Positions 1 to 64,000 of a stretch of DNA of 64,000 bases are shown piece after piece. Every line of letters begins with the position of its first letter. Position 1 is the first letter of the stretch. Source of the DNA: Halichondria panicea (Eukaryota; Porifera; Demospongiae; Suberitida; Halichondriidae); NCBI RefSeq assembly GCF_963675165.1, contig NC_087379.1, positions 4,295,442-4,359,441 of the forward strand. Reading direction: 5' to 3'. The notes beneath the pieces are model-generated. The model searched no databases. It was not told the DNA's origin and was given only the letters and a program-made list of their open reading frames with translations. A program made the position numbers and the translations under genes.

Positions 1-1245
1 GGCTGACGCGTCAAATACAGCCCTGATCTTCGTAGTCGTACTGTGCTCCTTGTGAACAGCATGCATTGGCAAATAAAACACATCTTCATTTTGTTTCTGT
101 AAATCAGCAACTGGAACAATTTCAGCATGATTCAGGTCCATATATTCTTCCATGACAGCAGCAAATTGTGAGAATTGTTCCTTGGAGCGTAAGGTCTTTT
201 CTAGGGATAGAAATCTGCGGACGGCTTGTGCTCTGGATTCTCTAATCGATTTGGCATGTAGATCCTTGGGAAGTGGGACAATAAATCGACCAGTTTCTCT
301 ACGAGAGTGGTTTCTTTCAAATTGGTGAACAACAGTGCGTTCTTGTGGGGAGAAGTTTGATCCAGTTTTGGTGCTTTCTTCTATTTCCCAGAACTTTCTC
401 AGGATGTCATCACCAGAGGTAACAGATACATGGTAATTAGTGATCTTGTCAGGAGTAGTGGAGAGTTTTCCTGTCTTTCCAGCAAGTACCCAGCCGAATG
501 CCGTTTCAAATGCCACAGGGGATATTGATCCAGTTGGTCCCTTCCGCCGGCCCTGCAGTAACACCTCAGTGTAAATATCAACTCCAAGAAGTATGTCAAT
601 TCTTCCAGGTTGGCCAAAGTCTGGGTCAGAGAGGTTCAAATCGGATAGGTGCTCCCATTTCGAATCAAATGGAGTGGGTTGCACTGGTAAGTCACAGGTG
701 ACCCTTGGGACCACTATCGCAGTGACTGGCATCTTTTCATTTGGTGAATCAGTCGGTGAGATATAGAAAGTGGAGACTGAGTGCAGTGGGGAGTTGTGAG
801 ATATTCCCGCTATTCCAGTGATCTCAAGATTCTTCGATGATCTTTGTAAGTTGAGAGATTGCACCAATCGTTGCGACACAAACGAGATTGATGAACCAGT
901 GTCCAGTAGACCACGTGCTCTGATCTGAGAACCATTGGGAGCATGGATTAACACTTGGCAGGTCATTAAAAGCGTATGTGAGCCCGATCCAACCTGTCCA
1001 ACATTAGTAGATACAACGCTGGCTGTGAGAGATTGCTCGATCGTTGGAGGGTCCTTGGTGGTTGACTGTGAGTCAGGAGGTTTAGCATCAGGAGGTTTAG
1101 CATCAGTGTGCAACAAAGTATGATGAGTTTTTTGACACTTTTTACACCGATGAATACTTGTGCAGTTTCTCGCCATGTGTCCTGTTCTGAAGCAGTTCAG
1201 GCATAAGTTGTTGGAACGGATAGTTAGCAGCATTTTGTCATGGGG
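1..1245 (-). CDS. BEL/Pao pol, 5' part (zinc knuckle, protease, start of RT), runs off the window
   Basis: Reads on the minus strand from about 1245 to base 1 without a stop and leaves the window. In order it shows a CCHC knuckle (CLNCFRTGHMARNC, about 1160-1205), an aspartic protease with LLDTGSSISFVS (about 875-915) and ILLGVDIY (about 570-600), and at the edge KIRAVFDASA, the motif that opens BEL/Pao reverse transcriptases. In this family the protease (DUF1758-type) cuts the Gag-Pol polyprotein and the RT copies the RNA. The frame differs from gag by one base, with the switch near 1235-1250; it could be programmed frameshifting or decay. RT core, RNase H and integrase should lie just outside the window. 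The family call is sure; whether the element is active cannot be judged. Confidence 0.88.
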
Positions 1246-2310
1246 TATAGGTTCTTGAACTTGGGGCAAGTGTATAAAGGATGTTTCTCAGTCTTGCACA
1301 CGACACAAACAGTAGCATTCACCTCAGACACATGTCCGATATGAGATGGAATCAATCTGGGTGGTTTTCTTGAGTCGTTTCGAACATGTTTTCTTTCTTG
1401 GGTAGAGCAGGTCTCTGCAGCTTGGGCATGGAGGTTGAGAAATTCCAATATAGCCTGGTAATGAGGTACGCTTTTTGTGGCTTGGCTAGTCTTTTGCCAT
1501 TCAAACATGGTAGTTTGGTCGAGCTTTAGTTCCATCATGGATGTGATGAAGGCTCCAGAGGGATCTTGGTCCATCGCCTTGAGGGCGCGCAGATGTTGTT
1601 GAACGGTATCGTGAAGACGTCTCAATTCTTTGCCAGAACCATCTTTAAGACTTGGGGCTTCACATATCTTCTGGACGTGGGTTTGATGAATTAGCCTTGG
1701 TCGGTCGTATCTCGCCTTGAGCGATGCAATTGCTTCCAAGTACTGATCACCCGATTGCGACAATCCTTCTATGACTGCCTTTGCAGATCCATCCTTCAGG
1801 GAATGGCGAAGATAGGCCAGTTTCTCAGCATTGCTAACGTCCCTGCGGCTGTGTATGGACACATCAAACTGTTCCCAGAATGTTTGCCAACTGAGCAGGT
1901 CACCATTGAATGTAGCTATTTCAATTTTGGGAAGATTGACTCCACGAGTCGGAGTTTCTGGTGTGGTAGGGACGAGAGCTTCTGTACTAGGGCTGTAGAG
2001 AAGCCTCTTCACGGTGACAGACATGTCAAATATCAATTTCTCCTGCCTCTTGATAGTATCATTTAGGGGGTCAGAGTCGTCCACGGTGATCGATATCACG
2101 TTGTTGCGAATGTCAAATAGTTCTCGCTTGAATTCCATGAGTTGTTCTTGGTAGAGGTGCACTAACGGTACGTCATTTGGGTCGGCAGCGAGTGTAGAGA
2201 TATCGTCTCCTATGGCAGTGAGTTTTGCCTGCAGTTGTGCCAACTGGCGTAGAGCCAAAGTACGTCCATCAGTGACAGCCGAGATTGGTGCCGTTGACAG
2301 CACTTGTAGC
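1224..2310 (-). CDS. BEL/Pao Gag, C-terminal two thirds (DUF1759-like)
   Basis: An open frame of about 360 codons. The block LPKIEIATFNGDLLSWQTFW followed by a run like AEKLAYLRHSL is the signature of the DUF1759 Gag-like domain of BEL/Pao elements. A Cys-rich stretch (CVVCKTEKHPLYTCP) stands near the C-terminus just before the frame switch into the zinc-knuckle and protease frame. Gag packages the element RNA in cytoplasmic particles. There is no true start codon at the 5' end of this piece because the gene is interrupted at 2311-2983 by a transposon; the N-terminal part continues at 2984-3256. Confidence 0.87.
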
Positions 2311-2315
2311 CTAAT

Positions 2316-2978
2316 CAGTGGCGTAGCCAGAGGGGGGCAGAGGGTGCTCCAGCACCCCCCTCTGGCCTCAGACTCTGCTCCACAAGTTCCTTAGCTAAGC
2401 TATACATGTAGCTAGCTAGCTAGCTGATATGAGCTCTTATGTTGCGATCAACTCAAAACTCCACCTCCAACTAGCTAGCTCCACCTCCAAATTTCATTCC
2501 AGCCAGTGCACATGCGCAAAGCCACGTGGGCTGAGCAGACCAAGGTCCCCCACAGAGTTGCAGACTATTCAGCAGCTATCACCATCATCATCATGTCACT
2601 CTTTCAGTTGAGCCCAGTTCACAGAGCAGCACTGCAAAACTGCAAGTGGCTTGCCACCCTGTCCTGCTAATTCACAAGCAGAACCTGGTTAGCAGCTGCA
2701 TGATTTAATTGTCACAACTCAAAACAATGCATTTTATAGGACATAATTCAGATGAAGATGTGGCTTAACCACCAGTACCCTCAAAGCAGCAGTACCCTCA
2801 TTTCTTTAGCCAGATTGCGTTAGAATCAATCTCAGAGCATGTAACAACAAAAATTTTCTGGGGGAGTGCCCCCAGACCCCCCCCGTTGGGGCGTATTTTG
2901 CACCGCCGGAGCGCACTGGTAATTCAGACAATCCATTCATCCAGCACCCCCCTCTCTCAAATCCTGGCTACGCCCCTG
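2316..2978. mobile_element. Non-autonomous TIR element, CAGTGGCGTAGCC family, 5-bp TSD, inside BEL gag
   Basis: Starts CAGTGGCGTAGCCAGA and ends TCCTGGCTACGCCCCTG, flanked by CTAAT at 2311-2315 and 2979-2983. Removing it with one TSD copy restores the Gag reading frame, so the boundaries are exact. A second copy of the same sequence, in the opposite orientation, forms the ends of the element at 8174-18998. There is no coding capacity. TIRs of this kind with 5-bp TSDs suggest a hAT5-like source, but that is only a guess. Confidence 0.9.
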
Positions 2979-2983
2979 CTAAT

Positions 2984-3256
2984 AGTCAAGTCAGTTACAT
3001 CTTCATCGTGACGGTCCAGTTCTTCTTGTTCAGGTACTGTAGCTTCGTCACTTTCCAAGGCATCAATAATGGCCATGTGATGACTTCTGTAGTCAGCATC
3101 GTAGGTCTCTAGCCTTTTCAAAAGTTGTGCAGCATGGCTCACAACAATAATTATGATCGTGTTCTGCTGCCTCCAAATCATTGGTCTTGTTTCCAAGCTT
3201 AGTTATGGACGATTTTGTTACTCCTCTTCTTCGTCGAAGGGTTGGTAAGTCAGCCA
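2984..3256 (-). CDS. BEL/Pao Gag, N-terminal part
   Basis: The ATG at 3254-3256 (minus) opens a basic stretch beginning MADLPTLRRRRGVTKSS. A one-base frame change near 3140-3165 switches to the frame that reads LLKRLETYDADYRSHHM and an acidic segment (DEATVPEQEELDRHDEDVTD). That second frame meets the downstream Gag frame exactly if the transposon at 2316-2978 and one copy of its 5-bp TSD are ignored, which shows that both pieces belong to one gene. The start was chosen because it is the first ATG after the leader and begins a typical basic Gag N-terminus. Confidence 0.7.
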
Positions 3257-3616
3257 TTGCAGTGAAAGGCTGGTGTGGTTTGAGTCTGAGAATGAGTTTG
3301 TATCACTGTTCGTATCAACGTAGTGCACCTTTGTGCAGCTAGACAAATGAGCACCTTTGTGCAGTGGATTTGCACCTGTGTGCTAGTCGAACAAATCAAT
3401 GCACCCTTGTGCAGTCGATAGATGAACACCTTTGTGTAGTGGATTACACCTTTGTGTTAGTCGAACAAATCGAACAAATCAAAACAAATCGATGCACCTT
3501 TGTGCAGTTAGACAGACAAGCACCCTTGTGCAGTGGATTGCAGCTGGTCGAGTCGTCGAAGTCAATAGAGAAGATTGCAACGAAGAACCAGTGATAAACA
3601 GCTTGATTCTCTGCGT
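3257..3616 (-). repeat. BEL leader with about eight TGCACCTTTGTGCA-type palindromes
   Basis: Between the probable primer site and gag, the motif (T)GCACCTTTGTGCAG recurs about eight times (near 3322, 3350, 3371, 3399, 3424, 3447, 3494, 3519). It is separated by stretches like TAGTCGAACAAATC. Each copy is a short inverted repeat (TGCAC...GTGCA). The position corresponds to the untranslated leader of the element. Confidence 0.7.
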
Positions 3617-3634
3617 ATCCGGTTCGAAGGACCA
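3617..3634 (-). other. Candidate primer-binding site of the BEL element
   Basis: On the minus strand this reads TGGTCCTTCGAACCGGAT. It begins with TGG, lies just downstream of the probable LTR end, and resembles the sequence I remember after BEL LTRs. The priming tRNA was not identified. Confidence 0.5.
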
Positions 3635-3638
3635 TAAA

Positions 3639-3953
3639 TGTTGGATTCTTCTTGCAACCATACAGACTAGACTATTACTATTGTTGAGATTGACTGCCAA
3701 TAAACATTTTTATATTTCATATAGATCTAGTAAATTCACAATAAGGGGATAGTACCAGCAAACTATACAAAGACAGCAACTCAAAAACCAACAACTAAAA
3801 AGGTAATGGATGGACAACTATTTATAAGAGTCAGGTCCCAGGGGGTGATGAGAATATTTCTAGAGAAACAAGGATGCATGATCAATGTGAGAATAAACAA
3901 CCACAAAGAAAAACTGTGAATTACACAACAGCGTAAATGCATGGGTATGACAC
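3639..3953 (-). repeat. Probable 5' LTR of the BEL element
   Basis: On the minus strand the segment starts TGTCATACCC and ends CCAACA just before the primer site. It contains a TATA box (CTTATAAATAG, about 3820-3835). The partner LTR is outside the window, so the outer boundary is inferred from the TG...CA rule only. Short AGGATAGAAC repeats follow at 3970-4010. Confidence 0.5.
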
Positions 3954-4030
3954 ATGATAAATAGTACATCAGGATAAAACAGGATAGAACAGGATAGAAC
4001 AGGATAAATCATGAACAATCACGCCAGTAC

Positions 4031-4130
4031 ACATGCCAACAGGATGCATGGCATATATTGCACTCAGCCCTCGGGGCTTACGCCCTCGTGCTTCAGTGCA
4101 ATATATTCCATACATCCCTTGTGCCCGTGT
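4031..4130. repeat. Palindrome with CTCGGGGC centre
   Basis: Imperfect inverted repeat with arms of about 38 bp (GCATATATTGCACTCAG against CTTCAGTGCAATATATTCC). The centre is rich in CCCTCGGGGCTTACGCCCTCG-like sequence. Same design as 4641-4790 and 6741-6853. Confidence 0.7.
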
Positions 4131-4640
4131 TATAACTATAACTTAGAAAATGCTTGTAGTAATACTGCAATCTGATAGGTCACTGAGAGGTCCATTATTT
4201 CACTTATGGACCTGAGGTCTTCTAAGTAGGTCTATTATACTGATTATGCCTACAGGCAAGATGATGTCAAGATTAACTTGTATGGAACATGGCAACATCA
4301 CACAGTTTATGTTGAAGTCATAGTAACGATGATACAGTGCATCATTAAAAATTAATTTTTTTAAGTTTTGGGTTCTGCAGTGCCGCTTTGCAGCTTTTAT
4401 CTCTCTCTTGCAGCTACAATAGCTAGTGCTCTAGTGCAGAGCTAACTACTATGACAATAGCAACTTTTTATTTGCAATGCGTGATTCTCAAGAAACAGAA
4501 ACTGCCTTCATCAATGTGAGTTTTTTTATGTAGACTAGCCAGAGCAAAGCTTTAACGTTGCTTGAGGCTTGTAGAAACTCTTGGTTTCAGAGTCTTCTTT
4601 GTGTTAATATAGCCTAGCTTGCTTAGCACTATTCTAAACC

Positions 4641-4790
4641 AGTTATAGGCCTCGTCAACGGTCACTATGGAGTTTTGAGACCCTCAGGCCCTTAGTAGCA
4701 CCCTCGCTACGCTCGAGATGCTACAGCCTCGGGCCTTCAGGTCTCAAAACCCCATAGAGACCTTGGACTCAGTCTATAACTATTATATAA
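4641..4790. repeat. Palindrome, second of the CTCGGGC-centred set
   Basis: Arms AGTTATAGGCCTCG and CGAGTCTATAACT-like sequence pair over about 60 bp each. The inner part is GTTTTGAGACCCTCAGGCCC against GGGCCTTCAGGTCTCAAAAC, with a CCTCGCTACGCTCGAG centre. The stretch 4791-5111 is AT-rich with a TAGC simple repeat at 5062-5090 and holds nothing else I recognise. Confidence 0.75.
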
Positions 4791-5111
4791 TTACTTCCCC
4801 CAGGCACTATTCTTATAATCTACTTCCAGCAGATTTGAATTGATATGATGCATTTTGACAAAATTTGGTACATTGCACGCAATAAAATTCAAAAATGTTG
4901 TGTAAGCTTGACAGTATTGAAGACTGAACTAGCTGAAGCCTGTAGTCAAATTCTTGCTCTGTGCTTTCTCAGTAGTTATGGCTGTGGCTCAGAAGTAGAG
5001 GATTACAAGTAGACTGTGGTGTTGTTGACAATAACAGACTAGTTCAGAGTTACAGTACAGGTACGTAGCTAGCTAGCTAGCTAGCTACTAGTTGGGCGGA
5101 GTCCAACCAAC

Positions 5112-6493
5112 CAAAGATATAGGAAGGGAAGAATTGGCAACGGTAGAAAATTTGAAGCTATCTGTGACACGCTACGTCATTGGAATGTATCACTTTGCCT
5201 CTACTTTTGTTGCCTCCAAACTATGGCAATAAAAATAACAGAGAGAACAAGTCCTTATTAACTCTGAAAGAAGTCATTGATGACAGATGCAAGTTGACAT
5301 CCCAAGAATCTGCCTCATGTTAAATACTGAGAGGGATTCTCAAAGTCAACAAGAAAGAGATAAGCTCAGAAACAACACTTTAATACTTAGACAATACTGC
5401 TTGTGTTCATGTCCATTCTCACATTTGATACAAGCTCTGGGCTTGTATGCACAAGAACTAGATAACATAGATAGACTGATAGTACTGTAGCCATTATCAA
5501 TATTCTCTGTAACATGTTCTGTACGACATTTTATTAATACCAAATTTTAATAAATTATCAACATTTCACAAGTCATATAAACTGCCATAATAAGCTGCAT
5601 AATGAACTGCTACTGCTGCTACTGCATGAGGTAGAGCTGGTGCTATACAACTGTACAGGTCTTTTGCATGTAACAAAGTCTTTCATTTCGTTTTTTAATA
5701 TGTAGCCCAAAATAGTCAATCAACTCTTCCTTCTTCAGCTTCATAAATTTCTTCCAGCATACTGATTACTGTACGATGAAGATCTAATAGTATGACTGTG
5801 TATGTGGGGGGGGGGGGGGCATATGAATGAGTTAGTAAAACACTGTGGCACTGACCTGGAGCTTTCTATCCCAGTTCTGTTTCTTACTATATAAGCCGAT
5901 AATCAGGCCTTACACCTCCAGTCATATTTTCTGCAACTGACAAAAATTTGAAGCACAAAACCTGTACCAGTTGATGGACCTGACATTGATAAACACTCTC
6001 ATGAAGTCAGTATATTTTAAAAGCATGTGTGTTTCTTAAAAAGGGAGCATAAAACTTCAGATGAAATAAGCCATACTCAACACTACAACACATTCTAAAT
6101 GGTATGAATAGGCAATTTTTGCCTTTCAGTAGATCAACCTACATACATACAACCAGGAAAACTTGAAGAATAGTAATATGGATGAGTACTGTTTCTTAAA
6201 AAGGGATCAAATCTTGTAAAATTGTAGTTTTTCTGTAGTAAAAAGTCTTTGTTTCTTTAGTTTTACAAACTGGCAAGATAATCTAACTCTAAATAAAGCA
6301 CAACATCAGTGTAACACCATGAGAGGTCATGAGGCACTAAAGGAAGACCACAACAGACTTTTTCTGCTTTTTGCGGGCATTCTGGCAGGAAAACAGGCGA
6401 GTCACGGATGGTTTCATTACAAAACTGCAGAAACACATGTAAAATGATCACGTGAACCACTTCCGTTGCCAACCCTTCCCTCCTATATCTATG
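5112..6493. mobile_element. CATAGAT-family TIR element, 7-bp TSD
   Basis: Ends CAAAGATATAGGAAGGG at the left and CCCTCCTATATCTATG at the right, flanked by AACCAAC at 5105-5111 and 6494-6500. Next to the ends both sides carry TTGGCAACGG. The interior holds short unconvincing frames and a 13-base G run near 5805. Other copies of the same ends occur at 11091-18579, 19550-20009, 37444-45345 and 61008-61399. Confidence 0.8.
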
Positions 6494-6740
6494 AACCAAC
6501 TAGCTAGCTACATGTACAAACCTCGCAGCTGCATTTAGTGGTGGGCGGGTCTGGTCAAAGTTTATGCATGGCTTCCAGCTAGCTGAACCTAGCTAGCTAG
6601 CTCATGTAGCTCCACAGTAGTACTGCTAGTTCTATGCCTGTAACTGTTCTAACTGCATAATTCTGAGGCTGTGAGAGCAAGTTTGACTGTCTCCACTGAT
6701 GTTCAAATGACTGTTTTGCTGTTTTTGCAGTAAATAAATC

Positions 6741-6853
6741 AGTTGTTGACTGGTTGCCTAGTAATTATGGTTTATAAACAACCTCATCCTCGGGCTGCGC
6801 CCTCGGTATTGGTTGTTTATAAGCAATAATTACTAGTCAACCAGTCAATAACT
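6741..6853. repeat. Palindrome, third of the CTCGGGC-centred set
   Basis: Arms AGTTGTTGACTGGTTG...TTATAAACAACC and GGTTGTTTATAAGC...CAACCAGTCAATAACT surround CCTCGGGCTGCGCCCTCGG. Near-perfect pairing over about 45 bp per arm. Confidence 0.8.
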
Positions 6854-7534
6854 ATAACTTCTATCTTCATGTTTTGAAGGTCCTGAGGAAAGCAATACAC
6901 GGCACATCGTTGCAGTATGCATATTTTCCTTATATGGTAGTATTTGTTTTGGAGGCTTCCAACATTCCACTTGTTGTCAGACGGATACCAGTCTCTTTCT
7001 TGATGGCCAAGTATATACTGGGAATCGCTTCCTGTATCTCGAAACAATTGCCCACATCCACAGCATCTTTTAATCCTATTGTTCAGCTGCATAATGAAAA
7101 ATGGCTTATCAGACCTGATTACAGCTGTTTTCTGGGAAAGGTGTGTTCTGCTTGTTGCCAAGCATTTGAGAGAGGATAGAGTGTAGTTAATCATCTTGAC
7201 CTAATGGGGGTTGGTTTCGTTGAGGAGCAAGTGAGTTGAGAGATGACGCAATGACATTGCTAGAATGCAGAATGATGTTGTTAGTAGTGACTGGAACAGT
7301 TGGTTTCGTCATACAGGTATTGGTAGTATTGGATTTATCACTAAACGGAATTCGATCTGTCTTCTGCTCCAATGGGATATGTACTGGAGCGCCGTACTTT
7401 CTTCTAGAAGGTTTCTTTTGACCAGCATGCTTATACGTTCCATGATAAACTGCACTTGTGAGATTTACCTTATTGGAAGTCGAACAATGAAACCATGTTA
7501 TGTAGTTCCTTAGCTGTTTGCAGTTTTCAGCCAC
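6817..7534 (-). pseudogene. Relic of an unknown element protein with a C-x2-C ... H-x4-C zinc module
   Basis: Two minus-strand frames overlap by a few bases at about 7187-7194 and seem to be one gene broken by a frameshift. The upstream frame (7534-7187) is polar and Ser/Thr/Pro-rich. The downstream frame (7194-6820) reads FIMQLNNRIKRCCGCGQLF, then ILGHQERDWYP and YYHIRKICIL, a likely zinc-binding module. I remember similar C-terminal modules in uncharacterised sponge and coral proteins near transposons, but cannot name the family. No function is assigned. 7535-8168 shows nothing recognisable except a TAGC simple repeat near 7682. Confidence 0.4.
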
Positions 7535-8677
7535 TGCAAGACAATGTGCACAAATGTTACTATTAAAGTTTACCTATGTAAAAGGGAATCTGCTTTCTAG
7601 CAAGTCAGCTTACTTCACATTCTCCACAAAGTTGGTAAAAGGACTGTCTGACTCCGACTCCGAATAGTAGGATTCTGCCATAGCTAGCTAGCTAGCAGAG
7701 CTGTAGCAGTAGAAAATACCACGTGGATCATAATTTTATGCAGACATGTGATTGGCTACCGTAAGGCCATAAGGCCATGTTTTCAGTTCACCCCGTCTGC
7801 AATAGCCTCACGAATTAGCCGCCCCTGAGGTCTGAAATCGAGGCTAGATACATGCATGAAAAGATGAATAGATCAAGCTTGAGCCCCGCCCTGAGCCTTA
7901 GGAAATCAACTCCACAGAAGGAGCCAACGAAGGAGAGTCCCTTTAATATGTAGAGAGCTTTGTCCCTCCAGGAATCTCCAATTTGGCAAATAACTGCTAT
8001 GCGTGTATCATGCTCGCTAAACATTGTATTATGGATGTAGCCGCAACTATATGTGCGGAGCACAGTACACATCATTGTTCTCATGAAGGTAAACATATTA
8101 TAAAACAGAGATAGCCAATGGGTATCCATGCATGGTGTGTGATAGAAAAAGTGGACTGTTTGATGAGGGAGTACAGGGGCATAGCCAGGATTTGAGAGAG
8201 GGGGATGCTGGATGAAGGAATTACCAGTGCGCTCTGTGCACTGGCGGTGCAAAATGCGCCCCAACGTCTGGGGGCACTCCCCCAGAAAATTTTTGTTGTT
8301 ACATATGCTCTGAGATTGATTCTAACGCAATCTGGCTAAAGAAATGAGGGTACTGCTGCTTTGAGGGTACTTACTGGTGGTTAAGCCACATCATGTCCTA
8401 TAAAATGTTGAGTTGTGACAATTAAATCATGCAGCTGCTAATCAGGTTCTGCTTGTGAATTAGCAAGACAGGGTGGCAAGCCACTTGCAGTTGCAGTGCT
8501 GCTCTGTGAACTGGGCTCAACTGAAAAATACTCAAAGAGTGACATGATAATGATGGTGATAGCTGCTGAACAGTTCTGCAACTCTGTGGGGGCTTTGCGC
8601 ATGTGCACTGAATATTTGGAGGTGGAGCTAGCTAGTTGGAGGTGGAGTTTTAAGTTGATCATGCACAAATAGGTAGC

Positions 8678-9107
8678 CAGAGGAGGCTGGAACCACTTGA
8701 CCTTAGCTAATTAAGGTCACTAATTGGATTTATCCAAACTTTTCTTGCAGACTACTTCAAGCCTTGTTTTTAGTGTCTATCAGTTTAAAAAACGTTATTT
8801 TTCAGGGGGGTCAAATTTTATTTTTGCTAATTTTGCTCAAAAGCAGAGATACAAGTCTCAAAGCCAGCTATGCAGTGACCTCGAGAACAAGCTGCTGCTG
8901 ATATCGAGGCTAGTGCGAGCAAGACTTTTGATTGTATCTCTGCTTCTGAGCAAAATTTCCAAAAATAAAATTTGACCCCCCCTGAAAAATAACGTTTTAA
9001 ACTGATAGACACTAAAAACTAGGCTTGAAGTAGTCTGCAAGAGAAGTTTGGATAAATCCAATTAGTGACCTTAATTAGCTAAGGTCCAGTGGTTCCAGCC
9101 TCCTCTG
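8678..9107. mobile_element. Palindromic TIR element, perfect 9-bp TSD
   Basis: CAGAGGAGGCTGGAACCACT at the left and AGTGGTTCCAGCCTCCTCTG at the right, with inverted arms of roughly 190 bp that are nearly identical. Flanked by ATAGGTAGC at 8669-8677 and 9108-9116. It has no coding frame; the two arms differ only at scattered bases, so the insertion is young. Related ends (ACCACTTGACC) occur near 47690 and 63385. Confidence 0.88.
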
Positions 9108-9112
9108 ATAGG

Positions 9113-9180
9113 TAGCCTCCTTCACCGGCACTTCCCACTTCCCTAAGTGAAGTGGGAAGTGCAGCCTGGGATCGAGGCTA
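9113..9180. mobile_element. 68-bp TAGCC micro-element
   Basis: Starts TAGCCTCCTTCACCGG and ends CAGCCTGGGATCGAGGCTA around a GCACTTCCCACTTC / GAAGTGGGAAGTGC stem. Both ends fit the TAGCC group, but I see no convincing TSD here. Confidence 0.6.
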
Positions 9181-9320
9181 CTAGATAGCTAGCTTAGCTT
9201 AGCTAGTAAAAGGAACTTGTGGAGCAGAGTCTGAGGCCAGAGGGGGCTGCTGGAGCACCCTTAGCCTCGGTCCCAGGCCGATTTTTTTTTAAAACGAAGT
9301 TAAAAAATACCAGAGGCCGA

Positions 9321-9910
9321 GGTACGACATAGGTTGACCTTTTTGCTAATGAGTTACTCCCGTATTGCATTCCTGCAGCATGACAGGATGTAACACCCAC
9401 ATTTACCTAGAGGAGGTGTGGCCTCGCGTCATAATTTATCATCAAGTTTCACGGAGGAATTGTGAGTGTACGGAGAAAGAAGAGAATATACGGAAGCACA
9501 ACACCAAAACTTGCTCTCCTAGCTAGCTAAAAGACTACAAACGATCATAGTACTCACAGTAGTTATAAATAATGCCTAGCTATATCCTGTGACATAAGAA
9601 AATGAATAGCAGTCATAGTTGAAGAAATGAGCTATAAACTTACAGTGTAAGAGTTTGTTGCGCTTTCTATGGCTCCTGTGTTAATGTAACACTTATAGTA
9701 GATACTAAAATTGGTAAACTAGTAGAAAATGCCTCTTGGAGAGACTCCAGAAAAGATAAACACAAAGAACAGTAAAATAGCGCTGATGGTGCATAAAATA
9801 AAAATACCTGCTGACTCAACACAAATATCATGTGGGCGTGACATCCTGTCATGCTGCAGGAATGCAATACGGGAGTAACTCATTAGCAAAAGGTCAACCT
9901 ATGTCATACC
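9321..9910. mobile_element. Inverted-repeat element lodged between the two boxes of a TAGCC terminus
   Basis: GGTACGACATAGGTTGACC and its partner GGTCAACCTATGTCATACC begin arms of about 80 bp, including GAGTTACTCCCGTATTGCAT. It sits between the CCAGGCC and GGCCTGG boxes that other TAGCC termini keep 30-50 bp apart. No TSD was found. Confidence 0.6.
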
Positions 9911-10109
9911 TTCTCTGGAAAAATACGGCCTGGTATTGATTGTATCTGGGCGTGGCAGGAACCGGAAACTAAAGCAGAGATTCTTCACATTTTGTTTCCT
10001 GCTTTTTTTCTGTAATACTAAAGGTGTACGTAGAGGCATTTTACTCCCGTAAAAGTTACAGTAATGTAGCTCCGTGTCATGTTCTCAATTTATAGCTAGC
10101 TAGCTAACT

Positions 10110-10240
10110 ATGGCATGCAACGCGTTGTCTTGTTTGAAGCAAGATGACCTCACTCTCATGGCAGAACAGGCCCAGGCTCTCAAGCTCCTGTTTGAGGGAA
10201 GGGACGTGTTTGTCTGGTTCCCAACGGGGTATGGCAAGTC
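10110..10240 (+). pseudogene. RecQ-like helicase, N-terminal fragment
   Basis: From ATG 10110 the frame reads a Q-motif-like EQAQALKLL and the Walker A block DVFVWFPTGYGKS (motif I of RecQ-type superfamily 2 helicases). Directly after GKS the gene is cut by a segment beginning CATAGATAGTAGAGG. Motif Ia onward resumes near 18590, so the two pieces are one interrupted gene of the TAGCC element. RecQ-like enzymes unwind DNA 3' to 5' using ATP; here the gene is dead. Confidence 0.8.
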
Positions 10241-11172
10241 CATAGATAGTAGAGGGGAGGGATTGGAAACATCTCAGGTGACCAATGTATTGCCCTAGAG
10301 AATTCTGACACTATGCGTGTTGCATTCCGCAAGTGTTGATTGCGATTGATTGCGAGCAAGCTGCAAAGACAGAGGAGAAGAAACTGAAGAAAACTGCAGC
10401 AAGCACTGGCAGAGCTAGTATGTATGTACATTATCCATAGTAAATGTATGGTTTACATCATTTACCTAATTTATTTGATCATCAGAGGTCCATCTAGCAC
10501 TATTTTACATGTATTTAGCTGGGAATTTGAAGGTATGAAACTTTGTGGGGGGATATCTTGAGCTAGGAAGTAGCCATGGTTGCTTGAGAGTGATCACAGT
10601 GTAGAGGAAGCATTGAAATATGCCTTAGGCATAGCTAAGTTGAGAATTATGCTGTTAATTGTTGAATATTAACATAAAAGTGTGAAAAGAAGAATTCGTA
10701 AGTACATTTGTTTGCGGGGGAGTTGCTGATTAACAATACATTGTACAGCACTATTGTTTAGGTCTACCTATTGCCTAATGATTCCGATGTGCCTTGAGAA
10801 AAGTTTTTCCTTGCTAACCTGTATAGTTTTGGAAATATGCTAATTCAAACTTACCCGTAAATTGCTTTTCCCAGGGTACTCAGAACATCTGAGGATCTGC
10901 CAAGACCCTTTGGAAAAGTTTGGCATGCCAATGACAGGGGGAAGGGGCACTGTTATTCATTACGATTGGTCGTGCAAAAGCTGTGTAGTGACCTGATGAC
11001 GGAAATACACCACTACCTAAACGTCACAAAAATTATGTTTTGTGTTTGTAAACATCATCCCTTTTTAATGGATTACAAGCTAGGTAGGACCATAGATAGA
11101 GTAGAATAGGGATTGGAATCGGAAGTGATTCACGTGATGTTTTACAATGAAGTCTACGTAGTGGCTCTGGTA

Positions 11173-11921
11173 TGGAATGTTATCAGTGACAATAATACCC
11201 ACCAGAAAATTCTACCCGAAACTGCAAAAAGGCCACTGAATTTGAATTTACAGAATTAGACCCCCCACAAAAACGTACCCTCCAGAAAATCATGCCATGC
11301 ACACACGAAAACAGACCCTCGAGAAGATCTACCTGTGCACAAAACCATAACCTTGCACGCACAAAATCATACCCTCCAAACGTCACACCACCCCCCCTAG
11401 TCTTGCAAGCCACGCCCCTTCACGGAAAGAAGGGTCTGAAATAGGAATTTTACCTTTGGAATTTAGCTATCAGCACGCCAATATGTGGGTGTGGTTTTAA
11501 GATATGACTGGGTGGACGATGACGTTTCAGAAATCTACAATCTGATTGGTAACGCCAACACACTGGCACAGAGAACAACTCCTTCTTTTTGTGAAGGGGC
11601 ATGGCTTGCAACTAGGGGGTGGTAGTGTAACGTTTTGGAGGTTATGATTTTGGTATTGTTTTCTGGAGGGTCTGTTTGTGCACAGGTATGATTTGTCTGT
11701 TTTTGTGTGTGCGCAGGTATGATTTCCTCGAGGGTAATGATTTTTGTGCATGGGTGTATTTTCTCTGTTTAACTTTTGGGTATGATTTTCTGGAGGGTAA
11801 GTTTTTGTGGGGGGTCTGATTCTGCAACTTTAGCAACTTCAGTGTCCTTTTTGCAGTGTCAGCATATTTAGGGTAGCACTTTCTGGTGGGTATACGTATT
11901 ATTGTCACTGATAACATTCCA
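11173..11921. mobile_element. Long-armed palindromic element flanked by TA
   Basis: TGGAATGTTATCAGTGACAA at the left and TTGTCACTGATAACATTCCA at the right, each next to TA. Arms of about 230 bp pair imperfectly and contain repeated ACCCTCCAGAAAATCAT-like phrases. The centre (11415-11580) is unique. Compatible with a Tc1/mariner-type or foldback element without genes. Confidence 0.75.
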
Positions 11922-11932
11922 TACTCTGGGAC

Positions 11933-12095
11933 TGTAACATTACCTGTTGTAGCTAGTTATATCTTATTATGTGACTAGGGATCAGGTGATCACACACATG
12001 GCTCATCTTATGATTTGTGTTCCACTAAGAGATTCTAGATTGTGTATCTATTTACATCGACTTTGTACTGATCACAACATTGACAATACTTTACA
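11933..12095 (+). repeat. 5' LTR of the Gypsy element
   Basis: TG...CA ends, 163 bp, with a short GATCAGGTGATCACACAC stretch. It lacks about 11 bases present in the 3' LTR (GTATTATT near 15925 and an AC pair). Confidence 0.93.
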
Positions 12096-12107
12096 TGGTG
12101 TCAGAGA
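12096..12107 (+). other. Gypsy primer-binding site
   Basis: TGGTGTCAGAGA directly follows the 5' LTR and resembles the TGGTATCAGAGC primer site complementary to initiator tRNA-Met in many elements. Confidence 0.6.
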
Positions 12108-12683
12108 TGGATCGTTTCCAACTCCCAGAAAGTTTATCTTTACAAGGCAACCTTAGTGACAACTGGCGCAAGTGGAAGCAACGGTTTGAACTATACATGG
12201 TAGCATCTGGCAAAAACGAAAAAACGGATGAAGTACAAACTGCTACTCTCCTACATCTTGCTGGACCAGATGCCCTAGAGGTTTTCAACACGTTCAGTTT
12301 TGTAACCCCAGGCGACGACAAGAAGTTGGACAAAGTGCTGGAAAAGTTTGAAGCTCATTGCATACCCCGTACAAACGTCACTTGGGAAAGGCACATATTC
12401 AACACTAGGAACCAACAATCTGATGAGACCGTTGACCACTACGTGACCGACCTCAGAAACAAAGCGAAGACTTGCGAATTTGGAGTGCTCACCGAGAGCC
12501 TGATCAAGGACAGAATAGTGTGTGGAACATCCAGCGATAAGACTAGATCACGCCTGCTCAAGCAAGCACATTAGCAACAGCCCTAGATATATGCAGGGCA
12601 GATGAGGCTACAACCACACAAATGAAGTCGATATCCTCACACACGCAGAAGCGACGTATGAACCTGATGTCAAACTACTCAAG
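12107..12683 (+). CDS. Gypsy Gag, broken
   Basis: ATG 12107 overlaps the primer site and opens MDRFQLPESL, with NWRKWKQRFELYMVASG and a capsid-like region up to a stop at 12572-12574. Sequence after the stop (reading ATALDICRADEATT) shows that the protein once continued to the zinc knuckle. Gag forms the particle that packages the element RNA. Confidence 0.82.
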
Positions 12684-13848
12684 ATGAGACACAAAAAACC
12701 CAAGAGCAAACAGCAAACAGAATGCAGTTATTGCGGCGGGGAACACATTCACCAAAAATGTGGTGCCGAATGCATGAAGTGTGGTAAACGAAATCATTTC
12801 GCTAGAGTATGCCGATCAGGAAAACCGAACACCACACGTGCTGAAGTCAAAGAACTCGACTATGAAAGCTCCAGTGAAGATGACATCTTTCTATACACTA
12901 TCGACGGCCCAGACCACAAGGATTGGAGCACCGACATCAGCATCAACTCTCACGATGTTAAATTCAAAATTGACACAGGTGCACAATTGCAACGTCATGT
13001 CTACCGCAACGTACAAACTTGTTTCGAAACAAATTCTCACCAAATCCAAAGCAAAACTAACCGCGCAAAGGCTCAAATCTCGTGGCAAACTCAACCTCTT
13101 ATGCGAACACAAAAATAAGTATCGATCAATCGAATTCGAAATCCTCGATAATGTAACAAACGTACTTGGCTTGAAAACATGCGAGGAAATGAGACTTGTA
13201 AAACGAATTGACACCTTGTCAGACGATACACTGAGCAAATACGCTGACAGCTTCACTGGTTTGGGTTGCATCAAAGATATTGTCCACCACATTCAAATCG
13301 ACGAGCCAGTTGTACACCCACCACGCAAAGTTCCTGTCACAATACGGTCCAAAGTAAAAGAGGAATTACAACGTATGGAACGACTAGAAGTCATTGAGCG
13401 TGTACATGAACCTACCGACTGGGTTAACTCCATGGTAACCGTAGTAAAACCTAACGGACAGCTCCGAATCTGCATTGACCCGAAAGACCTCAACAAGGCA
13501 ATAAAGAGAGAATACTACCCCATAAAGACTATTGAAGAGATAGCTGCTCGAATGCCACATGCAACAACCTTCTCTGTTCTAGATGCCCGCGCAGGATTTT
13601 GGCAACTAAAGCTCGACAACCAAAGTGCCAAGCTCTGTACCTTCAATACTCCATTTGGGCGATACATGTTCAAACGGCTCCCATTCGGAATATTGTCAGC
13701 TCAAGATGTTTTCCAAGCTGCTATGTCGGATATCTTTGAGGACACTGAAGGTGTCGAAGTTGTTGTTGATGACATATTAGTGTGGGGCACCACCATCGAA
13801 GAACCAGGCTCGAGCAAGTCCTGCAACGTGCACAAGAGCGGAATCTAA
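12684..13848 (+). CDS. Gypsy nucleocapsid, protease and reverse transcriptase (two frames)
   Basis: A first frame from 12684 has the CCHC-type fingers CSYCGGEHIHQKC and CMKCGKRNHFARVC, then FKIDTGAQ, the retropepsin active site, where the frame breaks (about 12985). A second frame continues with the RT: DWVNSMVTVVKPNGQLRICI, FSVLDARAGFWQ, CTFNTPFGRYMFKRLPFGI, and VVVDDILVWG as the catalytic DD box. It ends at another frame change near 13810. RT copies element RNA into DNA in the particle. Confidence 0.9.
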
Positions 13849-15878
13849 AACTCAACAAAGACAAAAGCCAGATAAGGCTAAAAGAGATCAGCTACATAGG
13901 TCACATCCTAAGCCAAGATGGAGTCAGACCAGACCCAAAGAAAGTACGAGCAATCACCCAGTTGCAGGCCCCCACGAACAAAGAAGAGCTACAGCGATTC
14001 CTAGGTATGACAACATACCTATCAAAGTTCATTCCCAACTACTCACAAACATCAGCATCATTAAGAACGTTGCTAGAGAAGGAATCTGAGTGGCATTGGG
14101 AAGAGCAACAAAAGAGTGCACTGTCAACACTGAAAAAACTCATAACGAATGCTCCAGTGTTACAATATTTCAACCCAAGCAACCAAACTACAATCTCTGT
14201 AGATGCCAGTTCAAAAGGGATGGGTGCAGTCCTGCTACAAGACGGATACCCAATTGCTTATGCGTCCAAGTCACTAACAACCACCCAACAAAACTACGCT
14301 GCCTTCGGCTGCAAAAAATTCCATGACTATGTGTATGGTATACCGAAAATCACAGTAGAGACCGACCACAAACCACTCGAAACAATTCTAACCAAACCAT
14401 TGCACACAGCCCCCGCTCGGCTACAGAAAATGATCATGTCCATCCAAAAGCACCCGATTCATGTCATTTACAAACCAGGAAAAGAACTCCTAATAGCAGA
14501 CACACTTTCGAGAGCCCCCCTACCTGACAAAGCAACCGAGTTAGAATTCCAGCAATACGATATTAACATAATACACCTACTTCCGGTAACTGAACCAAAG
14601 CTGGCAGAAATCCAAGAACAAACAGAACGAGATACTGCTCTCCGTGACCTACACAAAACGATACAAGATGGTTGGCCAGAAACAAAATCAGATGCACTCC
14701 CTGGTGCCAAACCATATTGGAACTTTCGTGATGAAGTCACATACCACCACGGACTCCTATTCAAAGGAAACAACATTATAATACCGGCTTCAATGCAAAA
14801 AGAGATCGTCCACAACGCACACCTTGGAGTTGAAAAATGCAAGCGACGAGCCAAAGATGTAATGTTCTGGCCAGGTATGGCAGCACAAATCACAGACACA
14901 GTTCTAAGCTGCTCTACGTGCTCAACACAACAACGGAGTAATACAAAAGAACCACAGAAGTCACATCCGACTCCCTCTCGTCCATGGGAAAGAGTAGCTG
15001 CTGATTTATGCCAACTAAATGACCAACACTACCTGGTTTTGGTAGACTACTATTCAAACTTCATCAAAGTAGACAAACTCTCAGAGACTACTAGTGAAAA
15101 GATTATCGATTGTTGCAAATGTCACTTTTCCCGTCACGGAATCCCTGATGTTTTTGTTTCTGACAATGGACCACAATTTTCTAGTACCAAATTCCACGAG
15201 TTTTCCAAAACGTACCGGTTTAATCACCATACTAGCAGTCCACACTACCCGCAGTCAAATGGCAAGGCCGAGAAAGCAGTCCAGACCACCAAAAGTCTAT
15301 TACAGAAAGCCATATCTGAAAAAAAGGATTTTCAGTTAGCACTGTTGGATTTCAGAAACACACCTACAAATGACGTTCTAGGATCCCCCGCTCAACGTCT
15401 CATGGGTCGTAGAACAAAGACCTTGTTACCTACAACAGCTAAATTGTTGGCTCCGAAAACCATACAACCATCAGTTGTCAAAGCAAATCTCCTTGCACAA
15501 AAGGAAACTCAGAAGCTATATTTCGATCAACATACAAAAGTCTTACCTGTGTTAGACAAAGGAACCAAAGTCATGTTCCAATGTGGCAAAATATGGAAAC
15601 CAGCAAGTGTTAGAAACATTTCATCACATCCCCGGTCCTACATTCTTGTCACTGCTGATGGACAAACGTATCGAAGGAACAGGAGACATATTAGACCCTT
15701 GCATCATGTTTCCGAGCAGACAAACGAAGATGTCAGTGACGAAGAAGTTGACGAAGAAGTTGACGAAACACCGACTATACCTAATGAACCAAGCGATTTA
15801 AGTGGAGAACAAAACCCGAGACGACACTGGATTCGTAAACCTGTTCGATATGACCCGTCAAACCCAGAGACTGTTTAA
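13810..15878 (+). CDS. Gypsy RT thumb, RNase H and integrase
   Basis: One long open frame. It starts with NLKLNKDKSQIRLKEISYIG (RT end) and continues with RNase H (TISVDASSKGMGAVL, TVETDHKPL), the integrase HHCC finger (HLGVEKCKRR...CSTC) and the DDE core (AADLCQLN, VSDNGPQF, SNGKAEKAVQ). It closes with an acidic tail and RPLHHVSE. All integrase catalytic residues are in place, so this half looks intact. It was expressed as part of the pol polyprotein. Confidence 0.92.
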
Positions 15879-15882
15879 CTGT

Positions 15883-16070
15883 CCCAAGAAGGGAGATGTA
15901 ACATTACCTGTTGTAGCTAGTTAGTATTATTGTATCTTATCATGTGACTAGGGATCAGGTGATCACACACATGGCTCATCTTATGATTTGTGTTCCACAC
16001 TAAGAGATTCTAGATTGTGTATCTATTTACATCGACTTTGTACTGATCACAACATTGACAATACTTTACA
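15883..16070 (+). repeat. Polypurine tract and 3' LTR of the Gypsy element
   Basis: AAGAAGGGAGA just before 15897 is the plus-strand primer tract. The LTR runs 15897-16070 (174 bp), followed by the TSD GGGAC. Confidence 0.9.
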
Positions 16071-16289
16071 GGGACCATCCTAGCCGCCCCTTGAATAGTG
16101 GGCCTGGTATTTACTGTTGGCACGTGGGTGGACAATTAATTTATTATTTACCGTATTTTATCTCATTGAACGTTAAAACAGTTATTGACAGAAAAAAGAA
16201 AAAGAAGAGGCTACCTCTCTGTATATACTGTAGACAGAGACAGCTAAGTAAAACATCAGCTCTGGAGATTTATTCATTAACTTGAGGCT

Positions 16290-16560
16290 CGGATCGGATA
16301 CACACTCAGGCGACAAGTTAATCTCATAAGAAATTAGTTAAACCTGTGGGTAAAAAATAAATGTGGATAAGTACAGTGGCTGTGACGTAACATAATGTGA
16401 GGACAATAGATTTACCAGATTTACCATTGAAAGCACTATCCATTAATACACACTCAAGCAACAAGTCCGGATACACACTCAAGCAACAAGTCCCTCGGAT
16501 CGGATACACACAAGTCCCTCGGATTTGTAAACACATTCAGGCCACACAGTTCTCGGATCA
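16290..16560. repeat. Degenerate tandem repeat of CGGATACACACTCAAGCAAC
   Basis: Units of about 25-45 bp built from CGGATCGGATACACACTCA and AGCAACAAGTCC recur five or six times. Confidence 0.6.
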
Positions 16561-16599
16561 GATACCACGTACTTACTCTGTGACCAATTTTTGGCAAAT

Positions 16600-17620
16600 G
16601 TCACAACAATATTTCCTTCCAGAGAGAATGGCACTGAACGTCGAACGAAAGCGACTAAATACAGGAATATGTCCAATGTCCACCTTTGAACCTTGCTTAT
16701 AAACACACGTTTTAATGGTAAAAAACCGTTAATATTCAAACTGAGGTTCCTCGATTTTCTTCAGAGCTTGAGAGATGAGAGCTAGCCAGCTAGCTAGTTA
16801 GGGCCTGGGGCTAGAGGGAACAGACTGCAGTCGTTGCTAGCCTCCTTGTGGTGAACCATGTATCCTCTACTATCTATGGCACAAGTAAGATAAAATTAGG
16901 AAGACTCTAGTCTATAAAATTATTATATCATCTCAGTACAGTACATGCAGTATACACAATAGCTAGCTGGTACATGGTATGGTATAGATACATGTCTGAT
17001 GTAGATCTAACGCTTGTTTGTAAAGACAGACCCTTCACACCACCTTCACTCTTGTTTCGCTATATGTCCATTTACTCCACTTTAGTTTCATACTATCTCA
17101 CTTGTAATTGTTGTTTCACCATTTCCCAGGCCGTACTGTACAAGTGAAAGCAATCCTTGAGATCTGCAACGTCTTGGTCTACAAAGAGTCTGTCGTTTAC
17201 TTCTCATTTCTGGATTCTTTACCCATGTTCCTGTGCTGTGTGGCTTGTGCTACACTGAGTACATATTCAAATTTTGAGTGGAGTTCTACTGGGGCTATTG
17301 TAGCATTGTCCTTGGGACCGAGGCTATAGGACAAATCAGACTCATAAGTGAAGAGGCGAACACAAATGGCAAAATGTTCTTTCACAATAATGATTGTTTT
17401 TTGTGCAATGTTTGCTGTATTAATTTCAATAGTCATGTTGGGATGCATGGAGCACATTAATTTTAATACCCTGTATGGATCTGCACTAGATCTAGTATTA
17501 ATTGAAGATTTAAAGTTTCATGTGCTTCTTGTGCATCTTGTGCATAATCCTCTGGAGCTAGCTGCCCCCACGTCACAGACAAAAATTAATTATAAGGTCA
17601 AAGTTCATGGACATATTCCT
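16600..17620 (+). repeat. Left arm of a large inverted repeat
   Basis: Its reverse complement is found at about 20215-20318 plus 24694-25800. Shared phrases include TCTACTATCTATGGCACAAG (16864), the CCTTGAGATCTGCAACGTC stretch and the CGCCTCTTCACT stretch. The two arms are diverged and are probably two copies of one element in opposite orientation. Confidence 0.7.
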
Positions 17621-17948
17621 GTCTTTAGGCTCTCGTACGTTGAACAGACACACCAACACTTTGAAGATGGCTTCACTCAGAGAAACAAGAGGAGAAATCA
17701 CCATCACAACACTTCTTTCAGAGAGAGGTGCACTGGTCCTGTCAAGCTTCACATCAATCGAGAAAGGGAGTGTCTGGAAAGCAGATGGACTTGCTCTGGG
17801 ACTTGCCATAGCCGGTCGGTACGATACCCAGATAAACACCAGCGTACAGACACTTCAACTCCTCCAGCTGCTTGTCTTTCAAGACTAGACCTGGTTTTCC
17901 AACACAGGATAACGCGTACGCGAGAGCAGAAGAGAAGGTAGCAGCCAT
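17573..17948 (-). pseudogene. RecQ-like helicase relic
   Basis: From 17948 the minus strand reads a Q-motif-like LKDKQLEELKCL and a decayed Walker A (GIVPTGYGKS). After a frame change it reads RSVVMVISPLVSL (motif Ia, about 17670-17700). The rest is lost. It points inward from the right end of the 2.1-kb TAGCC element, as RecQ does in the 6-kb element. Confidence 0.75.
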
Positions 17949-18589
17949 TACACAACTTGGACTAGATTTCTTTTTTCAATGACATCATTATAAATGAAAC
18001 GGATATCAATGTTTTACAAACTAATGCGGAATAAGAATACTGATAAATATACTGCAATTTACGATTACCCAGATTCTGGGTAATTCTGGCGCATGCGTAA
18101 ACATGCGTAAACAGTGTATACCAGGCCGCCTTTCTCAGCGGCTTGGAATCGAGGCTAGGACCATCCATGTATCTCCTCATAACTCCGCAAAGGCCTGGGA
18201 AACTTATTGTGTCCAAAGCATACATCTTAGAGCTACCCCCATTACTGAATCACATGCCCCCTGATAGTAGGTATCAATTGGAAACAAAGAAAATATAATC
18301 TCGATTGTCATGAAGTAGCTAGAGGTACACAGAGCGCTTTTTCATGCTTGTGTTCCTATAGTACCTTTGATATAGCTAAGGCTTTGTAACTAAATAGTGT
18401 CCTGTGTTCTCAAGTATTAGAGAAAGTTGATGTTTAGCAGCAGAACTACAGAGAGCAAAACAATTCTCATGAATTATTCATGTTTAGCCCTCGTGTTAAA
18501 AAGTAAGCCTCGATTAAAACCGCGGAGATACACGGATGGTACTTCGAGGGTACTTCCGTTTCCAATCCCTCTTCTACTCGTAGGACCAA

Positions 18590-18812
18590 GGCTCCTCCTG
18601 TTGACAAAAGTGTTGTTCTTGTTAATTGTCTCTCCCCTTGTATCTCTCATCATGAGACTCATGATTGACCAGGTCAGGAGTCTAAACAATAGAGGTGTTT
18701 CTGCTGCCATCCTCAGTAGCAATAAAGGAATCGACAAAGATTTGGTTGGTGTCTTCTGGGAAGTATTTCCTGCTGTATACTGCCCCAGAGGCTGTTGTTG
18801 AAGACCACTGTT
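18590..18812 (+). pseudogene. RecQ-like helicase, continuation of the 10110 fragment
   Basis: Reads PPVDKSVVLV, then SPLVSL, MIDQVRSLNNRGVSAAILSS and, after another frame change, YTAPEAVVEDHCW (motifs Ia to the segment before motif II). It then runs into the right terminus of its TAGCC element. About 25 codons after Walker A are missing relative to the copy at 31263-31857, so a deletion accompanied the interruption. Confidence 0.75.
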
Positions 18813-19003
18813 GGAGGATTCATTTTTTTGTTGTACCAAGAGTCAATTTGTTTATGTATTAAAAAACCACAACCACGCCCAGATCACGCCCAAATACAAT
18901 CAATACCAGGCCTAGTAGGCGACCTAGCGTTCAATTGGAGACGGATCGGCCTGGGGTCGAGGCTAGAGCACCCTCTGCACCCTCTGGCTACGCCACTGGA
19001 GTA

Positions 19004-19549
19004 TAAGTTCTCAATTAATGTCCAACAGGATCCACTCGACTCCACCGGCATCATCATAGAGTTCCTGCGAAGTAATAAATAAAGAGTCACAACAATGTAA
19101 TTGTTCACATATAGGCATATTTCCTGACATAACAAATGGTAAACAACAAGATGCGCACGAGTGAAACGAAAATATGTAGCTAACAAAACCACAAGGCACA
19201 TGCAGAAGTTTAAATCACAACAAGAAAGCACAAGAAGGCTAACATTACCAACGTGCTGAAAAATCCCTCACAGCCAAAAGTATGTGCCTCTTGTTTAATA
19301 GAAGACAATCCAGTATTGCAAGCTCTCAAACTGTAATTGAGATACAATGTAATGAGTGACATGCATGGCTACACTACTCCTGTGCAGGACTCAAAAATAT
19401 TCCAGAACAATAATAATTAACTAGATTTCTCTGTGCACCTGCTATATAGATGTTGTCAGAAGTGTATGAAGAGGAGTATCCAACTGTATAGCAGTTGTAG
19501 TGTAAACCATGTTCCGGTACAAGTATGTCATACCACGTCACTATCAGAC
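19004..19549. other. Stretch without recognisable features
   Basis: Outside the 8174-18998 nest. AT-rich, short frames only, no inverted ends seen. Confidence 0.5.
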
Positions 19550-20009
19550 CATAGATAGAAGAGAAAGGGATTGGCAACGGAGTGCACTTCCGGTACCCTC
19601 CGTGTTTCGCCTCGAGGCTTACTTCTAACGTGGGAGTCTAAACATGAATAATTCATAAGAATTGTTTTTGCCGTCTGTAAAAAAGTCTACAAGCAGTTCT
19701 ACTGCTAAACATCTCATTTGTGTGGACATAGCACACTATATATTATAGGTGCTATAGGAACACAAGTATGAAAAAGCCTCTGACAGAGGCAAATCATTTT
19801 ATTCATTTCTAAATTATACCTACCATCAGGGGGCATGTGTTTAAGTGTTGGAGGGGTCTTTGAGAAGTAGGCATTAGACACAATAAGTTTCCCAGGTTTT
19901 CGCGGGAGCGAAACACAACACGGATGGTTTCAGGCCCATCTGTGTATATTCAATGTAAAAGCATCACGTGAACTGCCCCCGTTGCCAATCCCTTTCTCTT
20001 CTATCTATG
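19550..20009. mobile_element. CATAGAT-family element
   Basis: Left end CATAGATAGAAGAGAAAGGG, right end CCCTTTCTCTTCTATCTATG. The interior matches 18158-18579 in reverse orientation, e.g. CCTGGGAAACTTATTGTGTC. The flanks (ATCAGAC against ATCTAAAC) are only similar, so the TSD has decayed. Confidence 0.7.
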
Positions 20010-20513
20010 ATCTAAACGGAAGTCTGGACTACACACAAGCGGCTAGAATGGAATGTGCGTGGGAGTCGCATACTCCTCTTCATACACTCCTGATGTTGTG
20101 TTGCTTTTACACAGCATAGAATGCCTGAAGGGGGTAGGATCTCTAGGATCTAGGAGTTGCCCAAAGCCAATTTTGAAAAAATAACGTACTTGGCTACTGG
20201 GCAGGGAACGAGATCGAGAGCTTGACCTTCTAATTAAATTTTTTTGTGATGTGGGGGCGGCTCCAGAGGATTATGCACAAGCACATGAAACTTTAAAATC
20301 TCTAGTGCATGCATTTAGTGTTAGCAAAGCTTACAATGTGATTTAGCTAGATAGAGCAAGTTCTCAGTTTAACAAATAAGAAAGATATCATGGACTGACT
20401 AAGCACATGGTCACAATGACCTAAATACATAACACAAGAAAGTTCTAGAATGTTCCAGACTAGTCTAAACATAGATATGACATCATTATCAACTAAGTGT
20501 ACATATACTAACA

Positions 20514-21988
20514 CTCCTTCTCAATTTGCTTGATAATGGGAACAACTCCAGCCAGGTTCTCAAACTTAACTTGGGTGTAAGTCCTTTGGTCAGCATGTCT
20601 GCTATCATCTGATCGCTGCTACAGTACTTGAGCTTCACAGTCTCAGCAACAACTTGTTCACGAACGAAGTGGTGACGTAAGTCGATATGCTTCGATCTTC
20701 CATGGAATACAGTATTCTGTGCCAGTGCAATCGCTGACTGGTTGTCCTCGTTCATAACTGTAGCTTCTTGTGGTGCACAATTTAACTCCGAAAGTAAACG
20801 TCTGAGCCACATTACTTCCTGTGTAGCACTTGAAAGTGCAATATATTCAGCCTCTGCTGTTGAAAGTGCAACTGAACTCTGCTTTCTGCTCTTCCAGCTG
20901 ATAGGAGCACCACTTAACATGAACATATATCCAGAGGTTGACTTCCTGTCGTCCAGGTCCCCAGCCCAGTCAGAATCTGAATAGCCTGTTAGCTCCTCAG
21001 CATCACTCCTTCTGTAGAGTAGTCCAAGATCAGCTGTACCCTTGAGGTATCTGAGAATTCTCTTTACACCCTGCCAGTGCTGCTTCGTTGGTTTAGAAGA
21101 GAATTTTGCAACCATACTCACTGCAAAAGCAATATCAGGCTTAGTACCAGTAGACACATATAACAAACTGCCAACAGCCGATCGATACACTTCGGAATCA
21201 AACAAATCACCCTCACCGTCACCAGCACGCACAAGCTTAGCACTCACATCAACAGGGGTTCCAACACTCTTAGCATCTTTCATTTCATACCTCACCAGCT
21301 CCTTCTCAACATACGCAGGTTGACCAATCCATACATTTCCAGACTCTTCATTCTGAATAACCTTCAACCCGAGAAAATGATGCAGCTTTCCAAGATCTTT
21401 CATGTCAAAGCCTGAACATAACTTTCTCTTGAGGTCTGTCAACTGCTCGTCCGACTTACATCCGATTACGAGATCATCTACATACACACCAACAACCATC
21501 AACTCGTCAATTGCTGCCACATAGATGCAGGGGTCACTGTTACTCTGCAGAAAGCCTAACTTCTTTAGGTGAGCATCCAGAGCCGAATTCCAACATCGTG
21601 GAGACTGTTTGAGACCATACAAACTTCGCTTCAGTCTACACACCAAGTTACCTTCTTCAACAAAACCTTCAGGCTGTCTCATATACACTTCTTCGTCCAA
21701 TTTGCCGTTTAGAAAAGCTGTGATGACATCAAGCTGATGTAGCTTCAAACCATTCCGAGCAGCCAATCCAACAATGGCCTCCATCCTAACAACAGGACAG
21801 AATGTTTCATCGTAGTCCATTCCTTTGGTCTGAGAGAAACCCTGTGCCACCAATCTAGCTTTATAACGATCCACACAACCGTCACCGTCAACTTTCACTT
21901 TAAACACCCATTTGCTACCCACGACTTTCCGATTCTCTGGCAATTTCACCAGCTCCCAAACCTTAAGTGATCTCATCTCCGATTCCAT
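20514..21988 (-). CDS. Copia reverse transcriptase and RNase H
   Basis: An open frame of almost 500 codons. RT: WVFKVKVDGDGCVDRYKARL, DYDETFCPVVRMEAI, HQLDVITAFLNGKL, QPEGFVEEG, SLYGLKQSPRCW and the catalytic VVGVYVDDLVIG. RNase H: LTGYSDSDWAGDLDDRKSTS, ALSTAEAEYIALSSATQEV, DNQSAIALAQN and RSKHIDLRHHFVRE. All key Asp residues are present. The frame is one base off the integrase frame at about 21980, probably from a small indel. Confidence 0.94.
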
Positions 21989-23430
21989 GGCTTGTTTGGA
22001 CTGTTTACAGCTTCTTGGACAGAACTTGGTTCCTCAATACTGCTCGTAGCGATAGAAGCTCTTTCTAAGTAGTAGTTCGGCTTTTGTCTGACTCTCTGCG
22101 ATGTTCTAAGAACTGGCTCAGACACATCGACACCATCGGACACATCACCATCGGCAGCATCACCATCGGACACATCAACATCATCGGACACATCACCATC
22201 GGCAGCATCACCATCGGACACATCAACACCATCGGACACATCATAATCGGCAGCATCACCATCGGACACATCACCACCGGAATCGACGTCACAATCAAAC
22301 TGGACACAAAGCTCAGGTTCACTGCCCTTCTCAAATCCAAACGCTGACTCGTTAAACTTTACATCACGACTGTAGAAAACTCTGTCTCGATTTGAATCAT
22401 ACAGGCAATAGCCCTTCACCTCAGTGCCATAGCCAACAAGGACACATCTTCTAGCAACTGGATCCAACTTCTTCCTCTCATCTTTTGCTATGTGGGCATA
22501 ACAAACACATCCAAACGCACGGAGATTCTCAACACTCGGCTTTCTCCCATGATATGCCTCAAAAGGGGTCATCCCTTCCACTGCTTTGGATGGACTTCGA
22601 TTCCTCAAATACACCGCCGTAGACAACGCTTCCGCCCAAAGCCTCTGAGATAAATTACCACCAACCAACATAGACCGTGTCATCTCCACCAATGTACGAT
22701 TTAGTCGCTCGGCTGTGCCATTTTGTTGAGGAGTCTTAGGAACGGTGAGTTCATGAGTGACTCCTTCTGCCTTCAAATACTCTTTGAACCTCATTGACGT
22801 GTACTCACCGCCATTATCCGAGCGCAATACCTTCAACTTCCGATCACTTGCTTTCTCCACCATGGCTTTCCACTCCAAAAAACGAGAGAACACTTCATCT
22901 TTGCGTCTCAAAAAATACACCCACACATACCTCGTCTTGTCATCCACAAACGTTAAGAAATACTCTGCACCACCAATCGACTTAGCGTTAACCTTGCCAC
23001 ACACATCAGTGTGAACCAGTCCAAGAGGTTCTTTAGCTCGATTTCCACCACCGACGGGAAAGGGGCTCTTGTGGTGATTCCCCACAACACACGACTCACA
23101 GAAAACAATGTCCTTAGATTTGTCAAAGTTAAAACCGTCAACAAGACCATCAGCAGCCAACTGTCTCAAACTTCCAATACTTAAATGACCAAAACGTTTG
23201 TGCCAAACATCTTCAGCAACATTGGATTTTTCCAGGGACTGACAGTTGAGAAAATAAAGACTACCACACCGAACCGCCGTTGCTATAACCTTGCTATCAG
23301 CATTCAAAATCCGACAACCAGCCTCATCAAACTGAGTTACCTTCCCAGCCTCAGATGCCTTGGAAACACTGAGCAGATTGTACGATAGATCAGGAACAAA
23401 CAACACATCATGAAGCTTGAGTAGCACCAC
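21973..23430 (-). CDS. Copia integrase region
   Basis: An open frame of about 485 codons. It contains LHDVLFVPDLSYNLLSVSKA, the GAG_pre-integrase motif (WHKRFGHLSIGSL) and the integrase core with DVCGKVN, VLRSDNGGEY and TPQQNGTAERLNRTL (D, D, E residues present). It ends in the linker before RT. The Asp/Ser/Gly repeat at 22110-22275 lies in the linker. The enzyme inserts element DNA into chromosomes. Confidence 0.92.
   Translation of the reverse strand: MVLLKLHDVLFVPDLSYNLLSVSKASEAGKVTQFDEAGCRILNADSKVIATAVRCGSLYFLNCQSLEKSNVAEDVWHKRFGHLSIGSLRQLAADGLVDGFNFDKSKDIVFCESCVVGNHHKSPFPVGGGNRAKEPLGLVHTDVCGKVNAKSIGGAEYFLTFVDDKTRYVWVYFLRRKDEVFSRFLEWKAMVEKASDRKLKVLRSDNGGEYTSMRFKEYLKAEGVTHELTVPKTPQQNGTAERLNRTLVEMTRSMLVGGNLSQRLWAEALSTAVYLRNRSPSKAVEGMTPFEAYHGRKPSVENLRAFGCVCYAHIAKDERKKLDPVARRCVLVGYGTEVKGYCLYDSNRDRVFYSRDVKFNESAFGFEKGSEPELCVQFDCDVDSGGDVSDGDAADYDVSDGVDVSDGDAADGDVSDDVDVSDGDAADGDVSDGVDVSEPVLRTSQRVRQKPNYYLERASIATSSIEEPSSVQEAVNSPNKPWNRR
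22110..22275 (-). repeat. In-frame minisatellite encoding an acidic Asp-Val-Ser-Asp-Gly repeat
   Basis: Units of 15-30 bases around CATCGGACACATCACCATCG encode VDVSDGDAADGDVSDG-like repeats, about eight acidic modules between integrase and RT. Antisense frames over it (Ile/His-rich) are spurious. Confidence 0.85.
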
Positions 23431-24357
23431 TAGGTAACTTCATCCACAAATCTCGACCAATTGCCTCTAAGCTTCGACCATCTCCAACCGTCACCTTCTC
23501 TGGCCTCGGCAATGTACGGAAAACAACAAAATCGCGTCTGGTATTGCACATATGGCACGTAGCTCCTGAGTCAACAATCCAACTAGCCGAAGCACCTACT
23601 AAACTCGCCTCTTCATCGCTCAAATCATCAGCTATCGCACTATTAGACTTGTGCTTCTCAGACCGAGCCAACTTCAAACAATCCCTCTGATAGTGCCCAA
23701 GCTCGTGACAATAGTAACAACGTCCTTTCGGCTTATTCGACCACTTGGCTTTAGTTGTCATAGCCTTGGCATCACCATCACTTTGACCACTCAACATACC
23801 ACTCAACATCTTCCTTTCCTTGTGCACCAACCTTTCTGTCACCACCTCCATCAAGGGTACCTCAGGGCTAGCCTCGAGAGCAGTGACTAGCACACTGAAA
23901 GAGTCCGGTAAACTTGCCAACAAGTGAACTACTCAATCCTCATCAGATAGTGGAGCATCAATGCCAGCTAACGCATTGAAGAGTTCAGTCATCTTTCTGA
24001 CATGCTCCAGCACCGACTCGCCGTCCGACAAGTAGACTTTCCGCCTAAGCTCAAGCCGATTGACCCATGATTTCTTCATAAACTGCTCGCTTAACTTTTT
24101 CCAAACTTTTGCAGGAGCTCACCAATCAAATACAACAGATTCAGATCGACAGACAACACCACAATAGCCAACGCCCGATCTCGCTTCGACAAATAATTCA
24201 CATAACCAGCATCACTGTCTGCCAGGGCAGCCTCAGTACCTTCAACAATTCTCCAGAGTCCTTCCTTCATAAGCGACATCTGGCATTGTACCCTCCATGT
24301 CGCGTCATTGGCACCATTCAACGGGACAACAGCAACCATGCTCCTCGATTCGGCCAT
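23424..24357 (-). CDS. Copia Gag and protease, broken
   Basis: From ATG 24357 the frame reads MAESRSMVAVVPLNG and the Gag core. After a frame change at about 24110 it reads VWKKLSEQFMKKSW, then meets a TGA near 23935. It resumes with LASLPDSFSVLVTALE, the CCHC knuckle CYYCHELGHYQRDC and the protease active site WIVDSGATCHM. Gag packages RNA; the protease matures the polyprotein. Confidence 0.88.
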
Positions 24358-24502
24358 CTCTCCGACTAGCAACGTTACCAACAACTCCCGAACAAAACAA
24401 ACTGTACGCTCACTAATATAATTGCACCAGTCTAACCGACCAAACTACCGACACAACTCCAATCGCAACTTCAACTCTTCTTAGTAGCTACCTAGCACAA
24501 CT

Positions 24503-24520
24503 TTCACTGGGCCCATAACC
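24503..24520 (-). other. Copia primer-binding site matching half of initiator tRNA-Met
   Basis: Next to the 5' LTR the minus strand reads GGTTATGGGCCCAGTG. This is complementary to the anticodon arm of initiator tRNA-Met rather than to its 3' end, as in Drosophila copia, which primes from a cut tRNA half. Confidence 0.75.
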
Positions 24521-24851
24521 TGTTAGCAAAGCTTACAATGTGATTTAGCTAGATAGAAAGATATCATGGACTGACTAAGCACATGGTCACAATGACCTAA
24601 ATACATAACACAAGAAAGTTCTAGAATGTTCCAGACTAGTCTAAACATAGATATGACATCATTATCAACTAAGTGTACATATAGCTACTAACATTTAGAT
24701 CTATGCTGCATTGCAGGGTATTAAAATTATACTCCTCCCAACATGTTGTGAGTGATTATTGCGCAAAAAACAATCATAATTATAGCCAAAGAACATTCTG
24801 CCATCTGTGTTCGCCTCTTCACTGTATATGAGCAGTCTGATTTGTCCTATA

Positions 24852-25217
24852 CAGTAGACTCTCGTTAATCCGGCCACCCTTGGGATCATGCAGCTTGGCC
24901 GGAATAGCAAGGTGGCCGTACTTCAGATAATTAGCCGCGGCTTATCGAATCTAATCACTGATTTGTAGTTCTTGTCTCGGAATCATTCTGCTCTCTATTT
25001 AAGTGTAATCCAATTTTATTTACTAAACCACACCCAAAACATATAAAATTACATTATTTGGGACAGCCAGCACTCGCCGGTAAACGGAATAGCGAGTGGC
25101 CGTACTTCAGGGTGAGTTTTGTGCAGTAAACATAGAGATAGCATTCCGTGCCAAACCAAATGGCCGGTATATCGAGGTGGCCGTACTTCAGAGAGCCGGA
25201 ATAGCGAGAGTCTACTG
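24852..25217. mobile_element. Tigger/pogo-type non-autonomous element, TA target site
   Basis: CAGTAGACTCTCGTTAATCC at the left, GAATAGCGAGAGTCTACTG at the right, each next to TA. The other arm of the large inverted repeat (around 17325-17345) has the uninterrupted site (CCTATAGCCTCGGTCCC in reverse complement), which proves the insertion. Internal copies of GGTGGCCGTACTTCAG. Confidence 0.9.
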
Positions 25218-26057
25218 TAGTCTCGGTCCCAAGGATGATGTTAGATCTGCCCTAATAGAACTCCAATCAAAATTTGAAGATAAAATATGTACTGTAGCGC
25301 GTACAAGCCACACAGTATTAAATGATCCACTGGAACATGGGTAAAGAATCCAGAAATGAGAAGTGAAGATACTAGAGTCTGTTTCGGTAGACCGAGACGT
25401 TGCAGATCTCAAGGATCGATTGCTTTCACTTGCACAGTACGGCCTGGGAATTGCAAATGGTGAAACAAAAAGTGAGATAGTATGAAATGCATCAAGTAAA
25501 TAGATATAGTGAAACAAGAGTGGAGGTGGTGGGAAGGGTTACTGGTACTAGATATCTACATCGTCTAGAGCTAGCTATTTAATATGTATAAACTTGTGCC
25601 ATAGATAGTAGAGGATACATGGTTCATCACAAGGAGGCTAGCAGTCTGCTCTCCCTGGCCCCAGGCCCTAGTTAGCTGCTCTGAAGAAACTAATAATGAT
25701 TTGACAGTTACGGTTTTTAACCATTAAAACGAGTATTTTATATTCAAGGTTCAAAGGTCGACAATGGACATATTTCCTGTATTTTTACTCAGAGGAGGAA
25801 TGCCAGTGTCAAAAGGTATACTAATTAAAACACCACATGGCCCTATGTAAAACTGAGTTTACCCTCGCGCCCTAGCCTCGATCCCAGGCCGAGTTTTCGC
25901 TTTTATAACGGTTAGGCGAACAACTAGGCCTGGTACTAGTTGTCTGCGCATGCGTCGATTACCGCGGTATCTCTGCGTAAAAATAATCATCATACAGGTG
26001 TTGTACACGAAAATTCACAGTATACAAGTTGCACATGGTTGTGCATAATAGTATAGT

Positions 26058-26336
26058 ATGTCTGAAGTAGAGAGTTGCAGATTGTGCTGCAGCACAGTAA
26101 TAGTGTCCCAGCATAACTTCAGGATGGTATTTAGCACTGAATGCCTCAAGGTAGATTTTGCAGGAAGGCTTAGCAGGCTGCTGGACCTTCCAGTTCTTCA
26201 ATCTGATGGACTATCCGAGTACCTGTGCAGATCTTGCTTGAGAAAGGTTGATTCTCTTGAGGCTTTAAGTGTCTTGCACGACAGAGCTACCAGAAACAAC
26301 GAAGCAGATACACTCCAGTCCTGTAAAGTAGGGCAG
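26058..26336 (+). CDS. Exon 1 of the transposon gene: ZAD-like zinc finger
   Basis: ATG 26058 lies 101 bp inside the left TIR. The product opens MSEVESCRLCCSTV and has CRLC near residues 7-10 and CRSC near residues 57-60. Between them it reads DFAGRLSRLLDLPVLQSDGL, the spacing and hydrophobic pattern of a ZAD (zinc-finger-associated) dimerisation domain. A splice donor GGGCAG|GTAA follows at 26336. ZAD domains dimerise transcription factors in insects; here the likely role is DNA or partner binding by the transposase. The next exon-like stretch is 26545-26643 (VGSQTDV), with phases that do not quite match, so small indels are likely. Confidence 0.6.
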
Positions 26337-26670
26337 GTAAAAAAAGACCTAAGGACACAAGTGGGAATGAAGCCTCACCTCACACTGTCCAGTCTCGCCC
26401 GTTAGCGAAGAGGAGCACTGTTGGAACAGCTGGAAAGAGATTGGTCTTTGCTCCTATACTAGGCACTCTATTAATACATACATGCACGTACACTATACAT
26501 AATAATACATATACATAATTGAAAAAAATTGTTACATAATAGGTGGTCCCGAAGATACTTGTAGCCAGTCGTCTCCTGTGTTAGAAGTACTTCCTGTTCG
26601 CACTGTTGGTAGTCAAACAGATGTTGACATATCCAGTGTAATGGTAAGCAATATACACTATGTAAAATAC

Positions 26671-28732
26671 GGGTCCGGATAATATGTCACTAAAGGAAAA
26701 AAGTGCCCCAAGTATATAGGAGAGCTTTAATGCTCGTCGGCACTATATCTCTCCTATATACTATGAGGTATTTTTATAATGCATGTGCATTAAACAATTT
26801 CCCTAGGTATATAGGAGAGCATTAATGTCCATTGGCATTAAAGCTCTCCTATATACTATAGGAAACATTTAATGATCGGCACTAAATCTCTCCTATAATA
26901 ATATGGGATATGCTTTATGATTGAGGGCACTAAGTCTCTCCTATAATGATATGGGATACGCTTAATTAATGCTTGGCACTAAGTCTCCTATAAAAATATG
27001 GATAATGTGTAATGATTGAGGGCACTAAATCTCTCCTATAATAATATGGGAGGTTCTTAATGACTGAGGGCACTAATACTCTCCTATATTACTTTAGACC
27101 TTTCCTATATATCAGATATGACTATAGGAATGATATTGTGTGCCCAGCACTAAAGCTCTCCTATAATAATATGGACAATGCCTAATGTCTGGGGGCACTA
27201 AGTCGCCCACCAAAAGGTGTTAATGTAAAATGATATGAGGCGCTTACATTAGTTAATGAAGGTGCTAAATGTTGATAAATTAGTTGCTTCACTTCTTATC
27301 TTATCGAAAGAGACTGCACACAGATAATGACCCAGAAGGTCCTCCCGACAGAAAACATGCATTCAATTCAGGTGATCATACACCAACAGGTCACAAGAAA
27401 GCAAGACACAGTTTTAAGTTAGCAGACAGCAGCAACAAGAGAAAATCATGTTGGTACTAAGAAGATGGGGCAAAGTGTATTATATTTAGTAGATCGATCT
27501 AACATGATTTATAATTATGCATATAGGAGGATGTGCAAACAATTAAGAGAGTACACTTTAAATTATTTATGTATATAATTATAGGTATAGTTACATGCAT
27601 GTAGAATTCATTCAGACTGAGTTATTTTTATGCAGATAAAATTCTGATCTCGGATAGTCCTCCAACACCCACCGAGTATTGGATTTCACTTACGAGGTCG
27701 ATACTACTGAAAGGAGGCTTACTCACTGACAAGCACATGGATGCATGCTTGTCTAAACACCCCATCAAAGCAATTCCCTGGTATTCCAGATCCTCAGACA
27801 GCCCAACTTCCAGGATCTCTTAAAGCCGCCCAACAAAAATCGATGTTCTTTCACAATTTTTCTGGTCATTGGGCACTGTCAAGTCGTAGCAGTGGCATCG
27901 TCTTCCTCTTCGATTCTCTTCTGCCAAAGGAGCTCGACCTGAAGTTAAAAGAGCAGATGCTGTTGCTCTATGGAAAATGCCTGGTACAAAGACCATATGT
28001 ACAGCGCCAAAAGGGCAGCAAGGACTGTGGGTGCTTTGCAATCGCCTTTTGTGTGTTATTATTATATGGGGAAGATCCTTCGAGTTTGCTGTTTAACCAG
28101 AAGGAGATGCGAGGACACATATTCAGCTGCTTAACACAGGAAAGCTTTCTACCTTTCCCTGCATGTGCCGTGACGAAGAAAGCAAGACGTCCTCTTGAAC
28201 TATGCCTTGATTAGTTTTGACATTGATAGTTTAGTTAAATTGTCCCTTCTTCCCCATACAAATTTGAAGCATAATTAATGATTGTTGTTAGTGCAAACAG
28301 GATAAATTATCTCCTATAGTTATTTAGGAGAGACTTATAGTGCCCTCAGATATTAAGCATACCCCATATTATTATAGGAGAGACTTAGTGCTCCCAGACA
28401 TTAGGCATTGTCCATATTATTATAGGAGAGACTTAGTGCCGAGCATTAAGCGTATCCCATATCATTATAGGAGACCCTCAATCATAAAGCATATCCCATA
28501 TTACTAAGGAGAGATTTGGTGCCGAGCATTAAATGTTTCCTATAGTATATAGGAGAGCTTTAATGCCAATGGACATTAATGCTCTCCTATATACCTGGGG
28601 AAATTGTTTAATGCACATGCATTATAAAAATGCCTCATAGTATATATAGGAGAGGTATAGTGCCGACGAGCATTAAAGCTCTCTTATATACTTGGGGCAC
28701 TTTTTCCATTTAGTGACATTCTGTACGGAACC
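26671..28732. mobile_element. Mutator-like element with Ulp1 gene, nested in the intron of the 6-kb transposon
   Basis: The ends GGGTCCGGATAATATGTCAC and GTGACATTCTGTACGGAACC pair, followed by TIRs of about 450 bp or more. Flanks are GTAAAATAC (26662-26670) and GTAAAATCC (28733-28741), a 9-bp TSD with one mismatch. The TIRs are built from 55-65-bp tandem units such as TCTCCTATAATAATATGGG...GGCACTAA. Long TIRs, 9-bp TSDs and an Ulp1 passenger are typical of MULEs (as in plant Kaonashi MULEs). No MURA-type transposase is seen, so it is non-autonomous. Confidence 0.8.
27640..28214 (+). CDS. Ulp1/SENP-like cysteine protease (C48) passenger gene
   Basis: After an acceptor-like TTTTTATGCAG (about 27635) the frame reads TEYWISLTRSILLKGGLLTD. 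One frame change near 27745 leads into a frame ending at 28214. Catalytic landmarks: His in GHWALSS, Asp in VFLFDSLLP, Gln in RQKGSKDCGCF with the nucleophile Cys of DCG, then MRGHIFSCL. C48 proteases remove ubiquitin-like tags; in MULEs and related elements their role is unknown. An upstream exon may lie at 27305-27460. All active-site residues remain, so this gene may have decayed only recently. Confidence 0.78.
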
Positions 28733-28873
28733 GTAAAATCCATGACAAAGTACTAGCGTATTAAAAAGAGAGGGCATGCAACAGCTTGCGAGCAATAAAC
28801 TAAAGGGGGTGTGGAAAAGTACTGTAATACCTAAAAATAAATTCTATTAATAGATACTTATTTTAACTTACAG

Positions 28874-30870
28874 ATCACGATAGGCCCAGTGAAGAGCGTG
28901 GTGGATGAAAACTTGCACAAGGTTGTGCAGGCAATAGCAACTTGTAACTGTCCTGAGGCTGTGATGGCCGAACCTTCTCTCAAAAAGGAAGTACTGATCC
29001 GTGTTGCTAGAGTGTTGGACGACGAGTGTAGCAACATGTGCAAAACAACACCACCACTGTCACTTTTCCGGAGGTTTCCTTTGTTGAGTTGTTCTCATAC
29101 AGTAACTGCATAACAGAGCTTCAGACAAAGTGTCCAACCCTATACCAGCTTCTATGGACTGTTGTAACCAGGTCTGACAAGAGGAACACTGTGAAATGCA
29201 CAAGTCAGCATTATCCCAGCATGTGCATGGCTGTTGCTCTCGTCTTAAAAGAACGAAATCAGCACATGACAGGGCTCCAGACCTTTCTCTCACTCGTTTT
29301 GTGCAATTCTAATGTACAAAAAAAGGTTGGTATAATTATATGCACACACGGATATTAGATATCGAGTGTCAGTAGTGTGCGTGTGTGTGTGCATTGTCTT
29401 GCTGATTGTAAAAGCCAACTTATAATTACACAGGTGCTTACAAGACTAAACTACATGAATGTAACTATCAGTTACACAGCAGTGATGAAACTAATCACCG
29501 GCATAAGTGAGCAACACAAGGCACCAATTGAGAAATGGGTCAACGAGGGAACAATATTTCAATTTGTAGGTGACAACGTGGACAAGACAGTGGGAGTGCG
29601 AGACATAAGAACAGACCAAAGAAGCACATTAGTACACATGTACAGCTTACTTGCTGTACGAGCCAGAGTTGATCCTCCACCTCCCATCTTTGACTTCATT
29701 CCCCCTGATTTAACCAAGATTGCGGTATCCTACTTCCTGCCAAATCAAGCAGATGTAGATGCTCTGAGGTCCAACTTGTCTCAAGGGTTCTCGCTGACTA
29801 CATTGGAGTTTTTAAGCCTCAAAAACGTAAGAGTAGTGGCTCACATTCAGCATGCCCACAGCAAGGAAATGAAAGAGAAATCAGGAGTTGTGGATGTCCT
29901 ACACAAGTGTGAGACAAAAACAACGGACATGATCGATATCATGAGAGAAATGATTTCTTACCTAGGAGACAGCGCTAACACATGTTTGTCGGTGGGTGAC
30001 CTACTCACGAAGGAGAGGCAGGACGGAAGCAAAAGACACGTTATTTGCTCTAACACACCCTCTGGTCGTCTCATCACCTAGAGCCATGTATAGCAGATTG
30101 GCACTGTCTCCTCAATTTCTTGATGGTATGGACTGCATGGCTAGTAATGTGACCTATAGGGTGTTACTTTAATAGAATAAAATAGACATACGTATCCTAA
30201 TGTTACATGTACATAAAACTGCAGGTAACCGGCTGAGGTACGTACGTATCTTACTGTAACTATGTTACTGTACGTATACTACACACAAAAGTATACCGTT
30301 TATAATACATCTCACCATTGCAGCTTGTTTGGAAACACCTCTTTAAGACCAGCCCAAGAGATCACGGCACACTTCGGCACAAGATCGGTCGACTCCCTGA
30401 TGCAAACAAACCAAAGAAGAATCTCCACGCAGGTCTTCTTACAGCGTTTTATGGGCATCTAGTGGAAGCTGCTCGTTTGGAACTTGGCATAAAGAGTGTA
30501 GACGACTTTCCACTTGACAGCACTGGAGCTAAGGTTAAAGTCAAACTTTCAGACGTTGCCAGTGCAATTGTTGACAAGTGGACTATAGTACCAGAAGCGA
30601 TTCTTGGACAGCCCCTTAATGACAGTAGTGATGTTGTCAACAATTATGCGCATGTTCTTTGTCACTTTCCTGCTCTTGTTTCAGAGTTCTACAATGGTTG
30701 GCACGAAGGTGATGGACTACGAATGCTAAGATGTTGGAAAATCCACTTCTTTGCGAATAGGAATACGAAGTATGCACTCGAATCGCTTAAGCTTCAATTT
30801 CAACTTGCTTCTCTGCCACCTGACTTAGTCCACCAGCTCACATGGGGTCGTTTTGTCTTTCCTATTGGGG
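28874..30870 (+). pseudogene. DUF6589-like protein, candidate transposase, exons 3-5
   Basis: Three exons fit consensus junctions: 28874-29325, 29434-30125 and 30324-about 30870. Landmarks in order are CMAVALVLKERNQHMTGLQT, LTRLNYMNVTISYTAVMKLI, FVGDNVDKTVGVRDIR, HMYSLLAVRARVD, SVGDLLTKERQDGSKR, and EGDGLRMLRCWKIHFF followed by LTWGRFV. From memory this layout matches uncharacterised DUF6589 proteins of corals, hydra and fungi. Asp residues in VGDNVDK and VGDLL are conserved candidates for a catalytic site. Frame changes near 29045 and 30078 and the truncated C-terminus make it a pseudogene. Function as transposase is inferred from its place in a TIR element. Confidence 0.65.
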
Positions 30871-31857
30871 ACATCTGATGGTGACCAGTATATGGTAGAC
30901 GTGGACAATTCTCCTCCCCGACCACTTTCTTGAAAGTAGTCTTCAAGTGATCTTGGAGCTCCATAGTGGACAATAGAAGTCAAATCCTTAAAGTTCATAC
31001 CCATACCGAGGGCCATAGTAGCGAACAAATTTGCACCCTCGCATGTCAAGAGTTCCGACAATCTGCCTTCTCATCTTCTCTGTTACTGTTGCAGTGGCTG
31101 CAAGCATCGGCGTACCCGGTGGAGCATAGGCTCTCAAGTCACAAATACGACCATAACAGGGACGGAAATAAGAACTCCTATTGTGGTGTATGTGTGTGTG
31201 TGTGGTTTGTAATCGTGACGTATACTAATTAAAGCACTATACATGTATAATTATTTTCTTACCATTTGTAAACACAGTGAGCCTGCCTCGTCTACAGCAA
31301 TATATAGCAACCAAAGTGTTGCAGACAGGAGGAGACAGTAACACTTTGGTCCAACTCGAGCCATGATCACCAACTAGAGCCTCAGGGGCTGAGTAAAGAA
31401 TCCTATAGCTCCCACTGCCAATACCACAGTCAGTAGCCACCAGGCTACGGTCTATCCCTCTGTTGGAGCTGATAATGGCAGCACCAACTCCTCTAGCTCG
31501 CAAACTCTTCACTTGGTCCACCATCAGAGAAACCAACGGCAACACTACCAGCACAACACTCTGATCAACGCTTGGAGATTCAGATCTACCTAGCAGCCTA
31601 TCAAACACAAATGGGAGCACTTGATAGCATATGGATTTGCCATAACCAGTCGGGAACCACACAAAGACATCATGACCTTGAGAAAGCAGGTTTATAGCCT
31701 TTACTTGCTCTGACTTTAGAATAAGATCTCCAAGTTTCAGGGAAGATAGAGCGTCAGCTATAGCACTGTCTAACACAATACAACTTAACTTGCAGTAGCC
31801 ATTCCAAATTGATAGTATACGAATATAAATGTCACAAAAGTGAACGAGAATATCCAT
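30850..31857 (-). pseudogene. RecQ-like helicase of the 6-kb transposon
   Basis: The start at 31857 is 24 bp inside the right TIR. Exon 1 (31857-31263): LKSEQVKAINLL (Q motif), DVFVWFPTGYGKSICYQVLP (motif I), LPLVSLMVDQVKSLRARGVG (Ia), ILYSAPEALVGDH, then motif II with DEA still visible but shifted by small indels. Exon 2 (31177-30850): FRPCYGRICDLRAYAPPGTP and AATATVT (motif III). This fuses directly to LFATMALGMGMNFKDL (motif V) and EDYFQESGRGG (motif VI). The region between III and V is deleted and the gene ends abruptly near 30850. RecQ-like enzymes unwind DNA; a role in transposition would be inference. Confidence 0.82.
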
Positions 31858-31974
31858 TCGTCAGAATCTGACTAACGATTGACGCATGCGCAGACAACTA
31901 GTACCAGGCCTAGTTGTTCGCCTAACCGTTATAAAAGCGAAAACTCGGCCTGGGATCGAGGCTACCTCGCGCCC

Positions 31975-32580
31975 CTGAGTTTATACAGCTTGATCCTCTT
32001 TATAATCACAACAGAAATCGGTTGAGCTATCGCGCCCCAGAGGAATCAGCTTGAGAGAGGAGATCCAGGATTTAATTGCAACCTTTGACCTTTTATTGCA
32101 TTCTTCAAAACCACAAGATATGGAAATTAGCCTTCTGTGGCTATAGTATAAATGTTGATGCACTGGCTTGCTGCACTGGATAGATCTAGGCTTTCCAAGC
32201 AGGCAAATAAAGAACAGAAGCGCTAAGCTGCTATATGCAGCAAAGGTCAAGAACCCAGAACAAGAATGTTTGATCCTTTATTAAATGTGACCCTCCTCTG
32301 GTATTTACTAGCCTTGGCCGATTAAAATATTAAGGCCTGGTACCTATTGCAGGGGTGATAGTGCGCATGCGCTTCAAATTACCCAGAATATATTTTTTTT
32401 TTTTTTTGAAAATAAAAGTGAGTTAGAGGACAAAATTAATGATGACAAAATTAATGATTAATGAGTTAACTTAATGTGAAAAAACTAAAGTCATGTAAAA
32501 CCGAATATTCCGAGTTGGCCAAGTCCACTGAAGGGTGATTCTGGGACCTGGCTGGCTGTCCACGACTGCATGGAGCGGGA
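31975..32580. other. Intergenic, with an isolated TAGCC left end at 32309
   Basis: 31975-32308 holds nothing recognisable. From 32309 the sequence TAGCCTTGGCCGATTAAAAT followed by AAGGCCTGGTACC, GCGCATGCGC and AATTACCCAGAATA is a TAGCC-type terminus; its partner was not found. A T-run sits at 32393-32407. Confidence 0.5.
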
Positions 32581-33125
32581 TCATTGAATGGCGGAGCGTA
32601 GGAGAGAGAAGGTAATTCGACTCCTTAGCCAGGACAGTGTTCGCTTTAATTCATTAGATTTGATTGCCAAGTTTGAGGCTAGCCTTTTGTAGAACACAGT
32701 GGCCTGGTTGGCTGTGGCTGACATCACCAAAGGAGTGAATGAGGCGTGTTGTTCATATTGTCTCTTCTTTTCAAGTTCATGCTTCCTGTAGTAGTTGGTG
32801 TGTTGGTTCGATCTTGCGTGGGGATTAAACACCAGATATGTACGTTCAAAGCGCCCACCCCAGAAGCCATTACACGCAATGTCTAATCTGGCACCGTCTT
32901 GGACGTTTGATGGCAGCCCGATTAGTTCTTCACCACTTACAGGTTGTAGTTCAGGCTCTACACAGACGTCACTGCAAATTTCAGTGAGTAAGTTGGCCGT
33001 TAAATCTCTTATTTCTGTGAAACCACCCTTAGGGCATGACAGAGCGTGATCAACTGAGAATTGTTTACCGCATGCATAAGATGAAGGGACTCCTGATGGT
33101 TGCTAACTGTAGCGAAGTGAGAGGG
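32581..33125 (-). pseudogene. LINE 3' fragment (RLE-type, endonuclease-like domain)
   Basis: On the minus strand: FRDALSLRYS, the finger remnant YACGKQFSVDHALSCPKGGF, then EPELQPVSGEELI, DGARLDIACNGFWGGRFERT and FNPHARSNQ, and the conserved tail LRSRITFSLLRSAIQ. Matches the C-terminal part of the larger copy at 33885-37424. There is one in-frame stop and the first finger Cys is replaced by Tyr. 5'-truncation is the usual fate of LINE copies. Confidence 0.75.
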
Positions 33126-33884
33126 CATCTCGAAAAGCTAAGGCAAATTCAAATTCCCGATTACCCAGAATATGGGTAATCGTACTACGAACATAAAACC
33201 TTAGTAAATTATACCGGAAATTAGTCCGTTTACTAAGAGTATGTTTCGTAATACTTTATCTCTATGACTGAGTTCTGCTTATGCTGTCTATTGCGTTGGT
33301 CTAGAAGGCTTGAACACTAGTTTTAATAGATTTCTTTATCGGCATACCGAGTTGGAGTCTGGACGTGTTAGGTAAGTGCCATTGTTTTGTATGTGTTTGG
33401 TGATGCATTATATGCCTCATAAATAGATGAATGATAAAGAATAAGTGTTATTAGTGTACAGCTGGCGAGCTATCTCAGAGATGAAGAACGGCTCTTCAAG
33501 CTTTTCACTGACTTCATAGTAGTACGCCGGTAAGCAGGGGTGTATTTTTACCAGTCTCTTCTCCTCAGAGTCTATCTTCATGTATCTGCACAAAATAAGA
33601 CAAGAATACAGTAAGTTAGTATACTTACGTAGCGTTAGCCTACGGTTTCAACTGGTTGTTTTTATCTGCAGTGCCACCGCGGGGATGTGAAGACACAGAC
33701 GAAATGAGAGACATATATAATGTAGCTAAACAGAAATTAATATCTTGCTGTTTTCTTGTCTTCTTTGTCTTCTTTGTCTTTGAATTGTGACCTTTTGAAG
33801 CATGATACTCACAGCTTATTATTGTGCATGAGAACAGCATGATACAGGCCGTTTGTACGGGCCGTTTACAGGCTGTATCTGAGT
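33126..33884. other. Intergenic stretch
   Basis: Contains the palindrome GATTACCCAGAATATGGGTAATC (33158-33180 in part), also seen next to TAGCC termini near 18065. Otherwise nothing recognisable. Confidence 0.5.
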
Positions 33885-36800
33885 TTATTTTTTTATTTTT
33901 TTACAATAACAAGGGTTAAGAGAGAACCATGCAGGCAAATAAGTTATGTGTAGTTAGTTCATGGGTATGGTGGGACCAAGGACTCGCTTGTCACTAGATC
34001 GATAGGCCCCCTAATACACATGATGGCTGATCTGAGGAGAGAGGACAGCCTGCATCTGATCCATCCCATGGTGGTGCTGTAGGGCTGAACCTATTTTGTA
34101 GATAGGAGAGACGCCAATCTCTTGTAGGTGGAGGTAGCAGCACGTCCAAGGCCCCCAGTACATGACAGGATGAGGGGAGTGAAGGTCGAGTTTTCTACAT
34201 CTCTGATTCTTTGGTCATAAGCTCTCTTCTTTATGTTTTCGTGTTTGCGGTAGCCTGTTTGAGAGTGCGTACGGGTTGAATACCTCAAAATATGCTCTCT
34301 CAAATCTGCTTCCCCAAAAACCATCTCCTGCCACGTCTAATCTGGCACCATCTTGTGTGTTGGCAGATGCACCTGATAGAATTTCGCCGGTGATGGGTTG
34401 TAGGTGTGGTTCTATGGCGACATTGTGGCAAACTTCCGACATGAGGTTGGCCGTGAAGTCTCTGATCTCGTTATTTTATGGAGGGATCAGGGGCGGATCC
34501 ATGAAAAATGAAAGGGGGGGGCTAGTAGAAAGCCCCGTACGAGGGTGGCAGAGCCACCCAGGGGGTGGGCACGGGAGGGGGAGCATCCCCCTCCCACCTC
34601 AAACTTTTTTGCTTTTTGCTCACAATTTGACCTTGGAACTTTCTTATTATTAAGTGAATACTGAATACGAAAAAGTTAATACAAAAAACTCGTTCTAATC
34701 AACAAAGGAGTATGTTACATGCACATTCATGCACTCTTGGTACATGAAAGAATCACAATGCCTATACTCAGACTGCACTGAGAGTGAGAGGAGGTAAGGC
34801 TGCTTCCTTGCAACTAGTCTGAGATCTGCTCCATGTTGCAGCTCAGCAGCATGCCTCCTTCTACAAAACATTGCACAAGGAGCTGACTCAGCAACAGACC
34901 TATGCACTTTAAATTAGTATGTAAGTCTAGCTAGCTAGGTCTAGATGGGCGTGGCCCGCCTCCAAAAAGGGAGACGGGTTGCAGCCCTATCTAGCATTCG
35001 TTCTTGCTGCAGAAAAACATGCAGCACCAATCAGATTGCAGACTGCCTACATTACGTAAGCAGTTTGCATTCAGGAATGCATATGCACCAATCAGATTGT
35101 ATAACCCTTACGTAATGCATAAGTAATAAGGTTGGTGGCAAAATTGTTGTAACCTCAGACTAGCAATACATAGGTAGTTTTTTCAAAAGGGGGGGCTTCA
35201 GCCCCTCAAAACCACCCCCTGGATCCGCCCCTGGGGATAGCCGCCTTTGCACATGATAACGCATGTTCCACTGTGAAGTTGGTGCCACAAGCACATGTGA
35301 TTGGGGTGCCATTGGGTTGCCACCCATATCGGAGTGCTAGTGCGTCTCTGAAGGCAGCCAAATTCTTCCACTCACTGGTAGCACTGTTAACCAGTTTGAG
35401 GCTCCCTTTTCCTGGGACAAGATCATAGCTCGTTGGAGGTTAGGTGGTAGATTTGACTTAAGCTGGTCGGCAGAAGTGGCGTTGAGTTCCCTTTTTCTTT
35501 TTTTGACCTCTAACTTGGCAGTAAACTGCGTGTAGTCCAGACTTCCGTTTAGTATGAGGTTGTAGAGGGGCGCAGAAATTTGTTTGGAGGCAGAGTAGGC
35601 CGAGTCTGACAGAGTTGTTGTTGGGTTGATAACCCCTATTCCACCTAGCCTAGCTGGAAGTGCCAGCAGGTCCCTTTCTGAGTCATTGGGGGCTACTCTT
35701 CCACTCAGGGCTGGTAGTAATTTTATCCTGGTGATGTTTTCCAGTGGTTGTAATAGTGGGCCTATGTTTGGGGTGGTTCTCACTAGGTAGCCTACAATGC
35801 CGTGGGTGAAAACGGCATAGGCAGCTTGAGGGTGGATGTTCGCAATAATCGATAATTTTTCCAGTTCTTCTGACCAGGTCTGCACTTTATTTCTGACGAA
35901 TGACTCTGTAAATTCCTGACTTCCAAGAGGGGATCCTAAGTGTGGTTTCCCAATTATGGTGATGTTGATCTGTGTGTCCTCGAAAGTTGTTTGGGCTTCT
36001 GAGAGTTGGCTGGCTTTTACTATCAGATGAGCGTTGACCATGTATCCATAGGCAGGGCCAATGTTGGTCAGTTCCTCCCACCATCTGTGAAGAGCAGGGA
36101 TGTTACTAGTGGCAGCAGCGTGGGTGACTACTACGGACTGGTTAACTCTATTCATTAGGGCGATGGCGTACATGGGCATTGCCAATGGGTCACCCTGGGT
36201 GGTGCCTTCCTGGGATAACAGAGTGGATCCATCGACGAACAGCCTGGCGGTAGGTATTAATGAGAATGGTTGAGATGGATGGACAGAGAACCCTGACATT
36301 TCTGAGTGCCGTCTGGCGGTTTAGAGAGTTGAATGCATTGCTAGCATTGACCAAAACTACCACATTTTCTTCTTTAGAATTAAATGCGAGGTTCATAGCA
36401 TGGACTGCAGCCTCAGTACCAGCCGTTTGGCCTGCACAAGAGCCAGCAGCATCTTGGATATCATCACTTGTGACTGTTAGTACGGCCTTGGCAACGATTC
36501 TGTGAGCTGTCTCGCAAATTCCGATAGGTCGCATTCCTGAGTTCTTGTTGAGAGCTATTAAACGACAGGCCAAGAGTGGACTGAGTCCTTCAGGGTCGAC
36601 GAAGGTCGTGCAAATCTTTCTAGTTAGAAGGGCTAATGAATGGCCAGAGGCAGACTTAAAGGAGGTACATATCCTCCTCCATCCATGTGCGTCAATCCGT
36701 TAGTGCGTAGAGCGTATGGTCTTCCCATCGATGCTGTCAAAAATAATAGGGTGGATGGCTGGTGGATCGTTCACCTTATCCACGAGGTCCACTGGTTGGT

Positions 36801-37424
36801 GTTTAGATTTCAGAATGTCCAGGACGGATTGTGACTCATCACCGTGTGAGAGAGCGATATCGCTCAAGTGAAGGACACGTACCCCTCGAGATAAGTCTCA
36901 GGGCCGCCTTTGTGTTCCCTTTCAACATTAAGTTTGAGAAAGCACGAGCGAGCTGGTCTGGTTCTTCTTGGGGTCTCTTCCTTGATCCTAACCGCTGCTG
37001 AATGGTCCTGCCTTCTAGCAAGAGGTTGTCGAAGTCCCCTGCCTTCCATGTTTTTAGGCGTCTCTCTAGGCAGGTAGTGTGATCGGAGGAGCGACTTGGT
37101 TTCTGTAAGAGCAGGATGCTCATCGTGGTAACTGCTTTCAGGGTGCAACCGATTCCAGTGCTGAGCCCTCTGCATAGCTCCTGAAAGGCGGGATAGTTCG
37201 CTTTTGCCGGCCTTTCCGGATGGAACAGAGAATATGTTTCTCTTCCAGTGTACCACCTCTGAGTAAGCCTTGTTTAGTTGGTCAATCTCCCCCCAAATGA
37301 ACTGTGGTTCAGCCATTGGGTCGTGTCTACCCAACGGTCCCGTATCAGGATGTTGTGAACGTCCTGTAACAGACATGTAACGGCCTGAAACGGACCCGTG
37401 GATTTTTGGCTGTGTAACAAGCAT
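33885..37424 (-). pseudogene. LINE retrotransposon with RT and RLE-like C-terminus, decayed
   Basis: Minus strand. N-terminal region 37424-36840 (EPQFIWGEIDQLN, EVVHWKRNIFSVPSGKAGK). RT fingers and palm 36573-36190 (PIGICETAHRIVAKAVL, DIQDAAGSCAGQTAGTEAAV, VNASNAFNSLNRQ) and 36299-35337 (LSQEGTTQGDPLAMPMYAIA). Then a C-x-C-x7-H-x4-C finger (CACGTNFTVEHALSC, about 35250-35300), interrupted by the element at 34488-35233. Then NEIRDFTANLMSEVC, DGARLDVAGDGFWGSRFERA (34482-34090) and an A-rich tail (T-runs at 33884-33905). The finger followed by an endonuclease-like domain is typical of RLE (R2/R4-type) LINEs. The YADD box is lost and frameshifts occur throughout. Confidence 0.8.
34488..35233. mobile_element. 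CAGGGGCGGATCC TIR element, 5-bp TSD, in the LINE
   Basis: CAGGGGCGGATCCATG at the left, CCCTGGATCCGCCCCTG at the right, flanked by GGGAT at 34483-34487 and 35234-35238. It splits the LINE exactly between the zinc finger and the endonuclease-like domain. No coding frame. Confidence 0.9.
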
Positions 37425-38700
37425 TTTCTAAACCCTGTTAAAGCATAGATGAAAGAAGAGAAAGGGATTGGAAACGATGGGCGTGGTTGAATCCAGGCAC
37501 GTTACGGTGATGTAATCATTATTTAGGGAGACATTGCGCGCGAGATTGGCACCAATAAGAGAGGCTGTTGTGGCAGTGAATCAAAGCTTGTCTTCTTCTC
37601 ATCAAGGGCAGACAATCTGAATGCTGAAAAGTCAGCTCAGACCTGAAATACACTTCCATGACAATTCAAGCTGAAGAGTTTTGAGCTCAATAAAGGAAAG
37701 ATTACCATCTCTATTTTACAAGATAATAAGAATGAGAGACTGGTTCAAGTCCTACAGTTCATTATTTCATAGAATTGTAAAAGTGATTGTTTTATAATAG
37801 AAGTTATAAAAAAATGATGATGTAAGACATACGTCTGTAGTTGGTTTATGATCGGTAAAAGTTATTAATCAGAGGATATAATGACACAATGTAATCATTA
37901 GAATCACTTGAGGACTTTGTTTGCACTTCCATGCATCTTCTTGGCACACATACACCAAGCCGGTCGTTTATCTCTTGCAGCATTTTTCCCTCGTGGCATT
38001 CCTATTAAAAGTAAGTACACATTACGATACTATATACTTCCTTGCTATGAATGCCAGAAAAGTGCTAATAATAGATCAGTGTTAGAATAGAGGCATAACA
38101 GCCTTTACAGTTTTGTCTAAAGCAAACAAGAAAGGGGAAAGACTATACATTAAAGTAGTGTACATAGAGTCTAGTTCATGAGAGAAGCTATGAAAGATAG
38201 CTTTGAGTAGGGGATTAATAAGTAAAATTTGACCTTTAATAGTCCATAGCACATATTATTTCACGTTCAGACAACGTAGATCTACAGCTTTGTATTTTGT
38301 ATATTCTTTATGAAGCACATCTCATTCGCAATATCTAGCTCTTATTTTTGTGACTACAGACAAAATAGCCAGTGTTCTTCAGTAGCCTAGGCGTAACGCG
38401 CCTAGACTTCAAAGCCCACACAACGTACAAAACGTGACGTCAAATAACGTGTGTTTCCAATCCCTTTCCAGTGGCGGATCAAGGGGGAGATCCCAGGGTG
38501 CCATGGATCCCCCCTTTCAGTCTAGCTATTGTGGCTTTACTACAGCTACCAGCTAGCTAAGGTAGGTTAGCTAGTTGACTGTTCGTGGCAGCTAGCTAGC
38601 TAGCCGTATCCAATTGAACGCTAGGTCGCCTCCTCGGCCTGGTATTGATTGTATCTGGGCGTGACCGGAAACTGGTAAGTATCAAGAGGAATGCTATCAT

Positions 38701-40411
38701 TAGCCTCCTTCGCAGCCTCTCCTTTTTCTGTTCTTTGTCACACGACGGTAAGAATTGGAGGAACAAAGAAAGAAAGAACGAACCGTCCAAGAAAAAGGAG
38801 AGCCTGCCTCGCTAAGTCGCGTGACGGTGGCACAGTGAAAATGAGCGTGGGCTTTCAGTAGATGGGCAGAGCCTGACAGGCAACAAAGCCACAGGATGCC
38901 TACGCATTGCAGACTTACTGCAAGTCTGCTATCTATCATCGACGATGGATTTAGGAATTAATACCTAGCATAGTCAAGTCTGAAGACTAAAGGTCTATCT
39001 TTGAGCCTATCCTCAAGCCTCGAGTTATTATTATTATTATTATTATTGAGCTACTAGTAGTCTAGTGAGTCTAGAAACAGTGTATTTGAGACGACATGAC
39101 AATGTTGCAAGGTTGTGATCTCATGAGTACTGACAGAGTGAGACTAAACCATACTAATTTGTGTGCATGAGACAGTTTTCACAGGGGCACGAGCATCAAT
39201 GTCGAATTTTCCCTTAGTTCAATACATGTAATAGATTGTATTGATGTTAGATATATCGATAGGGTCCAGTCAATTCCATAGTCGTGCAATCCTATTGTAG
39301 TAGTTTTAGAGGTTCTGCTCCTTTTGGAAACTTTCTGGCAGCTCTATAGTGGATACGAAAATAATACCTGCAGATAAGCACTCAGGTCTACATTGTCTGC
39401 TGTAATTTGAGACACTCGACTAGGTCAAACGTGAGGTCTTGAGAGTGGGAGCACTTGATAAGGCGAGTCTTGTAGTCTGTAGTTCTGCTGTAATTATCCG
39501 AGGATAAAATTGTTGCCCTTGCCCTTCTAGTTTGGATAGTGTGATTGTGCCAGGGCAATCTATATAGCTTCTTCTTCTTTATTATGACTTGGACTAAAAC
39601 ATTCCTTCTGATGACATGAAGGGATCTGTAGGATTTTTCAATTTTGGCATGTCAAAAGTATTGCTGTGAGTTGTCCAGGATCTGGGATATCCGATATGTT
39701 CCTTCTTTGCCCAGGACAACTCACAGCAATACTTCTGACATGCCAAAATTGAAAAATCCTACAGATCCCTGTACAGCTTGAGAAACCATGAAATTTTCAA
39801 GCTGCATAAAACCCACAGAAACGGTGAGAACAACTAGATAATCATTCACAACATAGAATAGACCTACCTGTACAAGATAACCAACTGCACAGTTGTAATC
39901 TGGTGGGGAACAGAAGCAGAAGTAAAGACACCCAAAAGACACTTGATCCAGGCTTGTTGCCAAGCTCAAGCGTGATTAAAATCCACAAACTTGATATCCA
40001 CCTGTAGCTGAGATGATGCCCTTCCAGTTTGTAGTGCTATTTCCTACCGCGTGCTTTTAAACTGGCCTCAAACTCAAGCCCTCGTTTTTGTTTACTCTCT
40101 AACATGACGTAATTGGAAATGCATATTAAATTAACCGTTAGGCATTTACATAGACTTCCGGTGCCTTGGCCATTTGACTGTAAATACGCTCCAAGTACTG
40201 TGTCACAGTGTGTGGGAGGACAGATATTGCGGTTTACTCTTGCCCACGCTCAATTAAATTTGGCTACGTCAGTAGCAGATCACAAGACTTAGCAGGGCAG
40301 GCCTTCCTTTTTCTTAGTGACTTCCTTTTTTCTTTCTTTGCTCCTCCAATTATTCCAAACACAACAGAAACAAAATTATAACTGAAAAAGGAAGGCCTGC
40401 GAAGGAGGCTA
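38701..40411. mobile_element. TAGCC element, 1,711 bp, perfect 9-bp TSD
   Basis: TAGCCTCCTTCGCAG at the left, CTGCGAAGGAGGCTA at the right, flanked by TGCTATCAT at 38692-38700 and 40412-40420. The ends extend into internally palindromic modules of about 120 bp (GGAGGAACAAAGAAAGAAAG region and partner). A (TTA)n run lies at 39027-39048. No coding frame. Confidence 0.85.
39620..39770. repeat. 57-bp hairpin arms, one mismatch
   Basis: Left arm 39620-39676 (AGGGATCTGTAGGATTTTTC ...) and right arm 39714-39770 are reverse complements except for one base; the loop is 37 bases. Not tied to any TIR group here. Confidence 0.85.
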
Positions 40412-40438
40412 TGCTATCATGGCCAGCAATGGTTGGAC

Positions 40439-40487
40439 TAGCCTCCTTCACAAGGCCTAAACAATTAGCGGCCTGGAATCGAGGCTA
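40439..40487. mobile_element. 49-bp TAGCC micro-element, perfect 9-bp TSD
   Basis: TAGCCTCCTTCACAAGGCC, a 12-base spacer, and GGCCTGGAATCGAGGCTA, flanked by TGGTTGGAC at 40430-40438 and 40488-40496. It consists of nothing but the outer boxes of two termini. Confidence 0.85.
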
Positions 40488-41082
40488 TGGTTGGACATGC
40501 AATGATTTCCGCTTGTAATCTACTCCGTATACTTCCGCGTTATGAACACACTGTTTTACATTGAAGTGATAGTAAATTTGTTTTCTTACTGCTCTCCTTT
40601 CAACAGGTGGTGGAATATTCTTCATTTTCCGATGGATGCTGTATGGCTAGGATGCTGTATGGCTAGGGCTAATAGTGTCTAACAAAGCTCCTAACTAAGC
40701 CTATACTCGGCTCTGGAATTTTCCCACGAAGGATAACTAGACTACTATATGAACACATTGTTCTTATAATAAATGAGGTCATTTTAATTTTTTTCTGATT
40801 TCATACTGAGTCTACCCAGCTATTTTTGAACATTTCTAACATTTTCCGATGGTTTAATGATGTGTGTGTCATACTGAACCAACAAAATTTGATGAAAGTG
40901 CTCGCAAATTTTCCTGAGGCTTACAAACTTGGGAAAAAATGAGCAAAAATAATGTAGTAGTACGTCACAAATATCACGTGATATGCTTTTCCTAGGAGGA
41001 AGAAATGAAGGCCATGCATGGCATATGGCATGTAGCTTCAAGCAGCGATGCTCAAGCTCAGAGGACATTGAAATAAGCTTAA

Positions 41083-41353
41083 GGTAACGCTGTCAAACGT
41101 CATTGTGACGTCACAATTGACCTTCCGAATCCGGAGAAAAACACCGCTATCTGATTCTTCAATCAATTCTTGACCGGAAACTGTATTTGAAATGAAATTA
41201 GTCTTGCTTTCCAGCGAGGTAAAATTTGTAAAGATCGTTTGTACCACTAATAAATGTCTGTGACGCCGCGTAAAATTTGTAAAGATCGTTTGTACCACTA
41301 ATAAATGTCTGTGACGCCGCGGCTAAGTTACAATGACGTTTGACAGCGTTACC
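41083..41353. mobile_element. TTAA-flanked small TIR element with an internal duplication
   Basis: GGTAACGCTGTCAAACGTCA and TGACGTTTGACAGCGTTACC, both next to TTAA (41079-41082, 41354-41357). Inside, a block of about 51 bp (AAAATTTGTAAAGATCG...GTGACGCCGCG) is repeated in tandem. TTAA target sites fit the piggyBac or Kolobok type. Confidence 0.8.
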
Positions 41354-41494
41354 TTAATAAGGGAGTCTCAGCTTCCCAGGTACTAATGTTACTAAGTTTT
41401 TTTGTGGAAGCATGTGGAAGCCAGTATTATAAACGTTTTAATTACTGACTGTGATATATTTTCTCTTAGAATTTATATGTATAGGTACTAGGTA

Positions 41495-41752
41495 GTTGTA
41501 TGCGTTGAGCAATCAAGTAGGTTGTCCCTGTCAACCATAATTTGGTAGAGACGAATAAGGATTAGCTGTGAGTCCAACTTGGCGTGTTGATCCGTCTCTA
41601 TCAGTTATGGTTGAACTTACTTTGTTGCATATAATTATATAGGTCTACCTGGATGGTTAGCTGTAAACCCAGAGTGTGTGTTGACTATTCAGGTTGCGGT
41701 ACCCTTAGAAATGACTTTTTATCATCTTCTTACACAATTCAACGCATACAAC
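41495..41752. mobile_element. Small inverted-repeat element
   Basis: GTTGTATGCGTTGA and TCAACGCATACAAC at the ends, with inner CAACCATAA / TTATGGTTG pairing. No clear TSD. Confidence 0.5.
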
Positions 41753-42158
41753 CTAGCTCACTCAGTATAATAGTACCGTCATTATATATATAAATAACAA
41801 TATTTTGGTCTATCCCCAAGTCCAGAGTCATCACTAACGTCTGTGTGGCTGGCTATACCATCACTATAGTTGATATGGCAGCTTCAGTGACTGAGATCTT
41901 CTTCAGGGATCCACGACAACTCCGTCCAGTCTGTAAATGACTTCAACCAAAATAACAATTGTGTTTGATGCATACATGTCATAATTATAGTATAACACTT
42001 ATTTAACAACAAACTCAATGCCTTCCAAGGTATTTTTATTTTATGAATACCAGCACTAAGCTATAGTCTTCTCCATATGTGCTGTATCTAATTATATACA
42101 CAGCTAAAGAAGTGTAGAATCTCTCTAAAGATATATACTTAGACGTCGTGGAACAGGA

Positions 42159-42497
42159 TAGACTCGCTGGCCACTCCCATCATCACTATCTTGAGGATTG
42201 GGACTGGTCAACTGTCATTACCGAAATCGGTAATGACCAATCACAGTGCAGAAGCAATGTCATATGACATATTTCGCCCACGTAATTCGTTGTTGTTGGG
42301 TTGGGTCTTATGTTGTGTTAGATAAACCACGGGACATAACCCACATTCACTTGATAGTTACGCAACTTTGGTCAACCGCACAAACCACAAGATGATGTCA
42401 TGCAACTAATTAAAATTCCACAAGAACAACTCGCAGATTGGCAGTTGACCAGTCCCAATCCTCAAGATAGTGATGATGGGAGTGGCCAGCGAGTCTA
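42159..42497. mobile_element. TAGAC...GTCTA element, perfect 9-bp TSD
   Basis: TAGACTCGCTGGCCACTCCC and GGGAGTGGCCAGCGAGTCTA begin TIRs of about 58 bp. Flanked by GGAACAGGA at 42150-42158 and 42498-42506. End bases and TSD length ally it with the TAGCC group. 42507-43370 shows nothing recognisable. Confidence 0.87.
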
Positions 42498-43469
42498 GGA
42501 ACAGGATATGATGGTAGGAGAATGATGTAATTCTATGAATATGATTTATAAACGTTGTATTAGAGAATATCCTGTATGTCCACAATCGTGTGTGCATTGC
42601 TGGCCATCTTCAGTTCAACAGTTAGCTAAAAATACAGTATAATGATATAATGACACTAGAAATTAATACTCTGTAGAGTGCACAGCAGTACTGCGTCCAT
42701 AATAAATGCAGATGTTTAGAAGCGAAGATCTCAAACAAGAGCTTCCAGAAAGACTTAGTAAATACTGCGTTGGATATGCCTGCTAAGCCTTCAGGTGGCA
42801 TAACAAAGATTGTGTGTTCACAGTGCATCAAGAGACAGTAGAATCCTGATGTCACTGGTCAGGATAGCAACCACAAGTGTTGAAAGAGCCATTCCACGTC
42901 AGTGCAGTAGTTCTATAAGATCGGCCCCTTGGGAAGGACACGAGTGGCACTGGGGCATCCTCTTTCAATGAGTTCGCACCCATCAGCTAGGAGGAGTACG
43001 ACGGGGGTTGGAGGGAGTCTGAGGATAGACTCTACCAAGTGTATCTGGCAATCAATGGTCTAATCACAAGCGCTTGTATTAAATTGTGTAGTCAATCAAA
43101 GGTAGCCAACTGATAGCAGAAACTTGAGAACCTAGGTCTGTTCTTTCACAAGAGTGATGCTCCTTCTTCCTTCGCACAAGACAGCTCCTCACACTCTAGC
43201 TAAGCCTATATCTCTGACTTGCAAAGAATAGACCTATGACACGGAGTTCTTTGTGATTTAACGCCCGGGTGATTTTACGGAGTAAGTATGCTTACATACA
43301 CTATTAGTGTTTCCACCTTGCTCAGGTATTCGCTCTTTTTTAGCAAATACCTGAGCAACCACAGCAACCACAGCACATGCCCAGATACAATCAATACCAG
43401 GCCGAGGAGGCGACCTAGCGTTCAATTGGAGACGGATCGGCCTGGGATCGAGGCTACTAGCTAGCTAGC

Positions 43470-44023
43470 TAGACTCGCCTTCCTCGGGGTAAGGGACTGG
43501 TGGATTGCCTATCTGAGAGTTGTGCTGTTATACCTGAATCTGGTAATGACCAATCAGAGTGCAGTATCACTGTCATGTGACATTCTTACGCCCACAGTAT
43601 TGCTTAGTTAATTTCTTTGTGGTAGAATGCATGATAATAACAAAATAATGGATAGGCAAGACTGTGCTAGTGCAACATTAAGCAACCAAGCAGAGCTTAT
43701 CAAATCAAGCTGCAATTGAGACAAATCCTTTAGTATGTAAATGATTTGCACCACTTGTCTTACATTGGAGAAAATCTTTCCAGTCTGGGGATGGAAAGGG
43801 CTTGACAGTATAGCCTTCTACCACCAGTCTCAATGTTTCTTGGTTTCTCTGCCACAAACTAAGCAAGGGGAGCTTATTTGTAATTGTGTAGCTATTTGCA
43901 ACCCACGCATATCAGACATTACAAACCACATGATAATGTCATACATGATGTCATTAAAATTCCACCGGCACAACTCTCAGATAGGCAATCCACCAGTCCC
44001 TTACCCCGAGGAAGGGCTGGCTA
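43470..44023. mobile_element. Second element of the TAGAC type
   Basis: TAGACTCGCCTTCCTCGGGG at the left. At the right, read inward, TAGCCAGCCCTTCCTCGGGG; TIRs of about 56 bp. Shares CCAATCAGAGTGCAGTATC-like interior with 42159-42497. Flanks are TAGC repeats (CTAGCTAGC against CTTAGCTAG). Confidence 0.75.
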
Positions 44024-44048
44024 CTTAGCTAGCTAGCTCTACGCGCGC

Positions 44049-44146
44049 TAGCCTCGATCCCAGGCCGAGTTTTCGCTTTTATAACGGTAGGCTAGTTGTT
44101 CGCCTAACCGTTATAAAAGCGAAAACTCGGCCTGGGATCGAGGCTA
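44049..44146. mobile_element. 98-bp element made only of the TIRs of the 6-kb transposon
   Basis: Both ends read TAGCCTCGATCCCAGGCCGA and GTTTTCGCTTTTATAACGG, as in the 25873-31964 TIRs, joined at a short centre. Flanks GCTCTACGC (with extra GCGC) and GCTCTACGC suggest a 9-bp TSD. It shows that the 6-kb family can mobilise near-minimal derivatives. Confidence 0.8.
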
Positions 44147-44503
44147 GCTCTACGCAAGTCTATTATGGGACTTCCCCTGGCTGAATTTTTTTTTTTTACA
44201 CACAGTATAGTTCAATGTTACAGTGTAATAATTATGCTAGTTAGTTCAATGTTCAAGGATCAGTGATCTGTTATCAGTGACTCACTGATCACTAAATCGG
44301 TTGTTCACCTAACCGTTATAAAAGCGAAAAGTCAGCCTGGGATCGAGGCTAGCTCACGCAAGTCTATTATGGGACTTCCCCTGGCTGAGTATTTTTTTTT
44401 TTTACACACACAGTATAGTTCAATGTACAGTGTAATAATTATGCTAGTTAGTTCAATGTTCAAGGATCAGTGATCTGTTATCAGTGACTCACTGATCACT
44501 AGG
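44095..44503. repeat. Tandem duplication of about 200 bp
   Basis: 44095-44296 and 44302-44503 match: end of the TAGCC element, AAGTCTATTATGGGACTTCC, a T-run, ACACAGTATAGTTCAATGT and the GATCAGTGATCTGTTATCAG stretch. The T-run marks the poly-A end of the LINE copy on the minus strand. Confidence 0.8.
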
Positions 44504-45005
44504 AGGGAAGTTGCTTTTGAGGCTGATGGCTTGGATTGAAGATCTTAGGAGAGAGGCGGCATCTCAGCCAATTCATTGTGGGTTGGTCCCATTTTGTGGC
44601 CAGGAGGGTGGCAAGACGCTTGTAAGTGGCCTCTTGTTGATGACATCACAAGTGGTGTGAAGGAAAAGTGCTCTATTTCTTGGATTCGACTTTCATAAGC
44701 ACGTTTCTTTACCATTTCGTGTTTTCTGTAGAGGTTGGTCTGAGGCTGCATGGGGGTTAAAGACGCGCACGTCAAAGTAGGTGCGTTCAAAGCGTCCTCC
44801 CCATAGCCCATTTGCGGCAATGTCTAGGCGAGCTCCTTCTGTGATGTTTGCTGTTGTTCCTGGGAGGTGCTCTCCTGAGATTGGCTGCAAGTGAGGTTCG
44901 ATGCATACATTGTTGCAGACTTCTGATAGGAGGTTGGCCGTTATGTCTCTGATTTCGTTGTGACGTAGTGATGGAAACCCTCCCTTGGGGCATGATTGGA
45001 TTTTC
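44394..45005 (-). pseudogene. LINE 3' fragment with poly-A tail
   Basis: Minus strand: HNEIRDITANLLSEVC, EPHLQPISGEHLP, EGARLDIAANGLWGGRFERT and YFDVRVFNPHAA, the same endonuclease-like domain as at 34090-34482. Then a 3' UTR and an A-run (T-run at 44394-44405). Frame changes occur after about 44770. Confidence 0.75.
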
Positions 45006-45389
45006 CCTAGTCACGTGTGACTGGAAGTGGGCGTAACCCCCCAAAAAGTTCGCGCTGCGCGCTCGTAGTTTGGAACCCCCTGTATGGAATTTATTGATTA
45101 GCTATGTATATCATTATATTTACGTCACCACTGACTATCATTTTACTATCTATTTGTACAACATATCTTGTGCACGTCTGGTGACTCAGTCTGCCACATG
45201 GATGATTATTAACGAAGTGAAGTGAAAGTGTTTAGTGAAGTAGCATGCAGTCAGCTAGAACACCTGTCAGAGCCAGTTGAGAATCCTATACACCCCCCTA
45301 TCATTTTTCCTGGATCCGCCACTGCTTTCTCTTCCTTCATCTATGGTTAAGATTGTAGTGTGCGTGCGAAATGAATGTATTGTATTTCT

Positions 45390-45794
45390 AGTCAATGGCT
45401 ATCAACAAGAGTAGTTACTGCTCTACAAGACTGCTGCCAGCAATGCTGGCCAGAATAAATACAGAGATGAGCTCTCCACTAATTAAAGTGTACAAGACAA
45501 CTCTGCAGCAACAATGTTTGTATACCTGCCTGAGACAGCACTGGCATGCACAGAATGAGACGAATTGTGGGTACTCTAGTGTTTGACGAGGCCAAAATGA
45601 GAGCACATCTCATCAAGTGCTTTGGCACAAAGAAAGCCATGCCCAGGAGACCAGCACCACAAAGCATTGCCATTATAATATACTGTATGTGCAAGAGACT
45701 GGACTCTTTTGAGGATATGGCATTGTGTGACAGATGTAATAAGTGGTATATCACCATCGTTGTGCGAAAATCAGCAAAGCACCAGTATAGGTAA
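45390..45794 (+). pseudogene. Ulp1-like C-terminus plus PHD-like zinc finger relic
   Basis: ETNCGYSS near 45530 resembles the Ulp1 DCG box. After a frame change the frame reads LVFDEAKMRAHLIKCF, then a Cys-rich module IYCMCKRLDSFEDMALCDRC and NKWY, the start of a PHD-type finger. I remember this combination in Ulp1-like proteins of sponge and cnidarian transposons. No element ends were assigned to it. 45800-46409 holds an imperfect palindrome around 46090-46190 and nothing else. Confidence 0.5.
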
Positions 45795-46409
45795 TTGGTT
45801 TTGTTCTATGATTTGTATTATACTTTATGATTTGTGCACTTTTGGTTGTTCTTAATTTCTCTTGCATTGTATTGATGTATTGACTCTGTACATATATCAG
45901 CACCTCTCAGCACCTCTCAAGGGAGACATGCAGACACTCAAGCATGCCTAAAGCAGGTTAAAGTCTTCTCATTCAAAACCTATTGATTTTTGCCCAGTCC
46001 TCAATACTATATATAGCATAGTCAGAGTGATCTGTTGCTACTTTGTAGCTAGACTACCTCTCAGATTACCTGTGGACTTCCACCGCAGCATGGGGAAGCT
46101 CTTGTCCTGGAGTAGGAGCTTTTATCCTAGGACAGAAACTCTGGGATCCTAAGGACGGAAACCCCTCGGAGCTCCTGTCCTGGGAGAGGGCCTGGTTTTT
46201 GGCTCACCTATTGCCTGGCATAAACGCGGCCAATACTGGCACGGATACCACACCATACCCTGGCACGTGTCCCAGTATTACTGTCAATAAACGCAAAACT
46301 TTTCTTGGTATTTATTCAAGGCAATACACTTTAGGGAGTGGTTAGCGCAGTGTAGATAGATGATGATGGTCACAGTTCAGAGTAGAAGCTTAGACGCCAT
46401 CCAGCTAAT

Positions 46410-48125
46410 TATGGTGAGCCTTTTATTTCAAAATGGCGATACAAAATACCATGTGTTGGTGTGGAAGGATAAATCGACTCGATGTGTTTTATCAACTCGA
46501 TTTTATCGACTTCATCTGGTAGGGATCGACTCGATGTGTTTTATCAACTCGATTTTATCGACTTCATCTGGTAGGGATCGACTCGATGTGTTTTATCAAC
46601 TCGATTTTATCGACTTCATCTGGTTGGGATCGACTCGATGTGTTTTATCAACTTGATTTTATCGACTTCATCTGGTAGGGATCGACTCGATGTGTTTTAT
46701 CAACTCGATTTTATCGACTTCATCTGGTAAGGATTGACTCGATGTGTTTTATCAACTTGATTTAGCGACTGCTTCTGGTAAGGATCGACTCGGTTCCAGG
46801 GAAAAGGCGAGTTTCGAGGGCGGCCTGATATGGCTGTAGTCGCTGTACTCTAGCGTGCGCTAGGCTCAGACAAGACACTGAGACTCTTGAGGCCACAGGC
46901 ACGCCTACAGCAGCTCAGAGTAGCTCAGATGGGGACCTTCTGAGCCTGAGATCACACAGCAGCTACTTGCTATGTTTCATAAACTCAAGAGTCAAGTAGA
47001 CAAGCATTTAGTGAATGTACTGTGATCCAGCACAAGTAAGCTGCTGTGACCTTCTGCAGGCGTGCCTGGAAGGTCAGCTACTCTGACCTGCTGCGCCTAG
47101 CGCCTTTGTTGCAAGAGTACAGCCATAGATAGCCTCGATATCAAGCCGCCCTCGAAACTCGCCTTTTCCCCCCAGCGGCGTGAAATCGAGTCGATCCTCC
47201 TCTCACCAGAAGAAATCGAGTTGATAAAACACATCGAGTCGATCCTTACCAGATGAAATCGAGTTGATATAACACATCGAGTCGATCCCTACCAGATAAA
47301 GTCGATAAAATCGAGTTGATAAAACAAATCGAGTTGATTTTTGGGACACCAACACATGTATGAGGGGTGAGTAGTGCCAAAAGGAGGATGTTTTTAGGAG
47401 GGGGGTGTTTGTTTGGTGGCGGCGGCTTAACCTCGAAGGTGGCGGCGGGTGTTTACTTGCTGGCAGCGACTTAACTTCGAAGGTGGCGGCGGGTATTTAC
47501 TAGGTGGCGGTGGCTTAATCTCGATGTGGCGGAGACTGTTTCCTTCTATCTATGGTGGTGGCGGCTGGTGTTTTTTGGTGGAGTGTGTAGAGACTCTATC
47601 TAGTGGCGGCGGCTTAACCTCGAGGTTACGGCGGGTGTTTACTTGGTGGAGGCTCGAATATATTAATGTGGATGTGAATATGGACCACTTGACCTTTAAC
47701 TAATTAAAGTTATCTTGGCAGACTACTTCTCAAGCGTGTCTGGGAGGGATTGTGGAGTGGTCAAGACCAGTCCAGACAGTTTCTCTAGCGCTGACCTGAT
47801 ATCAGGCTGCTCATAGTCTCGAGGCTAGCTAGCACAGGAGCAACCCTCTGTTTTTCTATTAGCTCAGGTCTAGTGGTTCTAACCTCGTCTATATTCACAG
47901 CTGGCCTTTACATTTTCAAGGCTAAGCCGCCGCCACCAACCACATTGCCGTCACCAACTGACACTCGCCGCCACCAACAACTGACACCTGCCACCACCCT
48001 CGAGGTTAAGCCGCCGCCACCAAGTAAACACCGCCGCCTCCTAACACAGCAAATTCGTTTTCTTTTGGCACTATTCACCTCTCAGGTATTTTGTATCGCC
48101 ATTTTGAAACAAAAGGCTCACCATA
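46410..48125. mobile_element. TATGG element with inverted satellite arrays, 6-bp TSD
   Basis: TATGGTGAGCC at the left, GGCTCACCATA at the right, TIRs of about 45 bp (AAAATGGCGATACAAAATACC). Flanked by GCTAAT at 46404-46409 and 48126-48131. Next to the left end lies a 50-bp tandem array (46464-46790, unit GGGATCGACTCGATGTG...GACTTCATCTGGTA); the same unit in reverse orientation lies at 47195-47340. A second array pair is GTGGCGGCGGCTTAACCTCG (47413-47650) and its inverse (47926-48040). Nested inside is an inverted-repeat element, about 46797-47172. Apparent Gly-rich proteins are artefacts of the arrays. Confidence 0.8.
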
Positions 48126-48139
48126 GCTAATAATTTGTT

Positions 48140-48790
48140 GTTCCCCAAGCGGTCATTTGGAAAGTCCAAACCAGTTCTGTGTTCTGCCAAATAAGTTATA
48201 GTTATTGAAACAGCCATAATTGTGCAGGATTGGTTATTTATGCATGTTATATTGACATTAGCATGACATTATAATTATGTATAATTGCATAACATGCCCA
48301 CATTACATGTAACATATAATGTTGATGACTATAAATGTGCATGCATGCACATGCACATTCATATACAAGTGATGTAATAATTATGATATTATGCATTTTA
48401 TACTTGATGTATAATTGTTATTATGCATATTGTGCATTATGTGACGCATAATGTCACATAATTATTAGTAAGTGGTGTATATTATGCATAACGTCAAATT
48501 TTATATTTGATGTATAATTGATGTCAAATAATTTTGTGTATAATATGCATAGTGTCAAATTTGTGAGATCCCAGTTGGGATGTGTTAGAGTTTGGCTACA
48601 GGTACACTTAATTGTGTATGTATAAATTATTACGCGTATAATGTGCATAATGTCGGGATTATGGGTGGTTATAGGGGTATATAAGAGGTTAGGTAAGGGT
48701 ATGGGTAAGGGGGTTAGTTAAATTATGTGTTAGGGTATAACGTTAGTGCATGTTAGCATAAGGGGTAAATGGTTAGGGATAGGGTTATAT
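48140..48790. repeat. AT-rich stretch followed by a G-rich, telomere-like tract
   Basis: 48240-48650 is built of loose repeats of ATAATTATGCATAATGTCA. 48655-48790 has one strand rich in GGG runs (GGTTAGGTAAGGGTATGGG, GGTTAGGGATAGGG), a degenerate relative of TTAGGG. Confidence 0.6.
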
Positions 48791-49098
48791 AAGTATACAT
48801 CACCTATATATATTATATTGCATCGCCCCACTGTTTCCATGGTGACTGACAACACTGGCTAGCAGCCTAGCTGGCTGTATTTGAACCGCTAGTGCGTTTG
48901 ATAGAGTGCTTATGTTGATAGTAACGCTATTGCTACTCGTACTCATTGCTGTACGTATATATGTACGTAGCTAGCTAGATGAGGATTGTCAGGATCAAAA
49001 GGTCAAGGAGGACTTTTCATGTGGAGCTAGCTGAGAGTAAAGTCCTCCGGAAGCAAGCTTTATGATTAAGACCTCTTGATCCTGGCGATCCTCCTCTA

Positions 49099-50396
49099 CA
49101 CTGTTAAAACTGGGGCGTAAAAAATGCAAGGAGGGGTGTAAACAACAGCCCCTTATAGGGTGTAAATGTGGTACTGATGTAATGTTGAACCCTGGGGTGT
49201 AAAATAGTGAACATGGATGTAAATAATCCCACAAGAGTGTATACTTTAGCAATATTTCCTGACCAGTGCATTTTAGTTTCTGGTCGGTGTCTTTCATCAC
49301 CTGGACATAATATTATGCTTTCTATACTTTATGCTGTTAGTTTCCTCTTGTAAAAGCAGTGCTATAGCACTGCTAGAAGCAGACTCATCACATTCAATGA
49401 ACTGTGTAGCTGTGCTTCAGCAAGTACCCCCCAAAAGTCTACAGTATATACATCTGGTGTACGAAAGATCCACCTGGAGTATTTTTGTAAAGGAAAAATC
49501 TCAAGGCATTGTTACAAAGCCAATTGAAAGATATGCACAAGTTTGCAGCTAGTTATTGAAGTGGTGGGCGTGGCTGAATATAGTTGCGCATGCTCAGTAG
49601 ATTTATTAGCTGTGAAACCATGTGCTGCTCCAAAAGACAAGAACAGAGACAAGACAGGATTTGTTCACTGCATTACATGAAGTGGATGATGTTACAATGT
49701 ACTTCTATGACAGGTAAGGAACAGACAGATGACTAGTTATCTATAATTAGGTAAACACTGGTCACTGTCTATTTTTCTACTTTCTAAGTCCACCTTTTTC
49801 CTAAAGTAAATACTAACTGGCAAGTATATATGTCAATGTGAGAAAGAATAAAGCAATCTGGCCGGAACCAGGCGACCCTACTACCTATGAAGTGGTACAG
49901 TGACAAGGTGAGTATGTTGTGAAAATAGTTTTGAATAACATGATATGAACTTTCCACATGCCTAGGTGGGCGCTTCATCGTCAAGAGTGATTGGTCTTGC
50001 TATACCTGAGTTGGTTGTTGTCGAAAATGCTCATTTAACTACAAGTTCCATGGCAGTATGTTACACCAAGAAGACCTGTTCCGTAAACAATCAATTTCCT
50101 TTGTATTGTCACTGTACAATATTTTGTCTTTCCTTCTAACTGTTGTTTTGTTTATAGTTGTTTTGTTTATAGTAACTGTTGTCACTTTTCACTTAAAATT
50201 AATGTCACTGTTAACATTTTTAAGTTGTTCATAACCTATATCTGCATGTGAAAAAAAAAGTACCCTGGATGAGACTCTTTGGGGTATAGTTTACTCTTGT
50301 ATGGGTGTGCTCCAGTTTACACCCCAGGGGTAGAGTTTTTAAAGCGTGTGCAGTACCCATAATTGGGTGTAAAATTACACCCCAGTTCTAACAGTG
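49099..50396. mobile_element. CACTG-ended TIR element, 1.3 kb
   Basis: CACTGTTAAAACTGGGGCGT and ACACCCCAGTTCTAACAGTG, next to TA on both sides. Subterminal GGGTGTAA/TTACACCC boxes repeat several times at each end. CACTG ends with short TSDs suggest an EnSpm/CACTA-like origin. Short frames inside are not recognisable. Confidence 0.7.
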
Positions 50397-50448
50397 TAGC
50401 TATAGCTAGCTGATAGACTATTAATACTCAAATCAGAGGAGGTCCGAG

Positions 50449-50890
50449 AGGCGCGGTGCAGCTCAAGTAATTAGTCTCTGATTACACTCAGCAAAAACAT
50501 ACGACGTGGGCGGATAATTACTCAATCAAAGGCTAATTGCTTGAGCTGTACCGCGCCTGCTTAAAATTACGCACGTGTGCAACATGTAAATCACGTGATA
50601 CTTTGCCTGGATTGCTTTCTGCTCGCACTAGTAAAATTCTACAACATCCTCTCCGCATTTAAAAATGCCACTTGTGTTTATCAGATTATAATAACATATA
50701 CATGTACTTATATATAGGTGATGTACTTATGCATAAGTCACCCTCTTATATATATAGGTGATGTACTTATGTATAAGTCCCCCTCTTATAATTATATAGG
50801 TGATATACTTATACATAAGCTTATAATGTATAGGTGATGTACTTATGTATAAATCACCCTCTTATATATATACTTATACATAGGTGGCGT
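50449..50890. repeat. Small palindrome and a TATAGGTGATGTACTTATG tandem repeat
   Basis: 50449-50558: AGGCGCGGTGCAGCTCAAG pairs with CTTGAGCTGTACCGCGCCT. 50695-50890: about four copies of a 45-57-bp unit TATAGGTGATGTACTTATG...AAGTCACCCTCT. 50891-51770 shows nothing recognisable. Confidence 0.7.
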
Positions 50891-51774
50891 CAAATAAAAG
50901 TTATAAAACATAATTTTATGTCAATTTTAGACAAACGGCACCCATATAGCTACTTCTCCAAGCAACTAGGTTCTACTGGAAGCCATAAACTTTGACCAGA
51001 CCTTCTCACCAATATCAGCAGCTGCCGTTTTCAATTTGCATTGCACAAGTCTACCAATATACTGCACTGTACTCCTCTACCTGTACCTCTGAGCCACAGC
51101 CTTGACTAGAAACACAGAGCGAGAATTGAACTGCAGTGTTTCAGACCTCGTGAACATGTAATAAGTAGCTTAGACTGCTAGCTAGCTAGCTCAGGTCAAT
51201 ATGACAATAGCACAAACATAGTCTACAAAAACTTGTTGCGTGCTGTATTGCTAATTTACTATTTTACTGTGTACAAATTGTCAAGATGATTCAAAAGTTT
51301 TGTAGGAAGTAAAAATATGAGCCATATTCCATACCCTAGGATACGAAGTGAATCAGTAAATAAATTGGTTTAAAACTTGGCTGTTTCTCCATTATGATGA
51401 GAATCAAGATGTTGTGTTCTATGTTAGGCTATTAAAACATTCTGTCAAGTCTCGTAATCAACGATACCGGAAGTGGGCATGGTCGCAAAAAATTTCGGCG
51501 CACCGATTCATTCCACTTTATAACCGCTGACCACTCTAAAGTTGGTGTGGCTACGGCCCTGTTTAACCCAATCTGTTAAACCTTAACGTTATTAATGTAT
51601 ACTTAAAATATTACATTTGTATATCGTTTTACACGACTGAAGTGGTCTTGTATAGGCAGTTGCCTCACTAATATGGAATATGTCAGTTAAAATATTCAGT
51701 GATGGTCATAACAGCCCAGCAATTACTATACTGCATCTGCTCCAGTTCCTTGCTCCGGTCCCGGTTCATGCCCC

Positions 51775-52095
51775 AGCAAGTGTCCCGGTTATAGCGTGTA
51801 ATTTGAGTCAGTATTGTGCCGATAATTTTGCCAGGGCAAAACATTTTTACCGGGACATTTGCCGCGGCAATATTTTTACCGGGACAATTGTATGGCCTGT
51901 AATTTGAGTCAGTATTGTGCCGGCAAAACATTTACATTTGCCGCAGCAATATTTTTACCGGGATAGTTTAGCTCGGGGCGATTGCCGCGTAAATTTTGTG
52001 GATGGGTAAATACCGCTCCAGAATGTTTACTGAGCCATTTGCCGCGGCAAAAACATTTACCGGTATAGTTGCCACGGCAACAAATATTTACCAGG
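51775..52095. repeat. Array of TTGCCGCGGCAA palindromes
   Basis: TTGCCGCGGCAATATTTTTA, CCGGGACA and variants recur six to seven times, with TGTAATTTGAGTCAGTATTG present twice (51797, 51899). Each core is a 12-base palindrome. Confidence 0.75.
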
Positions 52096-52189
52096 CCAGA
52101 TCCAATCATCACGTGATCAAGTGTTTATGTTATGGATCTTGTCCTTATTGGCTGCCGTATACGTAGTCTTGTACAGCTCAAACTACCAC

Positions 52190-54460
52190 ATATCTCAAAC
52201 CACCATGAACTCTGTCATATCTCAGACTCTGTGGGGGTCCTCGGTTCGCGTCCGTACAACAAGGAAGCTTGAGTGGACTCCTGTACTGCGACTCGATACG
52301 CAAACAGAACGTAGGGGAGATGAGAATCCCAATCACGGCCTACCGGTAGGTGAGTGTTCCATTGAACTTTTCCACCAGTCCATCACATTGCGGGTGGCAT
52401 CCAGATGTGTTGATCCCAACCAGCTCCTGTAACAGTGTACTCCTCGATCGGATAGCAGCTGTTCATGCAGGCACTCCATGTCTTGCTATAACATGTTCTA
52501 CCAGCAAATGGGCGATAGTTTTCGCGGTTTGGTCTTAGCCACTTTGTAAAATAGTCCATGAAGACCACAGCATACTTGTTGCCATTGTGGGAAGGTTGGT
52601 GTCAATATTCTCCAACTTCCCCCATATGAAAAGGTCCACCAACAGGAATAGGTTTTAGCTAAGGTCCTTCCTCGAAGCACACACAAGACAGCTTCTGCAA
52701 TATCGCCTCACGCATCCCTATACTTGGTTCGCAAGGCTGCATAAATCTTCCGTTCTGCAAAGTGACCAGCGAATTTTCCTTCATTGTTTTCTTTCAGCAA
52801 AGTAGGTCTCAAATTTGGGACAGCAATCCGCCAACAATCAGGAAATGCAGTTCTTTCAAAGTTTGATCCTTCTAGTGCAAGCTTCCTAAATATAGCTCAC
52901 TTGGGAGAACTCAAGATAGTTGAAAATAGGTAGGAGCTCTTCATCAGCTCTCTGTAGTAATCTTTCACACTGACCCGGCGGCTCCGTTATGCCAGGCTGC
53001 ATGCACAGCATTGACAGTTGGAACAGACAATACGTCGGCAACTCTATTGCTTTTCCCTGATCGATGTCTAATGTCCAGGTCGTACTCTTGAGTAGCCATG
53101 GCCCATCTAGCCAACTTTAAAGAGGGTGAGTGTAGCTCAAAAGTAAAGTCCAGGCAGAATGACCTGTAAACACGATACATCTACGTCCAAGAATGTATGG
53201 CTTGACAGCCCACACAAGTCCCAGCATTTCTAATTTGGTAATTCTATACCGTATAATCTGGTTAGTAAGCGCATGCGCCTATAGGGAAAAGGGCAAGCCT
53301 CTATGCGCCTATTATCCAGATGCGCTTATACAGATTAACCACACCCATAACAATTAACCACGCCCATGACGTTTCAATGAAGTAACTCTCTATTAGCTAG
53401 CTCGATTGTTGTCTGCAAGAAGTCTATATAGTCATAACAGCAGTAACACAACTAGAGTGTGGAGACCAGTTTTTGGGCAGAGAACTGTGCAGAAAACAAT
53501 GCGCCTTCTATCAAGGCTCTTGGTCTGCTAACCAGTATGCGCCTATTAGTTGATGTGCGCTTATTAACCAGATTATACGGTAGTTCTTTTCGTGGGGTGA
53601 AATAGACCGTGACGAGAACGCTATTGAATGGATTTAACCATCTTCTTGTTGTTGAGCGAGTACTGCTCCTAGACCTTCACCACTATATAGCGTCCGTTTC
53701 CAAGATGAAGGGATGATCGGAGTGAAACTGAGGGTATGAGAGCACAGGAGCACTCACAAGCAAGGTCTTCAATTGGTTGAAAGCAACATCACACTGAGGC
53801 GTACACTGAAAGGCAGCATTCTTCTTCAAGAGGCAGTGTAGGGAGATGCTATCTTGGAGAAATTTGGTACAAACCGACGATAATAAGATGCAAGCCCCAG
53901 GAATTGCCTCACTTCATTCACATTCGCAGGAACAGGGTAATTTCGAATCTTATCAGTCTTTGCAGTATCAGGATTGATTCCCTCATTGGTTACCACTTCT
54001 TTTATGAGGAACAAACACTTCTTGGCCTTGAGTCATAGACCTGCTTTACGCAACCTGGCCAGCACTTCGCTTAGGTGCTCAAGATGCTCTTGGAATGTTT
54101 GTGAGCAGATAAGTAGGTCGTCAATATAGGCAAAGCAATTCTTCCGGCAAGAACGATCTCGATGAGCCGTTGGAATGTTGCAGGGGCATTGCACATGCCA
54201 AAAGGCATACGTACAAACTCATGTAACCCTTGTTGGGTGATGAACACAGACTTGACACTTGACACTTGACTCGGCATCTAACTGACCAGCCAACATCCCA
54301 AAGCCAGGTCTAAGGACGTACGTAAAGTGTATCCAAAATATCATTTATTCTGGGGAGTGGATAAATATCCTTTTTCGTGATACTGTTGAGTTTCTGAAAG
54401 TCTATAATTATGCAGAATCTTGTCGTGCCATCCTTCTTGGGGACTAGTACAACGAGACTT
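52190..54460 (-). pseudogene. Ty3/Gypsy pol relic (RT, RNase H, integrase)
   Basis: Minus strand, high to low: [13 protein letters not shown] (RT start, about 54440), GLHEFVRMPFGMCNAPATFQ (about 54200), NEVRQFLGLASYYRRFVPNF (about 53890), ARWAMATQEYDLDIRHRSGK (RNase H end, about 53080), an integrase core starting FMDYFTKWLRPN (about 52560), HPQCDGLVEKFNGTL (about 52380) and LLYGREPRTPT (about 52250). Many stops and frameshifts; a TA-flanked element interrupts it at 53249-53580. Confidence 0.85.
53249..53580. mobile_element. TA-flanked TIR element in the Gypsy relic
   Basis: CCGTATAATCTGGTTAGTAA and TTATTAACCAGATTATACGG, each next to TA. Internal GCGCCTAT/ATGCGC boxes. Tc1/mariner or pogo type, non-autonomous. 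Confidence 0.85.
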
Positions 54461-54502
54461 CAAAAGGGGGGGTCAAGGGACCCCATGGACCCTCCGCCAC
54501 TG

Positions 54503-55115
54503 CTGAAGTTTGTACAGCTGAATGGGCTGCTGTTGGGTACTCAGCCAGTTCAAGTTGAAGCCGGTCAGGTGGAGCAAGTCTCTAGCATTAATGTTATCAA
54601 CTCCACCTACATCCCAAACTCTAAGACCACCGTCTTGGAAGCTGCTATTGCTGCTTCGTTCTCAGATGGAGACATCATAATATTTGAACCAGATCAAAAA
54701 AATTTGTTTACCCGATGCGCTTATAACTCAACAAGCGGATGGACGTGTCTACATTCCTGTAGAGAACAGCTGGAGCCTGGCACTAGTCTGGGTAAAGTGT
54801 CCCATTTTCAACTAACCAAACCAACCGAGCCAGTAGAAGAAGCAGAGATACACCTGGTAGAGCAAAAGTGTTCAGTGGGACGACAAACCGACCTAGAGCA
54901 GAGCTCTACTACAGAAGAAGAAATCTAACAGTTGGAGCAGCTTGTTCATGAAAATTCTGATGTGTTTGCCTTGGACAACTCGGAGCTAGGGCATACAGAT
55001 AGCATCGTCCTATCAAGCAAGTCGTTAGGCGAGTTCCATTTGTACATTGAGAAACTGTTGCTAAGCTAGTGAAGGAAATGGAAGAAACTGGAGTGATCAA
55101 GCCATCTTATGACAC
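54503..55115 (+). pseudogene. Inverted piece of the same Gypsy element (pre-RT and RT start)
   Basis: Plus strand: NGLLLGTQPVQVEAGQVEQV, DGDIIIFEPDQK, PGTSLGKVSHFQL, then VHENSDVFALDNSELG and EETGVIKPSYDTS, the linker and beginning of a Gypsy RT. It stops at the residue where the minus-strand piece at 54460 starts, but in opposite orientation. A transposon-end fragment (GACCCTCCGCCACTG at 54480-54502) sits at the left breakpoint. Confidence 0.72.
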
Positions 55116-55201
55116 CAGCTAGTTATTTATCAGTTTTTGTAGCTATTGTAATTTGATTCAATGATTGTACCTGTTGTTTTGATGTATCAACTGCCAAAGG
55201 A

Positions 55202-55370
55202 GTGTTCAGGTTAGCCTAGCTAGTTGACTGTTCGTGGCAGGGCCCTGGCTGAGTATGGGATTTTCCCTAGTCACGTGTGACCGGAAGTGGGCGTAACCCC
55301 AAAAATTTCGCGCTGCGCGCTCGTTAGTTTGGAACCCCCCCTTTCATTTTTCCTGGATCCACCACTATTC
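55202..55370. mobile_element. Short relative of the CAGTGGCGGATC element
   Basis: Shares GTTGACTGTTCGTGGCAG with 38575-38592, CCCTAGTCACGTGTGAC and GCGCTGCGCGCTCG with 45006-45066, and ends TCCTGGATCCACCACT. It looks like an internally deleted copy at the right side of the inverted Gypsy piece. Confidence 0.6.
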
Positions 55371-55389
55371 AGTCCCAGCTGGGATAAGA

Positions 55390-56950
55390 CGCTCATTCAT
55401 GGAATCTCGCTTTCGGGTTTAATAAAAACTGTACTTTCCACACTTGTCCACTTACTGAGATTGTAATGACACTGCTGTTATTACCAGCCCTTCCATACAG
55501 CTGTACCCCAGGTTTCTCTAATTTTGGTAAGCTATGATCATGCAATGTACTTTGGGCCAAGATAGTTGATTGGGCTCCGGTATCCACTATAGTGGGCTTT
55601 GACAGGGTGTCCTTCAATGCTGATATCGAGGTACAGTACAGGTCCTACCGCATCTGTGATGTCAACCTCACTATTGGACACCTGATTGGCAGTCGTCTTG
55701 GACCTCTATTGGTGTGAAACTCAATCCTTTTCTTTTAAAAGCATTGGAGCCCTGGGGTTTATCGTTACTATAGCTCTAACATTGAACTGTTGGTCATGCC
55801 TCTCTAGTGCTCGTGCTCTAGCTTTCAGTAGCTTTTGGAGCACCTAATTTACGCTGCCATTTAGGTAGCAAGGCCTGATAAAATCTGCAATCTATCAAAT
55901 TCTTTGGGGGTACTTCCGGGAAATGCTTTCTTGGCTAATTTTTGTAAGCAAATGCCCATTTCTTCCACACTCTGTTTAGTCTGCATAAGCTCAGGGAAGA
56001 TTCATAACTACATTTCTCTGTCTCAGACAACATTTGCACAGCATGTTCTGCGTCTTATCTAAATGAGCTCTAAGCTGGAATATAGGCGTTGTTCTTCATT
56101 CCATCCCATTGCTTTGGCTTTCAAAACTGCTATCCTCACAATAGACGTCTTCTCCAGTAAACTTATTCAATGGGAGAACAGTCTGTGCTGCCATGGCCTG
56201 TACTGCCATGGCCTGTACTTAAGCAGCCATCATCATTCTCTCTACAGATAGCATCACGGGAGAAACACTACAGTCCGGGTCAGGCGGACGTGTAGATCTA
56301 GTAGACATTAGGGCATGAGTATACCCACTCTGATCGTCATTACACTAGCTGATACAGGGGTGGCATCGAGAACAACAGTGACCGTAACTGGTGTGACATC
56401 ACTAACAACACTACCCGTATCAGTACTCGTACTCGTACTTGTAACAGTTGTAATTACGTCACTAGCAATACTACCAATATCAGTACCCGTACTTGTAACA
56501 GTTGCAGGTACACTCTAAACCGGAAATAAAGTATGGTCACCTCCACTAGGCAACGTCGATTCAGGGCCTGAGTCACGGGTATCGCTCTCACGAGTATCGC
56601 TCTCCTCAGTTACATCAGTATCCATGCTCACTCTAGCATGCTCAGTATGTACAGTGCCCACCTCGTAGACTGCTCATCTCTTTCATCTAGCAACTCTTGT
56701 CTTCACTCTCGATGTTGGGCCAGCTCGCTCTTTCCTTGCTTGTCTTCGGTCCATGTCCATTAAGGCTCTCTATTGCCCGTAGCTTGTCCAATTCAGCCTC
56801 CGTTGTACGTTCGAATTCAAGTTGTGTGACCTCTTCACATGTTCCCTCCAGTTCCGTATGAGCACTCTCCGGCTCCGCCTGAGCATTCTCCAGCTCATTT
56901 TGGAGTCGTCTAACAGTCTTCTCCATCGTCTGTGTATCTGATGTCGTCAG
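55390..56950 (-). pseudogene. Gypsy Gag and protease relic
   Basis: Protease near 55640-55393: IVDTGAQSTILAQSTLHD, the retropepsin active site. Upstream (55700-56950) are decayed Gag frames; the first, MEKTVRRLQNELENAQAEPE (56926-56687), is a likely coiled coil. The start of Gag is not certain. Confidence 0.6.
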
Positions 56951-57042
56951 ATCGCAGCCTACCAGCTTCCAAGGCTTGTCCTTGTAGCGCCGCTAACTCT
57001 CGTGCTGACATCCACTTGCAGTCTTTTATGTCCTGGCAGGGT

Positions 57043-57191
57043 TGCCAAACGTAACACCTGGCTCTTACTATAGTAGTAGATCAGGCACCACGAGACTGTT
57101 TAAGAACTGGACTCAATATAATTCTTAGTCTGATCTTGCACATGGTGAACTGACTCACATGACACAAACCAAGTATGACATAACAGAATAT
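57043..57191 (-). repeat. Probable LTR end and primer site of the decayed Gypsy element
   Basis: On the minus strand TTTGGCAACCCTGCCAGGAC (about 57035-57054) follows a possible LTR end GTGTTACG and has the look of a Gypsy primer site. The LTR would continue upward, be split by 57192-59214 and end near 59262 (TGTAATGATCTCATG). Confidence 0.4.
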
Positions 57192-59214
57192 TATGGGGTG
57201 CCGTTTGTGTCAAAATCCAAAAACAGTCGATGTTATAAAATGGAGTCAACGTTAGAAATGAGTCGACGTTATGAAATGGAGTCGACGTCATAAAGGTCGA
57301 CCTTATAACAGAGTCGACGTCATAAAGGTCGATGTTTTATAAAGGAGTCGATGTTTACCAAGAGTCGACGTCATAAAGGTCGATGTTTTGCTGTTTGTAT
57401 TATGAAACGGAGTCGACGTTATAAAAAGAGTCGAAATGGAGTCGACGTTATGAAACGGAGTCGACGTTATAAAAAGAGTCGATGTTATGATATGGAGTCG
57501 ACGTTATGAAATGGAGTCGACGTTATAACAGAGTCGAGCCACTGTTAGGTAGCCTCGAGACCAGCCGTTTGTTATCTGAAAGAACATAACGAATGGCTGG
57601 TCTCGAGGCTACTGTTAGGCTGTGTCGACTCCTTTTTAAAACATCGACCTTTATGACGCAGTTTAGCTAGTTGCCAAGGATTTGTTGTTATAAAAGTCAT
57701 AAAGGTAAAAAGCAGTCAATGTTTATGATTGGCGATGCTTACGCCTAGCTGGAGGACCTTGCTCACTGGAGGAACTTGCTCACTTTTGTGAGGGTAGGAC
57801 TAGTAATGTATTGATAGCAGGTAGTCTTAGGCTAGCAGAGAGTGTGGTGTCACTGACTGACTTAAAGTACTGAGTAGCCAGATAAAGAGCCTATTATAGT
57901 GTACAAGTAGTGTACAAGTGTACTAAGCGGGTAGCAATGTAGTGTACAAGTGTACTAAGCGGGTAGCATTGCTACCCGGTACCCGTACCCAGCTTCAAGC
58001 CTGTATGGATAAATTGAAGGGCTCTTTCAGCCAAGTAAATATTAAATATGATTCTTTATAGGTCATTGTCGATAGTAAAACTCTGTCATTGGGGTCTGGA
58101 AGGCATTCTCTACATAGATTTTTCATTATGTCTTTAAAATGTCGTTCTTCGAACTTTTGTGATTCTGTGATTCTTTACTCACTAATTCTGCAGCTACCCG
58201 TCGTTTATCTATTCTCTTACCCCTGTATAGGATGACCAGTGTGGCATTCTTCTGTTGGTAGTGAAACAAAATAGAGGGTACACGTTGTTACACACTGTCA
58301 GTTTCCATCAAACATTTTCTTGTCGCGAATCGTACACTTTAGTTACCGCTCAACTTTGTATATACTCGAAGTTGTATTTCTTGATGTAATGTGTGCATAG
58401 CATGTATGCGTATGCGTATACCCTATTTCCTACTACCATTGACTAATATTCGTGTTTAATTTTTCTTTTTGTAGTAGCTATTATGACCTTGTAGTATTAT
58501 GACCAAACTGACAATTCAACTGCCAAGTTTCAGCAATGCATAACAGTGTTATTCCGTTCCATCCGTCCACGATTCCAGAAGAGTCAGTGCATGGGCGACT
58601 GTCATCTGTATCTGTGGAATTGTGCACTCAAAAACTAACTCCCCTCACCCCCTTTCAAATGTTCTGTTTGATGCACTCAAAAACTAACTCCCCTCACCCC
58701 CTTTCAAATGTTCTGTTTGATGTATAGTGCTCATATTTTCTTGCTGCATTAATTGCACTTACTAGAAGCTTTTGAATATAATATATCTATGTGTACCGGA
58801 CCAAGTCTAACAGTGCATGGCGTTTGGCTTTGCTTTGAGATGAGATGATAGGAGACTATCAAGGTTTTCAACCTATCCCTCAAGTCATAGTAGATTTAAT
58901 TCCCCTAGGCCTTGTGCTTGTGCCTTTGTCCATTGCCCGGCCATGCATGCAGCTCAGTCTTTAATACATGTAGTAGCTAGCTAATGGAGGGGTGGGGTCA
59001 CATGAAGGAAGTGCATCAAACACGGTGAACTTAGACCAGAGATCTCTGCTTAGACAAACCCTTTATAAAACATCGACCTTTATGACGTCGACTCTGTTAT
59101 AAGGTCGACCTTTATGACGTCGACTCCATTTCATAACGTCGACTCATTTCATAACGTCGACTCCATTTCATAACATCGACTGTTTTTGGATTTTGACACA
59201 AACGGCACCCCATA
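57192..59214. mobile_element. TATGG element with inverted GTCGAC arrays, 6-bp TSD
   Basis: TATGGGGTGCCGTTTGTGTC and GACACAAACGGCACCCCATA, flanked by GAATAT at 57186-57191 and 59215-59220. The left array 57220-57540 repeats GGAGTCGACGTTATGAAAT and GTCGACGTCATAAAGGTCGA; the right array 59060-59185 is its inverse. The interior has a GTGTACTAAGCGGGTAGCA duplication (57920-57985) and a CAAAAACTAACTCCCCTCAC duplication (58627-58725), but no gene. Confidence 0.85.
57550..57610. mobile_element. 61-62-bp TAGCC micro-element
   Basis: TAGCCTCGAGACCAGCC and GGCTGGTCTCGAGGCT(A), flanked by ACTGTTAGG on both sides (8 or 9 bp, depending on how the shared A is counted). It is inserted in the left array of the TATGG element. 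Confidence 0.82.
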
Positions 59215-59262
59215 GAATATGAGGTCATTACATAATATGGCATGAGATCATTACAGGTACGT

Positions 59263-60218
59263 GGAGCTGCTGTGCAATTCGAAACCCGATTGGACACCAG
59301 AGAGTTGGAGAGAAACGTTTGCCGGTACACTGAACACAGTCTAGTGAAATCGTCTCGGAGAATCTACAGTGCAGGACAGAAACAGTTTACAGAGTTCTGT
59401 ATGTTGTATGACCCTTCGCCAGTATGTCAGAACACTTTCTGTTTATTTGCATCTCACCTAGCTGAGGGTGGTTTATCATATGGCACATTGACAATAAAAA
59501 CGTACCTATCAGCAGTCAGAAATTTCCAAGTGACGAATGATTTTGAGGACGTTGGCCACGATGCCAAAGTTACAGCTGGTACAAGGGATCCAGACTGGGG
59601 GGATCATATGGGTCGGCTCGTGTCCAGTTGCCGGTCACACCCACCATGCGGTTTGGACCACTAGGGCAACCGACTACGAGACGATAATTTTATTGTGTGC
59701 TGTACAGCATTTTTTGGGTTTTTCAGACTGGGAGAATTACTGGAGCAATCACCGCAGCTGCGCAATGGAGTGCTGGTACAGGACGTGACAGTTGATGATC
59801 CAGGCGACCATCGATGGTCTCGATCCGGCTTAGGAAGTCAAAAACAGGCGTGGGGTAACTATCTGTTTAGGGCAGACAGGCCAAGACATCTCATTCTGTC
59901 TTGTTGACTCACTGTTGGCGTACCTGGCAGTCAGGAGAGGTCCTCTTTTCCGTTGGACTAGCGGGAATGCCTTGATAAAGCGAGTTTGTGGAGAAGTTCC
60001 GGGCCGTCTTGAAGAGTGCGGGAGTGGACGAGAGTTCCTATACGGTCCAAATTGGTGGAGCAACTACAACCACAGAGAAAGGTTTTGAGGACTCAACTAT
60101 TAAAATTTTGGGAAGGTGGCAGAGTAATGCGTTCCAGGCCTACATCCGAACACCCAATACAACTTTGGCGACAATGTCGGTGAAATTGCTGGACAGTGTA
60201 CCCTCAGGATTGTCGTGA
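59263..60218 (+). pseudogene. Tyrosine recombinase (phage-integrase fold), broken
   Basis: N-terminal SAM-like core-binding domain: VKSSRRIYSAGQKQFTEFC, FASHLAEGGLSYGTL and IKTYLSAVRNFQV. The catalytic half is spread over other frames: CCTAFFGFFRLGELLE with the first catalytic Arg, then YTVQIGGATTTT where the usual His-x-x-Arg box is lost, and ILGRWQSNAFQAYIRTP with the candidate Tyr. At least three frame changes. Such enzymes drive DIRS retrotransposons and Cryptons; which one is not decidable here. 60219-60577 shows nothing else. Confidence 0.75.
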
Positions 60219-60582
60219 GTCACCTGGCAAGACCACGCCTGTATAGTGGCAGAAAAATCATGTTAGTCACTTATAATTATTATTCTCATTATACATGGGT
60301 GCCCATGCACAATGTCAATGCTTGGGGGGAAAGGCAGCGCCTTTGGTTTAGGTTGTCAGGCATCCTAAATTCAGTATTGCCATAGAGAATGGATTGGTTA
60401 AACGGGCAGTAAATAGCCCACTATAGGCAGTTAGGCAATGACGATGGATGCGGCCTGAGGGATAGCTTGCAGGATCTGCAGAGACTGATGCCTATACCGG
60501 CACGCCCCCCACAATAGGAGCAATGTGGAGTGGTCCACACGACTCTTGTAGGTCAGCGTAAGGTCAGTGCATGCAACCATGC

Positions 60583-60987
60583 TAGTGGCAGATCTAGAAA
60601 AAGTGGTATGTGGGTGCTGAGTAAAAGAGGTAAGGAGCATCCCGCGCAGCAGCGCGCAAAAATCGAGGGTTACGGCCGATTTTGACGTCATTTCCGGTGG
60701 GTGCAGCATCAAGTTCTTTTATTATAGGTGTGGTTTGCATTGCTTGCACTCCGTACTGCACTGATTTGGAGTTGATCTAGTCATTGCAGTACAGTGAGTG
60801 CAGCTAGTCAAGCTTTTATCACAGCTTTTAAATGGCACTCTCTGTAATCTACAGCTATACTCAGCTAAGTCTGAGAGTGACTTCCACAGCCAATCAATGA
60901 GCGATCATGAGACACATGGATAATTAACTTGTCCAAAGTCAGGGGGGTGCTTGAGCACCTCTGCTACCTACTATAGATCCGCTCCTG
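60583..60987. mobile_element. CAGTGGCGGATCTAG-type element, 5-bp TSD
   Basis: TAGTGGCAGATCTAG at the left and TATAGATCCGCTCCTG at the right, flanked by CATGC at 60578-60582 and 60988-60992. The interior contains GTGGGTGCTGAG / GTGCTTGAGCACC; no gene. Confidence 0.75.
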
Positions 60988-61007
60988 CATGCAGGCATAT
61001 ATTATAG

Positions 61008-61635
61008 CATAGATTGAAGAGAGAGGGATAGGAAATGGAGTGGTGCACGTGATGATTTTACATTGAATCTGCAGTGGAGCCTCGAAAATTATCCGCGCTA
61101 CGCCCTATGAACGAGGCTATTAAGCACACTTTTGCCGGGTAACTCCCAAAGCTGTGTTTCCTCGAGACATAATCTTTTTCAGCAACTTAAAACACGCCTA
61201 GTCCATGAGCCACGTATAGTACTTGCTAATGACTGACCACACCCAGTAAAAAGAGACTTTCCAATAAAGTTATATGTTCCCAAGGCCTGTTTTAGAGCTA
61301 TTGGAACATGTAACGTGTAAGCGTGCTGGTTATGACTACTACAATAGGTATAGACCTTGAAATATAAGTGAGTTGCACGGACTAACTCTTCAATCTATGA
61401 TTATAGTAGTGATGCAACTTAAAACACGCCTAGTCCATGAGCCACGTATAGTACTTGCTAATGACTGACCACACCCAGTAAAAAGAGACTTTCCAATAAA
61501 GTTAGACTATATGTTCCCAAGGCTGTTTTAGAGCTATCGGAACATGTAACGTGTAAGCGTGCTGGTTATGGCTACTACAATAGGTATAGACCTTGAAATA
61601 TAAGTGAGTTGCACGGACTAACTCTTCAATCTATG
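61008..61635. mobile_element. CATAGAT element, 7-bp TSD, with duplicated right half
   Basis: CATAGATTGAAGAGAGAGGG to CTCTTCAATCTATG, flanked by ATTATAG at 61001-61007 and both 61400-61406 and 61636-61642. A 232-bp unit (from 61182 and again from 61414) that includes the right end and its TSD is repeated in tandem. Confidence 0.8.
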
Positions 61636-61929
61636 ATTATAGTAGTGATGCAACATGCCATATACAGAACACTGTTGGAAACTGAACTCTTTATTAGTGA
61701 CCTTTGGTCTTCTAGAATATTCTTGTGTTTTTGTATTTTAAGCCACGTGTGTGACCTTTACTCTTAGTTCTGTTTTGTGATTCTGTGATGTTCTAGAAAA
61801 TAACAAACACTGCATGGATTGCTTTGATCTGCCCACTCACTGGGCAATAAATTTTATACTGAGAAGTACACAGCCCAATCAGATTGCAAGATAACAAAAG
61901 TAGATATCATACATAATTATGATTATTAT

Positions 61930-63165
61930 AGTCCAGACCACATGCAACTAGAGGGTGGATATCTCATCATTCATTACTTGTTATTCAATGTACTCTTGAG
62001 GGGCGGGTCTTCTACCTTATTCATCACACTATTATACCACGTGTCATGCATGCAATTGATCCTCTCTTTTAACACGCTGCATGCATGCATGCGTATAATG
62101 ACATTCGTGATCGAAAGTCTTTAAAAACTGACAAAACAATCCTGAAGCAAAGTCAAAGACAAACGTATAGAACATGTATTATAATAGGACAGTCTTTTTT
62201 AGGGCATATAATTTATATATACTTCAAATACAAAACCCATGGAAACTAACTATATTTGAATATCCACTTTTAAAGGATTTAGAGCATGACATCCACAACA
62301 TGCATGACTATACAATGTGCATTAGCCAATATAAAATGTCACGGTATACCGGTGTATCGCCTCACCAATCTGCATCTCATTCTCAACCATGCATGCAGAT
62401 CTACCATATAATTATAGGGGTATATTTCGAGGGTGCATGAACTTTCGCAGAAAGACCGCGTTAGAAAGATTTTTGCTTTGAAGCATGCATGCATGTGATA
62501 TTAAATGTGTGGGTGATATAAACAAAAATTAGCTTAATCAGTGAAAACCACAAACTTTACGGGTGTCAAACATGTCACAATAGTGTCTATACCCTAAAAC
62601 AGCCAAACTATCAGACACACGATGTATACATGCATGCATGCCTATATAATTATATACACGAAAAATACTTGCAGCAAATAATCATGCACACGAAGTAATC
62701 CAGACCATGCATAGCTTGGAGGGGTGGATTTCTCATCATTCATTACTTGTTTATTCATACTACATGTAAGGGGCGGGTCTCTCTACATTATTTTATTACC
62801 CCGTGCATGTGCAGCATGCAGCAGAGGTAGAGTGATTGCATGGTGTGTGTGTGTGGGCACAAAAAGGAGCTGTTTGAATCGTTGAGATTCACGATCATTT
62901 CCCGTAATGTTAAGGTCATTGCGATAAAGTTATTGTATATCTGTTTTGCCGCTGTGTAATGAAGATCAACACAGGGTGAATGCTCTATAGATGCTCAGTA
63001 TACTGAGCATTTTGTTATTACCCAGTGCGTGCGCAGCGCGCAGCAGGGGTAGTGATTGGTGTGTGTGATCTAATAGTTGTTTTATAGATTCACAATGATC
63101 CCTGATTCCCAATCAATGTTAACTTAGGGTCATTACGGTAAAAAGCAGTTGTCATATCCATTCTA
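61930..63165. repeat. Diverged direct repeats
   Basis: 61930-62040 and 62700-62800 share CTCATCATTCATTACTTG and GGGGCGGGTCT. 62795-62935 and 63015-63160 share TTATTACCC, GCAGC..GCAGCAG and GGTGTGTGTG. No open frames of note. Confidence 0.55.
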
Positions 63166-64000
63166 CTGAGCATCTTGTTTATGAAGTTAATGAAAGCACC
63201 GCAGATGCTGATACCTCAGTGGAGGTGCCAAAGCTACATAACCTACTAATAGCTAGCTTTTATACACACCTTGATCATGACCAACATTTTTAATTTTGCT
63301 ACATGCAAAATCCAGAATCACAGGGAATCTAAAGAGTGGGTAATGACCAACGATGATTGTTGTTAATTAGCTAGGGTCAAGTGGCTCCAGCCCCCTTTGC
63401 CCACTCCACGTGTGAATTTTGCACACGCTAGATTGATTGAGAGGCGTGGTCAACACCGACTCTTTAATATAATATTCATCACTATTGGCTAGCACCCACT
63501 TAGAATGATGATTTTATGATTTACTATTGCGTAACAGGCCAGAACAAAACTCTGGATATTCCGTGCAACGGTAGGCGCCCGACTAAAAAGTACTTCCATT
63601 TTCCGCATTCCACTGCCCTCCAAGATGAGGGATAGCAACAATTGTCAAGGGGCGTGCATCATCATTTCCGCTAGACTACTCCCCTTTTATTAGCAAATTA
63701 CTTATGCATTGTGTACATTGTAGATATACATGCTTCTATATCATTGAAGACAAGCCATCAGCTATTAAGCTCGATCCTCTTATAAACTTATGTGCAAATA
63801 CAACCATTAATTTTATTTCGAAACATACATTATACAAAAATTATATACCTCTTCTGTATTTTTTGAGGGAAGCAAACATGTTGCAAGGCATTAGCACAGC
63901 GCTTACAACATTAAGTTGTTGCAGAGATACAGCTATGCTAGAGATAGCAAAGTAACACAATTTGCAGTTGCACAAAAAGCATAAATAATGAGACTCACTG
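63166..64000. other. Window end, no recognisable gene
   Basis: An 83-codon frame at 63704-63955 has no motif I know and ordinary composition for AT-rich DNA. An end of the ACCACTTGACC type (GGGTCAAGTGGCTCCAGCC) lies near 63375. Confidence 0.4.

Follow-up and report, generated by a model that had tools for sequence, protein, structure and literature searches.

A defective transposon of probable AcademH type combines a DUF6589 gene with a RecQ-type helicase gene in the sponge Halichondria panicea

We found a DNA transposon with two convergent genes in a 64,000-nucleotide stretch of the Halichondria panicea genome (C3:4295442-4359441, on NC_087379.1; hereafter the window). Taken as a whole, it is likely to be a defective two-gene element of the AcademH type, which encodes a DDE transposase of the family DUF6589 and a RecQ helicase. 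By sequence comparison, the element spans positions 25873-31964 of the window, with a pair of terminal inverted repeats (TIRs) and a target site duplication (TSD) at its two ends.

Structure and decay of the window copy

The two TIRs show no difference over 84 bp, diverge at base 85 and begin with 5'-TAGCCTCG, and the 10 bp next to them are exactly duplicated (Table 1). An earlier, sequence-only reading of this DNA had described these ends as well as two convergent spliced genes, and all three features withstood our analysis: Pfam places zf-AD and DUF6589, the family which that reading had named, on the plus strand and DEAD and Helicase_C on the minus strand, at the E values given in the table. 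The extent, ends and genes of the element were thus correctly recognized; a nested insertion and the decay of this copy had been missed. The window is also rich in other transposons, with retroelement genes at 1224-2390 (DUF1759), 12778-15878 (RVT_1 with integrase) and 20489-23439 (RVT_2 with integrase).

Table 1. Features of the two-gene element, in window positions.
Feature	Position	Strand	Basis
Left TSD copy, 10 bp, CCTCGCGCCC	25863..25872	.	Flank comparison
Left TIR, 84 bp, begins 5'-TAGCCTCGATCCC	25873..25956	+	Sequence comparison
Gene 1 exon 1	26058..26460	+	ATG 26058; 3' limit approximate, from C14 and P0030
zf-AD (ZAD) domain, exon 1	about 26076-26267	+	PF07776, E 2e-6
Gene 1 exon 2, short	26543..26643	+	By eye and C14; start approximate, donor GT 26644
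Nested other element, in gene 1 intron	26671..28732, approximate limits	.	C14 without it
Gene 1 exon 3	28874..29325	+	Splice sites by eye, compared with C14
Gene 1 exon 4, start of DUF6589/transposase core	29434..30125	+	C14 comparison
Gene 1 last exon, truncated by deletion	30324..30855	+	PF20231, E 1e-6
Deletion junction, about 660 bp lost, joins 3' parts of the convergent genes	30856	.	C14 comparison
Helicase C-terminal half, remnant	30880..31070	-	PF00271, E 4e-6
Helicase N-terminal half, motif I intact (PTGYGKS)	31280..31857	-	PF00270, E 9e-11
Right TIR, 84 bp, same as left	31881..31964	-	Sequence comparison
Right TSD copy, 10 bp	31965..31974	.	Exact match to left CCTCGCGCCC

Among the matches listed, both genes occur at high identity at two places only, in the window and in a second copy, C14 (locus L031). 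C14 is 97 % identical to the window copy in the transposase exon and 91 % in the helicase, with 51 mismatches in 3,760 aligned bases over three piecewise alignments (11/660, 23/2116 and 17/984). The window copy is dead: a deletion that fuses the gene tails has taken away the conserved motif CDLxNE, neither helicase motif II nor VI is intact, and a different element is nested in an intron. Compared with C14, it has lost about 660 bp at 30856 and another 339 bp at 31024, and with them the end of the DUF6589 protein, including CDLxNE, and much of the C-terminal half of the helicase. The last exon of C14 runs on with NIPCDLYNEH; the window copy is cut before this motif, and CDLxNE is absent from every plus frame of it.

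Damage extends through the remainder of gene 1. The open frame of exon 1 stops at 26405, exon 3 has lost 7 bp, and with them its frame, near 29086, and exon 4, which holds the first (GDNVD, 29572-29574) and second conserved Asp (GDLLT, 29998-30000), is frameshifted near 30073; the C14 counterpart of this exon matches DUF6589 with E 2e-11. Over the element, twelve separate losses of 6-10 bp, several of them in frame, and several frameshifts distinguish the window copy from C14. To judge from this alignment (window 26220-31811 against L031), the many small indels and few substitutions look like repeated small repair scars. C14 itself has a partly duplicated 5' TIR and frameshifts of its own, and no 3' TIR was found in the 9.9 kb fetched. 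Relative to the window copy, insertions of 2 bp and 1 bp lie in its zf-AD exon and one of 2 bp in its helicase. Neither copy is intact.

In the helicase gene of the window copy, comparison with C14 shows 4-bp insertions near 31281 and near 31300 that break the frame of motif II, and a 9-bp loss that shortens motif VI. The sequence-only reading had called RecQ motifs I-VI recognizable. For the three motifs that were searched (I, II and VI) this holds in C14, with PTGYGKS, VDEAH and QESGRAGR, and in all five relatives described below, but not in the window copy, where only motif I is left. C14 also encodes a RecQ zinc-binding domain (PF16124, E 8e-7), and the three C14 helicase exons scanned contain no further Pfam domains. 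Motifs I, II and VI and the zinc-binding domain are common to the C14 protein and to WRN, BLM and E. coli RecQ; unlike these, the helicase gene of C14 and the window is transposon-encoded.

The C14 site is free of the nested element, which is therefore a later insertion. It measures about 2.06 kb, has inverted repeats of about 0.5 kb that are built of many short sub-repeats, and is flanked by a duplication of about 7-8 bp (TAAAATA/TAAAATC). Its open reading frame (27711-28214) is Ulp1/C48-like, with a weak PF02902 match (E 0.11) below the cut-off. This frame has 18 matching pieces in the genome, its own included, 8 of which lie on contig C11, and related copies of the nested element are present in L036-L038.

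A TIR family and a recurring gene pair

A search of the genome (131 Mb, 39 contigs) with the TIR, which had been proposed as a check of the sequence-only reading, yielded many short elements with this TIR. These elements and the second copy with both genes, C14, bear out the interpretation as a DNA transposon. Since 40 of 1022 candidates were scored, the copy number is a lower bound: at least 41 TIR matches, including the window element's own two. TIR pairs from the window and from the loci that were fetched define 27 distinct elements, 22 of which are 0.97-1.15 kb long. Exact TSDs flank 16 of them (13 of 9 bp, 3 of 10 bp), and two more have a 9-bp TSD with one mismatch. The other nine, among them two adjoining elements in L029 and one of 98 bp in the window, have no TSD, and one of the nine shows a 4-bp match, CCAT. 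The 98-bp element (44049-44146) is a miniature built of the same TIRs. In a flank control, 0 of 2000 random re-pairings among the 27 elements gave an exact match of 8-11 bp.

Five short elements were compared with the window copy: both ends match in all five, and inner stretches near both ends match in four. These elements are therefore internal-deletion derivatives of the window family or of a sister family. Twelve of the 1-kb copies have a mean identity of 95.7 % (66 pairs, range 88.5-99.0 %).

The combination of DUF6589 and RecQ is not unique to this family, as diverged elements elsewhere in this genome have it as well. DUF6589 and the helicase have at least 92 genomic matches each, and the former collapse to 63 loci. 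At 30 of these 63 a helicase match lies within 3 kb, convergent in every case, compared to about 0.25 loci expected by chance (rough arithmetic from match counts). All five other DUF6589 loci that we fetched (L051-L055; ranks 2, 4, 5, 7 and 18 of the DUF6589 list) have a convergent helicase, with identities of about 30-52 % for the matched pieces of the helicase and 23-34 % for those of the transposase. Clear TIRs starting with 5'-TAG are present at three of them (L051, L053 and L054), together with an exact 9-bp TSD in L051 (GTACCGTAG) and L053 (CACTGAACA); a TSD was looked for in L054 and none was found. L052 has a short inverted match without TSD, and the TIR search in L055 revealed no convincing TIR.

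Outside this genome the gene pair was not seen among the viral and prokaryote contigs and the protein database entries covered, and the DUF6589 matches in the protein database are single proteins. Searching the viral and prokaryote contigs with alignment A2 gave no usable stretch; with A3, a pattern was matched by 37 and 41 stretches, with no confirmed relative among them. The only relatives with an informative name are two EukProt entries coded Em0007g, presumably the sponge Ephydatia muelleri. One of them, P0030 (Em0007g1424a), joins an Integrase_H2C2 zinc finger to DUF6589, possibly because the gene model was fused with a retroelement.

Two further kinds of matches were noted. Locus L056 (C9:1649800-1652400) contains 866 codons without a stop and a distant DUF6589 match (E 3e-14) of different look, with no helicase match near; its sequence probably represents another DUF6589-bearing mobile element. 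Open frames of 1617-1732 aa surround DUF6589 matches at three places, L056 included. About two dozen helicase matches contain one TAA (e.g. C1:9270906, C7:3232455 and C6:2763570) and lie nearly all away from DUF6589 matches; these possibly belong to a different helicase-bearing element.

Predicted fold of the DUF6589 protein

DUF6589 is very probably a DDE transposase. The sequence-only reading had proposed the protein as the transposase, and the predicted RNase H-like DDE fold, together with structural alignment, supports this role with evidence that is good but predicted. The structure was modelled for the relative P0029, which aligns with 94 % of the C14 core at 45 % identity; the input alignment comprised 54 sequences. 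In the predicted model (pLDDT 79, pTM 0.82), the strands follow an RNase H-like order, strand 1 ends at GDNVD and strand 4 at GGDQ, a long helical stretch comes after the fifth strand, and the last core helix bears CDLxNEH. RNase H-like DDE recombinases have their acidic residues at the ends of strands 1 and 4 and in the last core helix. Among the rows of alignment A2 that cover each column, D18 is conserved in 16/16, D168 in 15/16, D440 in 42/46 and E444 in 42/45.

Foldseek gave no significant match of the P0029 model to the PDB. VIA-align of the top 1000 Foldseek chains (998 aligned) placed only DDE/D recombinases in the top 25 rows, and no Academ protein was named among the rows shown. FKBP14, the only match of the DUF6589 profile to PDB sequences (E 0.04), was taken as chance. 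Hermes (hAT), RAG1, the P element and Transib share with the DUF6589 prediction an RNase H-like core in which a large helical insert precedes the last acidic residue, at 6-11 % identity to the model in the structural alignments. Their TSDs measure 8, 5, 8 and 5 bp, respectively, and to our knowledge none of them has a helicase.

Classification and proposed mechanism

AcademH was reportedly described by Kojima in 2020 (Mob DNA 11:15), in animals and fungi according to the title. According to two papers, AcademH is the helicase-encoding lineage of the Academ superfamily (PMC10045372, PMC10799480), and its TSDs of 9 or 10 bp, compared to 3 or 4 bp in AcademX, are linked to the encoded helicase and nuclease, respectively (PMC10045372). 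The window family likewise encodes a helicase and has the same TSD lengths, so that the sequence-only reading, which knew of no described superfamily with this gene set, was probably wrong. We regard AcademH as the best name because both testable traits are present, the helicase (broken in the window copy, and found in C14 and beside the 30 DUF6589 loci) and the 9- or 10-bp TSDs of the 16 elements, which makes it a name by description on these two traits. The DDD/E transposase of AcademH has its counterpart in the prediction for P0029, Foldseek alone being not significant. An Academ element of the AcademX type, with its XPG-type nuclease, was rejected: TSDs are 9-10 bp here, and none of the nine XPG_I matches in the genome adjoins a listed DUF6589 place when compared by eye.

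It is unlikely that the element belongs to a separate, undescribed superfamily, in which a DUF6589 transposase took up RecQ independently of AcademH. Pfam still gives DUF6589 (PF20231) as a family of unknown function and no paper found by our literature search names it, as would suit such a novelty, but the helicase and the TSD length both agree with AcademH. Likewise improbable is DUF6589 as a non-Academ DDE superfamily with dozens of loci, in which RecQ would be a standing component and zf-AD an addition in one family.

Kolobok elements duplicate TTAA, whereas the TSDs here are 9-10 bp long and the lone 4-bp match reads CCAT; a Kolobok element with RecQ, like KolobokH or Kolobok-1_CCri, is thus a very improbable identity. 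Both of these combine a DDD/E transposase with a RecQ helicase, which lies on the complementary strand in the red-alga element Kolobok-1_CCri, and this precedent further weakens the earlier claim of a novel gene set (PMC9587614). The same paper restricts KolobokH to fungi and gives Kolobok a C/DxxH signature between the second D and the last E (PMC9587614); alignment A2 has EDWH at this place (E200 16/16, H203 18/18).

Capture of a RecQ gene by a MuDR/MULE element has hardly any probability either: the exons scanned contain no MULE Pfam match, and the helicase is convergent beside 30 DUF6589 loci, at the 30-52 % identity seen in the five fetched. With TSDs of 8-11 bp, such elements are compatible in TSD length alone. 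A helicase beside 30 loci at such divergence is therefore an established component, not one captured recently. That the TIRs flank unrelated genes, of the host or of transposons, by chance is of negligible probability, even in a transposon-rich window with a foreign element nested inside, and is refuted by C14, where both genes recur in this arrangement, by the 10-bp TSD and by the flank control.

For an AcademH-type element, we propose that in working relatives the DUF6589 protein, with zf-AD at its N-terminus in the window family, would act as the transposase. As a DDE enzyme with an RNase H fold, it would have an acidic triad made up of the Asp residues in GDNVD and GGDQ and the Glu in CDLxNE, and a long helical insert would separate the second of these residues from the third, as in hAT, RAG1 and P-element transposases. 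The enzyme would pair the two TIRs with their 5'-TAG ends, excise them and insert them into the target with a stagger of 9 or 10 bp between the two strands, and gap filling would then create the TSD; TIR binding, cutting and strand transfer at this spacing are expected because of the enzyme class. The zf-AD module, a pairing domain in insect zinc-finger proteins, would contribute to protein pairing and not to catalysis. The RecQ-type helicase could assist transposition or repair by unwinding the ends of the transposon or the gapped target DNA. hAT and RAG1 cut through hairpins, and hairpin cutting by DUF6589, by analogy with their helical insert, is only a guess.

Our results suggest a testable and likely function, that of a DDE transposase, for the Pfam family DUF6589, and reveal a DUF6589 and RecQ pair that is tightly kept in diverged elements of one eukaryote genome. 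These elements are well suited to studying why certain cut-and-paste transposons encode a helicase, and whether this enzyme determines the 9-10-bp TSD.
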